Shown in pieces: positions 1-64,000 of a stretch of 64,000 nt of DNA. The notes beneath the pieces are model-generated. The model did no database searches. It was not told the DNA's origin and saw only the letters and a list, made by a program, of their open reading frames with translations. The stretch's first letter is position 1; every line of letters begins with the position of its first letter. The DNA comes from Liolophura sinensis. Its lineage: Eukaryota > Mollusca > Polyplacophora > Chitonida > Chitonidae. The stretch spans positions 560,501 through 624,500 of the forward strand of contig NW_027017953.1 in assembly GCF_032854445.1 (NCBI RefSeq), in the 5' to 3' direction. Made by a program: the position numbers and the translations under genes.

Positions 1-478
1 GTGGGATCGTGTGGCCACATTTAAGAGCGCTCTGCTTGCACACAATCAGTCACTCACGTGTGGGATCGTGTGGCCACATTTAAGAGCACGCTGCCTGGAC
101 ACAATCACTCACACATGTGGGATCGTGTGGCCACATTTAAGAGCACGCTGCCTGGACACAATCCGTCACTCACGTGTGGCCACATTTAAGAGCACGCTGC
201 CTGGACACAATCACTCACTCACTCACATGTGGGATCGTGTGGCCACATTTAAGAGCGCTCTGCTTGCACACAATCAGTCACTCACGTGTGGGATCGTGTG
301 GCCACATTTAAGAGCACGCTGCCTGGACACAATCACTCACACATGTGGGATCGTGTGGCCATATTTAAGAGCACGCTGCCTGGACACAATCACTCACTCA
401 CGTGTGGGATTGTGTGGCCACATTTAAGAGCACGCTGCCTGGACACAATCACTCACTCACGTGGGATCGTGTGTCTAG
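1..478. repeat. Minisatellite, 57-59 bp unit, continuing off the left edge
   Basis: About eight copies of a unit beginning GTGGGATCGTGTGGCCACAT and followed by TTAAGAGCACGCTGCCTGGA and a CACTCA-rich spacer. Spacer length varies, so the period drifts between 53 and 61 bp. Two unit types are seen, GCACGCTGCCTGG and GCGCTCTGCTTGC. The array starts at base 1, so its left end is outside the window. The 138-aa ORF through it is a repeat read-through. Confidence 0.95.
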
Positions 479-1245
479 CTTGTAACATCATTTAATGTTT
501 TACACCTTATTTACATAACATACCATTTGACACAATATTCTAAGGTCACATCCAACGGTTGAGGCAAGCTTTCTTTCACCATGGAAAACGTGGCCTTTTC
601 TTTCTCAAATGACCACGATATACATGGCTGAAATACAGCCAGTGTGACGTTAAACCCCTGTCATTTACCCTCTCCCGATCAACGTAGATCGACCCTTTTA
701 CTACGTATTTAATTTTCATCGCATTGGACATCCGCCAAGACGCATCAGCCATAATTACATGCACCTGCATGGACTGGTGTCGGACTAGAGCTCTTGCTGA
801 TTGTTCTTTATCTGATGTTTCATCTGTGGAGAAATCAACCGAAGACGTGACAAACAGCCAGCTCCTTCCCTCTAGTAGGCTACACGTGTATAATTTCGCC
901 AGCATGGTTAGGTTGTAAGTGAAAAATTAGCGCTTGCTGATCAGACAGATAGAAAACTGTGGTTGTTAAACTTGGGTGTAATCAGTCATTAGACATGCAG
1001 GTGATTAATACTATCTGGGGAGATAATCCATGGAGTTATGGGCAGCCTAATCCGAGACACTCTATGCATAAGGGACGGGCAGGGGGGCGGTGGAGCTGTG
1101 GGGAATATCAGGGAGGTCACCGTGGTCATTATGATACCATGCATGTGTTGGAAATGATGCCGGTACTGAGTCTGACGGCTTCATTTAATAAACACATCCA
1201 CAACTGATAATCCAAAATACATTAACGATTTTTTCTATAGTGTTT
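479..1245. other. Gene-free stretch
   Basis: No coding exon or array is recognised. A short SINE-like tail lies at 621-655. The ORFs on both strands (60-110 aa) have no recognisable domain and overlap each other. Confidence 0.5.
621..655 (+). mobile_element. SINE-3-type 3' tail fragment
   Basis: The stretch GGCTGAAATACAGCCAGTGT followed by GACGTTAAACCCC resembles the conserved 3' end (CTGAAATACTG, then GCGTTAAAC) seen at 4095-4140 and, inverted, at 36302-36366. Only the tail is left. Confidence 0.4.
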
Positions 1246-1249
1246 TTAT

Positions 1250-2835
1250 TAGACCCCAAACAACGGAAATGCTCTCTGTTTAGTGTGATGACATAATGAC
1301 CAGTGCTACTGTTAATGCCCATGATTTATCCTGTTCACTGAATTCTGTAAAAATCTACAAGGCCTGTGATTATGACAATATTTCAGGTCTACTTTTGAAA
1401 GAGTGTGCAGAGGAACTGGCCGTTCCCTTAAGCTTAATTTTCAATGCATCTCTTTAAAATGGGTGCTTCCCAACAGATTTTAAGAGAGCTAACGTGATTC
1501 CAATTTTCAAAAAAGGCGACCGGACTGACGTTACTAACTACCGCTCTATATCTTTGCTACCACTCTTCAGTAAAATTTTGGAAAAGGCTGTATATGAAAC
1601 ATTGTTTCGATATGTTCGAAACAAAATAGCGTTAAATCAATCATTTTTTCGTAAACGTGACACAGCTACCAGCCTAGCCTGTTATGTTGATGGTATCACT
1701 AAGGCTTTTGACGTAAAACTGCAGACCGATACAAACAAGTGCGTTCCGCGCAAGAATGTGAGCTATTACAGGATAACCTTGCACGTTTAACAAACTGGTG
1801 TTCAGTTTGACAGCTTAAGTTAAATGTGGACAAGTGTTGTGCCATATCATTCACGAATAAGACCAATAAAATTATATCCAATTATAGCATGGACGGACAT
1901 GCACTTGAAAGAGTTGAGACTGTGAAAGATCTTGGGATAACATTAACCAGTAATCTGAACTTTAGAGTACATGTCACCAATACCGTTAGAAAAGGTTATA
2001 AAATGCTTGGTTTTCTCAAGCGATCGTGTATTTCTTTTACAAAAACCAAGTCACTTGTGTCATTGTACAGATCTTCAGTTCGCTCCAACTTGGAGTATGG
2101 GTCAGTTATATGGTCACCCACCAAAAAATATCTCTCAGACAAGTTAGAGACTGCTCAAAAAAAAGTTCATCAAATATATATGTTTTAAGACTGATGACGC
2201 TTATTCCTCTGAAAAATACAGTGGTTTGAGTAAACATTTTCAGCTGCCAACACTATCTGATCGCCGCAGAGCTGCAGGTTTAAAGTTCTTACAAAAAATG
2301 TGTTCACTCTATCGTTGACTCGCCTTACCTAGAAGAGCAGGTCCTGCCCGGGCCTTACGACAAACGGCAACTCTCCGACCTGCGTCAACTAGAATTAACG
2401 CTCGAAAACATTCTTTTTTCCCTCGAGCCATGAATTCCTATAATGACCCGAGTTCTAACCATTCCATAGAAATTTTTTCTTCACAACAATCTTTTAGAAA
2501 GTCAGTGCACTCGATTCTTTTTTAACGGTTTGTGTGTGGTTAACATATTTCATGATCTTAACTTCTGATTATAACGGTTTACAGTTCTTATTTTTTGTGA
2601 AATTTCAACAAGAATAGTTTTATATATTCACCTATGTTTACACGTAGGCTTATAACATTTCTGGACAAAGAATTACATCATATGTTTACCTGCGTTTACA
2701 CTATCTTTGTACAAAAATTGTATTTTATATTTACCTAGCTCTACATATACGCTTCTGTTACATTGTATGTATTCTGTTATCAGACCTGTAAGTGGGCTCC
2801 TGGCCTGTTGACTCTGAATATTAATAAACCATAAA
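1250..2835 (+). mobile_element. Degenerate non-LTR retrotransposon, reverse transcriptase remnant and 3' UTR
   Basis: Translation of 1330-1700 gives a reverse transcriptase N-terminal part containing VIPIFKKGD, TNYRSISLLP and FSKILEK, a motif series typical of jockey/CR1-like LINE reverse transcriptases. From 1826 another frame gives the C-terminal 'thumb' part (KDLGITLTSNLNF, LVSLYRSSVRSNLEYGSVIW), continuing in further frames to about 2525. The segment that should hold the catalytic YADD box is missing: the palm region between about 1720 and 1810 is collapsed to a short out-of-frame stretch. Several frameshifts and stops break the rest. The 3' end has a plausible AATAAA at 2823-2828. The element is inactive; 5' sequences and the endonuclease domain are absent. 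The exact clade was not determined. Confidence 0.85.
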
Positions 2836-2922
2836 CTTTGTCATAAGAGACAATTTAACCTAATAAAAATGGGCTGACAGGGCACAGATGTATACTTACT
2901 GTCATGCAGGCACAAGTACAGG

Positions 2923-3912
2923 CCGACCCACGAAACATATAGGATCGCTTGTTAGATCAACGAAGTATAGGATCCCTGGTTAGACCCACGAAGTATAGGA
3001 TCCCTGGTTAGACCCACGAAGTATAGGATCCCTGGTTAGACCTACGAAGTATAACATCCCTGGTTAGACCCACAAAGTATAGGATCCCTGGTTAGACCCA
3101 CGAAGTATAACATCCCTGGTTAGACCCACGAAGTATAGGGTCCCTGGTTAGACCCACGAAGTATAACATCCCTGGTTAGACCCACAAAGTATAGGATCCC
3201 TGGTTAGACCCACGAAGTTCAGGATCCCTGGTTAGACCCAGGAAGTATAACATCCCTGGTTATACCCACGAAGTATAGGATCCCTGGTTAGACCCACAAA
3301 GTATAGGATCCCTGGTTAGACCCACAAAGTATAGGATCCCTGGTTAGACCCACGAAGTATAGGATCCCTGGATCGACCCACGAAGTATAACACCCCTGGT
3401 TAGACCCACGAAGTATAGGATCCCTGGTTAGACCAACGAAATATAGGATTCCTGGTTAAACCCAAGAAGTACAGGATCCCTGGCTAGACCCACAAAGTAT
3501 AGGATGGCTGGTTAGTCACACGAAGTATAAGATCCCTGGTTAGACCCACGAAGTATAGGATCTCTAGTTAGTCCCACAAAGTATAGGATCTCTAGTTAGT
3601 CCCACAAAGTATAGGATTCCTGGTTAGACCCACAAAGTATAGAATCCCTGGTTGGACTCAGGGAGCATAGGATCCCCGGTTACACCTACCAAGTATACTA
3701 TCCCTTGTTAGACCCACGAAGTATAGGATGGCTGGTTAGTCACACGAAGTATAAGATCCCTGGTTAGACCCACAAAGTATAGGATTTCTGATTAGACCTC
3801 AAGAAGTATAGGACCCGTGGTTCGACCCACGAAGTATGTAGGATCCCTGGTTAGATCCACGAAGTACAGGATCCCTGGTTAGACCCCAAGAAGTATATAG
3901 GATCCCCGGTTA
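2923..3912. repeat. Minisatellite, 28 bp unit, about 35 copies
   Basis: The unit is GACCCACGAAGTATAGGATC followed by CCTGGTTA. Variants include TATAACATCC for TATAGGATCC and CACAAAG for CACGAAG. The right end is more diverged than the middle. It contains no long ORF. Confidence 0.97.
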
Positions 3913-5258
3913 GTGGCGAAGTTCCAGCGATCATTTGTGATAAACTGATACGATGCTATCTATGAAGCAGTCGCATGAAAATGGCTCTTGTATATATTAT
4001 GTCGTCAGATTAATTTTTTGATTTTGATAAACGTTTCATAACGTAATGTAATCGAACATCAACCTTTATTCCGTACAGACAATTGCCACTTTATAGCTGA
4101 AATGCTGTCGATGTGGCGTTAAACAATAATCATTCATTTATTCAATGCAGGTCCATACTGTCACTGTGTACTCCTTGTACACTCGATGTGTCATTTCTTA
4201 TATAGATGATAAAACGCAATGAATACCAAATCACTGGTTTTCATTATCATTTAATTTCCACATACAATGAAGTCTATAGTGTTACTCAGTGTTGTGAGAT
4301 TCCCACTGAATCACTGAATCTTAAAATCGGAAATGTCACAGATATCATATTATATACCCTGCGTGTCTGGACCTGTGAAGACCGGTCGGCTACATATATG
4401 CCCTGAGACACTTTCAACAGGTTTTTAAGACTTAACGTGCACGAGATGTGGATTCGAATCGCCTATAATTACCCTTAGAGCACAACTTTCCCTAAGCTTC
4501 TCTGCCTGCCCGGATTGCGAGAAATTTTGTTTTGAAGATACACCACGTAACATATCTGTAGTCTAGTACAAGATATGTATACAGAGACAGCTGGACAGGC
4601 GCCGTGACCGAGCGGGAGTGGGCATCGAGGTCACTCCATACCACCCAGCGTGTTGTGCCCGGCCTCAAAACGGCGACTAAATGACAGCTAATTCATTCAT
4701 GCCGCACATATCCCGTAGGCGCGTTATACAGCACTGTGTAGAACTAGTACACAGTAGTTTTTAGAGAGTATATCTGATAACTGACTCAAATTTAAAACCC
4801 AAATCTCCGTGTCCCACAAAAACAGCCAGTCCAATAACTAAAGCGTATTATGTGGGCAGTGAACAGTCAGGTGCCTGGTTATTTGTGGCCTATAGTTAGT
4901 CATTGAACTGATTAGGGCGAATATTTGCATGGTATAGCTGTCATCGCCCAGTCTAGTTCAGAATTTGAATCGCTAACCCCTGTAAGTCAGCCTGCTGTAT
5001 GAAAATATGTGTATGGCCCAGTAGCGCTGATCTATAAGGGATATGCATGTGGGAATGTGTTGATTTGAAACCGACTAGCTTCCTCGTCTTTTTTCTTCTT
5101 CTTTATCCTCTGAAGGATAGTTTTTGCCAGCAGCGAAGAAATACGACAATAATTTTATTTTGTGTTTCACAGAAGAGGCGACAACAAAATCATGAAATGG
5201 AACAAAAATAAAATTTTAAATCTGCCTTTTATTTCTCCGATCTTGATAGGTTTTTATG
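3913..5258. other. Gene-free stretch
   Basis: AT-rich sequence with no recognisable exon. It holds one SINE-3 tail (4095-4140). The stretch around 4601-4690 (GGCGCCGTGACCGAGCGGG) looks faintly tRNA-like but does not fold convincingly. Confidence 0.5.
4095..4140 (+). mobile_element. SINE-3-type 3' tail fragment
   Basis: It contains GCTGAAATGCTGTCGATGTG followed by GCGTTAAACAATAATCATTC, the conserved 3' end of this SINE type. The body is not recognisable upstream. Confidence 0.5.
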
Positions 5259-5272
5259 ATATTCCTGTTTCT

Positions 5273-5536
5273 AGGGTCCTCCGTGGCTCAGTTGGTTAGC
5301 CCACTAGCGCAGCGTATTGACCCAGGAGCCTCTCACCAATACGATCGCTGTGAATCCAGCTCAGGCTGGCTTCCTCTCCGGTCGTACGAGGGAAGATCTT
5401 GCAGCATCCTGCAGATGGTCGTGGGTTTCCCCCGGGCTCTGCCTTGTTTCTTCCCACTATAATGCTGCCCGTGTCGTATAAGTGAAATATTCTTGAGTAC
5501 GGCGTAAACCACCTATCAAATAAATAAATAAATAAA
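5273..5536 (+). mobile_element. SINE-2, full-length insertion with 14-bp target-site duplication
   Basis: The element starts with a tRNA-like head (CCTCCGTGGCTCAGTTGGTT with an A-box-like TGGCTCAGTTGG), continues through GGTCGTGGGTTTCCCCCGGG and ends AGTACGGCGTAAACCACC plus (AAAT)n. The 14-bp ATATTCCTGTTTCT is present on both sides (5259-5272 and 5537-5550), marking a target-primed insertion. ORFs here are SINE read-through. Confidence 0.93.
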
Positions 5537-5550
5537 ATATTCCTGTTTCT

Positions 5551-5929
5551 CAAGGTTTTCCGGTTATGTTAATCTGTTCCTAACAGTAAGAGTTGCTACG
5601 ACAGTTCAGCATTTCCCACAAATTTGATGTTTTTGGTTTTTAAATTTATTTTTATACCCACTCTTCAAAAACTACACAAGATGTGTACCGCACGCACACA
5701 TTAATTGTAAGAGATTTGCACGGGAACATTAATATGTACCTTGTATGCATCATCGTACGTACACATTTAATGTATTTGTTGTGTACCTCTGGTACTCATT
5801 TTGTTTACATCACGGTACACATTTGCTTTTTGAGAGCACCCCTGACATTGAAAAAAAAGATTCATTTTGCATGTAAAGCAGAAAGTTAAATTGTTGTGGC
5901 CTATACAAGGAGAAAAGGATGAAAAAACT
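5551..5929. other. Gene-free stretch
   Basis: No array, SINE or supported exon is seen. The 68-aa ORF at 5683-5889 is low-complexity and unrecognised. Confidence 0.5.
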
Positions 5930-6912
5930 GAGCGGACGGATGGCATCTAAAGGCGGTGGACCGGCCTGGATAGCACAGTTGGTAGACCGTCCGCTTCGGG
6001 ACCGGTAGATCCAGGATCAATCCTTGATCGAGTCACACCTAAGACTTTAAAAGAGGAAGTTGTAACTTCCTCGCTTGGCGTTCAGCATGAAGGGGATAGT
6101 ACAACGACTGGTTGACCCGTATCAGTATGATGGCTCGGGCGGGCGGCTTACTTCGGTAAGTCGTCTCAGTGAAGCAGCACTAAATAAAAGAGAAAAAAAT
6201 AAAATCCGTCCTGCAACAAGGAGGCACATTACACGTACATGCACCCTAATGATTCCTTCGGCGTCATATGACTGAAAAATTGTTGAGTACGACGTTAAAC
6301 CCCAAACACTCACTCACTCACTCTAAAGGCAGTGGTGGAAACTATATTGACGGATGGCACCTAAAGGCGGCGGTGTGAATTATACAGGCGGATGGCATCT
6401 AAAGGCGGCGGTGTATACTATACTCACAAATGGCATCTAAAGACGGCGGTGTAAACTATACTGACGGATGGCATCTAAAGGTAGAGGTGTGTATTATACT
6501 GACGGATGGCATTTAAAAGCGGCGGTGTAAACTATACAGACGGATGGCATCTAAAGGCGGTGGTGTAAACTGTACAGACGGGTGCCATCTAAAGGGGGCG
6601 GTGTAAACTATACAGACCGATGGCATGAAAAGGTGGTGTTGTAAACTATACAGACGGATGGCATCTAAAGACGATGGTGTAGACTGTATAAACAGATGGC
6701 ATCTCAAGCCGGTATTGTAAACTATTCAGACGGATAGCATTAAAGGCGATGGTGTAAACTATACATACGGATGGCATATAAGTGCGGTGTGTGCCATGGC
6801 ATCTAAGTGCAGCGTATGCTTTACACACGGATGGCATTTAAGTACGGCGTGTGCTATACACACGGGTGGCATCTAAGTACGGCGTATGCTATACACACGG
6901 ATGGCGTGTGGT
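5930..6912. repeat. Minisatellite, 38 bp unit, split by a SINE
   Basis: The unit is GGCGGCGGTGTAAACTATAC followed by AGACGGATGGCATCTAAA. One partial unit lies at 5930-5959, then a SINE-1 (5960-6321), then the array resumes at 6322. From about 6770 the units become shorter and diverged (AAGTGCGGCGTGTGCTATAC type). Confidence 0.93.
5960..6321 (+). mobile_element. SINE-1 inserted inside the 38-bp minisatellite
   Basis: The tRNA-like head GATAGCACAGTTGGTAGACC and B-box-like GATCAATCC are followed by the SINE-1 body (GAGGAAGTTGTAACTTCCTC), and the element ends with TGAGTACGACGTTAAACCCC and (CACT)n. The array sequence TCTAAAGGCGGTGG (5946-5959) is repeated with one mismatch at 6322-6335. This is the target-site duplication and shows that the array predates the SINE. 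Confidence 0.92.
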
Positions 6913-6934
6913 GTATGCTATAGAGCCTTTAGGC

Positions 6935-7020
6935 ACCCTCACTGGCCGAGTCCTTTAAGGCCCACTTCTCGTACAAGAGCCGATCGCCCTAGGTTGCAGG
7001 TTCGAATCCACCTCTTGTTC
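6935..7020 (+). other. tRNA-like pseudogene or SINE head
   Basis: ACTGGCCGAGTCCTTTAAGG resembles an A box of a type II (Leu/Ser) tRNA, and GGTTGCAGGTTCGAATCCAC is a good B box. The acceptor and T stems do not pair properly, so a working tRNA gene is unlikely. It is probably a tRNA-derived repeat head. Confidence 0.35.
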
Positions 7021-10000
7021 ATTTTTTGGATGAAGGCGCATGGGGTAATGAAATACATGTACCCTAAAACGTTAACTACTAATCACATGGACCGTAAGTC
7101 ACCTGACTTAAGGCTGCAGCACAATGTTAATACTCATAAATGCATTGATATTGGACATGACAGGATATATATATATTTAATATGTTCGATACAATTTTTG
7201 CGACAGTATTTCTAACACTTCACTATTAATTATAGACCTTTGAGGGTCTGTCCAATTAATTTTCCCTAATTATTAACAGCTCATGCAACCTTGGCTAGTG
7301 TGATTAAATGAAAACTTTGTGGGGCTTACAATTATTTACACAGATATATAATTGACACAGCGATTATAAATTGTACAAAGGCTGTATTCGTGTTCATAAC
7401 CTGGGAGGACAGCTCTGTAGATATACCATCCACACTGAGGAAGTTATGTTCCGGGTGACTGACGACAGACAATCCGTGAACGCCGCAGGCAAGTCTCTCT
7501 ATAATCTCGTAATGAATTCGCTATATAAACATCACCTCGTCTGAAAGCAGCTGTATCCATGCTGTGTATATACCAACATCCTTTCTTATACATGTACCTA
7601 AGTACTGTGGCGATATGCATGGCTATCGAGTTAGCACCCTTTGTGTGTACGCTTATCTGCATCTTGAATAGGTCCACAAGCGTTTGTGTACATTAACATA
7701 CTTATTCTGTATAAAACATACACATTAAGATGATCCCACGTCGTGACGATTTCCCCATCCGCAGGGAGTCGGATGGTCTCTGCAGGATCTGTTATTAACT
7801 TAGTGGCAGGTATATACATACACTAGTTTACCTTTATAAACGGCCTTGTCACACCGGTATTCTCCACACATTACCCTGGCCGCTAGTCACGGCGTTATCC
7901 TCCACACAACTTTGTTAATTTGGTGCATGGACGAACGTTTCAGTGCCTAATTCGAATTATTTATGTTAGGAGTTCGAAACTACATTCTGGTCGATATTTC
8001 AAATGTAGGTTCCGCGTACATTTGTAAGAGACGTTCGTGGCATGGTTTTAGCAGTATATGTGAAGTTTGATGTTTATCGTGACCCGCGCTGTTATACAAG
8101 ATATATACCACTGGCAGTCTCCAACTTCCAGTGTACCGACTATCCGACAGTCGACCAGCTGGGTTTGTATGTAAGCTCTGCGCGCTTCATTATATGCTAT
8201 ATACAAAAGCATTTTTAATTAGTGTATCTTCTTTTCTTAGACACTTACACATATTCCTGATCTTTCAGAAAATTCACAAATGAATGGTCACCACATTCGT
8301 GAAAAAAGAACGGACACCATTCTGACATTAATTATATCACGTATCGGGACTCCGGCGACATGCAACTACGCAAACATTCTCAGATTAGTAAAATTAATCA
8401 AACGTTATGCTCTTTCCTCGTCAGATTCGCCGCCATCGTGATTTATACTTTTCTTGTCACGTGCTCTGACTGGTCAATTTGGCTCTGCAACACTCACACC
8501 TGTTGCTTGATTTGCATATTCGATCGGGGTGTGCACGAGAGCGCGAGCTCACGTGACCATATCTTCTAATTCAAGAGGAATGCTATTCCCACGTGCACAC
8601 GCTCTTCAGAACAACTCGCTCTCCCCTACTATCCTTCAGTGGATTGGTCCACTTGCTTGGCTCTTTGAATGAATCGAACCAAATATCGAGTATCGCGACA
8701 GTTGTGGTCACCATAGCAACGTCTTATATTGTCCTGTCCGCATCATGAATGCAAAGCTTTTGAGCTCGAGGTCATTGTCAACAAGTGCGGAGAAAGATTC
8801 GGGTAACAAATGCACGTGCACACAGTCACCTCAACACGCACTCCCCTGAACATTTCTGACATCTGTTGCCTTGCGAGGTGTCACATGTCAGTTTTTGTAC
8901 AGCAAATGTCATAAATTGTCAGAAACAGCTTTCTGGCAGGACAGCGCTAGTTACTGCTGCGACCACTCCACCTTGTACATTTTGAAGTCTGTCTAATATT
9001 GTTTCTGTGCAACTGCCCGTTGACAGGAATGCCTAGCACTTCCAAGTAGGCGAGGACTTTTGAGGAAAAGAGGAATAGAACAAATCTGAATACATTATTA
9101 GGAGTGGTTTTCAGTTTAAACCCTTCACATTTCGGCTATAAGTGAATAATCACATATCATGGCTAATTTCATGTCGTCAGTCTGAACTCAGATGTAAAGA
9201 TCTTCGTATTAGCCTATATACGTATTAACAAATATACAGCGTCTTTAACAGACAGATCTCGTGGAGTCGAATGCTTAACAGAAATGTCACGGCGTTGTCG
9301 ACACCCTGAACACTGTTTAGTTTAGTTTTTCTGCACGTTTATGATCACATTGAACAGAGTGAAATGTTCACCTCATATCACAACCATGTAACCATGCACT
9401 ATAAAAATCACGTGACAGTGAATTGCGTGAGAGTCTGGTATATCGTCTGCCGAATCATGTGTGATAGTTATGGTGATGAGGCTAGCAGACTTTGGTCTGA
9501 ACAAAAACCTCAGCCGTCATGTACCACATGTCAACTATCTTTGAGGGATAATCTCCGGAAACCCAATACTGGTCTTCAGCCATTGTCTGTGACGGTCACC
9601 ATAAGCGGTTTAGCGGCTGGATACGATGTGACGATTGTGAGCGGAATAGAGCGGAGAGCGTACATGACCCGACAAGGTCGGCCTTCATCACAATCACACC
9701 AGGTTCACATAGCTGACATTCTATCTTCCGCTCAAGGTCGGGCTTGGTTACAGATTTATATATAGTATATTTCAAAACACGTTTGTCAGTGCTTATAAGT
9801 TTGATGTGTGTCTACAGAAAAGCGCACATCCGGCACTGTTCTTCAGTTAGCAGTTACATCCAGGATAGGCGTTGAATAACTGTGCCCTACAATTCACTGG
9901 GGATTTTGTTTTCTAGAAATTGTCCAAGTCCATGCAATAGGCCTGTTTAAAAAACCTAGACTTGGTATTTTTAATACAGAAGCAGACAATGGAACATTGC

Positions 10001-12241
10001 ACATCAGCTATGACTACGGATGAATAGGTTTACATATATCCGGCTCATTTAATGAAGCCAAACCACCCGCGTCCTTGACCTTCGTATGGGCTTAACTACA
10101 AAAATGACGTGTCTTTCATGATTGAGCGTAATACGCTCTCGACAAAGTCTGTAACACCGATTGGATGTAGGATTAACACATGTTCTAAGAAGAAGAAATC
10201 AGCTGTCAAACGTGGATTGACTCTCCCTGCTGCATTCTCCCTGCTCAGTTGTTGCCAGCGAATGTTCAAAACAGCCAATCACAACGTTTTACAATGTCCA
10301 TAACCAGCAAAACTCCCGTGATGCAACCGTGTTTTGGGTAATTTTAGCCAATCAGTGCATCTGTAACAAATTTCAGCCACAGGTTATGCGTTGCCAATGA
10401 TTCTTTAAAGCAATGCCCATTTAACATCGTTAACAGACTACTGGTACCATTCTTGACCATTTGTTAGCCGCCCCATTGATTGCTGGGAGCAGTACTTGAG
10501 CAGGTGGAGAAAAACTCTAGTACTGCACCATTATGTTCTAAAGTATGCCTTTATTCTCCTCGCCAAAGCTTGGATAAAGACTTTGACAGCAGTTCAAGGC
10601 CACAAATGGCTTTAACTGAGATTCTACCATGTCTAATTCCAACTTTTCTGGACAGGAATTGTTAAATAGAAGAAATTAAGAAGAACAGAATTAGCCAGGT
10701 GTCTGCCATGAAGTTATCCGTTTGGATGGCTGTCAGAAAGGAGTATCTGGAATGCGCATTTATATTGATGCCAGTTCATTGCATGTTTTCTTTTCACTTG
10801 ATGGGTGTTGATAAAAAAAACTTAGAGGCTGTGTTAGAGTTACACACAGGTATTGTGCATATTGGCGTGGGCAGTGGGCCCACCTGCACGTCCTGAGTGG
10901 TTTTGATAATCTGTATAGCTTGCACAATGTATATCTTACCGGCATCATTAAGAGTAGATGTGTAGACGGCAGCCAGGCAGAGGAAACTGGAGTGCCGACG
11001 CGTGTTAGGTATCTGATAAACTCCCTGACTTAAAGCCGCACTCGAGCCAATGGGAGCAAAGTTTTAGACTAACGAGCCAGACCACGAGCTCAAACCCTAT
11101 AACATTTTTGTAGGTATTTCAGTGCCTATGCCGGCAATACCTTGGCTTGTACTTTGTTTTTGATTGTGAGGTCTAACAACGAGCAATCTCCTTTAAAAAA
11201 AACACACCTGTTGGATTGTTCTTTGTCTTTTGACGTTTTTGATTTTTTGTGCACCGGCACGAGTACAGATATCCCCTGTTCCTGTACAGTCTTATCTCAA
11301 CGTGCACAATAACATACTTCACCTTCGCCGGCACACCTGTCAATGTGTAGATAACAGAGGCACATCAAACAAAGCAAATTGGTGTGTCCATGTATATAAT
11401 GCAGATAACGTATAACTACGTGCTCTGTTTGAAGGCCAAATTAATTCACATTATTTTTATGAAGTTTAAAAGTTTACGTTTCAGCTGTCTGGTAATGTTA
11501 ATAATGGCGGACTATAATCACATTTACGCGGCGCTGACTTGGTGAATATTCATTTCCTTACACTGATTAGATATGTATCGGAGTCGCATGGCTCTTGTAA
11601 GGGTTTATGTGGACACTGGTTTATTTTTCTAAAAACCAGCGCTTGGATAGTGCATTGTTACCATATACAGAGCCTTTGTAGCCACCAGCTTCTGTGTGGG
11701 TACGGCTAACAAACCATGGACAGCAGAACGCCTTGGGACACACGGTTAAGACCTTGCGCAAAGATGTCACTGAACATTAAACAAGTCGTCTACCATCTGG
11801 GATTTGAATCTTTATTGGACAACCTTTTCTTGATGAGAAGAAACTTAACATTGTGTGTCGAATGGTCACGGGCCAATGACAATGAACCTATCTGTCGCCC
11901 GGGGGTACGATATGTGAAGCCCCAGGAGTCTGTGGTTGGTGGACAAGCCGGTGTTAGCCCCGGGGGAGGGGGGGGGGGGTCATACAGACCCGTCTGTGTG
12001 GAACAACAATAAATGATCCCTACAAGAGATACCTCCACCGTACAACATGTTTAAGGAGACCCATGGGTTGATAAACAGTGGGGAAGGTCTCTCATTATGA
12101 GACTGCAGTACCGGTACCGTGCTTGCCAACTCCTAGTCACAAACACACGGTTTCCCATTAACATAAACACACTGGTCGTCAAGATTTCAAAACCACACTC
12201 GGGCAATTCCCTTCTTTCATATTGTTCAGCATAAAGGGTGG
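7021..12241. other. Long gene-free stretch (5.2 kb)
   Basis: No tandem array or SINE is recognised. It contains scattered CACGTG and CCAAT-like motifs around 8500-8800. The longest non-repetitive ORF (9364-9765, 133 aa, +) has no family I recognise, and its starting ATG has no supporting context. A G-rich run lies at 11957-11980. I see no defensible exon. Confidence 0.45.
11957..11980 (+). other. Poly-G tract, potential G-quadruplex
   Basis: A CCCCGGGGGA stretch runs directly into ten or more consecutive G, and the tract could form a quadruplex on this strand. There is no gene context to give it a role. Confidence 0.4.
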
Positions 12242-12445
12242 CAGACCTGATTCTGATGGACCCGGTGTCAGTGTACTGTGGCTAGGTCAGGCGTCATATC
12301 TCCTGGGCGTCTTTTTCATGCCGTTTCAGTGAGGCAGCACCCTAAACTTGTCATTACTGGGTCTGACTTGCTGTAAGGAGACACCGCCGTGATGTGACCG
12401 GAATAATGCTGAACAGGCGCTAAGACGAAGTAAACAAAAAAACAA
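12242..12445 (+). mobile_element. SINE-3 copy, diverged
   Basis: It carries the SINE-3 signatures GTGTCAGTGTACTGTGG, TCAGTGAGGCAGCACC and TGTAAGGAGACACCGCC, a tail GGAATAATGCTGAACAGGCG, and a final (AAAC)n run. The same blocks occur at 21900-22260. Confidence 0.7.
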
Positions 12446-12477
12446 ACAAACAAATATCCTCGCAAGTTTTTTTGTTT

Positions 12478-13170
12478 CTGGCCGGGTTAAGCTTCAGTCA
12501 ACATGCATATAAAGGCTTCTGACCGGGTTAAGCATCAGTCAACGTGCATATGAAGGCTTCTGGCCGGGTTAAGCTTCAGTCAACATGTATATAAAGGCAT
12601 CTGGCCGGGTTAAGCTTCAGTCAACATGCATATAAAGGCTTCTGGCCTGGGTTAAGCTTCAGTCAACATGCATATAAAGGCTTCTGGGTGGGTTAAGCTT
12701 CAGTCAACATGCATATAAAGGCTTCTGGCCGGGTTAAGTTTCAGTCAACATGCATATAAAGGCTTCTGGGTGGGTTAAGCTTCAGTCAACATGCATATAA
12801 AGGCTTCTGGCTGGGTTAAGCTTCAGTCAACATGCATATAAAGGCTTCTGGCTGGGTTAAGTTTCAGTCAACATGCATATAAAGGCTTCTGGCTGGGTTA
12901 AGTTTCCGTCAACATGCATTTGAAGGCTTCTGGCCTGGGTTAAGCTTCAGTCAACATGCTTCTGGCTGGGTTAAGCTTCAGTCAGTATGCATATAAAGGC
13001 TTCTGGCCGGGTTAAGTTTCAGTCAACATGCATATAAAGGCTTCTGGCTGGGTTAAGTTTCAGTCAACATGCATATAAAGGCTTCTGGCTGGGTTAAGTT
13101 TCAGTCAACATGCATATAAAGGCTTCTGGCTGGGTTAAGCTTCAGTCAACATGCATATAAAGGCTTCTGG
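12478..13170. repeat. Minisatellite, about 41 bp unit, about 17 copies
   Basis: The unit is GGGTTAAGCTTCAGTCAACA followed by TGCATATAAAGGCTTCTGGCC. Variants include AAGTTT for AAGCTT and GGGTGGG or GGCTGGG for GGCCGGG. One unit near 12950 is truncated. Confidence 0.97.
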
Positions 13171-14198
13171 GTTCATGTTCGTATTTAGCAAATGTCTGAA
13201 GACGTAAATCAAAACTTCAAACACTGCTACAATTAAAAACTCTAGGATGTATAAAATTTGTTCACTAATTGTTTACCACAGAACAATGCGCCAATCACAT
13301 TTTGAGTTCTTTCCTCAGTCTGCCTTTTTAAGCAAATCGTGATAGAGAGAAATTTCAATTTGGAAGTAAAGTGTACATAATATTCCTAAATTTTGATCTG
13401 TGGAGGCAGATATAGTGACATGAGGCGCAGCCTATGTGGCGGATCGTCGGCGGATCGTCCGTGAAACACCATAAACTTCCTACCTAATTACGACTCCGGA
13501 TGAAACCGCGTAAGAGCTCACTTGTCCAAAGATCACTAAAATGTGAAATGTCGCTAAAGGTTGCTGCCTCAGGGGCACTTAGTGGTGAAATCGTGTAATA
13601 CATGTATTTATGCATAACTCTCCGACGACGCCATCAAAGGATAGGTACAAGTAATCCTGCTGGTACTGACCAGGTGTTCGCTGAAAAGACGAATAACGTT
13701 TCTCGTTAAGACCTACCTAAGGTTTAAGGGCTGGGCGTTTCACAGCTCTAGATTGTATCACCTCCCAAGTGTCAGACAATACCTGGCCAACATTCCCTCT
13801 TACTGCAGCCGTATATAATGTCTTTGCGTGATGTCTTCAGATTGCGTAACTCACTGCCTAAGTACCTTACGGACACCTGGCCGGGGCCGTTTGCTTTGAT
13901 GTCTCACATTTACCTGACCATGCTCTTTGCGTACTGATAAAGATTTTAAGGCCTGAAGCCCAATATCTGGTAAAGCGTGTACTCTAGCGGCGTGTATATA
14001 CGCGGTAATTGTACGCACAAACTAAAACTCTCTCCTTCATTAGACGGTAGCCATTATTATCTGGCAAAACCTACATGTACACAGTGCGGAACCTTTCCCG
14101 CTAAAAGTAATTCAGGTCTAAGTTGTCTTTTGCTATGACGTTTCTGAGCGAAATCTGAAGATATTGACAGCTCTGCATAAATAGATAGAAGTAATATG
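13171..14198. other. Gene-free stretch
   Basis: Unique sequence without a supported exon, array or SINE. Confidence 0.5.
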
Positions 14199-14340
14199 CC
14201 ACTGTGTTACATGGCGGTTCACTGTGTTACATGGCAATTCACCGTGTTACATGGCAATTCACCGTGTTACATGGCAGTTCACTGTGTTACATGGCAATTC
14301 ACCGTGTTACATGGCAGTTCACTGTGTTATATAGGGTAGT
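14199..14340. repeat. Minisatellite, 20 bp unit, about 7 copies
   Basis: The unit is CACTGTGTTACATGGCAATT, alternating with CACCGTGTTACATGGCAGTT. Boundaries are clear on both sides. Confidence 0.93.
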
Positions 14341-14679
14341 TCGCATGTTGACTGTACTCTTTAAAGTCTATATGTCAACTGGAGCGATGATACTAAAAAT
14401 AAACAACCCAATACTGAGGGATTATGTGTTGAGTTTTATTTCTTTTTCCGATGCTCAGCCATTTTCCTGTAAGAAACTGTGACTGTATGAAACAATGCGT
14501 TGGAATGTGTAGATGAGGAATAACAAGACAATTCAAAGAACAACCCAATTATTTTTGTTCATCGCAAAATTACTTTATTTTCTACGCTTTACATATCCAA
14601 ACAAAACACCATAACTACAAATAATATTACATCAAACATCACGAAAACAACACAGCACTGCATCATTTGTTTACTTAGT
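14341..14679. other. Gene-free stretch
   Basis: AT-rich unique sequence; nothing recognised. Confidence 0.5.
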
Positions 14680-14946
14680 TGATTGGTGTTTTACGCCTTA
14701 TCCAGGAATATTTCACTTATACATTACCGTCGGAGGAAACCGGGTGCCGTTACAAACAACCAATGTCTATTTCACTTATACATTACCGTCGGAGGAAACC
14801 GGGTGCCGTTACAAACAACCAATGTCTATTTCACTTATACATTACCGTCGGAGGAAACCGGGTGCCGTTACAAACAACCAATGTCTATTTCACTTATACA
14901 TTACCGTCGGAGGAAACCGGGTGCCGTTACAAACAACCAATGTCTT
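14680..14946 (-). repeat. 59-bp tandem array built from SINE-2 sequence
   Basis: The left edge GATTGGTGTTTTACGCC, then ATATTTCACTTATAC, is the reversed 3' end of SINE-2, and AGGAAACCGGG is the reversed body. Four almost identical 59-bp copies begin at 14710, 14769, 14828 and 14887. Each holds TTTCACTTATACATTACCGT and GGAGGAAACCGGGTGCCGTT. The near-perfect identity indicates recent expansion. ORFs in three frames here are read-through of the array. Confidence 0.9.
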
Positions 14947-15316
14947 TGTGTAGGTGTAATATGCAGCTATTACATATTCCACAGAATGATTTCTCACTAA
15001 TCACACTGCAAATCAGCTCGATGTCTCATTTAAGAATCTTTAGTACAATTCACATACCTTAACCAACGCCATTAACCAAAGTCATTAACCAAGGCACACA
15101 CATTTTCAGTGGCGTTATCAAACCACATCTTTCAAATACACCTGTAATAAGTAGTTATCAGAATTCATCCAGTTAAAGCGTAATATAATGGTTATGTATT
15201 CAGGTTAACGCGTGTATTCATTCCATGCATATAGGCCATGAGTCTGTATTACATATACTCAGTGCATATCTATTTCATATCTTTATTTACCTGACTGTAT
15301 TTGGACACCGTAGGCC
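14947..15316. other. Gene-free stretch
   Basis: Nothing recognised in this AT-rich segment. Confidence 0.5.
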
Positions 15317-15481
15317 TACTCAAGAGTATTTTCATTTATACGACGATGTATTATGGTGAGAGGAAATCGCGCAGAGCCCGGGGAAACCCACGACGATCCG
15401 CAGGTTGCTGGCAGACCTTCCCACGTATGACCGGGGTGTAAACCAGCATGAGCTGGATTTGAAAGCGATCGCAATGGTGGC
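15317..15481 (-). mobile_element. SINE-2 fragment
   Basis: In reverse orientation it matches the 3' half of SINE-2: ACTCAAGAGTATTTTCATTT, GCAGAGCCCGGGGAAACCCA and CCAGCATGAGCTGGATTTGA. It abuts the start of the 40-bp minisatellite. Confidence 0.85.
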
Positions 15482-15600
15482 ATTACACATCCAGATCTTA
15501 TGTCTCTACTATATATGCTCATTACACATCTAGGTCATGCGTCTTTACTATAAATGCTCATTACACATTCAGATCATGTCTGTATTACATATTCCCATTA

Positions 15601-15670
15601 CTTCGTCGTCATATGACTGAAAAATTGTTGAGTACGGCGTTAAACCCCAATCACTCACTCACTCACTCAC
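15601..15670 (+). mobile_element. SINE-1 3' tail inside the minisatellite
   Basis: CGTCATATGACTGAAAAATT, then GTTGAGTACGGCGTTAAACC and (CACT)n, match the last 70 bp of SINE-1. The body is absent, consistent with a strongly 5'-truncated insertion. Confidence 0.85.
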
Positions 15671-16819
15671 TATATATTCCCATTACACATCTTGGATTAT
15701 GTGTCTGTATGTTATATACTCATTACACATCTAAGTTATGTGTCTGAACTATATATGCCCATTACACATCTTGGTCATGTGTCTGAATTATGTAGGCTCA
15801 TTAGGATCTAGGTCATGTGTCTGTATTATATATGTCCATTACACATATAGGTTATGTGTCTGTCCTATATATGCTCATTACACATCTTGGTCATGTGTCT
15901 GAATTATGTAGGCTCATTAGGATCTAGGTCATGTGTCTGTATTATATATGTTCATTACACATATAGGTCATGTGATTGTACTATATATGTCCATTACACA
16001 TTTAGGTCATGTGTCTCTATTATATACGCCTATTACACATCTAGGTCGTGTGTCTGAATTATGTAGGCTCATTACAATCTAGGTCATGTGTCTGTATCAT
16101 ATATGTCCATTACATATTATATATTCCCATTACACATCCAGGTCATGTGTCTGTATTATATATGTCCAGTACACATTTTGGTCATGTGTCTGTATTACAT
16201 ATGCCCATTACACATCTAGGTCATGTGATTGTACTATATACGCTCATTACACATCTAGGTCATGTGTCTGTACTATATGTGCTCGTTACACATCTAGGTC
16301 ACGTGTCTGTACTATATAGGCTCATTACACATCTAGGTCGTGTCTGTATTATATACTCCCATTACACATCTGAGTCATGTCTGTATTATATATTCCCATT
16401 ACACATCCAGATCATGTCTGTATTATGTATTCCCATTACACATCTTGGATCATGTGTCTATACCATATATGCTCATTACACATCTAAGTCATGTCTGTAT
16501 TATATATGCCCATTACACATGTAGGTCATGTCTGTATTATATATTCCCATTACACATCTAGGCCAAGTGTCTGTATTATATATTCCCATTAGACATCTAA
16601 GTCATGTCTGTATTATATATTCCCATTACATATCTGGGTCATATGTCTGTCCTATATATTCCCATTACACATCCAAGTCATGTCTGTGTTATATATTCCC
16701 ATTACACATCTAGGTTATGTCTGTATTATATATTCCCATTACACATCCAGGTCATGTGTCTGTATTATATATTCCCATTACACATCTAGGTCATGTGTCT
16801 GTATTATATATGCCCATTA

Positions 16820-17088
16820 GGGGCCTCCGTGGCTCTGATGGTAAGCGCGCTAGCGCAGCGTAATGACCCAGGAGCCTCTCACCAATGCGGTCGCTGTGAG
16901 TTCAAGACCAGCTAATGCTGGCTTCCTCTCCGGCCGTACGTGGGAAGGTCTGCCAGCAACCTGCGGATGGCCGTGGGTTTCCCCCGGGCTCCGCCCGGTT
17001 TCCACCCACCGTAATGCTGGCCGCCGTCGTATAAGTGAAATATTCTTGAGTACGGCGTAAAACACCAATCAAATAAATAAATAAATAA
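16820..17088 (+). mobile_element. SINE-2, full-length, with 14-bp target-site duplication in the minisatellite
   Basis: It is complete from GGGGCCTCCGTGGCTC to AGTACGGCGTAAAACACC and (AAAT)n. The array sequence ATATATGCCCATTA flanks it at 16806-16819 and 17089-17102. It is a well-preserved copy and a good family reference. Confidence 0.95.
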
Positions 17089-17130
17089 ATATATGCCCAT
17101 TACATTATATATGCCCTTTACACATCTAGC

Positions 17131-18329
17131 CGTAGCTGTATAGGGTATAAGAAGATGACAAAGTGAATGTTATCTCATGTGGATTCGAACACTTCCCTGC
17201 GTTCGAAAATCATCTCCCACCTGTCATAGTCTACACTGTCCCGCAAGTAATATCGATCGATCATGAAAACACATTGGACACAGCTTCAAACCTAAATGGT
17301 AACTGAAATCGCATGATTCAGACGTGTATGTATGTATGACTATAACCATGCATGGTCAGTAAGATATAGACCCCAGTTTGTCCCAAGGAGCGTGTAAGAC
17401 AACAGCTAACTGCTTACCAAAGCTAAACGATCTAACCCAAACAACTATGATGTGTTGCATTATTACCTGATAATGCAATCTCGATAGACATACATGTATA
17501 ATTTGCTAAACGATTTAATTTATGTACAACAGTTAAAAGTTGCCCAATATAACGTTACTGAACATAAGAACACAGGATGAGTTAATTATTCGTTATCACC
17601 TGATGGTAAATAACGCAACTGGAAGTGCAGTGAGGGACGTAAACAAGAACGTATACTCACGCGCTAAATATACAATTAGTGATGCAATGTATTAGAAAAT
17701 ATTGTTCGTGCGGATGTTCTAATTGGAACAGACGAGGCAAACTGTTCCTTGATGTAAGTACACTTAGACTGCAATAAAGCGATGTGTGGCTGACAATTTA
17801 CAAACACTGGCGGTCATAAATTAAGGCTGATTGTTCTCACCTCATTTCCATAGGGGGTCCCCGGACAGTGTTACACGCAGGCGCCTCCTGCAGCGTAATT
17901 AACACGTCATTAAGATAATGGCCGTGACAGAGGGTGCAGGAAATAGGGCGTCCTGCTGAGATCTTGTCTTGCCGACCTGATTACCGCAAGATGGCGAGAC
18001 AGAGCGCTCTGGGTTTGTCTCTAATTCAAAAAGAGTTGATGAAGTAGAGATAAGGCTATACACAAAGACGAACAGAGACGCAGGGATCAACACCTGAAAA
18101 CTCTGGATTTATGATGGCAACTATTTGTTGATTTGTCTGAGGTATTTCCATCATGGCACATGGAGGATCTGGATTTAACGAATAAAACTGTGTAATACGT
18201 CTGCTCATATACACTTGCATGCGTCGGACATCTGGGTGATTGCCATCATCTCAAACAATTTCCCTTAGGATACACAGTACACGTACCTAATGCAAAAGCA
18301 TAGATTCTCGGGGGAAAACAACTGAGGAC
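17131..18329. other. Gene-free stretch
   Basis: Unique sequence without a supported exon. The 64-aa minus ORF at 17899-18093 is unrecognised. Confidence 0.5.
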
Positions 18330-18491
18330 TATAGATGCTCCGAAAAGACTGAGAAGATTTGACTTTTCAACATTTCGACAAAAGTTTATTTATGATCTTC
18401 AGAAAACGTATTGTGAAGATGACAAATAAAATTTTATCAAAATATTGAAAAGTCAAATATGAGACTTTTCAGTCTTTTCGGAGCATCTATA
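18330..18491. mobile_element. Foldback MITE-like hairpin, about 80-bp arms
   Basis: The left arm TATAGATGCTCCGAAAAGAC is mirrored by GTCTTTTCGGAGCATCTATA at the right end. The similarity continues inward (TTTGACTTTTCAA against TTGAAAAGTCAAA, then the GATCTTC region), so nearly the whole 162 bp folds back on itself. A TA flanks each end, which fits a Tc1/mariner-type non-autonomous element. The family itself is unassigned. Confidence 0.75.
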
Positions 18492-19108
18492 CTTTTGTAT
18501 TATGTTAAGCTTATTGGTGGATCAACACGTTTACATGTACGGTATTTCATGTGGTGAAATCATTTTCACGCCATGAACACAAGAAGACCCAAATGCAAGT
18601 GTTCAGAAGTGTATTTAGAGACAAGACTGAAGTCAAGTATTAACTTTAAGTATCTGGGATATTTTCTTATGTTTTAGGAGTTGTGCATTTGGAAGAACCT
18701 GTCACAAATATAAAAAGATTAACAAAACAGTATAGCCGACTGTCATTTTACCACAATTTCCGTTCACATACCGAGATCCAAAAACTAACACACAACGAGC
18801 CCCGGACAAACGCAAAGCGGACAAAATCACAGCCATCTTATGTAACCCAAGACACGCATGCAGATTTCCCATTTAAAACGTATTGCAGCCCGGATGGCAA
18901 GATTATAACATAATTGCGCTTGTTTGATAGCATTACTATTACCCAATAAATTTATGCCGCAAAGCGTCTGCCTTAACCCAGTCTGTCCACTATACTTACA
19001 ATGAAAGTCATCAACCGTTTCCTTTAGGGGTGTTATAGAGTGCAAATTATGACTCGTTTCGGTGAAACAAATAACTGAGAAACATTTGTTTTATCTTAGA
19101 ATCAAATT
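18492..19108. other. Gene-free stretch
   Basis: Nothing recognised. The 76-aa plus ORF at 18683-18913 has no recognisable domain. Confidence 0.45.
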
Positions 19109-19268
19109 GGCCCCGATAGCACAGTTGCTAGAGCGTCCGCTTCGGGAGCGGTAGATCCAGCGTCAATCCTGGGTCGAGTCACACTTAAGACTTGAAAAGA
19201 GGAAGTTGTAACTTCCTCGCTTGGCATTTCATGCACTCTAAGGATTCCTTCACCGTCATATGACATAC
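19109..19268 (+). mobile_element. SINE-1 with internal deletion
   Basis: The head (GATAGCACAGTTGCTAGAGC, CGTCCGCTTCGGGAGCGG) and the GAGGAAGTTGTAACTTCCTC block are present. The middle and last parts are missing before AAGGATTCCTTCACCGTCAT. Confidence 0.85.
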
Positions 19269-19577
19269 AAAAAGCTCATCAGTTTTAAGCAAGTCGGGAA
19301 ACAGCAATTGTTTGCCACATCTGCCTTATTTCTTGTTCAGTGTTTCAGGCTCGCCTAGAATGGAGGTCGACCTTTCTTTACCACTGAGCGTCAAATACTC
19401 ATTAATTTCGATCTCGTGCCCAGCTTCAATTCTACACAACTTTAATTGACCAGTACACTGCTTCATGTCGGTTATAACTTAGATTAGGGTGTTATTCTTC
19501 TCTTATTCAAACGGTACATTTGTTGTCCATCATATTGATATGAATTGAGAAACCCATTTTAACAGTGTTTCATTGCG

Positions 19578-19714
19578 CCAGCTCAGCTTGCCGTGGGTTT
19601 TCCCCGGGCTCTGTCTGGTTTCCTCCCACCGCAATGCTGGTCGCCGTCGTAGGCCTACAAGTGAAATATTCTTGAGTAGGGCGAAAAAAAAAAAAACACC
19701 AATCAAATAAATAC
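19578..19714 (+). mobile_element. SINE-2 3' half
   Basis: From GCCGTGGGTTTTCCCCGGGC through CGCCGTCGTAGGCCTACAAG to CACCAATCAAATAAATAC. The AGTAGGGCG is followed by an A run that replaces the usual TAAAACACC start. Confidence 0.87.
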
Positions 19715-20330
19715 ATGCGTTTTCAGAAATAAAATGTTCAAGAACCATTATTCAGAAAGTGTTTTTTTGAAATGGGCAGAAAAGTATACACATATATATA
19801 TATTGCTGGGATTATGACTGGAATGAAGGTACAAATAGACAGTATTGTGTTGAAACTGCGTGTCACACTTCCCTTACATACTACAGGAGGAACTGAGTGG
19901 CAATTCACTCCGTATCGGAATAACAAGACAAGTCCAGTACCTGTAGAACTACGGACTAAAAATGCTGGGCGCATCTTGAGAGTATGCACAACACAATCTA
20001 TGAGAGTCAGAACTTTCCTTGCTTATTGTAGGGGGAGTTAATTACACAAAATAGGCCTACTCAACTTCTCAACAAAGTGACCAACAAATTCGATATTTCG
20101 TTTCATGCGCTGACTTCTGTCTGTAATCGGAAACCCTATCTCTTTTAACCTAAACGAGATCAAATATAGGAACTTAGCACTATAAAGCAAAACGAACATC
20201 TCTCATCATTTATAGGCGTTTATTTGATTTGGGTTGAACGTTGCTCTCAGAATTCACTTTTGATAGACTGATATAGTGAAGTTCAAAACCACTGAGATGT
20301 CAAAATGTTGTGCCATTCTAATACTGAAAT
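19715..20330. other. Gene-free stretch
   Basis: Nothing recognised. The overlapping 83-aa and 89-aa ORFs on opposite strands (19738-20041) have no known domain. Confidence 0.45.
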
Positions 20331-20634
20331 GCCTTCTCAACTTTCTACATTCTGTTATATTAACAGAATAGGGGTTTTATCCAGATTGTACAACGCCTCA
20401 GTCGAAGTTAAGGTCACATACAAACACACGTACACACACACGCACACACACATATACATGTATTGATAAGGCGTTTTAATATGTTTTCCTATATATATAG
20501 GAAGGAATATGGAAAATAACATGAAGTTTGAAACTGCAGTTGGAATATAACAGAATGTAGAAAGTTGAGAAGGCGTGTTATCATTTTTTCCCCTATATAT
20601 ACAGGAAAAAATTATAAAACGCCTTATCAATACA

Positions 20635-20702
<68 letters not shown>

Positions 20703-20775
20703 CTTGTGTGTGTACGTGTGTGTTACCTTGACCTCAACTGAGGCGTTGTACAACTGGATAAAACCCTTCCTGTCT
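20331..20775. mobile_element. Interleaved inverted repeats around a long (TG)n tract
   Basis: A 30-bp perfect inverted pair starts GCCTTCTCAACTTTCTACAT (20331-20360) with its mate at 20545-20574. A second pair runs from GGGGTTTTATCCAG (20371) to about 20503 against about 20583-20770, including TTGTACAACGCCTCAG versus CTGAGGCGTTGTACAA. The order is A-B-C-A'-C'-B', so the two stems interleave. The right arm holds about 30 TG dinucleotides. It is likely a rearranged foldback element. Confidence 0.7.
20637..20700 (+). repeat. (TG)n microsatellite
   Basis: An uninterrupted run of about 30 TG units. The matching position on the opposite arm of the inverted repeat has only short CA runs, so the expansion happened after the palindrome formed. 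Confidence 0.97.
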
Positions 20776-21779
20776 TCGATCAGTCCCAGGTGTGAGGAGA
20801 AGACAACTAAGGACAACCCGGTGTTACTGACACAGCTGTGACCACAAGCTGATAAATGCAATAATACCTGGTCTTTCACAGATACCGGAGTGCACCAAGA
20901 ATAAAATCAATGTGTATATGCAAAAGCATCCGAGCTAATACTCTGATTTCTGGTACACAACTTCCTTTGTACATCAGAAAAACGGACAAATAGCTCCATT
21001 AGAGCACGAGACAGACATCATATCTGCACGATATCTTCCCAAATGCTAAATTTAAACAAGGTATTTGTTGCTTAGTGGCAAAATGAAGATTTTCCATTAA
21101 AATATGGCAATGAGGAAACTGAAGTGCCCGTCGTAAAACTCGTCGCTAGCCTATTATGACAAACGCTCCACGGACAAGGCGTGCGTATGAGCCTACACAT
21201 CCCTTGTCCAAGACCAGCGCTGAACACGTGTTATAACACTCGGCCATTCCCTGACTCCTTCTGACACACTGGGTGAGTGAGTGACGGATTGGTTGATCTG
21301 TTTTGGTTGATATGCTTTAGATGATAGACTGAATGACTTCTCCAGTGGTATATGAACTGCCCAGTCCACAACCAAATATATATGTGACACGTTGTTACGC
21401 ATTATAGTAAGTGGCACAGACAATTAAACTGACATTGAAATGTGACATGTCAGCGCGACACCTGGCCGTACACGTGCAGTACATATCTGATGGTGTGTTG
21501 ATGTAACCTAGATGTCAGACATGTCAGATATGTACATGAGGTCCACATCACAAGATACAAATGTAGTAGCCTATACATACGCTCAGAGCTCAAACATCTA
21601 TGATTAGCATACACCAAATATACAGTGGTATCTGGGGTCTACTAGTATATAGCACTACACCCCGGATTCTAGATATATGTAAACAACATAATTGTTTATA
21701 CTGAGGAATCCGAATTGGACATGAACAATTTCATGGGAAGAAATTAAGAAAGGTACAAAAATGATCTATACTGTGCATC
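20776..21779. other. Gene-free stretch
   Basis: No supported exon, array or SINE. Confidence 0.5.
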
Positions 21780-22260
21780 TTTAGAGCACAGCGGTGCGCC
21801 CATCAGCCGTATGACCGAGTTCAAACCTCGCATGTGGCACTGAATCACCTACATCACAAAAACAGTGCCTGCGGTTTCTGCAGTCCTTTGCTGATCAACA
21901 TTCACTGGAAACAACTACAACACCTCATGTGTCAGTGTACTCGACATGTTGCTTTCGTGAGGCAGCATTATGACTTCGGCGACATGGACACGGACCTGTT
22001 ATAAGCAGAAAATCTTGTTACAAGGAGACACCGCCCTATTGTAAACAGAAAATCTTGTTACAAGGAGACACCGCTCTGTTATAAGAAGAAAATCTTGTTA
22101 CAAGGAGACCCCGCCCCCTTTATAAGCAGACAGCCCTATTACAAGGAGACACCGTCCTGTTATAAGCAGAAAATCTTGATACAAGGAGACTCCACCCTGT
22201 TACAAAGGAGACACCGTTAAGCCAAAAGCCGACACCGTCGTAAAATGACTAAAATACTGC
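21780..22260 (+). mobile_element. SINE-3 copy with an internally expanded array
   Basis: A weak tRNA-like head (GCGGTGCGCCCATCAG, then GAGTTCAAACCTC) is followed by the SINE-3 body (TGTGTCAGTGTACTCG, GTGAGGCAGCATTATG). The GGAGACACCG block is amplified into an array (21995-22225), and the tail AAAATGACTAAAATACTGC follows. The head assignment is tentative; the body matches the copy at 12242-12445. Confidence 0.65.
21995..22225. repeat. 39-40 bp tandem array inside SINE-3
   Basis: About five to six copies of CTGTTATAAGCAGAAAATCT followed by TGTTACAAGGAGACACCGCC. Later copies lose parts. The CTTGTTACAAGGAGACACCG core is SINE-3 sequence. Confidence 0.88.
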
Positions 22261-22858
22261 TCTACAAGTCAAAAAATGACACCATTTGGACTGCTAACAT
22301 ATACAGCATTTTAGGTTGGAAGTATTTCAGACATATGAATTGTATCATCCACCGAAAGTATTTGGTTATCAGGTCAAACCGTCCACGAAAGGGTATCTCT
22401 CATGCAAACAAGAGTATAGCTAATTTTGGCGGTAAGCGGGAGGGGTGAAGGCAGGGCTGTCATACAGGGAAGTAGACAAGTACATAAACAATCAGCTATT
22501 GATTACCAGATAGGCCTACCATTGAGGAAGGTCAGAAAAAAGGCTATCACGCCGCTTGTCACAAAACACCTAAATTAAGCGGCGATACCCTGTGTACGAT
22601 ACCCTGTGTCACTGAACTCTCTGATCGCTGTTTGTGTCGCTCTCATGTTACAACCAAGATTACTTCCTGTGAAACGTTTGATGTACGACTATTGGCAGAT
22701 ACTGCATGGCGAGATTGTGTAGATGAGATGTACACGAGCACACAGCTTCTTTACTTCCCCAGTTACTTGTTTGAAGTAGTCTTATACGGCACGGAATGGA
22801 CGAGGCTTGAATGAATCAGTCAGTATATAAAGCCTGATGTGCTATGTACGTAAAAGCT
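22261..22858. other. Gene-free stretch
   Basis: Unique sequence. The 60-67 aa ORFs here carry no recognisable domain. Confidence 0.45.
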
Positions 22859-22870
22859 GTGTAAAACAGA

Positions 22871-23199
22871 GTAAGTGAGTGAGTGCTTGGGGTTTAACGT
22901 CGTACTCAACAATTTTTCAGTCATATGACGACGAAGGAATCATTAGGGTGCATGCACGTGTAATGTGCCTCCTTGTTGCAGGACGGATTTCCACCGCTCT
23001 TTTATTTAGTGCTGCATCACTGAGACGACTTACCGAAGGCAAGTAAGCCGCCCCGCCCGAGCCATTATACTGATACGGGTCAACCAGTCGTTGCACTATC
23101 CCCTTCATGCTGAACGCCAAGCGAGGAAGTTACAACTTCCTCTTTTAAAGTCTTAGGTGTGACTCGACCAAGGATTGATCCTGGATCTACCGGTCCCGA
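22871..23199 (-). mobile_element. SINE-1, 5'-truncated, with 12-bp target-site duplication
   Basis: Reverse-oriented SINE-1 from the (GAGT)n tail through TTTAACGTCGTACTCAACAA to GATCTACCGGTCCCGAG, where it stops inside the tRNA-like head. GTGTAAAACAGA flanks it at 22859-22870 and 23200-23211. Confidence 0.93.
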
Positions 23200-23211
23200 G
23201 TGTAAAACAGA

Positions 23212-23654
23212 AGTGACAATTAACGCTCTGGAGAACTGGAGGGCAGCTCTCTCTGACCAAGACCGCCTCCAGGAAGCGGTTATATAATGTTGGTATGTGC
23301 ATGACACAGTATCACGCCTCCTGGTGACAAAGTCGCTGCAAATAGTGTGGACTGTCGGAGTGAAGAAACAAGGCCGTATGGACAAACCATCTTTGTCATT
23401 AGGTGATGGTGAAGTGGAGAGAGAAGATGGAGGGGCGGTGGGAAGGGGGAGAGGCGTCTCACAAATGTGCAAATGAAGCTTACAACAGTACATAAGAAAA
23501 TCTGATGTGAATTTCTTTCCTGGATCTATATACCAACTCCCTCCCCATCCCATGCCAGCAACTACGTACAGCACTACATCATAATCGCAATGCATCGAAT
23601 GGAGCATTTCGGCTCTGAGCCAAAATATCAGGGTCATAGAGCAACATCAATACT
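23212..23654. other. Gene-free stretch
   Basis: The 185-aa minus ORF (23080-23637) runs from unique sequence into the SINE-1 and is not a credible gene. Confidence 0.55.
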
Positions 23655-24365
23655 AACCGCAACATGTCAGCTCAGCTGATGCACACAATCACAATATCAA
23701 TGGGAACATATCAGCTCAGCTGATGCACATCGTCACAATATCAATGGGAACATATCAGCTCAGCTGATGCACACCGTCACAATATCAATGGGAACATGTC
23801 AGCTCAGCTGATGCACACCGTCACAATATCAATGGGAACATATCAGCTCAGCTAATGCACACCTTCACAATATCAATGGGAACATATCAGCTCAGCTGAT
23901 GCACACCGTCACAATATCAATGGGAACATGTCAGCTCAGCTGATGCACACCGTCACAATATCAATGGGAACATATCAGCTCAGCTGATGCACACCGTCAC
24001 AATATCAACGGGAACATGTCAGCTCAGCTGATGCACACCGTCACAATATCAATGGGAACATATCAGCCCAGCTGATGCACATCGTCACAATATCAATGGG
24101 AACATATCAGCTCAGCTGATGCACACCGTCACAACATCAATGGGAACATATCAGCTCAGCTGATGCACACCGTCACAATATCAATGGGAACATATCAGCT
24201 CAGCTGATGCACACCTTCACAATATCAATGGGAACATATCAGCTCAGCTGATGCACACCGTCACAATATCAATGGGAACATGTCAGCTCAGATGATGCAC
24301 ACCGTCACAATATCAATGGGAACATATCAGCTCAGGTGATGCACATCGTCACAATATCAGGGTGA
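23655..24365. repeat. Minisatellite, 44 bp unit, 16 copies
   Basis: The unit is CATATCAGCTCAGCTGATGC followed by ACACCGTCACAATATCAATGGGAA. Each unit holds the palindrome TCAGCTGA. Variants are sparse (CATGTC, CACCTTC, CATCGTC), so the array is homogeneous. Confidence 0.97.
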
Positions 24366-25752
24366 ACATATGATGTAGGCTTATAGCTGATGAATATGTT
24401 GATAGAAGCATGCAAATAAACTTGATATGCCAATACTAGTAACAGCTAGAGAATATATGGTCGTCGGAACTATACACAGTGCTACCAGTAACAATTGAAT
24501 TCTGTCAGAACCGCATGTCAAAATGATATAATTGTTTTAGCTATACACGTGATCATCTACATCGTAATACCGCTATATAGGGGCCTGCATTTTCCTCTCT
24601 GAGCATTTATGTTAATTAACGAGAAGAGTTTCAGACTTTGCCGTCACATATTAAAGCCCCATCGTTAATGTGCGTTTTGCTGATGTTTGTCGGGCATTTT
24701 AGTTGTCAGAGATGAGCTAACAAATCCCCTTCCATCGCTCATCTCAGCGATATTACAAAATCATTCCCAGTGTAGCCTAACACTCGGCAGGATCTCAAGG
24801 TTACGGGCTGTCCACTGTAGATAACATGTAGTTACTTCCCGTTTGCCATTATACCAACAGGCGCATGACATACACTTGACAAAGTACAGCGCAGCCACCA
24901 ACAGAGAGTCAGCACAAAGTTCCGTCTACAATTCAGACCACATGTGATACGGACAACTCAGCGCGCGCGCCCACGAGAGGATGGGCTCATGATGAATGCC
25001 TGCTCAAACTACTCACAGTGGTCGGGACTCCTAAGCCACGTGGGTTCCATGCCACGTGGTTATCGCACAGTTGTCCAGGCACTTTCTTAATACATTAAAA
25101 AAGTAACTAACCAATCGGATCTGAAACTGTGTCCCAAGTATTAAAAAAGCGCATCTTGTTTTATGGGCAACAAGTCTTTTTCATGTTAAATATTGAAAGT
25201 ACCTACTATCCTATCGGCAACAATAACGTTTCAAAAAATAAAAATGACCATGTTTAGCATGTGTTGGTTCAATGGCTTGTCCGACTGTATTCAGTGCTTA
25301 CTGACTCAGTGTCTTCAGTGCACATGGCTACATCCAGTCTGGCTGTGATGTTGTGGATACTGTCCTTCTGCCTGGCATTACGTTGACAGCCGAGATACCA
25401 CAGAACTATCATCTCTCCCGCACACATGACTCCACACGCCCAGCAGGCAACCAGGAATGAATGGGTTATGATGAATCAACGTTATCATGTAGTATTTCTG
25501 ACTGAATTCCACCCGCATGTACAACGAAAAGTTTGGCTCTCCATAATGGAATGTAGGTCGTAAGTGTAACAATATTTTTTAATAACCATCTATACTTTAA
25601 CCCGAAACAATTAACGCAATATTGTTTGAAAAATAAAACTATTAACGGTGACATTTCCTTAACATTTAACGGCATGGGTTGTTTCTATATTGATTGTGAG
25701 AAGTTATGCGGCATTTGTTGATTATATAATCAATATGCCGAATTGTACATGA
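24366..25752. other. Gene-free stretch
   Basis: Unique AT-rich sequence. There is a short GC-alternating run at 24962 (GCGCGCGCGC). No exon is supported. Confidence 0.5.
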
Positions 25753-26035
25753 TAGGCCCACATACAATGTTCGCCTGTGCAGAGCTATAGCCTGACGTCA
25801 TGAGTTGTTACAGATGTAGGCCCACATACAATGTTCGCCTGTGCATAGCTATTGCCTGACGTTATGAGTTGTTACAGATGTAGGCCCGCAAACAATGTTC
25901 GCCGGCGGATAGCTAAAGCCTGACGTTAAGAGTTGTTACAGATGTAGGCCCACATACAATGTTCGCCTGTGCATAGTTACAGCCTGACGTCATGAGTACG
26001 TTACAGATGTAGGCCCACATGACGTCATGAGTACG
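25753..26035. repeat. 64-bp tandem array carrying a CRE-like site in each unit
   Basis: About 4.3 copies of AGGCCCACATACAATGTTCG, CCTGTGCATAGCTATAGCCT, GACGTCATGAGTTGTTACAG, ATGT. The full palindrome TGACGTCA is present in copies 1, 4 and the partial copy 5; copies 2 and 3 have TGACGTTA. Copy 3 is the most diverged. Confidence 0.92.
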
Positions 26036-26082
26036 CAGTGGGATTTCATATTTCGTTTTAATTACCTCATCTACATCCAAGA

Positions 26083-26126
26083 TGCAAGTGTACTGTAAAT
26101 AAAGATAGCTTGCATAGATAATCCAG
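26083..26126 (+). repeat. 45-bp dispersed repeat, copy 1
   Basis: TGCAAGTGTACTGTAAATAA followed by AGATAGCTTGCATAGATAAT and CCAG. The second copy is 2.2 kb downstream in the same orientation. Confidence 0.8.
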
Positions 26127-28300
26127 ATAGTCTCGCAACACCACGGTACATGTCCCCTACACTATATGCCTATAAATATCAAAGTAATTAAACTCTATCA
26201 CTAATTACCTGAGGTCTGATTTTGTTCACAGTCCTGGCATGAATATAAATATACCTTGTTGTATAAACAGCAAGCCATCCATGTTTAATAAACCCATAAC
26301 AGTATATGTACAATCATGCACGCATGCCATCCGAATGACTGTCGGTAGGCCAGACGGCGTAAACACACAGTGTGTGGCCTCAGTTTGTGTAGCAACTGAC
26401 TATACAAGTCTATACACAGAGCGGCTACCGTTTATGTGCATTGAATAACATTTGTTATACATGTATACACACATCTATATACAAAGCACACAGGTAATGT
26501 GTATCAGCATAACTACTCCAGAAATACGCCCAAAGCACACCGTTCTGACACGCAATAACCATACGCACTACTGTGGTATAACCCAATTGTTCTACAATCC
26601 AAAATTGATAGCACGGTATAATCCTCAAAAAGAGCAAACTAATGTGCGTGTCATTACCAGTTTTACCTGACAAGGCATCCTCTGTAGCTTCTAGATGTCT
26701 AAAGACAACGGGTGTTTGGCAACGGATTTATACACCAACCAACAGTCACGAGCTGTAGAGTTATCGCCCTGCAGACACACTCACAACTTCTGACCAAATT
26801 ACGTCAGGCAACTTTTGGGAATTTGAGACCTTTCGTACCGGACGATACGATACGATAGTATTACAATGTGAGTAAAGATTTAAATACGCGGTATAAAGTG
26901 TTTCACAATAATGCCTTCTATAACTTCCAGTCCTTTTTTTCTAAGCTAAGTGCTGCCATCGATGTACTTCTATAGTTCATATATATAAGCCTAAGGGGAA
27001 GCTGTAACATATGTATAAATAGTCCCTCTCCTTGCTTAGACATACCTGCCAGTAAACACAACCGGAAGTCAGATTTCTTAGCGATTCCTAGTATAACTGA
27101 CCGTGTTAAATCACACATCCATCATCTATGCCTCGGCGAAAAATATAATGTGCACGTATATCACAAATTACTGACATATTTGGGCACAAAATAATCCAAA
27201 ATATAACAGGTAAAGCTTAACAAATAAATCATCTTGTGGCATATAACTTTATATTGGCGAGATTACAGTGAAATCTTGAACTGTTGAATAGAATTATGTC
27301 ATATTTAGCCCCGCGCCCCATCCCACTCCGAAACAATCCCATATGTATGAAAACCATTTTGCCACTCCTATAAAGTCACATTTAGTGAGACTCAAACTCA
27401 CGATTTCCATCTGAAGGATTTCCTAGCGGTTACATAGATTCGTGAGAAACTGCACCGCTTATACTCAAATGCTACGATTCTTCATATGTAACTTGTTTAC
27501 TATACTTCAGTAACGAGCCAGACTTACGATCCCCTCTGATGTATTTTGCAGACGTACGGCTACACCGATGGTGTTCAAATATTTTGTGAACTTTTATATG
27601 CTGTTGAAGTCAGATTTGATATCAATTTGATTGACACTACCACTACACCTCGAAGATAAAAGACATTCTTTCGAAGAAAATTCCTTACTTTGACTTTAAT
27701 CGCCTTACATATAAATTATTTACGCATGTGCTATTATTATACATAACATGAAAGCTTACTTAACATGTAGTTCACACGTTTGCAAACAGTACATTGTGTA
27801 GTGTCCACTGTGGATTTTCCCTCCATGAAGTCATGATGACAAACCTTGTTTCCTTGACGTATATACAGCCGTAGATAACACTCGCCTGGAAACGATATCA
27901 GTCTCAACATACCCGGTACACGAAAGTCTTTCTCCGTACATACATATATATGGTATCTATTGGCTATCTGTGTAGTTGTCCACTTTGACGCATCGTCCTG
28001 AGTCATTTCTCCATAACTTCTCTGCTAAACCACGCCGCTCCATCGGCATAATACTGAGATAACGTCATTTACCAGAAATGTTCTAGGAATTTCATTCGCG
28101 AAATTTGGTGAAAGTGTGTTTATCAGGTCTATATGAAGTGCTTAGGAGTTTAGATGCAGCGTACAATGTGGTCTGTACAAAGCGTGATGAATGTAACTCT
28201 CTGTGAATAATCCGTGAATATCAGGCGTATACAATATCCCCATAAGTTAAGCGTCTTTTGAAACAAACAAAAAAAAAAAGACTATTATTGTACGGCTTAC

Positions 28301-28345
28301 TGCAAGTGTACTGTAAATAAACATAACTTGCATAGATAATCCAGG
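28301..28345 (+). repeat. 45-bp dispersed repeat, copy 2
   Basis: The same sequence as 26083-26126 with two small differences (AACATAACTTGC). It is followed directly by GTAAGC, giving a splice-donor-like CCAG/GTAAGC that copy 1 lacks. Confidence 0.8.
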
Positions 28346-28970
28346 TAAGCACCTGCTTCATTACAGGTTAATCTTTAGTGTAGTTAACCTCACAGCAGGA
28401 GCGTTGATCTATAAGAACTAAAGTTTTATGAAAAGAACTCTTCAGAATACAGTTATACCAAACCATACGAACAATATCAGTTAATCCGTTGGATAAAGTC
28501 GGCCAGGTTCCTGATGCCATCTGTTATAATAGGTAAATTCCCATACATCTCCGAGCTTCTACAACTGGAAGAAGAAATCGGCTGGGCGTCCGGCGTGTCT
28601 CCGACCATGCACTGCGTCGTGGCAACGGGCTCGAAACCTCGCGAAGTCACACGTATACAGTGCGAGACTACAAGACAAATAAACGGGTGAGGGTCTCGAG
28701 TGGGGTTGACGTGCAACAGGTGCACAAAGAAGTTGATTGGGATAACCGATAACATATATAATCTCAATTACAAGAAATTAAGCATCGGATAAATGCAACA
28801 GGCGTTGTTAAGAGAATTTATACAGAATCTGCATGGCTGTAGCCTTTACATCAGTTCTTCTGTGTATTTTCTTTATGTTCAGCTTTCCGTTACATATAGA
28901 AGCAAAGTGTAGGGGGCCTTTACTTCTTTGAGTAGAATAGTATAATTATTCTAATGAAGAGAAATGAAGA

Positions 28971-29196
28971 CGGGTGCCTCCGTGCCCGAGGTGATTAGCC
29001 TGCCAGCATAGTGTAATCACCCAGGAACCTGTCACCAAAATGCGGTCGTTATGAGTTCGTCCAGCTCATCTGGCAGCAACCTCCGGATGGCCATGGGTTT
29101 CCCGGGGCTCTCCCCGGCTTCTTGCTTCCATAATGCTGGTTGCCGTCACATAAGCGAAATATTCTTGAGCACGGCGTAAAACACCAATCCAACTGA
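28971..29196 (+). mobile_element. SINE-2 with small internal deletion
   Basis: Head GGGTGCCTCCGTGCCCGAGG and body GATGGCCATGGGTTTCCCGG, ending AGCACGGCGTAAAACACCAA. The segment around the CTTCCTCTCCGGCC part is missing and the copy is diverged. Confidence 0.88.
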
Positions 29197-29238
29197 TGAG
29201 TAGAAATAGAAATGACCAGTGCACAGGCCCCCAGATCA

Positions 29239-29512
29239 GCCACTGTGGTATATTGTCATGGACACGCCAAAACACCCACTGTGGTATATTGTCAAAGACT
29301 CTCCAGAACACCCACTGTCGTATATTGTCATGGACACGCCAGAACATCCACTGTCGTATATTGTCATGGACACGCCAGAACATCCACTGTCGTATATTGC
29401 CATGGACACGCCAGAACACCCACTGTCGTATATTGTCATGGACACGCCAGAATACCCACTGTCGTATATTGTCATGGACACGCAAGAACACCCGCTGCCT
29501 TATATAGTACAC
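29239..29512. repeat. Minisatellite, 36 bp unit, about 7.5 copies
   Basis: The unit is CACTGTCGTATATTGTCATG followed by GACACGCCAGAACACC. The period is a multiple of three, so both strands show ORFs (for example a 12-residue SMTIYDSGCSGV repeat on the minus strand). Confidence 0.95.
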
Positions 29513-29665
29513 TGACAAGTCACTTGTACGAAACAAGGAGACTTCGTACAGTATACAGACGAGTGCGTTGTACGAAGCGAGTCTTTGTTCAGTATACTGA
29601 CCAGTAAGTTTTACCAAGCAAGAAGACGTATTGCAGTATACAGACTCACCCGTTGTACGAAACAA
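29513..29665. repeat. Diverged outlier of the 57-bp satellite
   Basis: About three degenerate units with CAGTATACAGACGAG, GTTGTACGAAACAA and GGAGACTT blocks. The last unit of the large 57-bp array (31790-31835) carries the same GTACGAAACAAGGAGACTTC, so the two stretches are related. Confidence 0.65.
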
Positions 29666-29801
29666 AGAAACTTAAGGATACATGCAAAGGTACTATAAAA
29701 CGAGGGCATGGTTTAAAAGAAAATGTGAAAGAAAAAGAAAAGATATGGCTCTCAAAATTTGAAAAAATATAATTCATTTTTGAGGCATACTTTATATTCT
29801 T

Positions 29802-30066
29802 TTTTTTTTTTTTTGATTGGTGTTTTACGCCGTACTCAAGAATATTTCACTTATACGACGGCGGCCAGCATTATGGTGGGTGGAAACCGGGCAGAGCCCG
29901 GGGGAAACCCACGACTATCCGCAGGCTGCTGGCAAACCTTCCCACGTACGGCCGGAGAGGAAGGCAGCATGAGCTGGTCTTGAACTCACAGCGACCGCAT
30001 TGGTGAGAGGCTTCTGGGTCATTACGCTGCGCTAGGGCGCTAACCGACTGAGCCACGGAGGCCCCT
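29802..30066 (-). mobile_element. SINE-2, full-length, with 12-bp target-site duplication
   Basis: A reverse copy from a T run and GATTGGTGTTTTACGCCGTA through GCAGAGCCCGGGGGAAACCC to GACTGAGCCACGGAGGCCCC. CTTTATATTCTT flanks it at 29790-29801 and 30067-30078. Confidence 0.95.
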
Positions 30067-30150
30067 CTTTATATTCTTAATAGTCCCTCTAATTATGCAT
30101 GTTTTCCTTCAGTGGTCGGAACTAGTCGGAGATGGCATCATCGATGAACA

Positions 30151-30512
30151 GACCGGCCCGGATAGCACAGTTGGTAGAGCGTCCGCTTCGGGACCGGTAG
30201 ATCCAGGATCAATCCTTGGTCGAGTCACACCTAAGACTTTAAAAGAGGAAGTTGTAACTTCCTCGCTTGGCGTTCAGCATGAAGGGGATAGTGCAACGAC
30301 TGGTTGACCCGTATCAGTATAATGGCTCGGGCGGGGCGGCTTACTTGCCTTCGGTAAGTCGTCTCAGTGATGCAGCACTAAATAAAAGAGCGGTGGAAAT
30401 CCGTCCTGCAACAAGGAGGCACATTACACGTGCATGCACCCTAATGATTCCTTCGTCGTCATATGACTGAAAAATTGTTGAGTACGACGTTAAACCCCAA
30501 GCACTCACTCAC
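30151..30512 (+). mobile_element. SINE-1, full-length, with 13-bp target-site duplication
   Basis: The best SINE-1 copy here: head GATAGCACAGTTGGTAGAGC, CGTCCGCTTCGGGACCGG, B box GATCAATCC, body to TGAGTACGACGTTAAACCCC and (CACT)n. TCATCGATGAACA flanks it at 30138-30150 and 30513-30525. Confidence 0.95.
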
Positions 30513-30737
30513 TCATCGATGAACATACTGGGAACGTGAAACCATCTGGCTTATATCCCCAAATTCGGCTTCTCTCTCAAACAAAGCTGCTTTGACAGCT
30601 ATCACTGCTGACGTCCCCTCAAAGAGGCTACTTAATTCCAAGGCTGGCCGTTGGAGCCTTGTGAAAACTTGTGCAGTTTTATAGGTTAGATGTACTACGT
30701 ATCGAGAAATAAAGACCAAGCGACTCAAATATTCTTT

Positions 30738-31835
30738 AATACAGTGCTCAGACCAGTCAGTAAACAGGCTAGTCATGCGGGTGTACGAAACAATAATACA
30801 ACCCTCAGATCAGTCAGTATACAGGCTAGTCATGCGGGTGTACGGAACAATAATACAACCCTCAGATCAGTAAGTAAACACGCTAGTCATGCGGGTGTAC
30901 AAAACAATAATACAACGCTCAGATCAGTCAGTAAACACGATATTCATGTTGGTTTATAAAACAAAAATACAACGCTCAGATCATTCAGTAAACAGGCTAG
31001 TCATGCGGGTGTACAAAACAATAATATAGTGCTCAGATCAGTCAGTAAACAGGCTAGTCATGCAGATGTACGAAACAATAACACAGTGTTCAGATCATTC
31101 AATATACAGGCTAATCATGCGGGTGTACGAAACAATAATACAACCCTCAGATCAGTCAGTAAACGGGCTAGTCACGCGGGTGTACAAAACAATAATACAA
31201 CGCTCAGATCAGTCAGTATACAGGCTAGTCATGCGGGTGTAGAAAACAATAATACAGTGCTCAGATCAGTCAGTAAACAGGCTAGTCATGCGGGTGCACG
31301 AAACAATAATACAACCCTCAGATCAGTAAGTAAACACGCTAGTCATGCGGGTGTACAAAACAATAATACAACCCTCAGATCAGTCAGAAAACACGCTAGT
31401 CATGCTGGTTTATAAAACAAAAATACAACGCTCAGATCATTCAGTAAACAGGCCAGTCATGCGGGTGTACAAAACAATAATATAGTGCTCAGATCAGTCA
31501 GTAAACAGGCTAGTCATGCAGGTGTACGAAACAATAACACAGTGTTCAGATCATTCAATATACAGGCTAATCATGCGGGTGTACGAAACAATAATACAAC
31601 CCTCAGATCAGTCAGTAAACGAGCTAGTCACGCGGGTGTACAAAACAATAATACAACGCTCAGATCAGTCAGTATACAGGCTAGTCATGCAGGTGTACGA
31701 AACAATAACACAGTGTTCCGACCATTCAATATACAGGCTAGTCATGCGGGTGTACGAAACAATGACACAATACTCAGATCAGTCCGTACACAGACTAGTC
31801 TTGCGGGTGTACGAAACAAGGAGACTTCAGGAAAT
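30738..31835. repeat. Minisatellite, 57 bp unit, with a 456-bp higher-order repeat
   Basis: The unit is GCTAGTCATGCGGGTGTACG, AAACAATAATACAACCCTCA, GATCAGTCAGTAAACAG. The 57-bp period gives a 19-residue protein repeat (VRNNNTTLRSVSKQASHAG) in one frame. The segment starting at 31029 recurs at 31485, exactly eight units (456 bp) later, with the same series of unit variants. This indicates block duplication on top of monomer repetition. Confidence 0.95.
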
Positions 31836-32654
31836 TATCCAAATTGGTATATACGTGATCATGTGCTTCACCTGCCATGTATGTTGAAATAAACATTTTG
31901 TAATACACCTGGCTACATTCTCCACTGCCAGCGTATATATTTCGTTCTCCTTATTTGGGTGACAGGCGTACATCGGTGTGGCCTAGTTGGAATGACCTAT
32001 TTATAGGTTCGCCCTCCCCTGTGGAACCTCCTCTGATAAATTTTGTCTGGGAATACTGTGCACCTGCCGTACTGTTCCTGTAGTAAGACATTCCACTATT
32101 CACGTTCAGGTCTGTTTGAATGTTGAAGTGTAGAGGTAACTGCATACGTTAGATTGTAAAGGCGGCTGCTTGCTTCCCTTTGTGACAGTGTTCACGACCC
32201 GTGAAGGCGAACTCCCTATTTCCTCTCGGCGAGCACCTCGGGGTACACAGCATTCCCCAGACCCAGTCTGAACCCGGAACTAAAGTTTACCCTTCATATC
32301 TCACTCCACACCCAGGTAGAAACTTTTCTGTAGGTAGAGAGAGCGAACACAAAGCAAACCCGGCTTACACACCACTCACGGGCTTTGTATACGCAGAGAA
32401 ATTTAGCTTTTATTAGTTTGTAACATCTCCATATACATTTTATCATCGTTGTCAAGCAAGTCTGTAGACTGAGGCTTTAAAGTGTGTGTACAGCATATAT
32501 ACAGGTCACCACACTCGTACGTCACCAAACAGGAAATCTCCTGTTACAAGTTTTTCAAACTGCAGAGATCTGTAATGACTGTTTGTCCACCAATTCATAT
32601 CATAGAAGTCATGTAGTGAAGAGCTACTCCAGATCACATACGGTACTTGTCGGC
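31836..32654. other. Gene-free stretch
   Basis: Nothing recognised. The ORFs are 64-71 aa without known domains. Confidence 0.45.
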
Positions 32655-33020
32655 AGGTGTTAGTCTCGTACTGATCCCTGGGTATCGTGTACTGATCCCT
32701 GGGTATCGTGTACTGATCCCTGGGGATCGTGTACTGATCTCTGGGGATCGTGCGCCGATCCATGGGTATCGTGTGGTGATCCCTGGGTACCGTGTACTGA
32801 TCCATGGGTATCGAGTACTGATCCATGGGTATCGTGTGCTGATCCATGGGTATCGTGTACTTATCCATGGGGATCGTATACTGATCTGTAGGCATCGTGC
32901 GCTGATCCATGGGTATCATGCGCTGATCCATGGGTACCTTGTGCTGATCCATGCGGATCGTGTACTGATCTATGGGGATCGTGTACTGATCCATGGGTAT
33001 CGCGTACTGATCCATGAGTA
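32655..33020. repeat. Minisatellite, 21 bp unit, about 17 copies
   Basis: The unit is CTGATCCATGGGTATCGTGTA, reading as VLIHGYR on the plus strand and MDQYTIP on the minus strand. Variants are CCTGGG, CTATGG and GGGGATCG. The 156-aa and 169-aa ORFs are read-through of the array. Confidence 0.95.
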
Positions 33021-33768
33021 TACTAGCCCCATTGTTACACAGTCTGTAACTACACTCGGCTACATTGTATGTGATTACTTAAAACAATACCCCTCCACTA
33101 TTTATACATACGCATAACTTACTTCCTGAAAGGCACTCTGTACACATACCGTTTTGAAATGTAATAGCTGCCATTTGGTCACGAAAACACATGAGTGGAA
33201 AGAGCACAAAGTATGCAGCCAAGCAGTCCATTGATACTGAAAAACGCATACGGAAGCATTTAGTTTATTGGCTTGTCGGATTTTGCAAGTTATGAAAATG
33301 CTCATGTCTGAAGGAAGCAGAATTGTTGTTTTACTTTGACACTAAGAAAAACTTTCGCAATTCGTATGACTGTAGAGACAATGGTGTAGGTTATTGTGGG
33401 TTGTTCTAGTCAGCAAAAGGCCCAAAACCTTCGCTCGTAAAATCTATATACTTTCTAGAATGGTATAGTAAATTTAGACTTCGTCTTCCGCATAATACAC
33501 ACAATACATAGGCAGACAAATGTTCTTATTGAGTGAGGCAAAGTGAATACTCTGTGCTGTACTTTATCGACAATCACGTGTGGATGTGTGCACACATACA
33601 TGACGCTACGTGCATTGTCCACTCAATATTGCGCTCGTCTTTTATCCTTTTATGAAAGTATGGTAAGATATGGACAGCCGGGTATCGCTGCCTGGAACAT
33701 ACGTACTATAATAACTACAATACACCTGGTAGCGATAGCATGAAAGTGCAAAAGTTAGTGTTAAAGCT
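33021..33768. other. Gene-free stretch
   Basis: No array, SINE or supported exon. Confidence 0.5.
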
Positions 33769-34220
33769 ATTGGCTTTTATTCTGAAGGTCTGTTTGTGAC
33801 TGTGGCTTTAGTCTGAAAGTGTGTCAGTGTGTTCAGTCGGGGCTTTAATCCTGACGGTCTGTTGTGATCTGGGCCCTAGTCTGAAAGTGTGTCAGTGAGC
33901 TTATTGGGGCTTTTATCCTGAAGATCTGTTATGCTTACTGTGGCTTTAGTCTGAAAGTGTGTCAGTGTGTTCAGTCGGGGCTTTTATCCTGAAGGTCTGT
34001 TGTGACTGGGTTGGGGCTTTTATCTTGAAAGTCGGGCTTGAAACTGTGTCAGTGTGCTTATCGCGGCTTTAATCCTGACGGTCTGTTGTGACTGGTGCCC
34101 TAGTCTGAAAGTGTGTCAGGGAGCTTATTGGGGCTTTTATCCTGAAGGTCTGTTATGCTGACTGGGACTTTAGTCTAAAAGTGTGTCAGTGTCTTTATCG
34201 GGGCTTTGTTTTGTATTTTT
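33769..34220. repeat. Irregular minisatellite, about 65-70 bp unit
   Basis: About seven copies of GGCTTTTATCCTGAAGGTCT followed by GTTGTGACTG and TAGTCTGAAAGTGTGTCAGT, with internal deletions. Confidence 0.88.
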
Positions 34221-34249
34221 GTGGACCGAGGTTCTGATGTCCTAGCCCG

Positions 34250-34378
34250 GTTATTTTGTGCAGAAGGTATGTTGTGCTGACCGGGTGTTTTCTTCAGAAG
34301 GTATGTTGTGCTGACTGGGTGGTTTGTTCAGAAGGTATGTTGTGCTCACTGGGGCTCTTGTCCAGAAAGGGTATTGAG
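34250..34378. repeat. Short array, 36 bp unit, 3.5 copies
   Basis: The unit is TTCAGAAGGTATGTTGTGCT followed by GACTGGGTGGTTTG. GAAGGTATGTTGTG resembles part of the preceding 70-bp unit, so this may be a derived sub-array. Confidence 0.85.
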
Positions 34379-34961
34379 TTATAACTGGAGTTTTTTGTTC
34401 ATCGTCTGTCAACAAAATCTTCAGCATATATAACATAAAATATATCACGATCAGACAAGTAACATACTCCACAGTTTGAAACTGTATGATTTTGTCCTCA
34501 GTATTAGCAAACCGTGGTATCTAATGATTAATTCATAGCTTAGTGCTAGAGGTCTCAGTATTCAAGATACAGTTGTTTGATAGCAGGGGAGATTAGCTGC
34601 CTTCTCTCACCTGGAATATGTTGGGAATGCGGAGTTAAAATTGGTGGGTTTTAAGGCGGTCACAGACGTGACTGCTCACCACTACTTAGTCGTCGCCACA
34701 TGTAACACCAGTCCGCTTTGTTGTATGTTGTTGTTTGTTTACAGCCAAATCATGTTTTAACTAATTTTAGCTCTATGCTCATTCCTCTTGTTGTAGAATG
34801 GTGGGATTTCTGACCGATAGAACGTGCGTGAACGAATACCGAGAAGGATTTTTAGCAAGTTATTTACAGCTTTACTGACCGGAGAATGCGTGTTCCTCTG
34901 AATTTAGAAAATATCTACACAAAAAATAGTACCAGATCATCTGAATAAAATGGATTATGTT
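34379..34961. other. Gene-free stretch
   Basis: Nothing recognised. Confidence 0.5.
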
Positions 34962-36012
34962 CTCACGTCATGCTGTATATTCTTTGTCTGATGTATGCCG
35001 TCCTCATGCCGTCCTCACGCTGTATATTCTTTGTCTGGTGTATTCCATCCTCATGCCATCCTCATGCCGCCCTCATGCTGTATATTCTTTTTCTGATGTA
35101 TGCCGTCCTCATGCCGTCCTCGTGCGGTCCACATGCTGTATATTCCTGGTCTGATGTATGCTGTCCTCATACTGTATATTCTTTGTCTGGTGTATTCCAT
35201 CCTCATGCCATCCTCATGCTGCATATTCTTTGTCTGGTGTATTCCATCCTCATGCCATCCTCATGCTGTATATTCTTTGTCTGGTGTATTCCATCCTCAT
35301 GCCGTCCTCATGCTGTATATTCTTTGTCTGGTGTATTCCATCCTCATGCCATCCTCATGCCGCCCTCATGCTGTATATTCTTTGTCTGGTGTATTCCATC
35401 CTCATGCCGTCCTCATGCCGCCCTCATGCTGTATATTCTTTGTATGATGTATGCCGTCCTCATGCCGTCCGCATGCTGTCTATTCTTTGTCTGGTGTATT
35501 CCATCCTCATGCCATCCTCATGCTGCATATTCTTTGTCTGGTGTATTCCATCCTCATGCCGTCCTCATGCTGTATATTCTTTGTCTGGTGTATTCCATCC
35601 TCATGCCGTCCTCATGCTGTATATTCTTTGTCTGGTGTATTCCATCCTCATGCCATCCTCATGCTGTATATTCTTTGTCTGGTGTATTCCATCCTCATGC
35701 CGTCCTCATGCTGTATATTCTTTGTCTGGTGTATTCCATCCTCATGCCATCCTCATGCCGTCCTCATGCTGTATATTCTTTGTCTGGTGTATTCCATCCT
35801 CATGCCGTCCTCATGCTGTATATTCTTTGTCTGGTGTATTCCATCCTCATGCCATCCTCATGCCGCCCTCATGCTGTATATTCCTGGTCTGATGTATGCT
35901 GTCCTCATACTGTATATTCCTTGTCTGATGTATTCCGTCCTCATGCCGTCCGCATGCTGTCTATTCCTTGTCTGATGAATGCTGTCCGCATGCTGTCTAT
36001 TCCTTGTCGGGA
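34962..36012. repeat. Minisatellite, 47 bp unit, open in all three plus frames
   Basis: The unit is CTCATGCCGTCCTCATGCTG, TATATTCTTTGTCTGGTGTA, TTCCATC, with an optional extra 12-bp CTCATGCCGCC step. The monomer has no stop in any plus frame. Because 47 is not a multiple of three, each frame cycles through all three readings, producing a 47-residue peptide period and ORFs of 377, 244 and 174 aa. The translation is a Cys/His/Leu-rich peptide with no recognised family, so I call it non-coding. Confidence 0.93.
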
Positions 36013-37324
36013 TGTATTAGCTGGTAAATGGATCAAATCGTGCAGGTTTTGGCAGATAGTTGTTCAGCTGGTTATTCCAGACCTAGAAGGCCGGTTCCAG
36101 TAGCGACATGGCGAAGATCCTGCCTCAATAAAGTACCATGTCAGAGAAACTAAAGACAGTCTGCCCTGTTAAATATGAATGGAGTGATAGAATTAGGTGC
36201 AGGGCTGGTGCACTGTTACTGCCATTATAACCATGTACAGTAAAAACAAAAGTACTTTGATAACCACATGACAAGGTAAGTCACAGGCTATTGTTGCTCT
36301 TGAGTTAGTGAGTGAGTGAAAGTTTTAACATCGCTTTCAACAATATTTCAGTTTTATCGCGACAATAAAACGTCAACTAATCGATCTACTACGGGTAAGT
36401 CATTTACTAGTATTATTGCTCTTGATCTTATACGTACAATATTCTAGAGCACGGGCACGCCATGAATCCGGTGCCCTGCCAATAAATAACGAGTGACAAC
36501 TAAAATTAAAGGCATGTAGCTAAAATATCAAACAAGTCAACAAAAAAGTGCCGTGTATTGAGAAACTGTTTAGCTGATGCATGTACATACGTTAAGGCCA
36601 TGATCAACATGTGAGCTAGGTAGGTGTTGTTATTGCCCCTGTGTCACAGTAAACACGGATACACTGTTTCCGGACGGTGACACTGAGATAAACCTCCTTA
36701 ATACAAACTCTCTCAAAAGTCTTACGGCTATACATACGCCAGCCCACTTGTCCTGTGCCGTCACAAACAATTACTTGACACACACTCGTGACTGTTATGA
36801 ACAACACTATGCATTATTGTATAGATTTGTTTGTTTCTTTGTATCATGGTCTATTATTTATTTATTAATTAGATTGGCGATGACAGCAGTTAGGTTAATA
36901 GCTAAAGGAAGCAGGGTGGAGCCTGGGGTAACACCTCAGGGGAAACAAACCTCCTAACCTAAAGCCGAAACATTCAGCGACAGGTCGATTCTAATTCCTG
37001 TTCCTATAAGCCAAAGTCTAGTCATCTCAAATGAGGTAGTCTTGATATGGCAGTTTTACAATCTGACCGATATCTAGATTTCGTAAAATATTTCAAGCCT
37101 AAAGTTTTTGGCATATAGGAATGTACTTTGGGTGATTGATGAACGAGACGGACAAGAGTCAGCAGTTTCACCTTTGTTTCACTGATTTCATCTTTATACA
37201 CATTATTGCTGAATGACACAACATCCCGTCACTTGTGGCACTTTAAAACCAAACTCGGAAACTTAGACGTGCCAGACTGAGTTGTAATCATGCAGTATCT
37301 ATGGATATGCATCAGCTCAAAGTC
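36013..37324. other. Gene-free stretch
   Basis: Unique sequence containing one reverse SINE-3-type tail (36302-36366). No exon is supported. Confidence 0.5.
36302..36366 (-). mobile_element. SINE-3-type 3' tail, reverse
   Basis: GAGTGAGTGAAAGTTTTAAC followed by ATCGCTTTCAACAATATTTC is the reverse of a tail CTGAAATATTGTTGAAAGCG ... GTTAAA ... (CACT)n. Confidence 0.6.
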
Positions 37325-37485
37325 GGACCTTTCTAACCAGGACACACGTGTAAACTGTATATCGAACTGACACGAGGTGATAACAGGCGTCTAACCAGGA
37401 CACGCGTGTATACTGTATATGGAAACTGACACGAGGTGATAACAGGCGTCTAACCAGGGCACACGTTTAAACTGTACCTGGAAAA
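37325..37485. repeat. 58-bp short array, 2.6 copies
   Basis: TCTAACCAGGACACACGTGT followed by AAACTGTATATCGAACTGAC and ACGAGGTGATAACAGGCG. The last part, GAGGTGATAACAGGCG, is shared with the next array, suggesting a common origin. Confidence 0.9.
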
Positions 37486-37494
37486 AGACGTTTA

Positions 37495-38035
37495 CACATT
37501 AATGTGGAGAAGTGAGGTGGTAGCAGGCGTTTACATGCTGTAGGTATAGCGAGGTGATAACAGGCGTCTACATGCTGTTGGTATAATGAGGGTGATAACA
37601 GGCATCTACATCACGTAGGTATAACCAGGTGATAACAGGCGTTTGCAAACTGTAGGTGTAGCAAGAGTGATAACAGACGTCTACATGCTGTAGGTATGAC
37701 GAGGGTGATAACAGGCATCTGCATGCTGTAGGTATAACGAGGGTGGTAACAGGCGTCTACAAGCTGTAGGTATAACGAGGGTGATAACAGGCGTCTGCAT
37801 GCTGTAGGTATAGCGAGGGGATAACAGGCGTCTACAAGCTGTAGGTATAACGAGAGTGGTAACAGACGTCTACACGCTGTAGGTATAGCGAGGGGATAAC
37901 AGGCATCTACATCATGTAGGTATAGCAAGGGTGATAACAGGCGTCTACAAGCTGTAGGTGTAGCAAGAGTGATAACAGTCTACAAGCTGTAGGTATGCCG
38001 AGGGTGATAACAGACGTCTGCATGTTGTAGGTATA
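37495..38035. repeat. Minisatellite, 37-38 bp unit, about 14 copies
   Basis: The unit is GTGATAACAGGCGTCTACAA followed by GCTGTAGGTATAACGAGG. Variants include TACATG, TGCATG and AGCGAGGG. The 105-aa minus ORF is read-through. Confidence 0.95.
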
Positions 38036-38717
38036 CTGCATAGCTTGGGAACAGCGACATAGCGAAGTGAAAGTAAACGTAAAATTATAACCAATGAACG
38101 CGAGAGCATATGATAATATACATGATGAGCTCCAGTTCCTCGCCTTGGCCATATGACCCGCAAATTGTGACTGGTCCTACCTGGCATAATATCGAACAGT
38201 CTGGGTTAGGTGACAGGTGATGTCGTGCCGTCAGGTAATGGCTCAGGTATAGACCGCGAGAGTAGGAGCGGACACGGAGAGTGCATTGTCACCCGGATAA
38301 GACTCCAAGGGTGGCAACGGCCGGGATGGGGACTTGAGGTGTGTGGGTGTGGCAGCGTGTGAAGTGGTTAATGGTACAACCCATTGGTCTGTGACAGCAA
38401 TTACTTAAACCTCCGCCGGCTGACAATAGCAAGTGGCATACCTGGTCAGATAGAAATTGCAATCACAGACAAATGGTGTTTCCAAACAATAGTGCCGCCT
38501 CCAACGTCACAATGGCGTTACGTCAATACGCCGCAGATTTTAACTCTCTCTATTACAGTGAGCCTGTTTTTATGGCATTGGTGAGAACACAGGATGTAAT
38601 CATAGCAGACAAGCAACTGACAATAAAATGTGAAGTTTGGTATTCCCAGCCAAGTCCCTTCCGAACTCTTAATTGTTTAGGTAGTCTTTGGTATTGACCG
38701 GCCCGGGTTTGATCCCA
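38036..38717. other. Gene-free stretch
   Basis: Unique sequence, somewhat GC-richer near 38200-38360. No exon is supported. Confidence 0.45.
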
Positions 38718-38957
38718 GGGCACAGTTGCTCAAAACTGCTTTGAGACTTATTACCAGATTTAACTTTAAGCCAAAATGTCATTGTTGTGCTTAGCCCCAA
38801 AATAATGGAGTAATACCGTATAAAACATGACCTAAATCTGCTATGCTACACCTTGGCTTTGGACAACTGCCTTGGCTGCTGAATTTGGCTAAATTCGCAC
38901 ACATAAAACCTGAGTTAATACCAGTATTAGCTAATACACTTTCGAACAACTAAGCCC
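38718..38957. mobile_element. MITE-like element, copy 1
   Basis: The left end GGGCACAGTTGCTCAAAACT and the reversed right end GGGCTTAGTTGTTCGAAAGT match as imperfect terminal inverted repeats. Internal landmarks TACCAGATTTAACTT, CCCCAAAATAAT and TTAATACCAGTATTAGCTAA recur in the same order at 50561-50800. Confidence 0.75.
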
Positions 38958-40075
38958 AGATCTGCCGATTTCGATGTGGACCCTCTAACCATTAGGCCAA
39001 CGAAGTGGTCAACTTCAGCTTCTGCAGTCAGTTCATGATTCGCCATCTGTGAATGTTCCGCTCATACCTCTGACACCCAACATCGCTATGCAGGAAACCG
39101 CTCTTAGTAGACAGGGAATTCAACCTGCGAATGACAGCCAGAGAAGGCTGCGAGGCATTTAACTTCTGGCGGGAAAATTCTTGTTGACATCCGTGGAAAT
39201 GTAACGGGCAACGCTCGAACACCACGGCTTGAAAAGTCGGACTGATCCGGAAAACGGAGAAGCATTTAGTGTTTCGTGTCTTTTAACTGCTTGTGAAAGG
39301 AAAATACTGCACACAATACAAGTTTTCTATTCTAGGAATTAAGTAATATATCCATTCTGATATGGCAAGGATCAAGTTTCCTTCTGGCATTATTCAATTT
39401 TTTGCTTTCTCAAATTGTGAATAAACTAAATGAAAATGTGTACTCCAGACTCGTGAGTTTTCTCGTACGGCAAATTCTCATGCTCGCCAGTCAACACTTC
39501 GCCCGCATCAAACTCATTTGCATATCTCCAAGGTCGCTATTTCTATTTTCTCACGACTTTTATTTCGACTGTACCATGGTGACAGTCACCTATTTTGCAG
39601 ATTGCAACAGTCACACACCGTCAGTTCAGCCGACGCATTTTCAATAGAAGTCGGGCGGAGATGTTTTTCATTCACAGCTGTAATCTACTCCAGTTTCTCT
39701 ACATTTCGGTAGTTTCATTTTCATTCCTACTCCAGTTGTTTACAACACTTCCCTTTGGCCAGGTCACCGTCCTTGTTTTCCAGTCGATGCACCTAACACA
39801 CACAAGGCTAGGGTCATGCAATAACCAAGTTCTTAAGCCTGGGGGTGGGGGTGTCTCACCCTAAGGGAGAGGATCCAAAATGTTTCAACCTGAGATGAAA
39901 CCACTGCATGTGTATTGTAAGTACACATGCATTGTAAGACACAATGTAGTTTGTAGTGGCTTGTACAACCGCAGGTACGCCCTACACAACCTGCAGGGAG
40001 AGCCTTCTGTACACGACAGAGTAGACTACGTTCCTCTCAACCATGCACAAACACTCGTCTGCATCAAACTCTTGC
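38958..40075. other. Gene-free stretch
   Basis: The reverse strand of about 38955-39010 reads GGCCTAATGGTTAGAGGGTC, a tRNA A-box-like sequence next to the MITE. No B box was found in place. ORFs (39402-39864) are unrecognised. Confidence 0.4.
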
Positions 40076-40160
40076 TTGATTGGTGTTTTAGGCCATACTT
40101 AAAGACTATTTCACTTATACCGCAGTGGCTAGTATTATGGTGGGAGGAAAGCAGACCCTG
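40076..40160 (-). mobile_element. SINE-2 3' fragment
   Basis: GATTGGTGTTTTAGGCCATA, then CTATTTCACTTATACC and TATTATGGTGGGAGGAAAGC, is a diverged reverse 3' end of SINE-2. Confidence 0.8.
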
Positions 40161-41226
40161 ACGAGGGGAGCATGCCGTTAGAAGAGGGCCAATTAATTCT
40201 GGTCAGTCAATCAAATCTGAACAAACCTTGTGAGTAACAACTATGGTGACATTTGATCTCTATTTACCTGGTCACCAGAACCGCTTAAGTCGGTCAATAC
40301 AAGATTTTCTAATGAAACTTGCAATCTATTTTGTCCTCATTACTCCTGGCAAGTCTGCAAAGGTAGTGAAATCCAACAGCCTGTTGACCAGCCTATACCA
40401 TGAAATGTGGAGACCTGCATACATACAGTGATGACAAGTCGACCATGCCACACAAACGACACATCCTCTTCACAAAGCTAAGATTTCTGCCATCAACAAA
40501 AGACGGGGGTAGATGTCCTTGAACGCACTTAGCTATAGTTTACATTGACAAATACAAGATTACAAGATGAATAAAAACATAGATAGAACACCAAACGAAG
40601 CCAACAACTCTTTGTAGGGATAATCAAGTTTCTTATATATTCTGGTTTGCATAGCATATTTATATACATGGTTATGTCTGAAATCAACCATTCAAATCAA
40701 TACTGCATCCCCAAAAACACATTCTGAAAGACCACATAAATACAAAATATATTCAAACTACAAAATATACAACTGGGAAGCAAACCCTTAAGTTTATGTT
40801 GGGATAACGATTTCATTGTGTACGGTAAGATCCCTTTATACAAACATTTGGATAATGTACAGGTGGATACATCTATGCAAAAGCAGAAATTGGTGAAATC
40901 AAAATTACTGATCAAATGAATTAACCAAACACCTAAATCAGACGTTTTATAGATCATTCAAAACAACTTACAGGTTTACACGGTATTGACTAATTTGCTA
41001 ATTAAGTACAAAAATTTGCTTTAATTTCATAAATAGATATAAAGCCATGCAAAAGTCAAATATTGCCAACCCGTTTTGTACACTAAGAAGCTGTAAGCTT
41101 ATTTTATAAGCTGAACAGCCGTTATACCCCTGCCCACCTTCCTGAATTATTAGTGGTGGTCTAAGCAGGTAATCAGGAGAGGGGCCTTTCTTCTCCCCTT
41201 ACAAGTTACTAGCATGAAATCTTCTG
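40161..41226. other. Gene-free stretch downstream of TGIF
   Basis: AT-rich, no SINE or array. The 86-aa minus ORF (40697-40957) is unrecognised. Some of this could be a long 3' UTR, but nothing shows it. Confidence 0.4.
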
Positions 41227-41232
41227 TTTATT
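41227..41232 (-). terminator. Candidate polyadenylation signal of TGIF
   Basis: TTTATT on the plus strand gives AATAAA for the leftward transcript, about 1.0 kb past the stop codon. It was chosen as the clearest AATAAA seen scanning from the stop; no transcript evidence is available. Confidence 0.3.
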
Positions 41233-41729
41233 TCACAGTTGTATCCCTCTTTAACAATCAACTTTCAACCCTACCCTCCTGGTTTAACAAAAACATAGCA
41301 CCAGTAAAGTATATTTATGACCTTCACAAACTAGAAAACAGCTGATGAAAAACAATTTAAATGAACATCAACTGAAAACACAGGAGAATTGAATTTATGA
41401 CAAGCGTTGTGCTCAGAATCAACTTCCCTAATCGAGTTTGCAATATAACCCAAGATGAAATGACTCAAAAGGTGAAACTAAAAGTGAGATTTGGCAGTGA
41501 CAATGCATAATGTTCATCACAAAAAGGAGGTTAAGAGCACTAAGTTTTAATGTGCTGAAAAACATATCAAATGTAATAAAACACGAACTATGTATCTCAT
41601 AAACAATGTGACCATTACAAAATAACAAAACTGCAACTTCGCGGCACCTTGGTTGGATTAATCACGCTAATGTAAATAACAAATGATGGTAGAATACACT
41701 GATGTAGAATGACAGTTCAAAATAAATGC

Positions 41730-41895
41730 GTGCTGCAGATCGGACGGCCGCGTGAACTCTTCCCCACGCTGTCAAACATGGCCGCCTCCAGTGAGAACGA
41801 GGCTCGGCCACGTGGGCCGCTGACAAAGCCCCGAGTCAAATGCTGGCCAAACAAAGAGCCCGAGCTGGCCGGCCTTCCAAGCGGGATGAATTTTT
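41730..41895. other. GC-rich block in the TGIF 3' flank
   Basis: A sharply bounded GC-rich stretch in AT-rich surroundings, containing GGACGGCCGCGTG and GCTGGCCGGCC. Both strands have short ORFs (75 aa plus, 64 aa minus). It may be a conserved part of the TGIF 3' UTR; no function can be assigned. Confidence 0.35.
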
Positions 41896-42248
41896 TCACT
41901 TTTTTTTTCAAGCAAAAGTCACCTTACCTCGAATAACAGAACTGCGTGTACTATTACTTTCTCCTGCTTTTCATGAAGCAAATATTGACGCCCTCGATAA
42001 AACTGTTCATAATGCTGCCAGATTTTTACAAGGGTTTTGACAGTTGCCGAATAATGTACGTGTAACAGTCGACGATTTCTCACAAGTTCTATGTCGGACA
42101 ATGTGTCAGTATTTACAACCGCGGGTAAAATCCAACATGATAAATTTCACCAAAAAACCATGAAAAGTTGAAACTAACAGCAAAAAATCCGTGTAGTTAC
42201 TGCTTTTCCACAACGCAAGGCACACATGTGTAGATGAAATGTTAAGGA

Positions 42249-43045
42249 TTATAACACTGACTTTGTGTTTTCCTCTCTTTCCGCCTGTTTCTGCTTTTCA
42301 AGTTGACTGATGGCTACATCCACAAGCATGTAGAAACAACGAAACAAGTCCTCTTGTTTTCTTGGAGGTGGGGATGGGGGAGGTGTGTGTAAAGATCTGG
42401 GCGAGCAGTGAGCGTAGGGTAGTGAGTTGTCTTGCCTTTGTCTGTCTGCGGGCATGTGGAGGGACCTACTGCCGCCGTCAGAGCCCGAGTCTGACTCGCT
42501 GTAGTCATCAGACGAGGCCTCGCTGCCCGACAGGTACCCGTCCGTCTCCATGTAGCAGCTGTAAGGCGGAGTGCGACTTGGCAAACTGTCGTTTTCAGAG
42601 TCCACACTATGTTGTCGGTCCCATCGCCTGTCAAAGTCATTTTCGTCTTCTCGACACAGTTTTTTCCTCGACTGCAACTCGTCGCTCGTCTTCTCTCCGG
42701 CGTGTTTGTGTTTTCTCGTAATCGTGTACTGCAGTGGATCCTGGCCATCTCTTTTTATCATTTCCGGCAGAATTCGTCTCCGGGCGTTGATAAACCAGTT
42801 ACAAACTTGCAACACGGTCAGGTTCGCTGCTTTGGCCAGATCAACTTTTTCTTGGTCTGTTGGGTAGGCATTGTAGCGATGATCATACAGCCAAGTTTTC
42901 AGAATTCTCACAGACTCTTTCGGCAGATTTCCTCGTCTTTTTTTAGGGTCGCTGGAATCCATCAGCTCCTCTTTCATATCGAGATCCACTTTTCTCGCCC
43001 CTCGATTGTCAAAGTCCGAGTACCAAATATTTGGAGCAGCTTGAA
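42249..43045 (-). CDS. TGIF: TGIF-type TALE homeobox transcription factor, exon 2 with stop
   Basis: The main coding exon encodes the TALE homeodomain at about residues 53-115 of the predicted 282-aa protein: [10 protein letters not shown] start, three-residue loop extension with AYP (residues 77-79, the TGIF version of the TALE loop), and recognition helix [11 protein letters not shown] (WFINARRR at 101-108). The block after it ([18 protein letters not shown]) is also TGIF-typical. An acidic Ser/Asp-rich stretch and a Pro-rich segment follow. The C-terminal end has [15 protein letters not shown], matching the conserved C-terminal helix of vertebrate TGIFs. No PLDLS CtBP motif is visible. The acceptor is TTTTAG at 43046-43051, and the exon begins in phase with exon 1. 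TGIF proteins are nuclear repressors that bind CTGTCA and restrain TGF-beta/SMAD and retinoid signalling. Family assignment is firm; TGIF1 versus TGIF2 orthology is not implied. Confidence 0.96.
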
Positions 43046-43595
43046 CTAAAATTCAGAAGGAAAAAAAATCATTAACACCATTTTTGTGATATGTACCGGG
43101 AAGTACGAATATTTCACCAAGCGCCATTACTAGCACTTCATAAAAATGACACTAAAATGCAGTGACGCATTTACCCGCCAATTTTGTTTGACAGACAATT
43201 GACAGCCCGCCGAACATTATTCCAAAAGGAAATCTGATAAAAATGGCAATGCATTTTGCTGCGGATATCCCTGATAATCACACCATGAAACATTGTGAAG
43301 CTATGACAATCATTTCAAGGAAGGTAGTGAGAAGTAAACGCTAAATCCACGAACACATGCCACGCCAGTTAGAAAGTGGGCTGTCAAACTTCAGCCCGCC
43401 TGTCAACTGGTGTCCATATCACGGCTCGTCAAATCACACAAAAGACGCAAAATTACCTGAAATACCTAATCTACACGATTCTAGCACATCCCAACCTTAC
43501 AAATTAGATATTTCAGGATGATAACTCTCACACAGTTGCTCCAAAGTCTGTAAAATTCCCAGGTTTTCGTCGAACATATTGAGCGCGAAAGGAAC

Positions 43596-43605
43596 ACCAC
43601 GTGGT
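43596..43605. promoter_or_regulatory. E-box palindrome ACCACGTGGT in TGIF intron 1
   Basis: A perfect 10-bp palindrome with a CACGTG core. The identical 10 bp recurs upstream of the gene at 43884-43893. Confidence 0.4.
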
Positions 43606-43696
43606 CCACCGTACATTCAAACATGGCTTCCTTTCAACGGAACAAAATGTCAAATCTATCCACTCTGTATAGTCTCTAAACTAACGTCAAGCTTAC

Positions 43697-43748
43697 CTCT
43701 GTCGTGCGGCATGACGGAGAATGTATTCACAGGACTTTCGTACATCAT
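43697..43748 (-). CDS. TGIF: TGIF exon 1 (start codon and first 17 codons)
   Basis: Two consecutive ATG codons (43748 and 43745) open a 52-nt coding stretch reading MMYESPVNTFSVMPHDR plus one base. It ends at a strong donor AGAG/GTAAGC (donor G at 43696). The single leftover G joins TT of exon 2 to make a Val codon and keeps the frame through the homeodomain, giving a 282-aa protein with a 651-bp intron. The first 50 residues (including [15 protein letters not shown]) are not familiar from vertebrate TGIFs. No in-frame stop was found just upstream, so a longer 5' exon cannot be excluded; exon pairing is inferred from phase and splice sites only. Confidence 0.75.
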
Positions 43749-43883
43749 CGTGAGCGATTTCGCTGAGAATTTTGTACAATTTGTGAGGAAAATGTCGATG
43801 TGCGGTACAATCCACTGAAAAGCACGCCGTCACTCTGCTGGCATTTACCGCGTGTGTAGTATTTTTTTGTTTGACAGATGAAT

Positions 43884-43934
43884 ACCACGTGGTGTATTTG
43901 CATATAAATAGGACCGGTCCATTATTTGGCGGGA
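43884..43934. promoter_or_regulatory. Upstream TGIF elements: E-box, octamer, TATA-like box, E2F-like site
   Basis: In 51 bp there are ACCACGTGGT (43884-43893), the octamer ATTTGCAT (43896-43903, ATGCAAAT on the gene strand), an AT-rich TATAAATA (43903-43910; plus-strand orientation, so its use by TGIF is uncertain) and TTTGGCGGGA (43925-43934), close to the E2F consensus. They lie 140-190 bp upstream of the predicted ATG. Confidence 0.4.
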
Positions 43935-44057
43935 GATTGAAGTCAGGGGGGGAAACAGGTTTGTGGCTACTTGTTGAATGGTAAATGACATTTCCGTACT
44001 GTCAAGCGTGACATAATTGACCAGCCTGGGGCTTGAATTTGACAGTGGTTTTGACAG

Positions 44058-47000
44058 ACACAGACAACAGAACAAAGACTGGCGATCGGAGGCCTGCCTA
44101 CCAATGCAGCCAGTCTCAGTGCATGGGAAATCAGGGCCGATAGAACAGCGCAGTGAAGTTATTTACGTCACAGCCCAGAGAGAACCTGCTGTAAACAAAG
44201 GAACAAAAATGCGGACTGATTTAGAAACGTTTACTTTATTAGTTACCCACTCGGGGTATATATAACGTTTTGTTTTAACGTCTATTTCTTCTATAGACCA
44301 CAAAGAAAGTCACCAGCATAGCACTAGACACCTCGTTGAATATGCAGCTGCCCTACATGATGACCCTGGTGATACTTGTAATTTACTTTGATGCGCATGT
44401 GTATAACGTGATCCTGAGCTATTTTGTACGCACTTTTCGTGAAATTTTACTTCTTATCAATTTGGTACGACCAGATTTTTTAGCGAGAAGACTAGATTTT
44501 TGATTCGGCATATTTTATGACTCGTTTAATATCTATGTTTATGTATGACTTCATCTGGATAATAATGAAAAGTATACAGTATACGTATGCCCTACAATAT
44601 TTGCATACTTTCTGAATAAAGGCCATACATAGTTTTTAATTTTCATCTGTTGAAAACACTTCAGAAATGTAGAGAGCTGGATTATTGAAAACATTACATT
44701 GAAACACTTATTTTTGTTGTTGTTTTTTGTATGGGCCTTTTCTTATAGATTATACTTTATATTTTTAATCACATACTTGCCTTTAGTACATAGTGAGATG
44801 GAAATTAAGGGGCGGAGTAAACCAATGGAATGTGTTACAACCATGTAGGGTGTTGACAGCATACGTTTAATTACTTGTCAGCATGCATCAGCATTACATG
44901 GAGATGCCAAAACACAACTATGAGGTGGAGAGGGTCGGATCCCGTATTCTCAGGCCTGCAGGTGATAAAATCGCTTAAGTACACTTTTTAAAAGCGGGTT
45001 GAGTGGAATGACTTCAGTAAAGCCACATGAAGGCATTTCCAAAACAAATCTATATTATCTCTGCGTACTGACTTTCGCTTCCTCAACCGCAACCCCCCAC
45101 GGGTGCCAAGGCTCTGTTCCCAACCGTTCATTGCGCTATGAAGAGGTGACAAAAGAGGTTACGTAAGGTGCAAGCTTAGCCTGGCTAACCCCATGGGCTA
45201 TAGGAGGCGGGCAGGGGTGGGGACGCTGATCTGGGGTCCACAAGTTTAAGGGCCAGAGCGGTGAGTCCCTGGGTGAGAAAGTTGTGTTGTGAATAAAAAC
45301 GGCTTTGCAAAATCTGATCCAATATATACTAGATTCTTCGCTGTGTAGGATCATATGCCAACTGACTATACATGAATGGCCTATTGGAAAAATATATTGC
45401 GTTTGATAACCTGCTGATTCGTAGACTGTATGAACGAGTATGGACGACAGCGTATAGCTGCACGTATCATGCTACACTGGTATATCTGCATACATGTTTA
45501 CTTTAGTATGGCGTAAAACACTAATCAAATAAATAAATTTGTAAGTATAATTTACAGTTTTCATTAAAGTAAGCGTATACATACCCGATTCATGTTTCAG
45601 TGAAAATGTACACTGAATACATCACGATATAGACATGATGTCATATTTGTTTTTCACAACGTAGCTTTGTAGGTGTTTTGCATAAAAACTAGATGGAGAT
45701 CTAACACGTTTAGCTGATGGATATACGGGTCAGTATTCGCGATACAGACATGTATATATATGTAATATTCAGCTAATATATATCCTGTAATCTGCATATT
45801 TTTTGAAGTGAAAAGTTGTCGAATCTTTGTACATTTTAACGTGCATATATATTTGAAGACAAATAACATGTGCGTACGCATATATCACATATACAGGGTG
45901 CTGGCATTGTATCTTATCTCTAAATGCTACTCATATCCCTCATGCACCTATATATGAGGCTGCTTATTATTAAAATATGTCACGTCGCGGAATTATCAAA
46001 TCTGTTGTAAGGGACTAAAGACGTACAAAAGTTAAGATCTACTACAAACAAATATTTGTGAATGTAGGAATCTAATATAGGCCTAGAGAACACAACACGT
46101 GTAAATGTTATATCCAGCTGAAGATTTTTCTGTTAAACACGCTCCCCCCCAACATGCATAGTCAGAATTACAGATTATGGACAGCACAGAAAACCCCAGG
46201 TACCCCACCCTTGGGTATGAAACGTGGACGCAGTCATCAGTCATGGCTGACAAAGAAGATGGTACATATAATGGCAGGATATAACCACCACACACTCTTC
46301 TCAATCCTGTAAGCTCCCCCCCCCGCCCCCCCAAGCCACTTGTCTGCTTCATCTGCGGGCAGTCTATGCGGGTGGTAGTCATGATACTGTGTCAGCATTC
46401 ACTCCCATCGTGAACGTCACAGTGAACACCTTAATTTGCTGCTGAAGCAAGGTTCATCAGATGGGGAGAGGTCAGTATAATGTGGGGGTAGGATCGATTC
46501 AGGGAGAGGGTGGGATCGATGCAGGGTTGGGGGTGAGGTTTTATGTGGTAATCGTATAATTAAGTGACTATATCCAAAATTAAGATTCAAGTGATGTATG
46601 TGCAGCGTCAGAATAAGTGTAACAGTTTGTGGGACGTGTCACTGCTGTACATTGGATGTCACCATACACGTGACACACACGCCTTTCCACAACGCTTGAC
46701 ATGCATTTCTCTCTCTCCATATATATATATTAACTACAGGTTTGGTGGCAATCCCACGAGGACAACATTTTAATGAAAGTGCACTAACCGATATTAAGAA
46801 AAATATATTACAAAGTTTTGTGTATTACATATCAGGGGCCTTCATTCGCTGAGTAGGAAATACAGTACAAGCTAAAATTCGAGTCATCCAGATATTGATG
46901 GCCACCAAACGATTTAAATATAAGTTAGAATATATAGGATACATTTCGGTTTTGACGAATGGAAATGTCAGTCCGGCCAGTATTTTAAATCTGGTAAGGT

Positions 47001-47689
47001 ATACTATGTCTCCCAACTGTAGTTGTTCACTCCCGTGCAGCAGAATTCCGTATGCTCCTCGTTTGTCCCTGTGTCGCAAGATTAAAGCCTGCTGTCAACA
47101 AATGTGAGGTATGTGAGTGAGCTGTGTGTTGGGCTAGTGAAGAACAAAGCGAAATGGCGGGAAAACGGTCCATAGGCAGGGAACACCCGTCCCGTGGAAT
47201 GGAACACTCCAGGAAAGTATTGGGCACAGTTCGTGTAAATATAACGGTCACGACTCAATGGCCAGGGCCTTTTTCCCGCGTAAATTGACAGCCAAATAAA
47301 TGTTGCTCTGTAGGTGCGATGTCAACAAGCGAGAGGGAGAGGAGCTAAGCACACAACTCAATTTGCAACCAGGAGATATTCCCCTGTGACGTCTGTACCA
47401 GGAATAACAGGACATGAAGGTTGTCAACTACCAGCAAAAGCGGTCAGAAAAAATAGCCCGGGAAACAAGCTTGGTTCAATGTACAGGAAGCCACAGACGT
47501 ATCAGTGGTTAAGGTTTACATCAGCTGGGGCTAACTACAGGGAGAGCTGTTACATCATGGCTAAATTAACGATCTTGTTTGTACACTACAGGGTATTTGT
47601 ATCCTACAATCAATCAAACTCCGTCAATCTGTAGAGTCACTCTGCCACTCAGCTCATTTAGTAAGACTATATGAGCCACGGCAACGGTC
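44058..47689. other. Gene-free stretch upstream of TGIF
   Basis: 3.6 kb with no supported exon. It holds a SINE-2 tail (45505-45537) and C-rich runs near 46144 and 46315-46333. The 99-aa minus ORF 46083-46382 runs through the C tract and is not convincing. Confidence 0.45.
45505..45537 (+). mobile_element. SINE-2 3' tail
   Basis: AGTATGGCGTAAAACACTAA followed by TCAAATAAATAAA, the last 30 bp of SINE-2, strongly 5'-truncated. Confidence 0.75.
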
Positions 47690-48100
47690 AGCCATACAGT
47701 GGGTCAGTTACCCACTTATTAATCCGTCAGATTATCAGCCATAGTCAGACAGACGGTCAGCCAGTCAGTCGCCCAGTCATGCAGACCGGAAATGTCAATC
47801 AGCCATAGTCAGCGAGCCAGCCAGCCATGCAGTCAGTCAATCAATCAGCCAACCATACAGTCAGTAACTCAGTCAAACCAGTCGTTCAGTCAGGCATACT
47901 GTCGGTCACATAGTCAGCCATATACAGTCACCATGCAGTCGGTCAATCGGCCATACAATCAGTCACTCTGTCAGTCAATCAGTCACTCAGCCATTCAGTC
48001 GGTCATACATTCGGTCACTGTCAGTCAAACCAGCCAGTAAGTCAACCATGCAGTCTGCGGGCCGGTCAGTCGGCCATACAGTCGGTCAGTCAGTCACCCC
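47690..48100. repeat. Degenerate CAGTCAGTC / CAATCAGCCATA repeat
   Basis: A mixture of short GTCA, CAGTCAGTCAATCAGCC and CATACAGTCGGTCA steps without a constant period, a decayed tetranucleotide-based array. The 82-aa Ser/Gln-rich ORF is an artefact. Confidence 0.85.
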
Positions 48101-48295
48101 CTTAGCTTCAGCGAGTATCGATCATGGCTTTAGCTAACAGTGTAGATGCCAATGGAGGAAAATATTAAAAGCAAATATCTAATACGCTGCAGGTGACATG
48201 TATATTGTAAACTTTTGCGCACATTGCAGTGCACGATACGCATGGACTTTTGTGTAGAATTCCCTCAATTACTATCAACTTGCGGATAACTTTGC

Positions 48296-48775
48296 ATGCA
48301 CACCCATGTGTCTGCTTACCTGACCGCCTGCATGTTATATCTGTCTGTCTGCTTGTCTGTCTGCTTGCCTGACCGCCTGCTCGTATACCTGTCTGTGTGG
48401 TTGTCTGTACATCTGCACGTATACCCTTGTGTCTGTCTCTGCATGCATACCCATATGTCTGCTTATCTGACCGCCTGCATGTATACGTGTCTGTCTGCTT
48501 GTCTGTCTGCTTGCCTGACCGCCTGCTCGTATACCAGTCTGTGTGGTTGTTTGTACGTCTGCATGCATACCCATGTGTCTGCTTACCTGACCGCCTGCAT
48601 GTTATATCTGTCTGTGTGCTTGTCTGTCTGCTTGTCTGACCGCCTGCTCGTATACCTGTCTGTGTGGTTGTCTGTACGTCTGCATGTATACCCTTGTGTC
48701 TTTCTCTTTGCATGCATACCCATATGTCTGCTTGTCTGACCGCCTGCTCGTATACCTGTCTGTGTGGTTGTCTAT
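48296..48775. repeat. Higher-order repeat with 120-148 bp blocks
   Basis: Blocks start CTGCTTACCTGACCGCCTGC at about 48312, 48459, 48580 and 48728 (partial). Inside each are TGTCTGTCTGCTTG steps and GTATACCTGTCTGTGTGGTT. Block length alternates by presence or absence of a TTGTGTCTGTCTCTGCATGC insert. The minus strand is open for 226 aa (Arg/Gln/Thr-rich), which I regard as non-coding. Confidence 0.9.
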
Positions 48776-48790
48776 GATGTCTAAAGTATA

Positions 48791-49028
48791 TCGTTTGACA
48801 GAGTTTGACAGAGTTTATCCATGTAACGACTATATAAATTTGCATTTATGCACAATGGGTCTCGGTGGGCCTACATATATGGTCAGTTACGACAGATTTG
48901 ATGGGCGACTGACATCTGGAGCATATATTCACTGTGATTTACACAGACACTGCGTGGGTTGATATGGGCTTATCGATCAGAAATCTAACTATAAAGGAAG
49001 CAATCTCTCTACATTTCTATGTCCTTCG
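48791..49028 (+). repeat. Direct duplication, left copy
   Basis: From TCGTTTGACAGAGTTTGACA to ACATTTCTATGTCCTTCG. It is nearly identical to 49337-49564 except for a 10-bp tandem GAGTTTGACA insertion. It directly abuts the preceding higher-order repeat. Confidence 0.92.
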
Positions 49029-49336
49029 GTTTTACATACAGTTAAAAGCAAAAACTTGGATTGGATGACGTAAGCGGAATCAGCTGCGCCCTCAGATTAT
49101 AGAAATACCCCGTACCTGATTTGTTAAAACTGAACATGACAGCGCTTTTGACTGGCTCCGTGTTCTCGATTTGCTTGCTTTGACCTGCAATATATCGGTT
49201 GTGCAAGATTTAAAAAATAAATTTTTCTTTTAAAAACCCCCGTTGGGATACTTTATCTGGGCTTGCACACTTGGTTTTGCATTTTCTTTTCTTTTAAGGG
49301 CCACGTAAGATTACAAAGTATATGATGTTGCCACCC

Positions 49337-49564
49337 TCGTTTGACAGAGTTTATCCATGTAACGACTATATAAATTTGCATTTATGCACAATGGGTCTCG
49401 GTGGGCCTACATATATGGTCAGTTACGACAGATTTGATGGGCGACTGACATCTGGAGCATATATTCACTGTGATTTACACAGACACTGCGTGGGTTGATA
49501 TGGGCTTATCGATCAGAAATCTAACTATAAAGGAAGCAATCTCTCTACATTTCTATGTCCTTCG
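49337..49564 (+). repeat. Direct duplication, right copy
   Basis: Matches 48791-49028, 308 bp downstream. The intervening 49029-49336 is unique, AT-rich and without ORFs. The arrangement could be a segmental duplication or a TRIM-like element; TG...CA ends and a primer-binding site are not evident. Confidence 0.92.
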
Positions 49565-49743
49565 ATTTACTCCTCAAACCTTACTTCGATCAACTTCACA
49601 CTCGCCTGGTGTATATTTCCCTGGCTGGCGGGAAACAGTGCGTATTGCTCGTGGAAAAAGACAATAATTGCGTAATAATGGGACACTGCCTTCAAGTTAC
49701 ACCGAACATGTTCTTTCTAAGACGTAAAACAAAAACACGATCA

Positions 49744-50108
49744 CATGGCCATCCATCTTGTCTCTACCGATCACATGCCCATCCATCTTGTCTCTACCGA
49801 TTACATGCCCATCCGTCTTGTCTCTACCGATCACATGCCCATCCATCTTGTCTCAACCGATCACATGCCCATCCATCTTGTCTCTACCGATCACATGCCC
49901 ATCCATCTTGTCTCAACCGATCACATGCCCATCCATCTTGTCTCTACCGATCACATGCCCATCCATCTTTTCTCTACCGATTACATGCCCATCCATCTTG
50001 TCTCAACCAATCAGATGCCCATCCATCTTGTCTCAACCGATCACATGCCCATCCGTCTTGTCTCTACCGATCATATGCCCATCCATCTTGTCTCAACCGA
50101 TCAGATGC
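49744..50108. repeat. Minisatellite, 30 bp unit, 12 copies
   Basis: The unit is CATGCCCATCCATCTTGTCT followed by CTACCGATCA. CTCTACC and CTCAACC versions partly alternate. The period is a multiple of three, so ORFs of 147-185 aa exist in three frames; none is recognisable. Confidence 0.96.
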
Positions 50109-50210
50109 CTGACCACATATCCATACATGCTGCCTCTCCACCGATCACACACCCATACATGTATGCATGCAAAGGGACAGAGAGATAGGTATACATGCAG
50201 ATGTACAGCC

Positions 50211-50345
50211 AGGGCCCGGTTTTACGAAGCACTCTTAACGTTAGGTTCACTTATCTACCTCGGAAACCAGTATTGTAGGCACTAGTCGTGGTGGTTGCGA
50301 GCTCTTAACGTTAAGATCTCGGTAAGGAAGTATACAGGGCTAAAG
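50211..50345. mobile_element. Possible terminal-repeat element fragment
   Basis: It begins GGGCCCGGTTTTACGAAGCA and has CTCTTAACGTTAGG and GAGCTCTTAACGTTAAG, a type of interspersed repeat end common in invertebrates. No matching far end was found. Confidence 0.3.
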
Positions 50346-50560
50346 ATTGGTGGTATTTGTAACCTCTACAGGCCTACACCTTGTACGATATCAACGTTTC
50401 CCTTCCCGCTTGGCCCCAAAGTGAAATCTAGCTTTATAGAAAGCATATTGTTCGACTGAGTTATTCTGTGAGTTCTATCACACAATGGGTCGCCCGTATT
50501 TTCGTCGGCCGAAACATATTTTTAAGCTAAACTCAAAGTACCCTCCAATTAATCGATGCC

Positions 50561-50800
50561 ACAAGGCACGGTGGTGAAATGTTTTTTAAGACCTAATACC
50601 AGATTTAACTTTTAGGCATGTCTTCCATTTTGCACCTTACCCCAAAATAATTGAGTAACGTACATTAAATACGAACTACACCTGCTGCTGTTATACTTTA
50701 ACAGCAGCTCTACAACTCTATTGGCTGCTGATATTGTGTAAAATATAAAATATGACTTAATACCAGTATTAGCTAATCCAATTTGGAACAACTGGACCAA
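50561..50800. mobile_element. MITE-like element, copy 2
   Basis: Shares TACCAGATTTAACTTT, CCCCAAAATAATTGAGTAA, GGCTGCTGA and TTAATACCAGTATTAGCTAA in order with 38718-38957. The left end is eroded (GGCACGGTGG), while the right end GGAACAACTGGACC keeps the terminal-repeat pattern. Confidence 0.7.
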
Positions 50801-50845
50801 TCTGTAAACGGTCTAGCCAGAGTGTAACCTTTACGGTGTAATCCT

Positions 50846-50968
50846 ACGTGAAGAAATGTACGTGCGTACAACGTTGTACGTTCTGTGTCTATTGTGACGT
50901 CAGCCACTCACGTCACAAAATGTCACGCGGTAGCTAAGGCGACCACAAACAAAGGACGTCGCGACGTC
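50846..50968. promoter_or_regulatory. ACGT-palindrome-rich promoter region of the stathmin-like gene
   Basis: Eight ACGT cores lie in 123 bp. They include three perfect palindromes: CGTACAACGTTGTACG (50865-50880), the CRE TGACGTCA (50895-50902) and GACGTCGCGACGTC (50955-50968). The region ends 74 bp before the ATG at 51043. CRE-type sites bind CREB/ATF bZIP factors, so regulation by this class is plausible. Confidence 0.5.
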
Positions 50969-51042
50969 ATTACTCAAATGCTCACAGTTATTGTGTCAGA
51001 TCATGGTGCACGAAAAGGGTTAAAGATAACTGAGGCAAGGAA

Positions 51043-51651
51043 ATGGAAGATAAAGATCGGATGAGTGGGGACTGTCCGGGTACCCCGCAACCCACCGCAA
51101 GGCCGGATAGCGTCACAGACTGGAGCAGTAGCAATGATCTTAGGTCCTTACCACCAAGGAACAAGATGACAGACAAAGAAATCATCAAGCAGCTGAGAAG
51201 AGAAGGCCTTATCGGCGGTTACATCCGGCTACAACCCCTGAGGAAAACTCGGAGTGGGAATATCTCTTTCTACGTCCCCCTCCACATGATAGACAATAAA
51301 CGCCACCTAGGTGCCGTCAAGCCACCGAGGCTGCTCAAAAAGATGGACGAGAGCCGTCGATCTGAGAAGGCCTTCCAGCACATAAGAGATCGTCTGGAAG
51401 AAGCGTACAGGCGGCGCGAACAGAAACTGCAATTCGTGGAGAGCCGAGCCCGAAGCAACCGGACGAGAAGCAAAGAGGCCGTGGCGAGAACGGAATGGAG
51501 GCGAGCGGAGATCCGGCGGAAGCAGAATGAGAAACACGAGAACATCATCAAACAGGCGGAGGAACACGCCAAGAAAGAAGTGCAGGAGCAGAGGGAATTG
51601 TCAGGTCATTGCTCAGATGTCGAGATGATGACTTCCAGCAAATGGGGCTAG
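51043..51651 (+). CDS. Basic coiled-coil protein, stathmin-domain-like, single exon
   Basis: A 202-aa ORF with ATG at 51043 and an in-frame TGA just upstream (51031), so this start is well fixed. Codon content and complexity are gene-like, unlike the repeat ORFs around. Residues 57-82 (GGYIRLQPLRKT, then SGNISFYVPL) and 92-101 (VKPPRLLKKM) precede a long charged helix (about 103-187) with RLEEAYRRREQ and EEHAKKEVQE. This order, a short beta-like N-terminal strand, a PPRL turn and one long helix with a RRREQ-like step, resembles stathmin-domain proteins (possibly STMND1-like), which bind tubulin. Similarity is moderate and was judged by eye. A plain coiled-coil protein is the alternative. No introns are seen, so a retrocopy is possible, but the frame is intact and a rich upstream region exists. 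No clear AATAAA follows; ATTAAA lies near 52087. Confidence 0.75.
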   Translation: MEDKDRMSGDCPGTPQPTARPDSVTDWSSSNDLRSLPPRNKMTDKEIIKQLRREGLIGGYIRLQPLRKTRSGNISFYVPLHMIDNKRHLGAVKPPRLLKKMDESRRSEKAFQHIRDRLEEAYRRREQKLQFVESRARSNRTRSKEAVARTEWRRAEIRRKQNEKHENIIKQAEEHAKKEVQEQRELSGHCSDVEMMTSSKWG

Positions 51652-52146
51652 ATGGTGCCGCATAAGCTAGATTTCTATTCAGTTTGAAATGTTTGCATTG
51701 TTGGTAATGAAGGGATGTGTGTTTTTGAAGTACAGCCAAGATGGCTTTGTTGGATCGTGTTGAAACCTGTACCAAAGTATAGGACACTGAAAACTCAACT
51801 GCTTTTTTATGTTTAAATATTGTTTTAAGGGAATATATATAAGGTGTAAATACAAAAGCAAATGGATTTTTACAGGACTTGTCCCCTTTCTTGTGAGTTT
51901 ATATTTATGTGGACGATTTGTTATTTATCTGTTTTTCTTCTAAGTTCTTGCTTTAGTCATTTAACACTAAGGCATGAAGCGCCTACAGTCGTGTTTGGGA
52001 ATAACGAAGAAACGTCAAATGAAGCTAAAGTCAGTACCATATTTATGATTTTGGTAATACATGACTTGGAATCGAACGCCCAAACAATTAAAGTATCGCG
52101 AATTGATTGGCTAATTGATACGCTTTATTAGTGTTTAACACCGTTT
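51652..52146. other. 3' flank of the stathmin-like gene
   Basis: Probably 3' UTR followed by spacer. ORFs on both strands (60-89 aa) are not recognisable. Confidence 0.4.
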
Positions 52147-52158
52147 TCAATATGATCG

Positions 52159-52291
52159 AGGGGGACCTCCGTGGTTCATTTGGTTAGCGCGCTAGCGCAG
52201 AGTAATGATCCAGGAGTCGCTCACCAATGCGGTCGCTGTGAGTTCAAGTCCAGCTCATGCTGGCTTCCTCTCCGGTCATATGTGGGCCGTA
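52159..52291 (+). mobile_element. SINE-2 5' half only, with perfect 12-bp target-site duplication
   Basis: Head and first half (GGGGACCTCCGTGGTTCATT to TTCCTCTCCGGTCATATGTG) end abruptly after GGGCCGTA. TCAATATGATCG flanks it at 52147-52158 and 52292-52303. The whole 3' half with the AAATA tail is absent, although the duplication is intact. Confidence 0.9.
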
Positions 52292-52303
52292 TCAATATGA
52301 TCG

Positions 52304-52769
52304 TGAACTGATACTGCAGTTTATTTTATTTATTTGATTGTTGTTCATGAATTTTTGCTTATAAACAGATCCGGGACCGGTCAGTTTTATTGGTTGAGGA
52401 ACCAATAATTTACTGGAAATTGTCCAATGTTTGACACATATACACACCATATGTTGGAGGGGAGCAAGTTGACTTACGCAAAGGTTACACTGCGCAAACA
52501 CGGTCAAACCAGAGTCGTCGATTGCATATTGCCACGAACATAAGGCCCCACGAACAATGAGAGTGGGGGAGTCTACACATGCCTCGTCCAAGGCCGGGTT
52601 TGAACCTGCACTTGGTTTGTACGAGGGATTTAAAGGCAAGACTTTTAAGCACTAGAAACACTCCCGCTATTCCCTCAATCTGGCTCAGACAGTAATTATA
52701 GAGCACTGATTGGCTGCGACTGTCAGGCCCTCGACCAACGTTTTAAGTCAGTGTTAATGTTTTTGAGTT
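52304..52769. other. Gene-free stretch
   Basis: Nothing recognised. The 115-aa and 73-aa minus ORFs (52292-52706) overlap and have no known domain. Confidence 0.4.
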
Positions 52770-52948
52770 TGCTAAGTATGGTTGACGTCGGGGTTTTCCC
52801 CGCCTTTGAACCTGATTTATAAGTCAGAAATTCTTGGGTGTACGACGTCAATCACCATGCAAATAAATAAATCAATAAAGAAATAAATAAGTAAGTAAGT
52901 AAACAAATAAATAAGCAAATAAATAAAGAAAGAAATGAGTAAATAAAC
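52770..52948 (+). mobile_element. Old SINE-2 3' end with expanded (AAAT)n tail
   Basis: GGGGTTTTCCCCGCC, TTATAAGTCAGAAATTCTTG and GTACGACGTCAATCACC are diverged SINE-2 3' blocks, followed by about 85 bp of AAATA/AAGTA repeats. Confidence 0.7.
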
Positions 52949-53819
52949 TTATCTGTTTTTATTCGTGCATATTTCATCGTTTCATGTCAGTTTACATGCA
53001 GGACAACTGCACGTGACATTCAGTGACAATCCAAATATACAGATGTATTGTCAAGTCTTAACCGTTCATGTCAGCCGAGAACCAATTAGTTTGTTTCTCA
53101 TTTGCATACAAGGCCCCGTTAACAGGAAGTTGTTGACAAACAGCTAAACAATCACATAGCCTGCAGTGTAAAATCATGAACACGACGAAAAAGTACTCAA
53201 TATTGAATTTATGAATGAGTGGCCTTCTCGGAACAGGTTATTGTTTAGAAAGAAATCGACAGTTTTAATGTTCAGCTGTTGCCTCTGTATATATGATGAC
53301 ATCATGACACCCAAGCCACACGTGATAACAGCTCGTCCCAGGCCTCGCTGGAAACCACGAGGAACACAGGTCGATGTTCCCATCAATACATATAACCTTA
53401 TACGGCAAAGTAGGCCTAGCATGACGGCTTGGATTGCAGAATTATATCAACTGTTGCAGCTCATTAATACAAATGCACGTCAAATGTATTAGTTCACAGC
53501 TGTTTTTAATGGCCTTGCCTTGTCGTGGTTTTGGTAGTAGCTACATGTACGCCACATAAACTAATAAACCACGAATAAACCATGTCAGAGCACGCGGTAT
53601 TGTATTGTAAAACGCGTCAGTAGTCGTTTTGCCAGCGTTGTGAAATATATATGTATAACTGATCAGTTTGCACTGGGCGCATCGTGCATGTACAGGATAG
53701 GCCGTCATTTGTTTCTGCAACTCATGGAAAACAATACGGTGCATGTAAATAACTTACTTTGGCCCCAGGGACAAATTTCAGACGCAATGAAGATGGCTAT
53801 GAAGAAGAATTATTAACCT
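52949..53819. other. Gene-free stretch
   Basis: Unique sequence. The plus ORF 53211-53492 (93 aa) has no recognised domain and no supporting signals. Confidence 0.45.
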
Positions 53820-54497
53820 TGGGCAAATATTATATACCTTGATAAAGATTATACAATGGCCAAGACAAAGATTGTATACTAGGCAGGACAAATATTATAC
53901 ACCAGACAAGACAAAGATTATACACCAGACAAGACAAAGATTATACACCAGACAAGACAAAGATTATACACCAGACAAGACAAAGACTGTATACTAGACA
54001 GGACAAATATTATACACCAGACAAGACAAAGATTATATACTAGGCAGGATAAAGATTACATATTTATTTATTTGATTGGTGTTTTACGCCGTGCTCAAGA
54101 ATATTTCACTTATATGACGGCGGCCAGCATTATGATGGGTGGATACCGGTCAGAGCCCGGAGGGAAACCCACGACCATCCGCAGGTTGCTGACAGACCCA
54201 AAGATTACATACCACACATGACAAAGAATATATACCAAACATGACTAAGATTATATTCCAGACAAGACTAAGATTATATACTAGGCAGGACAATGATTAT
54301 ACACCAGACAAGACAAAGAACATATACCAGACATGACAAAGATTATATACTAGGCAGCACAAAGATTATATTCCAGACAAGATAAAGAATATATACAAAG
54401 CAGGACAAAGATCATATACCAAACATGACTGAGATTATATACTAAGCAGGACAAAGATAAAGATTATACACCAGACAAGACAAAAATCATACAAAGA
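53820..54497. repeat. Minisatellite, about 24 bp unit, interrupted by a SINE
   Basis: The unit is ACACCAGACAAGACAAAGAT followed by TATA. Variants are ATACTAGGCAGGACAAAT and ATACCAAACATGAC. A reverse SINE-2 lies at 54063-54199. Confidence 0.93.
54063..54199 (-). mobile_element. SINE-2, 5'-truncated, inside the 24-bp array, 12-bp target-site duplication
   Basis: ATTTATTTGATTGGTGTTTT to CCATCCGCAGGTTGCTGACA, the reversed 3' half. AAAGATTACATA occurs on both sides (54051-54062 and 54200-54211). Confidence 0.93.
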
Positions 54498-54590
54498 TTA
54501 TATAATATCACAGTTTCTATATTGATAACAACTTCTGATTTCTTTTCGTCCCAACGTTTCGATGTACATTCCAACATCGTTGTCGAGCAT
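54498..54590. other. Short spacer between arrays
   Basis: AT-rich, contains CAACGTTTCGATGTACATTC. No feature is assigned. Confidence 0.5.
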
Positions 54591-54928
54591 GTTGTTATAC
54601 AACCAAAGCCTCTAACCACGTTATTATACAACCAAAGCCCCTAACCATATTATTATGCAACCAAAACCCATAACGACGTTACTATGCAAACAAACCCCTT
54701 ACCACGTTAACATGCAACCAAAACCCCTAACTACGCTATTATACAACCAAAACTCCTAACCACGTTATTATACAACCAAAGCCACTAACCATATTATTAT
54801 ACAATCGAAACCCCTAACCACGTAACTATACAACTAAAACCCCTTACCACGTTAATAGGTAACCAAAACCCCTAACTACACTATTATACAACCAAAACCC
54901 CTAACCACGTTATTATACAACCGAAACC
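54591..54928. repeat. Minisatellite, 30 bp unit, about 11 copies
   Basis: The unit is CCTAACCACGTTATTATACA followed by ACCAAAACCC. Variants are CATATTATT, TACGCTATT and TTACCACGTTAACATGC. Confidence 0.94.
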
Positions 54929-55965
54929 CTTCGTCTCCGCTGATGGATTAACAGGTCCATCAAGAATGAGGTCGTCGTAAGCTTTGGGTATCAGAAACCC
55001 TTGGTTTTTGTGGATGGATTAAAGGGGTACATCAAGAAAGAAGTCGTCGTAAGCTTTGGGTATCAGAAACCCTGGGTCTCTGTTGATGGATTAACGAGAT
55101 CCATCAAGAATGAGGTCGTTGTAAGCTTTGGGTATCAGAAACCCTTGGTTTTTGTGGATGGATTAAAGGGGTACATCAAGAAAGAAGTCGTCGTAAGCTT
55201 TGGGTATCAGAAACCCTGGGTCTCTGTTGATGGATTAACGAGGTCCATCAAGAATGAGGTCGTCGTAAGCTTTGGGTATCAGAAACCCTTGGTTTTTGTG
55301 GATGGATTAAAGGGGTACATCAAGAAAGAAGTCGTCGTAAGCTTTGGGTATCAGAAACCCTGAGTCTCTGTTGATGGATTAACGAGGTCCATCAAGAATG
55401 AGGTCGTTGTAAGCTTTGGGTATCAGAAACCCTTGGTTTTTGTGGATGGATTAAAGGGGTACATCAAGAAAGAAGTCGTCGTAAGCTTTGGGTATCAGAA
55501 ACCCTGGGTCTCTGTTGATGGATTAACGAGGTCCATCAAGAATGAGGTCGTCGTAAGCTTTGGGTATCAGAAACCCTTGGTTTTTGTGGATGGATTAAAG
55601 GGGTACATCAAGAAAGAAGTCGTCGTAAGCTTTGGGTATCAGAAACCCTGTGTCTCTGTTGATGGATTAAAGAGGTCTCTGTTGATGGATTAACGAGGTC
55701 CATCAAGAATGAGGTCGTCGTAAGCTTTGGGTATCAGAACCCCTTGGTCTCTGTGGATGGATTAAAGGGGTACATCAAGAAAGAAGTCGTCGTAAGCTTT
55801 GGGTGTAAGAAACCGTGGGTCTCTGTTGATGGATTAACGTGGTCCATCAAGAATGAGGCCGTCGTAAGCTTTGGGTATCAGAAACCCTGGGTCTCTGCGG
55901 ATGGATTAACCGGGTACATGAAGAAAGGGGTCGTCGTAAGCTTTGGGTTTTAGAAACCTTTGGTC
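54929..55965. repeat. 72-bp tandem repeat with alternating A and B types (144-bp dimer)
   Basis: Each 72-bp unit contains GTCGTCGTAAGCTTTGGGTA and TCAGAAACCCT. A-type units continue TGGTTTTTGTGGATGGATTA AAGGGGTACATCAAGAAAG; B-type units continue GGGTCTCTGTTGATGGATTA ACGAGGTCCATCAAGAATG. A and B alternate strictly over most of the array, so the true unit is a 144-bp dimer, with drift at both ends. The period is in frame and gives a 24-residue repeat (VVVSFGYQKPLVFVDGLKGY type), broken by a TGA in one unit near 55361. Confidence 0.96.
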
Positions 55966-56098
55966 TCGGTTGATCTGTGGTTTAAATTGTAGAATACCAA
56001 AATTTCCATAAGGTTTCTTGTTATGGTGTGGGTTATGTTGGTCTTGATGGGTTTCACATTGTTTCAGAGTCTTCTGTCATGTGTTCACAGAGGTCTGA

Positions 56099-56222
56099 CT
56101 TTATTTGATTGGTGTTTTACGCTGTACTCACTTCACTACAAGGGCCAGAATAATGGAGAGTCCGGAGGAAACCCACAACCATCCGCAGGTTGCTGGGAAG
56201 GATGCCAGCACGAGTTGGATTG
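56099..56222 (-). mobile_element. SINE-2 fragment, diverged
   Basis: TTTATTTGATTGGTGTTTTA, then CGGAGGAAACCCACAACCAT and CCGCAGGTTGCTGGGAAGGA. The middle is partly deleted. Confidence 0.85.
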
Positions 56223-56640
56223 ATTGACTTCATATCTTTAAACTGTGTAAAGACTTAATCCGCTTATTTACTGTATCTAAAAAGTACCCTTGTAATCCAC
56301 AGAACACATCTTCTGTGAGCATATCTTCTGCCAAAGACTAACTGTGCTATGTCCTTACTCATCCTTTTTTTAAATTTCTTTTTCTTGCTTTAGAAAATCT
56401 GGGTGTGGTAGGTTTTTTTGTACATATTGCATAATTTGATCTGTACAAAAAAATACCAAAAAAAAAAGAAAAAGAAAACAACGCCCATATCTTGCATGTG
56501 CAATTTGTATGTTCGTCGTATGCTAGAACAAGACAAGTCCTGCGAAACTAAACGAATGTTAACAAGTTCATTACTGTGTGTATTTTTGTCATCTTGAGCA
56601 GCTGTCAGAGTATAAATACAGATATGAGATTTTCTGGTCA
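56223..56640. other. Gene-free stretch
   Basis: AT-rich. Contains an A-rich run near 56450-56480. Confidence 0.45.
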
Positions 56641-56697
56641 TGATCTCACCTGTTGCCATGGCGTCTCGTGCGCGAGCGTGGCTTAACGATAACGGTC

Positions 56698-56985
56698 ATG
56701 CGCTCTGAACTGAAACATGGACAAGAGTTTCTCTTATTACTTGGAACAATATACCTCCCGAAGTCGTATAAATTTCAAATATCCGGAGGATCAAATCTTA
56801 TTCCTGCCAATACCCCGTCCCCGGCCGTTAAGCCGCTGTCCATCGACCCGCTGACAGCTGTGTCAGCAGACACAATCCGGGCACATGACCAGAAATCCCG
56901 GGCGTCCAATCAAAGAGCCAGAGACCATAGGTACACACTGAGAACATCCCACGTGAGCGTAGGCATACAGACCTCCAGATATTAA
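56698..56985 (+). CDS. Possible small gene or terminal exon, function unknown
   Basis: The reading frame gives about 95 aa of varied composition (including LPKSYKFQISGGSNLIPANT, then PSPAVKPLSIDPLTA and HRYTLRTSHVSVGIQTSRY) and stops at 56985. A consensus AATAAA follows at 57013-57018, which is what a last exon would show. The local base composition is higher in GC than the flanks. The start is uncertain: an ATG with perfect Kozak context (GCCATGG, 56658) opens another frame that ends after 16 codons, and the frame used here has ATG at 56698. It could equally be a last exon with an acceptor not identified. No family is recognised. Confidence 0.35.
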   Translation: MRSELKHGQEFLLLLGTIYLPKSYKFQISGGSNLIPANTPSPAVKPLSIDPLTAVSADTIRAHDQKSRASNQRARDHRYTLRTSHVSVGIQTSRY

Positions 56986-57012
56986 ATACTGGCAGTTATG
57001 CTAATCATTATA

Positions 57013-57018
57013 AATAAA
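57013..57018 (+). terminator. Polyadenylation signal AATAAA
   Basis: Perfect hexamer 28 bp after the stop codon of the candidate gene at 56698-56985. Confidence 0.35.
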
Positions 57019-57029
57019 ACACATTCAAT

Positions 57030-58439
57030 ACGGACACTGCAATGTTTAACGACGATCTTCACGTTCAATAAAGATAAAGTTCATGCAATAATTGAAAAAA
57101 AACCCTACTCAAGAGTCGACAGCCAATAATTATTGAAAAAGAAATAGGCCTAGCCTCCGCCATCCAATGCTTATTATTTATCTAAAAGGAAAAGATAAAA
57201 AAAAAAAAACAAAATGACACGTCGAACAAAATGTTCTTGAATAATTAATTGAACCAGAAACATACTGGAAACATTATGGAACACTATTATTTGAATAATG
57301 GGTAGAGTTCAGACCGTTTTTCATTTCTGCTAAGTTTCGTGCCCGCACGGGATGATACGACAACCGTTATCTGTGAAAGTTGAAAGCCTACTAAAATTCA
57401 TCCCATACGCCTCTCAATCCCCAAAATTAAGACAATTCCTCTCCAAAAAACTCACTAATTATCTACGGATTCGAACTCTTAAGTGAAATTTTGAACTTAA
57501 GTGGACTGTCTACGATCCTTTATTATAGTCCTTTGTTTTTTTGTTTTTTTGCCAGATGCCTATATTCAGCTGTCTGTAAAATCAGTCATATTCGCTACCA
57601 ACATTGCCTTTCGTTAGTTACAGGTAACACAAGCTCTATGTGCTATGTTGCACGTCTATATTTTTGCAGGGAAATGCAGTGAAAATACCTGTTCTAATTG
57701 ATAATGTTAAGCCCCATAAGCCTGGTTTCTACACCAAGAAGCCATTACTTCAGGTGACGTCATAATTATTCAAAACCATGTGACATGCTTTACAACGGGT
57801 GTGGGTATTATTTAGTTTTACAATAGGTACACCAACATGAGGTTGGAACAAACTCCTGGCAGTAACACATCCTGCACTACCGTCATCGCGAAGACAACAT
57901 TGTTTTTTGCAACAAAATTTCTTAACAACCAACTCTAAAACCATACTGCCGTGACATACTACACGAGATAAAATAAAATTCTATTATGAAGGTTATTTTG
58001 AACTAAACGTGTAAATAATGCCAGCTATGGCAGTGTCAGAAACAGGGTTCAGTCGAAAAGTTTAGGTAACTCGTCTCGTCCTTCGTCATAAGATATTTAA
58101 CGCCACCCAATATCCAACATGCCATGTTTTTTTTTTAAAATAATTATGAAATCACCCGTGGCAATGCATGATTTCATGTCGTCGTAACCGAACTTATGCA
58201 GTTGAACATTATGAATTAGAAAAATATGCTTCAACTTTTTGTGCAAAAATGTGGACTTCCGACATATCCATGTGTAGAGCTTGTGTTACGTCTCACTGGC
58301 TATAGGAAAATTTTGGTAGCGAGTATAACAGTTCTTACAGATAGCTGAATATAGGCGATTGGTTGAAAGAAATAGACGATATAGGCACATGTTCATTTCT
58401 CTCTCTATTTTTATGTATGAACTGTGAGGCTGATTCAGA
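57030..58439. other. Gene-free stretch
   Basis: AT-rich unique sequence with A and T runs. No array, SINE or supported exon. Confidence 0.5.
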
Positions 58440-59010
58440 TCGCCCAGTAACTTCTTCAGATCGTGATCTCTATAGATCGAATGGTGGCCTCTCCAGATCG
58501 TTTCATGACCTCTCCACATCATTTGGTGATCTCTATGGATCGAATGGTGGCCTCTCCAAATCATTTCATGACCTCCCCACACCATTTGGTGATCTCTATG
58601 GATCGAATGGTGGCCTCTCCAGATCGTTTCATGACCTCCCCAGATCGCTTGGTGATCTCTATGGATCGAATGGTGGCCTCTCCAGATCGTTTCAAGACCT
58701 CCCCACATCATTTGGTGATCTCTATGGATCGAATGGTGGCCTCCCCAGATCGCTTGGTGATCTCTATAGATCGAATGGTGGGTTCTCCAGATCGTTTCAG
58801 GACCTCCCCAAATCGCTACGTGATCTCTATAGATCGTCGGTTGACCTCTTCAGATCATCTAGTGACCTCCCCAGAAGGCCTAGTAACCTTTCCAGATTGT
58901 CTGGTGACATCTCCAAATCGCTAAATGATCTCCCCAGATCGCCTTTTAACCTCTCCAGATCGTCTAGTGACCTCCCCAGATCATTTGGTGACTTCTCCAG
59001 ATCAGTCTTT
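58440..59010. repeat. Minisatellite, 21 bp unit grouped in threes (63 bp)
   Basis: Units such as GATCTCTATGGATCGAATGG T, GGCCTCTCCAGATCGTTTCA T and GACCTCCCCAGATCATTTGG T follow in order, giving a 63-bp block repeated about five times, then free mixing. The plus frame is open for 240 aa as a seven-residue (DLYGSNG, GLSRSFH, DLPTSFG) repeat. Shadow ORFs exist in a second plus frame and on the minus strand. Ser/Asp/Arg-rich low complexity; not recognised as a gene. Confidence 0.9.
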
Positions 59011-59117
59011 TGTCTGACGTCAAAATTTTACAGCACGAGTACAATGCAATATAGTTACGGATATATTAGACATATAAATATGTGACAACTGTTCATTTGT
59101 TTAACAATGCTTTTTAA

Positions 59118-59123
59118 TTTATT
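59118..59123 (-). terminator. Candidate polyadenylation signal of HADHA
   Basis: TTTATT on the plus strand gives AATAAA on the gene strand, about 950 bp past the HADHA stop. It is the only clear AATAAA I found between there and the stop codon. Confidence 0.45.
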
Positions 59124-60078
59124 AATACAATATAAAAAGTAACTAGCATTGTTCATTTTCCAAAATTTAATGCAATTATCAGACAAACATTTCTACACTC
59201 TGTGTACCACACCAGCAGTTTCAAACCCACTCACACACTGCATGATCCCAGATACACTTGAGCCTATCTTATCGGATGCAGCAAACAGTGATTTTATAAG
59301 TAATATTTCAGCCTATTGACACTAAATATTGGAAATATTTGACAAGATGTTTAACAGAATTATTATCAGAGACTTCATGCTGAAGAATATCTCATGATTT
59401 TTTTTTCTTCAATTAGGTCCACAAAGTGTTTCTTTCCCACACTGAGGCTAATGCTGACAGGCTTGTAAAATGAATATCAATTTGAGCACTTCAAGATGTC
59501 CCCTGACCTTTTTAACAAGTAACAACAAACAGGCTACTCAAACATAACAGGCATGTAACATGACACAAGGGAGATAATCCAGAGAAGGACGACAACGCTG
59601 AGTTCTCCCCGTCAGACTAAACTAGTTAGACTAGGCATGCAAGATGTTTGTTTAGCTATTAAAGGGTTGCAAATGATAGTCAACATTGAATTTGCCTGTG
59701 AAAGAGAGAACGCTGGACAATAAAGAAAATATACATTTGCATAAATAGCTTGGGTAAACAAGCCTATGAACAGGTATAAGATACAGACTTGCTTCAGTAC
59801 GAAAGACTGGCACACGATTCCTGCCATGTTCAATTGTTCTGATGATAAACACTTACATAAATAAACCCAAAATTTGATTGTGAAGGTCTTTTTTTTGACA
59901 AGTACCTGACAAGTATGAACTATATACATCTGTACAAATTCAGCTTTTATACAGCAATACCTGAAATCAATATTATTGTGGGTTAAAATGTGAGATTGCC
60001 GTCTTGATTTGACATGTTGAAGCAGGGCTAAAGACGTCTCTATTGTCTGTGTTGTGAACATCCTAGGGGAGCATCTGC
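59124..60078 (-). other. Probable HADHA 3' UTR
   Basis: Repeat-free, moderately AT-rich sequence between the HADHA stop codon and the candidate poly(A) signal. The 156-aa minus ORF (59612-60082) in it overlaps the stop region in another frame and has no known domain. Confidence 0.45.
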
Positions 60079-60230
60079 TCAAGCTGCCTTATGAAAGCGT
60101 TTACTGGAATCGTTAGCGTGGTCCTGTAACAGTTGACATGGCTTGAACTGGTCACCGTACAGCTCCTGGAATTTCTTCATGTGGTTCACCAGGCTGTCAG
60201 CTCCATGCAAGTCAAGATACCGGAAGGGAC
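60079..60230 (-). CDS. HADHA: HADHA last coding exon
   Basis: Encodes the C-terminus: GPFRYLDLHGADSLV, FQELYGDQFKPCQLLQDHAN and a short KRFHKAA end. The same order and many identical residues occur in the vertebrate trifunctional enzyme alpha subunit (GGPFR, LYG, PCQLL, DHAN). The acceptor is TTTTCAG ahead of 60230, and the exon enters in the phase left by the previous exon (GGA G/GT). The stop is TAA/TAG/TGA-type at the 60079 end, which the reading frame sets. HADHA is the mitochondrial protein with enoyl-CoA hydratase and long-chain 3-hydroxyacyl-CoA dehydrogenase activities for fatty acid beta-oxidation. This end belongs to the dehydrogenase C-terminal domain. Confidence 0.96.
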
Positions 60231-60360
60231 CTGAAAATAGGCGAAAAAAACAAATATTTAACACTCAGATGAACCTTTTTTCCGACACATGTAGCAGGTG
60301 TGATTGGTGTGATTTGATAGGTATGATTACAACCATCCCAAAGCTGAATTACAAGCATCA

Positions 60361-61060
60361 GGTAGTGCAATGGCTGCACTACTAATGTCAAAGGCTGCTG
60401 CACTACTAATGTCAAAGGCTGCACTACTAATGTCAAAGGCTGCATTACAGGCATCAAGGGCTGCATTACCAACATCACGGGCTGCATTACCAACATCAAG
60501 GGCTGCACTGCCAACATCAAGGGCTGCATTACCGAAATCAAGGGCTGCATAACCAGCATCAAAGGCACCATTACCGGCATCAAGGGCTGCATTACAAACA
60601 TCAAAGGCAGCATTACCGGCATCAAGGGCTGCATTACCAACATCAAGGGCTGCATTATCAACATCAAGGGCTGCATTATCAACATCAAGGGCTGCATTAC
60701 CAGCATCAAAGTCTGCATTACCAGCATCAAGGGCTGCATTACCTACATTAAAGGCTGCATTACCAACATCAAGGGCTGCATTACAGGCATCAAGGCTGCA
60801 TTACCGGCATCAAGGGCTGCATTACCGGCATCAAGGGCTGCATAACCGGCATCAGGGGCTGCATTACCGGCATCAAGGGCTGCATTACCGGCATCAGGGG
60901 CTGCATTACCGGCATCAACAGCTGCATTACCAGCATCAAAGGCTGCATTACCGCCATCAAGGGCTGCATTACCGCCATCAAGGACTGCATTACCAACATC
61001 AAAGGCTGCATTACCAACATCAAAGGCAGCATTACCAGCATCAAAGGCTACATTATGAAA
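60361..61060. repeat. Minisatellite, 21 bp unit, about 33 copies, in the last HADHA intron
   Basis: The unit is GGCTGCATTACCAGCATCAA G. Variants include ACCGGC, ACCAAC and GGCAGC. On the minus (gene) strand it is open as a seven-residue LMLVMQP-like repeat (175 aa and 84 aa ORFs). It lies wholly inside the 1.2-kb intron between the last two coding exons. Confidence 0.96.
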
Positions 61061-61447
61061 TCACAAGAAATTTTACCCTCAAATTCTGAAATATACCTTA
61101 CTGTCATAATTCATGAATTTTTGGCATTGTTTTACGAAATTGGATGGTTTTCAACTTCTTGAATTCTGAGAAAAATCTCTGAAACTAGTCAATACACATT
61201 CACATGCCTGAACTAAAATGAATTTTAGAAAAGTTCACAAGACTTTGTGAAACCAGGACAGGTCACTCTGTTAATGATCAACAATAACACGATATGTCAA
61301 TTGTATGCATGCAGGCAAACACCTCATCCTTGACGCACTGTTGGCAAGATGAACCCAGCTGTGTTTGTTAATCCCTGAATTCCTTCTTGTTCTTAATAAA
61401 CCAGTTCCATGAGACACGTAGTGGAAACAATAAATCAGAACTGTTAC

Positions 61448-61502
61448 CTCCAAGGAATGGTGGAAAACCAAGACCAAAGACAGCTCCAATGTCTCCATCC
61501 AG
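61448..61502 (-). CDS. HADHA: HADHA penultimate coding exon in the window
   Basis: 55 nt reading LDGDIGAVFGLGFPPFLG plus one base. It is bounded by acceptor CCTCAG and donor G/GTAACA. DIGAVFGLGFPP is a highly conserved stretch of the alpha subunit just before GGPFR. Phase matches both neighbours. Confidence 0.95.
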
Positions 61503-61754
61503 CTGAGGAAAAAACAGACAAAGGTCAGTTTGGGTCATCTCGTAAATCCAAATCCCTGATTATGGATTAGGAAAGAAGAGAACGTAAAACATTCAAGACA
61601 CAAGACAAAATCAACTGAATTCAATTTTGTTTTTAAAATCTTATAACATGTGGAACCGCTTGAGAACATCATTCTGATCCAGTTTAATTATTGTGAGAAT
61701 TTATGTAAACTTAAAATTATATAAATGACATACTGTCATGTAAGTATGACTTAC

Positions 61755-61845
61755 GGGAGAATGTAGAATGCCTTCTTGCAGGCAGAGGACAGCTTCGTTG
61801 ACAAATCTACTGGCCAGACGTAACTGAAGCTCTTCTTCTGTATGC
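61755..61845 (-). CDS. HADHA: HADHA upstream coding exon
   Basis: 91 nt reading [20 protein letters not shown] then [10 protein letters not shown], bounded by acceptor TTTTAG and donor [24 protein letters not shown] is a hallmark of the C-terminal dehydrogenase domain of HADHA. Together the three exons give the last 98 residues; human HADHA is 763 aa, so most of the gene is to the right of the window. I found no further HADHA exon between 61846 and 64000. Confidence 0.95.
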
Positions 61846-62039
61846 CTAAAAATGACAACGTCAACCATTTAGCAGACGGGACGGATTACCAATATACCTC
61901 AGTCCTAATGGGCAACCTTACCCCATGGAGACTCTGGTCCCAGGTCGAACCACCACAGTTTTGCTGTAGTACTAAGTTAGCAGTCAGCCCACAAATCCTC
62001 ATAACAAAGACTGGAGAGCATACCAATTTGGCCGAGCTA

Positions 62040-62912
62040 CTGTAGGCGGGACCCTGGTTTCTCAGTCCTTGTGACAAAGTGCACACAGATTTGGCCCAAA
62101 CTACTGTAGGCAGGATCCTGGTTTGATCCTCAATCCTTGTGACAAAGTGCACACAGACTTTGCCTGAACTACTGTGTAGACAGAACCCTGGTTTGAGTCT
62201 CAGTCCTTGTAATGAAGTGCACACAGATTTGGCCCAAACAACTGTAGGCAGGACCCTGGTTTGATTATCAGTCCTTGTGACAAAGTGCACAAAGACTTGG
62301 CCCGAACTACTGTGTAGACAGAACCCTGGTTTGATTCTCAGTCCTTGTGATGAAGTGCACACAGATTTTGGCCCAAACAACTGTAGGCAGGACCCTGGTT
62401 TGATTATCAGTCCTTGTGACAAAGTGCACAAAGACTTGGCCCGAACTACTGTGTAGACAGAACCCTGGTTTGATTCTCAGTCCTTGTGATGAAGTGCACA
62501 CAGATTTGGCCTAAACTACTGTAGGCAGGACCCTGGTTTGATTATCAGTCTTTGTGACAAAGTGCACACAGACTTGGCCTGAACAAATGTGTAGAAAGGA
62601 CCCTGGTTTGATTCTCAATCCTTGTCACAAAGTGCACACAGATTTGGCCCAAACAACTGCAGGCAGGACCCTGGTTTGATTATCAGTCCTTGTGACAAAG
62701 TGCACACAAATCTGGCCGAGCTACTGTAAGTAGGACCCTGGTTTGATTCTCAGTCCTTGTGACAAAGTGCACACAGACTTGGCCCGAACCACTGTAGGCA
62801 GGATCCTGGTTTGATTATCAGTCCTTGTGACAAAGTGCACACAGACTTGGCCTGAACTACTGTGTAGACAGAACCCTGGTTTGATTATCAGTCCTTGTAA
62901 CAAAGTGCACAC
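62040..62912. repeat. Minisatellite, 66-70 bp unit, about 13 copies, HADHA intron
   Basis: The unit is ACCCTGGTTTGATTATCAGT, CCTTGTGACAAAGTGCACAC, AGACTTGGCCCGAACTACTG, TGTAGACAG. The end varies between TAGGCAGG and TGTAGACAGA. The 181-aa minus ORF is array read-through. Confidence 0.95.
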
Positions 62913-63639
62913 AAAGAACCTGGTAAGATAGGGTGAAGAATTAGCCCCAGAGAGGTACGGTAAGAAAGTGCAAATTTCAAACTCACAGCACACTTTTCTA
63001 AATTTTCAACTCAGAAGTATAAAACTTGGTCGAATCACCAATAACAGTTATATGGCCATAAAAGGGATGGTTGCTTAGTAATAAGCCGCCAAAAATGCAC
63101 TCTCGATCAAAAACCCCAACTTTTCATTCAAATGAGACACTGTGTCTTTAATGAACAATATGAGGATCAACATTGACCAGGAGAATGTCTCTACTGAAAC
63201 TTTCATGTGTGAATTTCTACGTGGTGTCAAAGTTTCATTCTGGTTAAGCTTTGCCTTCATATGTAAAAATATGTAGACTTTACAATGAGATCAGTTTTAT
63301 CATATTTTGGCAAGTTCAAAATCCGTACTTCGGCCATAATTATCAGGCATCCTTCATAGAACAGTGAACTAACAAAGTCACTATAGATACCAGGTTGCAT
63401 TTCGAGAAGGAGTTCGAATCTTCGTTGTTCTTTTTTTCTTTAGCAGATACTTTTTGTGTAAGAGAAAAGATACAGGCTGTATTCCATTAAATAAGTGTTT
63501 ATATCAAGAATTAGAATGGATAATTGTTAAGTTGTGGCAGTTATAACCAAATCATACATGAATCCTGGCTGAGAGCTATCATTAACATTAACATGTTATG
63601 CACAGCAGAAGTATAAGGCTGAGCATTTGTTATACATGT
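62913..63639. other. Intronic sequence without recognised feature
   Basis: Unique sequence inside the HADHA intron, assuming the next exon is beyond 64000. No array, no SINE. Confidence 0.5.
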
Positions 63640-64000
63640 ATATGCGTTTAATTGATTGGTGCATAACTGAGTGATCAATAATTGATTGGTGCATAACCGG
63701 GTGCTCAATAATTGACTGGTGTATAACTGACCGCTCAATAATTGACTGGTGTACAACTGGGTGCTCAATAATTGATTGGTGCATAACCGGGTGCTCAATA
63801 ATTGACTGGTGTATAACTGACCGCTCAATAATTGATTGATGTATAGCTGAGTGCTCAATAATTGACTGGTGTATAACTGAGTTCTCAATAATTGACTGGT
63901 GTATAACTGAGTGCTCAATAATTGACTGGTGTATAGCTGAGTGCTCAATAATTGACTGGTGTATAACTGAGTTCTCAATAATTGACTGGTGTATAACTGA
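63640..64000. repeat. Minisatellite, 30 bp unit, running off the right edge
   Basis: The unit is CTCAATAATTGACTGGTGTA followed by TAACTGAGTG. Variants GATTGGTGCATAACCGGGTG and GACCG are seen. Twelve copies lie within the window. The period is a multiple of three, so the minus strand is open for 145 aa (TQLYTSQLLS type). Confidence 0.96.

Follow-up and report, generated by a model that had tools for sequence, protein, structure and literature searches.

The locus described here is a TGIF homeobox gene of the chiton Liolophura sinensis, which is read on the minus strand of a 64-kb stretch of genomic DNA (the window, i.e., the whole stretch that was analysed; positions without a prefix are those of the window). 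The gene model, which was derived from splice signals and not from RNA, encodes 282 amino acids. Its second coding exon matches Pfam Homeobox_KN (E 4.4e-19), and the best PDB matches are human TGIF1 (E 4.9e-35) and TGIF2LX, followed by PKNOX1 (3.7e-17) and Meis (1.5e-14). This TALE homeodomain, nearest to that of human TGIF1, bears out the name given to the gene in an earlier reading made from the letters of the window (the sequence-only reading). The TGIF C-terminus resembles a Sin3-binding helix, a likeness judged only by eye against the MAD1 helix printed in PMC5687616.

An exact letter search of the window found eight copies of the heptamer CTGTCAA/TTGACAG within 870 bp over this gene (43188-44057; Table 1), four of them 123-309 bp upstream of the ATG and four in intron 1. 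All eight starts named by the sequence-only reading were recovered and their strands assigned, as was its ninth copy in the 3′ flank. The scattered copies that it listed elsewhere are correct within a few bases, but seven others had been overlooked (1807, 9020, 11337, 41769, 42628, 44853, and 47285), and the one at 42628 lies within TGIF coding exon 2. The copy at 43871 is possibly near the TGIF transcription start. The flank TTTGACAG was found at 5 of the 8 TGIF sites and at 66 of 172 control sites, numbers too small to use.

Table 1. Features of the TGIF gene and its heptamer array (window positions)
Feature	Position	Strand	Basis
Heptamer CTGTCAA, TGIF upstream, 303-309 bp from ATG	44051..44057	-	motif search
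Heptamer CTGTCAA, TGIF upstream; copy at 44051 is 12 bp off, same orientation	44039..44045	-	motif search
Heptamer CTGTCAA, TGIF upstream, orientation reversed	43999..44005	+	motif search
E2F-like site TTTGGCGGGAGA (presumed name)	43925..43936		read by eye
Octamer- and TATA-like block ATTTGCATATAAATAGG (presumed name)	43896..43912		read by eye
Heptamer CTGTCAA, TGIF upstream, 123 bp from ATG	43871..43877	-	motif search
TGIF coding exon 1 (MMYESPVNTFSVMPHDR), ATG to donor GT	43697..43748	-	splice signals
TGIF intron 1, with 4 of the 8 heptamers	43046..43696	-	donor and acceptor read
Heptamer CTGTCAA, TGIF intron 1; copy at 43381 is 19 bp off	43400..43406	+	motif search
Heptamer CTGTCAA, TGIF intron 1	43381..43387	+	motif search
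Heptamer CTGTCAA, TGIF intron 1; copy at 43188 is 11 bp off	43199..43205	-	motif search
Heptamer CTGTCAA, TGIF intron 1	43188..43194	-	motif search
TGIF coding exon 2, TALE homeodomain	42249..43045	-	ORF, Pfam, PDB match
Lone heptamer 3′ of the TGIF stop codon (ninth copy)	42037..42043	-	motif search

Two other blocks lie among the upstream heptamers, which we take to be octamer/TATA-like and E2F-like motifs. The former reads well on the plus strand; on the TGIF strand, where it is TATTTATA, the resemblance is poorer. Given this plus-strand TATA-like block, there may be an unannotated divergent partner gene; none of the seven surrounding open reading frames gave a Pfam match at E 0.1. A 205-aa open frame at 51034-51651 on the plus strand has a protein-like charged composition and no Pfam match at E 0.001.

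The window contains 26 heptamers in total, compared with a mean of 12.4 in 100 shuffles (sd 3.6, largest 22). CTGTCAA itself is somewhat common in the genome, with 131,254 copies in 609.46 Mb and 110,346 copies of the reversed word used as control, and the genome rate gives an expectation of 0.19 heptamers per 870 bp, compared with the eight observed at TGIF. The sequence-only reading had put this expectation at about 0.1, about half of the genome-based value; the genome-wide count and the shuffled-sequence statistics, both of which it had proposed, are those given here, and by the former the cluster stays exceptional. With the genome rate, the Poisson probability of at least eight copies comes to 3e-11; with the rate found upstream of Fox genes it is 2e-9. 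Both values apply to a single 870-bp stretch with sites taken as independent. About 700,000 such stretches make up the genome, and eight copies by chance would still be rare.

The clustering of any 7-mer was also asked about, because the heptamer had been picked by eye. By raw 7-mer counts the cluster would appear ordinary, since 433 of 7,967 canonical words reach eight when tandem arrays are included, but masking of the arrays removes this effect; naive k-mer clustering statistics are misleading in this window because of its very high minisatellite content. In the TRF-masked window (48,867 bases left), CTGTCAA is the sole 7-mer with eight copies per 870 bp, the runner-up having six. Third-order Markov simulations (n = 60) gave a top 7-mer with seven copies in one run and with four to six in all others. 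A comparison of the canonical 7-mers of the same composition within the 870 bp (n = 630) gave eight for CTGTCAA and at most two for every other word. Over its 64 kb, the window yielded 87 TRF rows. It also holds a segment of ~220 bp duplicated ~540 bp apart (48795-49030 and 49341-49565, ends approximate), whose heptamers are a trio already listed by the sequence-only reading.

The presence of three close pairs in the array had been taken as a sign of cooperative binding, a suggestion that finds no support in the genome: tandem arrays included, there are 106 same-orientation pairs at gaps of 3-5 bp vs. 109 for the reversed-word control, and 4,068 vs. 4,150 when gaps of 0-40 bp are allowed. The neighbourhoods of 58 close pairs (drawn from 100 listed of the 106, after removal of the plainly tandem pairs and of most pairs listed beyond C8:20251487) hold 16 further heptamers, where 15.0 would be expected. 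The pair stands alone in 45 of them, while 11 have three copies, one has four (L079), and one has five (L074). The TGIF cluster is distinguished by copy number and not by a genome-wide spacing rule.

A profile search of the genome gave 56 Homeobox_KN matches, from which 15 regions were taken. The homeodomain was readable in 14 of them (the exception being L015), and no second TGIF was present among these 14; all but one of the six matches at C6 12.7-14.8 Mb, most of the tandem-array copies, and a number of weak matches lie outside this reading. Two further genes were located by a Meis_PKNOX_N profile search. The one at C6:66.15 Mb, which begins MAQR|gtaagt and has YENDLPHYGSMD in the following exon, we take to be Meis. 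Upstream of it, four heptamers lie in 167 bp, 103-269 bp from the ATG (L116:1140-1306, C6 about 66.1535 Mb), and the 301 bp counted from the ATG contain every other word of the same composition at most once. One of these four sites (L116:1255) has the form TGATTGACAG, a PBX-MEIS composite. The 9 kb upstream of Meis hold seven heptamers vs. 1.9 expected, and the cluster of four in 167 bp has a P of 7e-8, a value that takes its span from the hits themselves and carries no correction for the 9 kb searched.

The second Meis_PKNOX_N gene, presumably Pknox by elimination, has three heptamers in 9 kb (1.9 expected). About 3.8 kb before the N-domain exon, a CpG-rich stretch holds two of them, whose starts are separated by 205 bp, and the third is another 0.8 kb away; enrichment at this gene is at most weak. 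The upstream regions of 11 other TALE genes, which are presumably Pbx, four Irx, four SPILE-like genes, Mkx, and one other TALE gene, contain no heptamer cluster, the maximum being two copies per 870 bp; together they hold 12 heptamers in 39.4 kb (0.305 per kb vs. 0.215 genome-wide). The absence of clusters from these genes is weak evidence because their transcription starts are unmapped. A further region with two SPILE-like array units (L014), which is outside the 11-region count, has three heptamers in 4.7 kb.

With regard to the protein that would bind the array, it was reported that Tgif2 represses a reporter carrying two copies of CTGTCAA (PMC1402312), and CTGTCAA has been used as a target sequence for silkworm TGIF (PMC3494694). 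The sequence-only reading held that TGIF binds this core and represses, which agrees with the Tgif2 reporter but not with the description of fly TGIFs as activators (PMC3494694). Its conclusion of negative autoregulation stands in so far as the gene is TGIF and the cluster survives the controls, but the binder is not unique and the sign is ambiguous. In addition, TGACAG is known as the HEXA site of Prep/Meis monomers (PMC6023610) and as the MEIS core (PMC11584712). Since TGACAG is equally a MEIS/PREP site and Meis has a cluster of its own, TGIF is not the only candidate binder. The 5′ TGAT PBX half-site of the composite TGATTGACAG was found at none of the eight TGIF sites, and PBX-free binding, by TGIF or by MEIS/PKNOX, would therefore be expected. 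Read from the letters, TGIF binding cannot be separated from MEIS/PKNOX binding, nor repression from activation. In mouse cells, Tgif1 was reported to rise after knock-out of Tgif2, which its authors read as compensation (PMC13308598); the rise would fit cross-repression as well.

The 870-bp stretch is most likely a genuine homotypic array of TALE sites, and autoregulation appears to be its likeliest use. Our preferred explanation, with a probability of roughly 0.55, is a homotypic TALE cluster that would serve negative autoregulation of TGIF under competition from MEIS/PKNOX. What the data establish directly is the presence of the sites, the identity of the gene, the enrichment, and the outcome of the controls. 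Sites of the TALE-homeodomain type, with a TGACAG core that TGIF, MEIS, and PREP/PKNOX all bind, would be spread over the upstream region and first intron of TGIF, where the TGIF protein would occupy them without PBX and recruit co-repressors, and the TGIF gene would thereby be turned down. MEIS or PKNOX may compete for these sites, and the cluster would therefore read the balance between TGIF and MEIS. Since a matching cluster lies upstream of Meis, auto- and cross-regulation within the TALE set is suggested. Occupancy, the identity of the binder, the use of co-repressors, and the sign of the effect are what we infer.

The Meis parallel is the interesting extension of the TGIF finding. Elsewhere, Tgif is a repressor and Meis an activator. 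The dense arrays of one site that both genes have 100-310 bp before their ATG could conceivably form a ratio-sensing balance switch, possibly old in animals, in which both proteins would compete at both promoters, an idea that we put forward tentatively and regard as rather doubtful.

The array may instead be mainly an input of MEIS/PKNOX, with or without TGIF, whereby TALE activators would switch on or set TGIF and TGIF itself would play a minor part there. We consider this unlikely, although the HEXA identity of TGACAG (PMC6023610, PMC11584712) and the presence of both Meis and a Pknox-like gene in the genome speak for it, as does the enrichment of MEIS1/2 motifs in TGIF2 peaks (PMC13308598), which points to sites common to both factors. 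However, a PBX half-site is lacking beside all eight TGIF sites, whereas the Meis cluster has one, and in breast cancer cells MEIS inhibitors were reported to lower MEIS and raise TGIF1 (PMC13306155), a result that fits MEIS autoactivation and not activation of TGIF by MEIS.

Positive autoregulation, in which TGIF would activate itself through its own array as an on-switch, appears less likely again. Fly TGIFs have been described as activators (PMC3494694) and in the sea star hesC receives positive input from Tgif (PMC7719182), but vertebrate TGIFs repress via CTGTCAA (PMC1402312), and the C-terminus of the TGIF described here has its likeness, seen only by eye, to a Sin3-binding helix (MAD1 helix, PMC5687616).

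It is improbable that the cluster arose by chance or is neutral, without any regulatory role. Three of the 870-bp controls do reach three to five copies (L074 five, L079 four, and the Fox locus L126 three), which shows that small clusters can arise by chance or otherwise, but the Poisson values given above, at the genome and the Fox rate alike, make eight copies rare even over ~700,000 stretches, and the stretch overlies a gene whose product is known to bind the word.

That the heptamer is a general promoter element, or belongs to a dispersed or tandem repeat, is highly improbable: some tandem arrays elsewhere contain it and Fox upstream regions are mildly enriched in it, but NRF1-type loci show no excess, and the stretch at 43188-44057 has no tandem array, short matches only, and a single match in the genome. 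TRF reported no arrays between 38035 and 47931, a self-comparison of 43000-44300 gave just two 14-nt direct matches and one 15-nt inverted pair, one 14-nt direct match being common to the heptamer copies at 43188 and 43871, and window positions 43100-44100 had only one match in the genome search.

As a proxy for promoters, the NRF1 palindrome TGCGCATGCGCA was used, which occurs at 123 places in the genome vs. six for the reversed word, an approximately twentyfold excess. In 40 NRF1-type loci (64.0 kb; taken in order from 50 distinct places listed, among the 123 in the genome), 15 heptamers were found vs. 13.8 expected, with a maximum of two per locus, which disfavours the heptamer as a general promoter element; in five cases out of the 15, the heptamer is no more than 100 bp away from the NRF1 site. 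The Fox set comprised 20 of 71 forkhead matches, which were picked for long open frames, one per array; each region spans the 1.8 kb that precede the forkhead domain and so includes some coding sequence. These 20 regions (36.0 kb) contained 13 heptamers vs. 7.8 expected, with a maximum of three per 870 bp. Developmental promoters may be mildly enriched in the heptamer, but none comes near the TGIF level, and a weak promoter tendency of the word is possible because of the Fox counts and the five NRF1-proximal copies. The forkhead matches themselves include local arrays, with 15 at C6:23103435-23176712 and further runs on C8 at 46.58-46.65 Mb and 53.13-53.17 Mb.

Several known systems bear a likeness to the autoregulatory array preferred here. 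The repeated heptamer is the same as that through which a TGIF protein represses the Tgif2 reporter (PMC1402312), but that promoter is artificial and has two copies, whereas the present array is natural and comprises eight copies on TGIF itself. It was also reported that MEIS1 is present on promoters and introns of MEIS1 and MEIS2 (PMC11584712), which is likewise a case of a TALE factor with core TGACAG on its own promoter and introns; those data are vertebrate ChIP-seq, concern MEIS and not TGIF, and come with no site array in the available text. The HEXA and DECA sites of zebrafish (PMC6023610) have counterparts in the eight TGIF sites and in the one Meis site of the TGATTGACAG type, respectively, but are located at enhancers of a TALE-dependent network, whereas here the sites are stacked on TALE genes. 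Predicted sites of a transcription factor on its own gene, near the transcription start, are already a recognised pattern (PMC2527657), of which TGIF would be an unusually dense example; the earlier evidence was conservation in vertebrates, with neither TGIF nor MEIS named in the text, and the present evidence is density.

Competition of TGIF and MEIS for overlapping sites has been described, with leukaemia and breast cancer among the settings (PMC13306155). No report of TGIF autoregulation for a mollusc homeobox gene was present in the literature searched, which excluded most subscription journals, so prior publication is possible. To our knowledge, how TGIF and MEIS levels are set against each other is not well worked out. 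The eight identical TGIF sites and their match at Meis would make auto- and cross-regulation of TALE genes testable with one reporter and a few site mutants.

TALE homeobox genes have also undergone a large tandem expansion in this genome. An array at C5:1098499-1163070 contains 28 TALE homeobox matches ~2,276 bp apart, whose members are mostly 332-aa open frames, one of them with a stop. Their homeodomain is presumably like the spiralian SPILE class. Tandem, near-identical SPILE copies have been reported in the limpet Lottia (PMC8524836).
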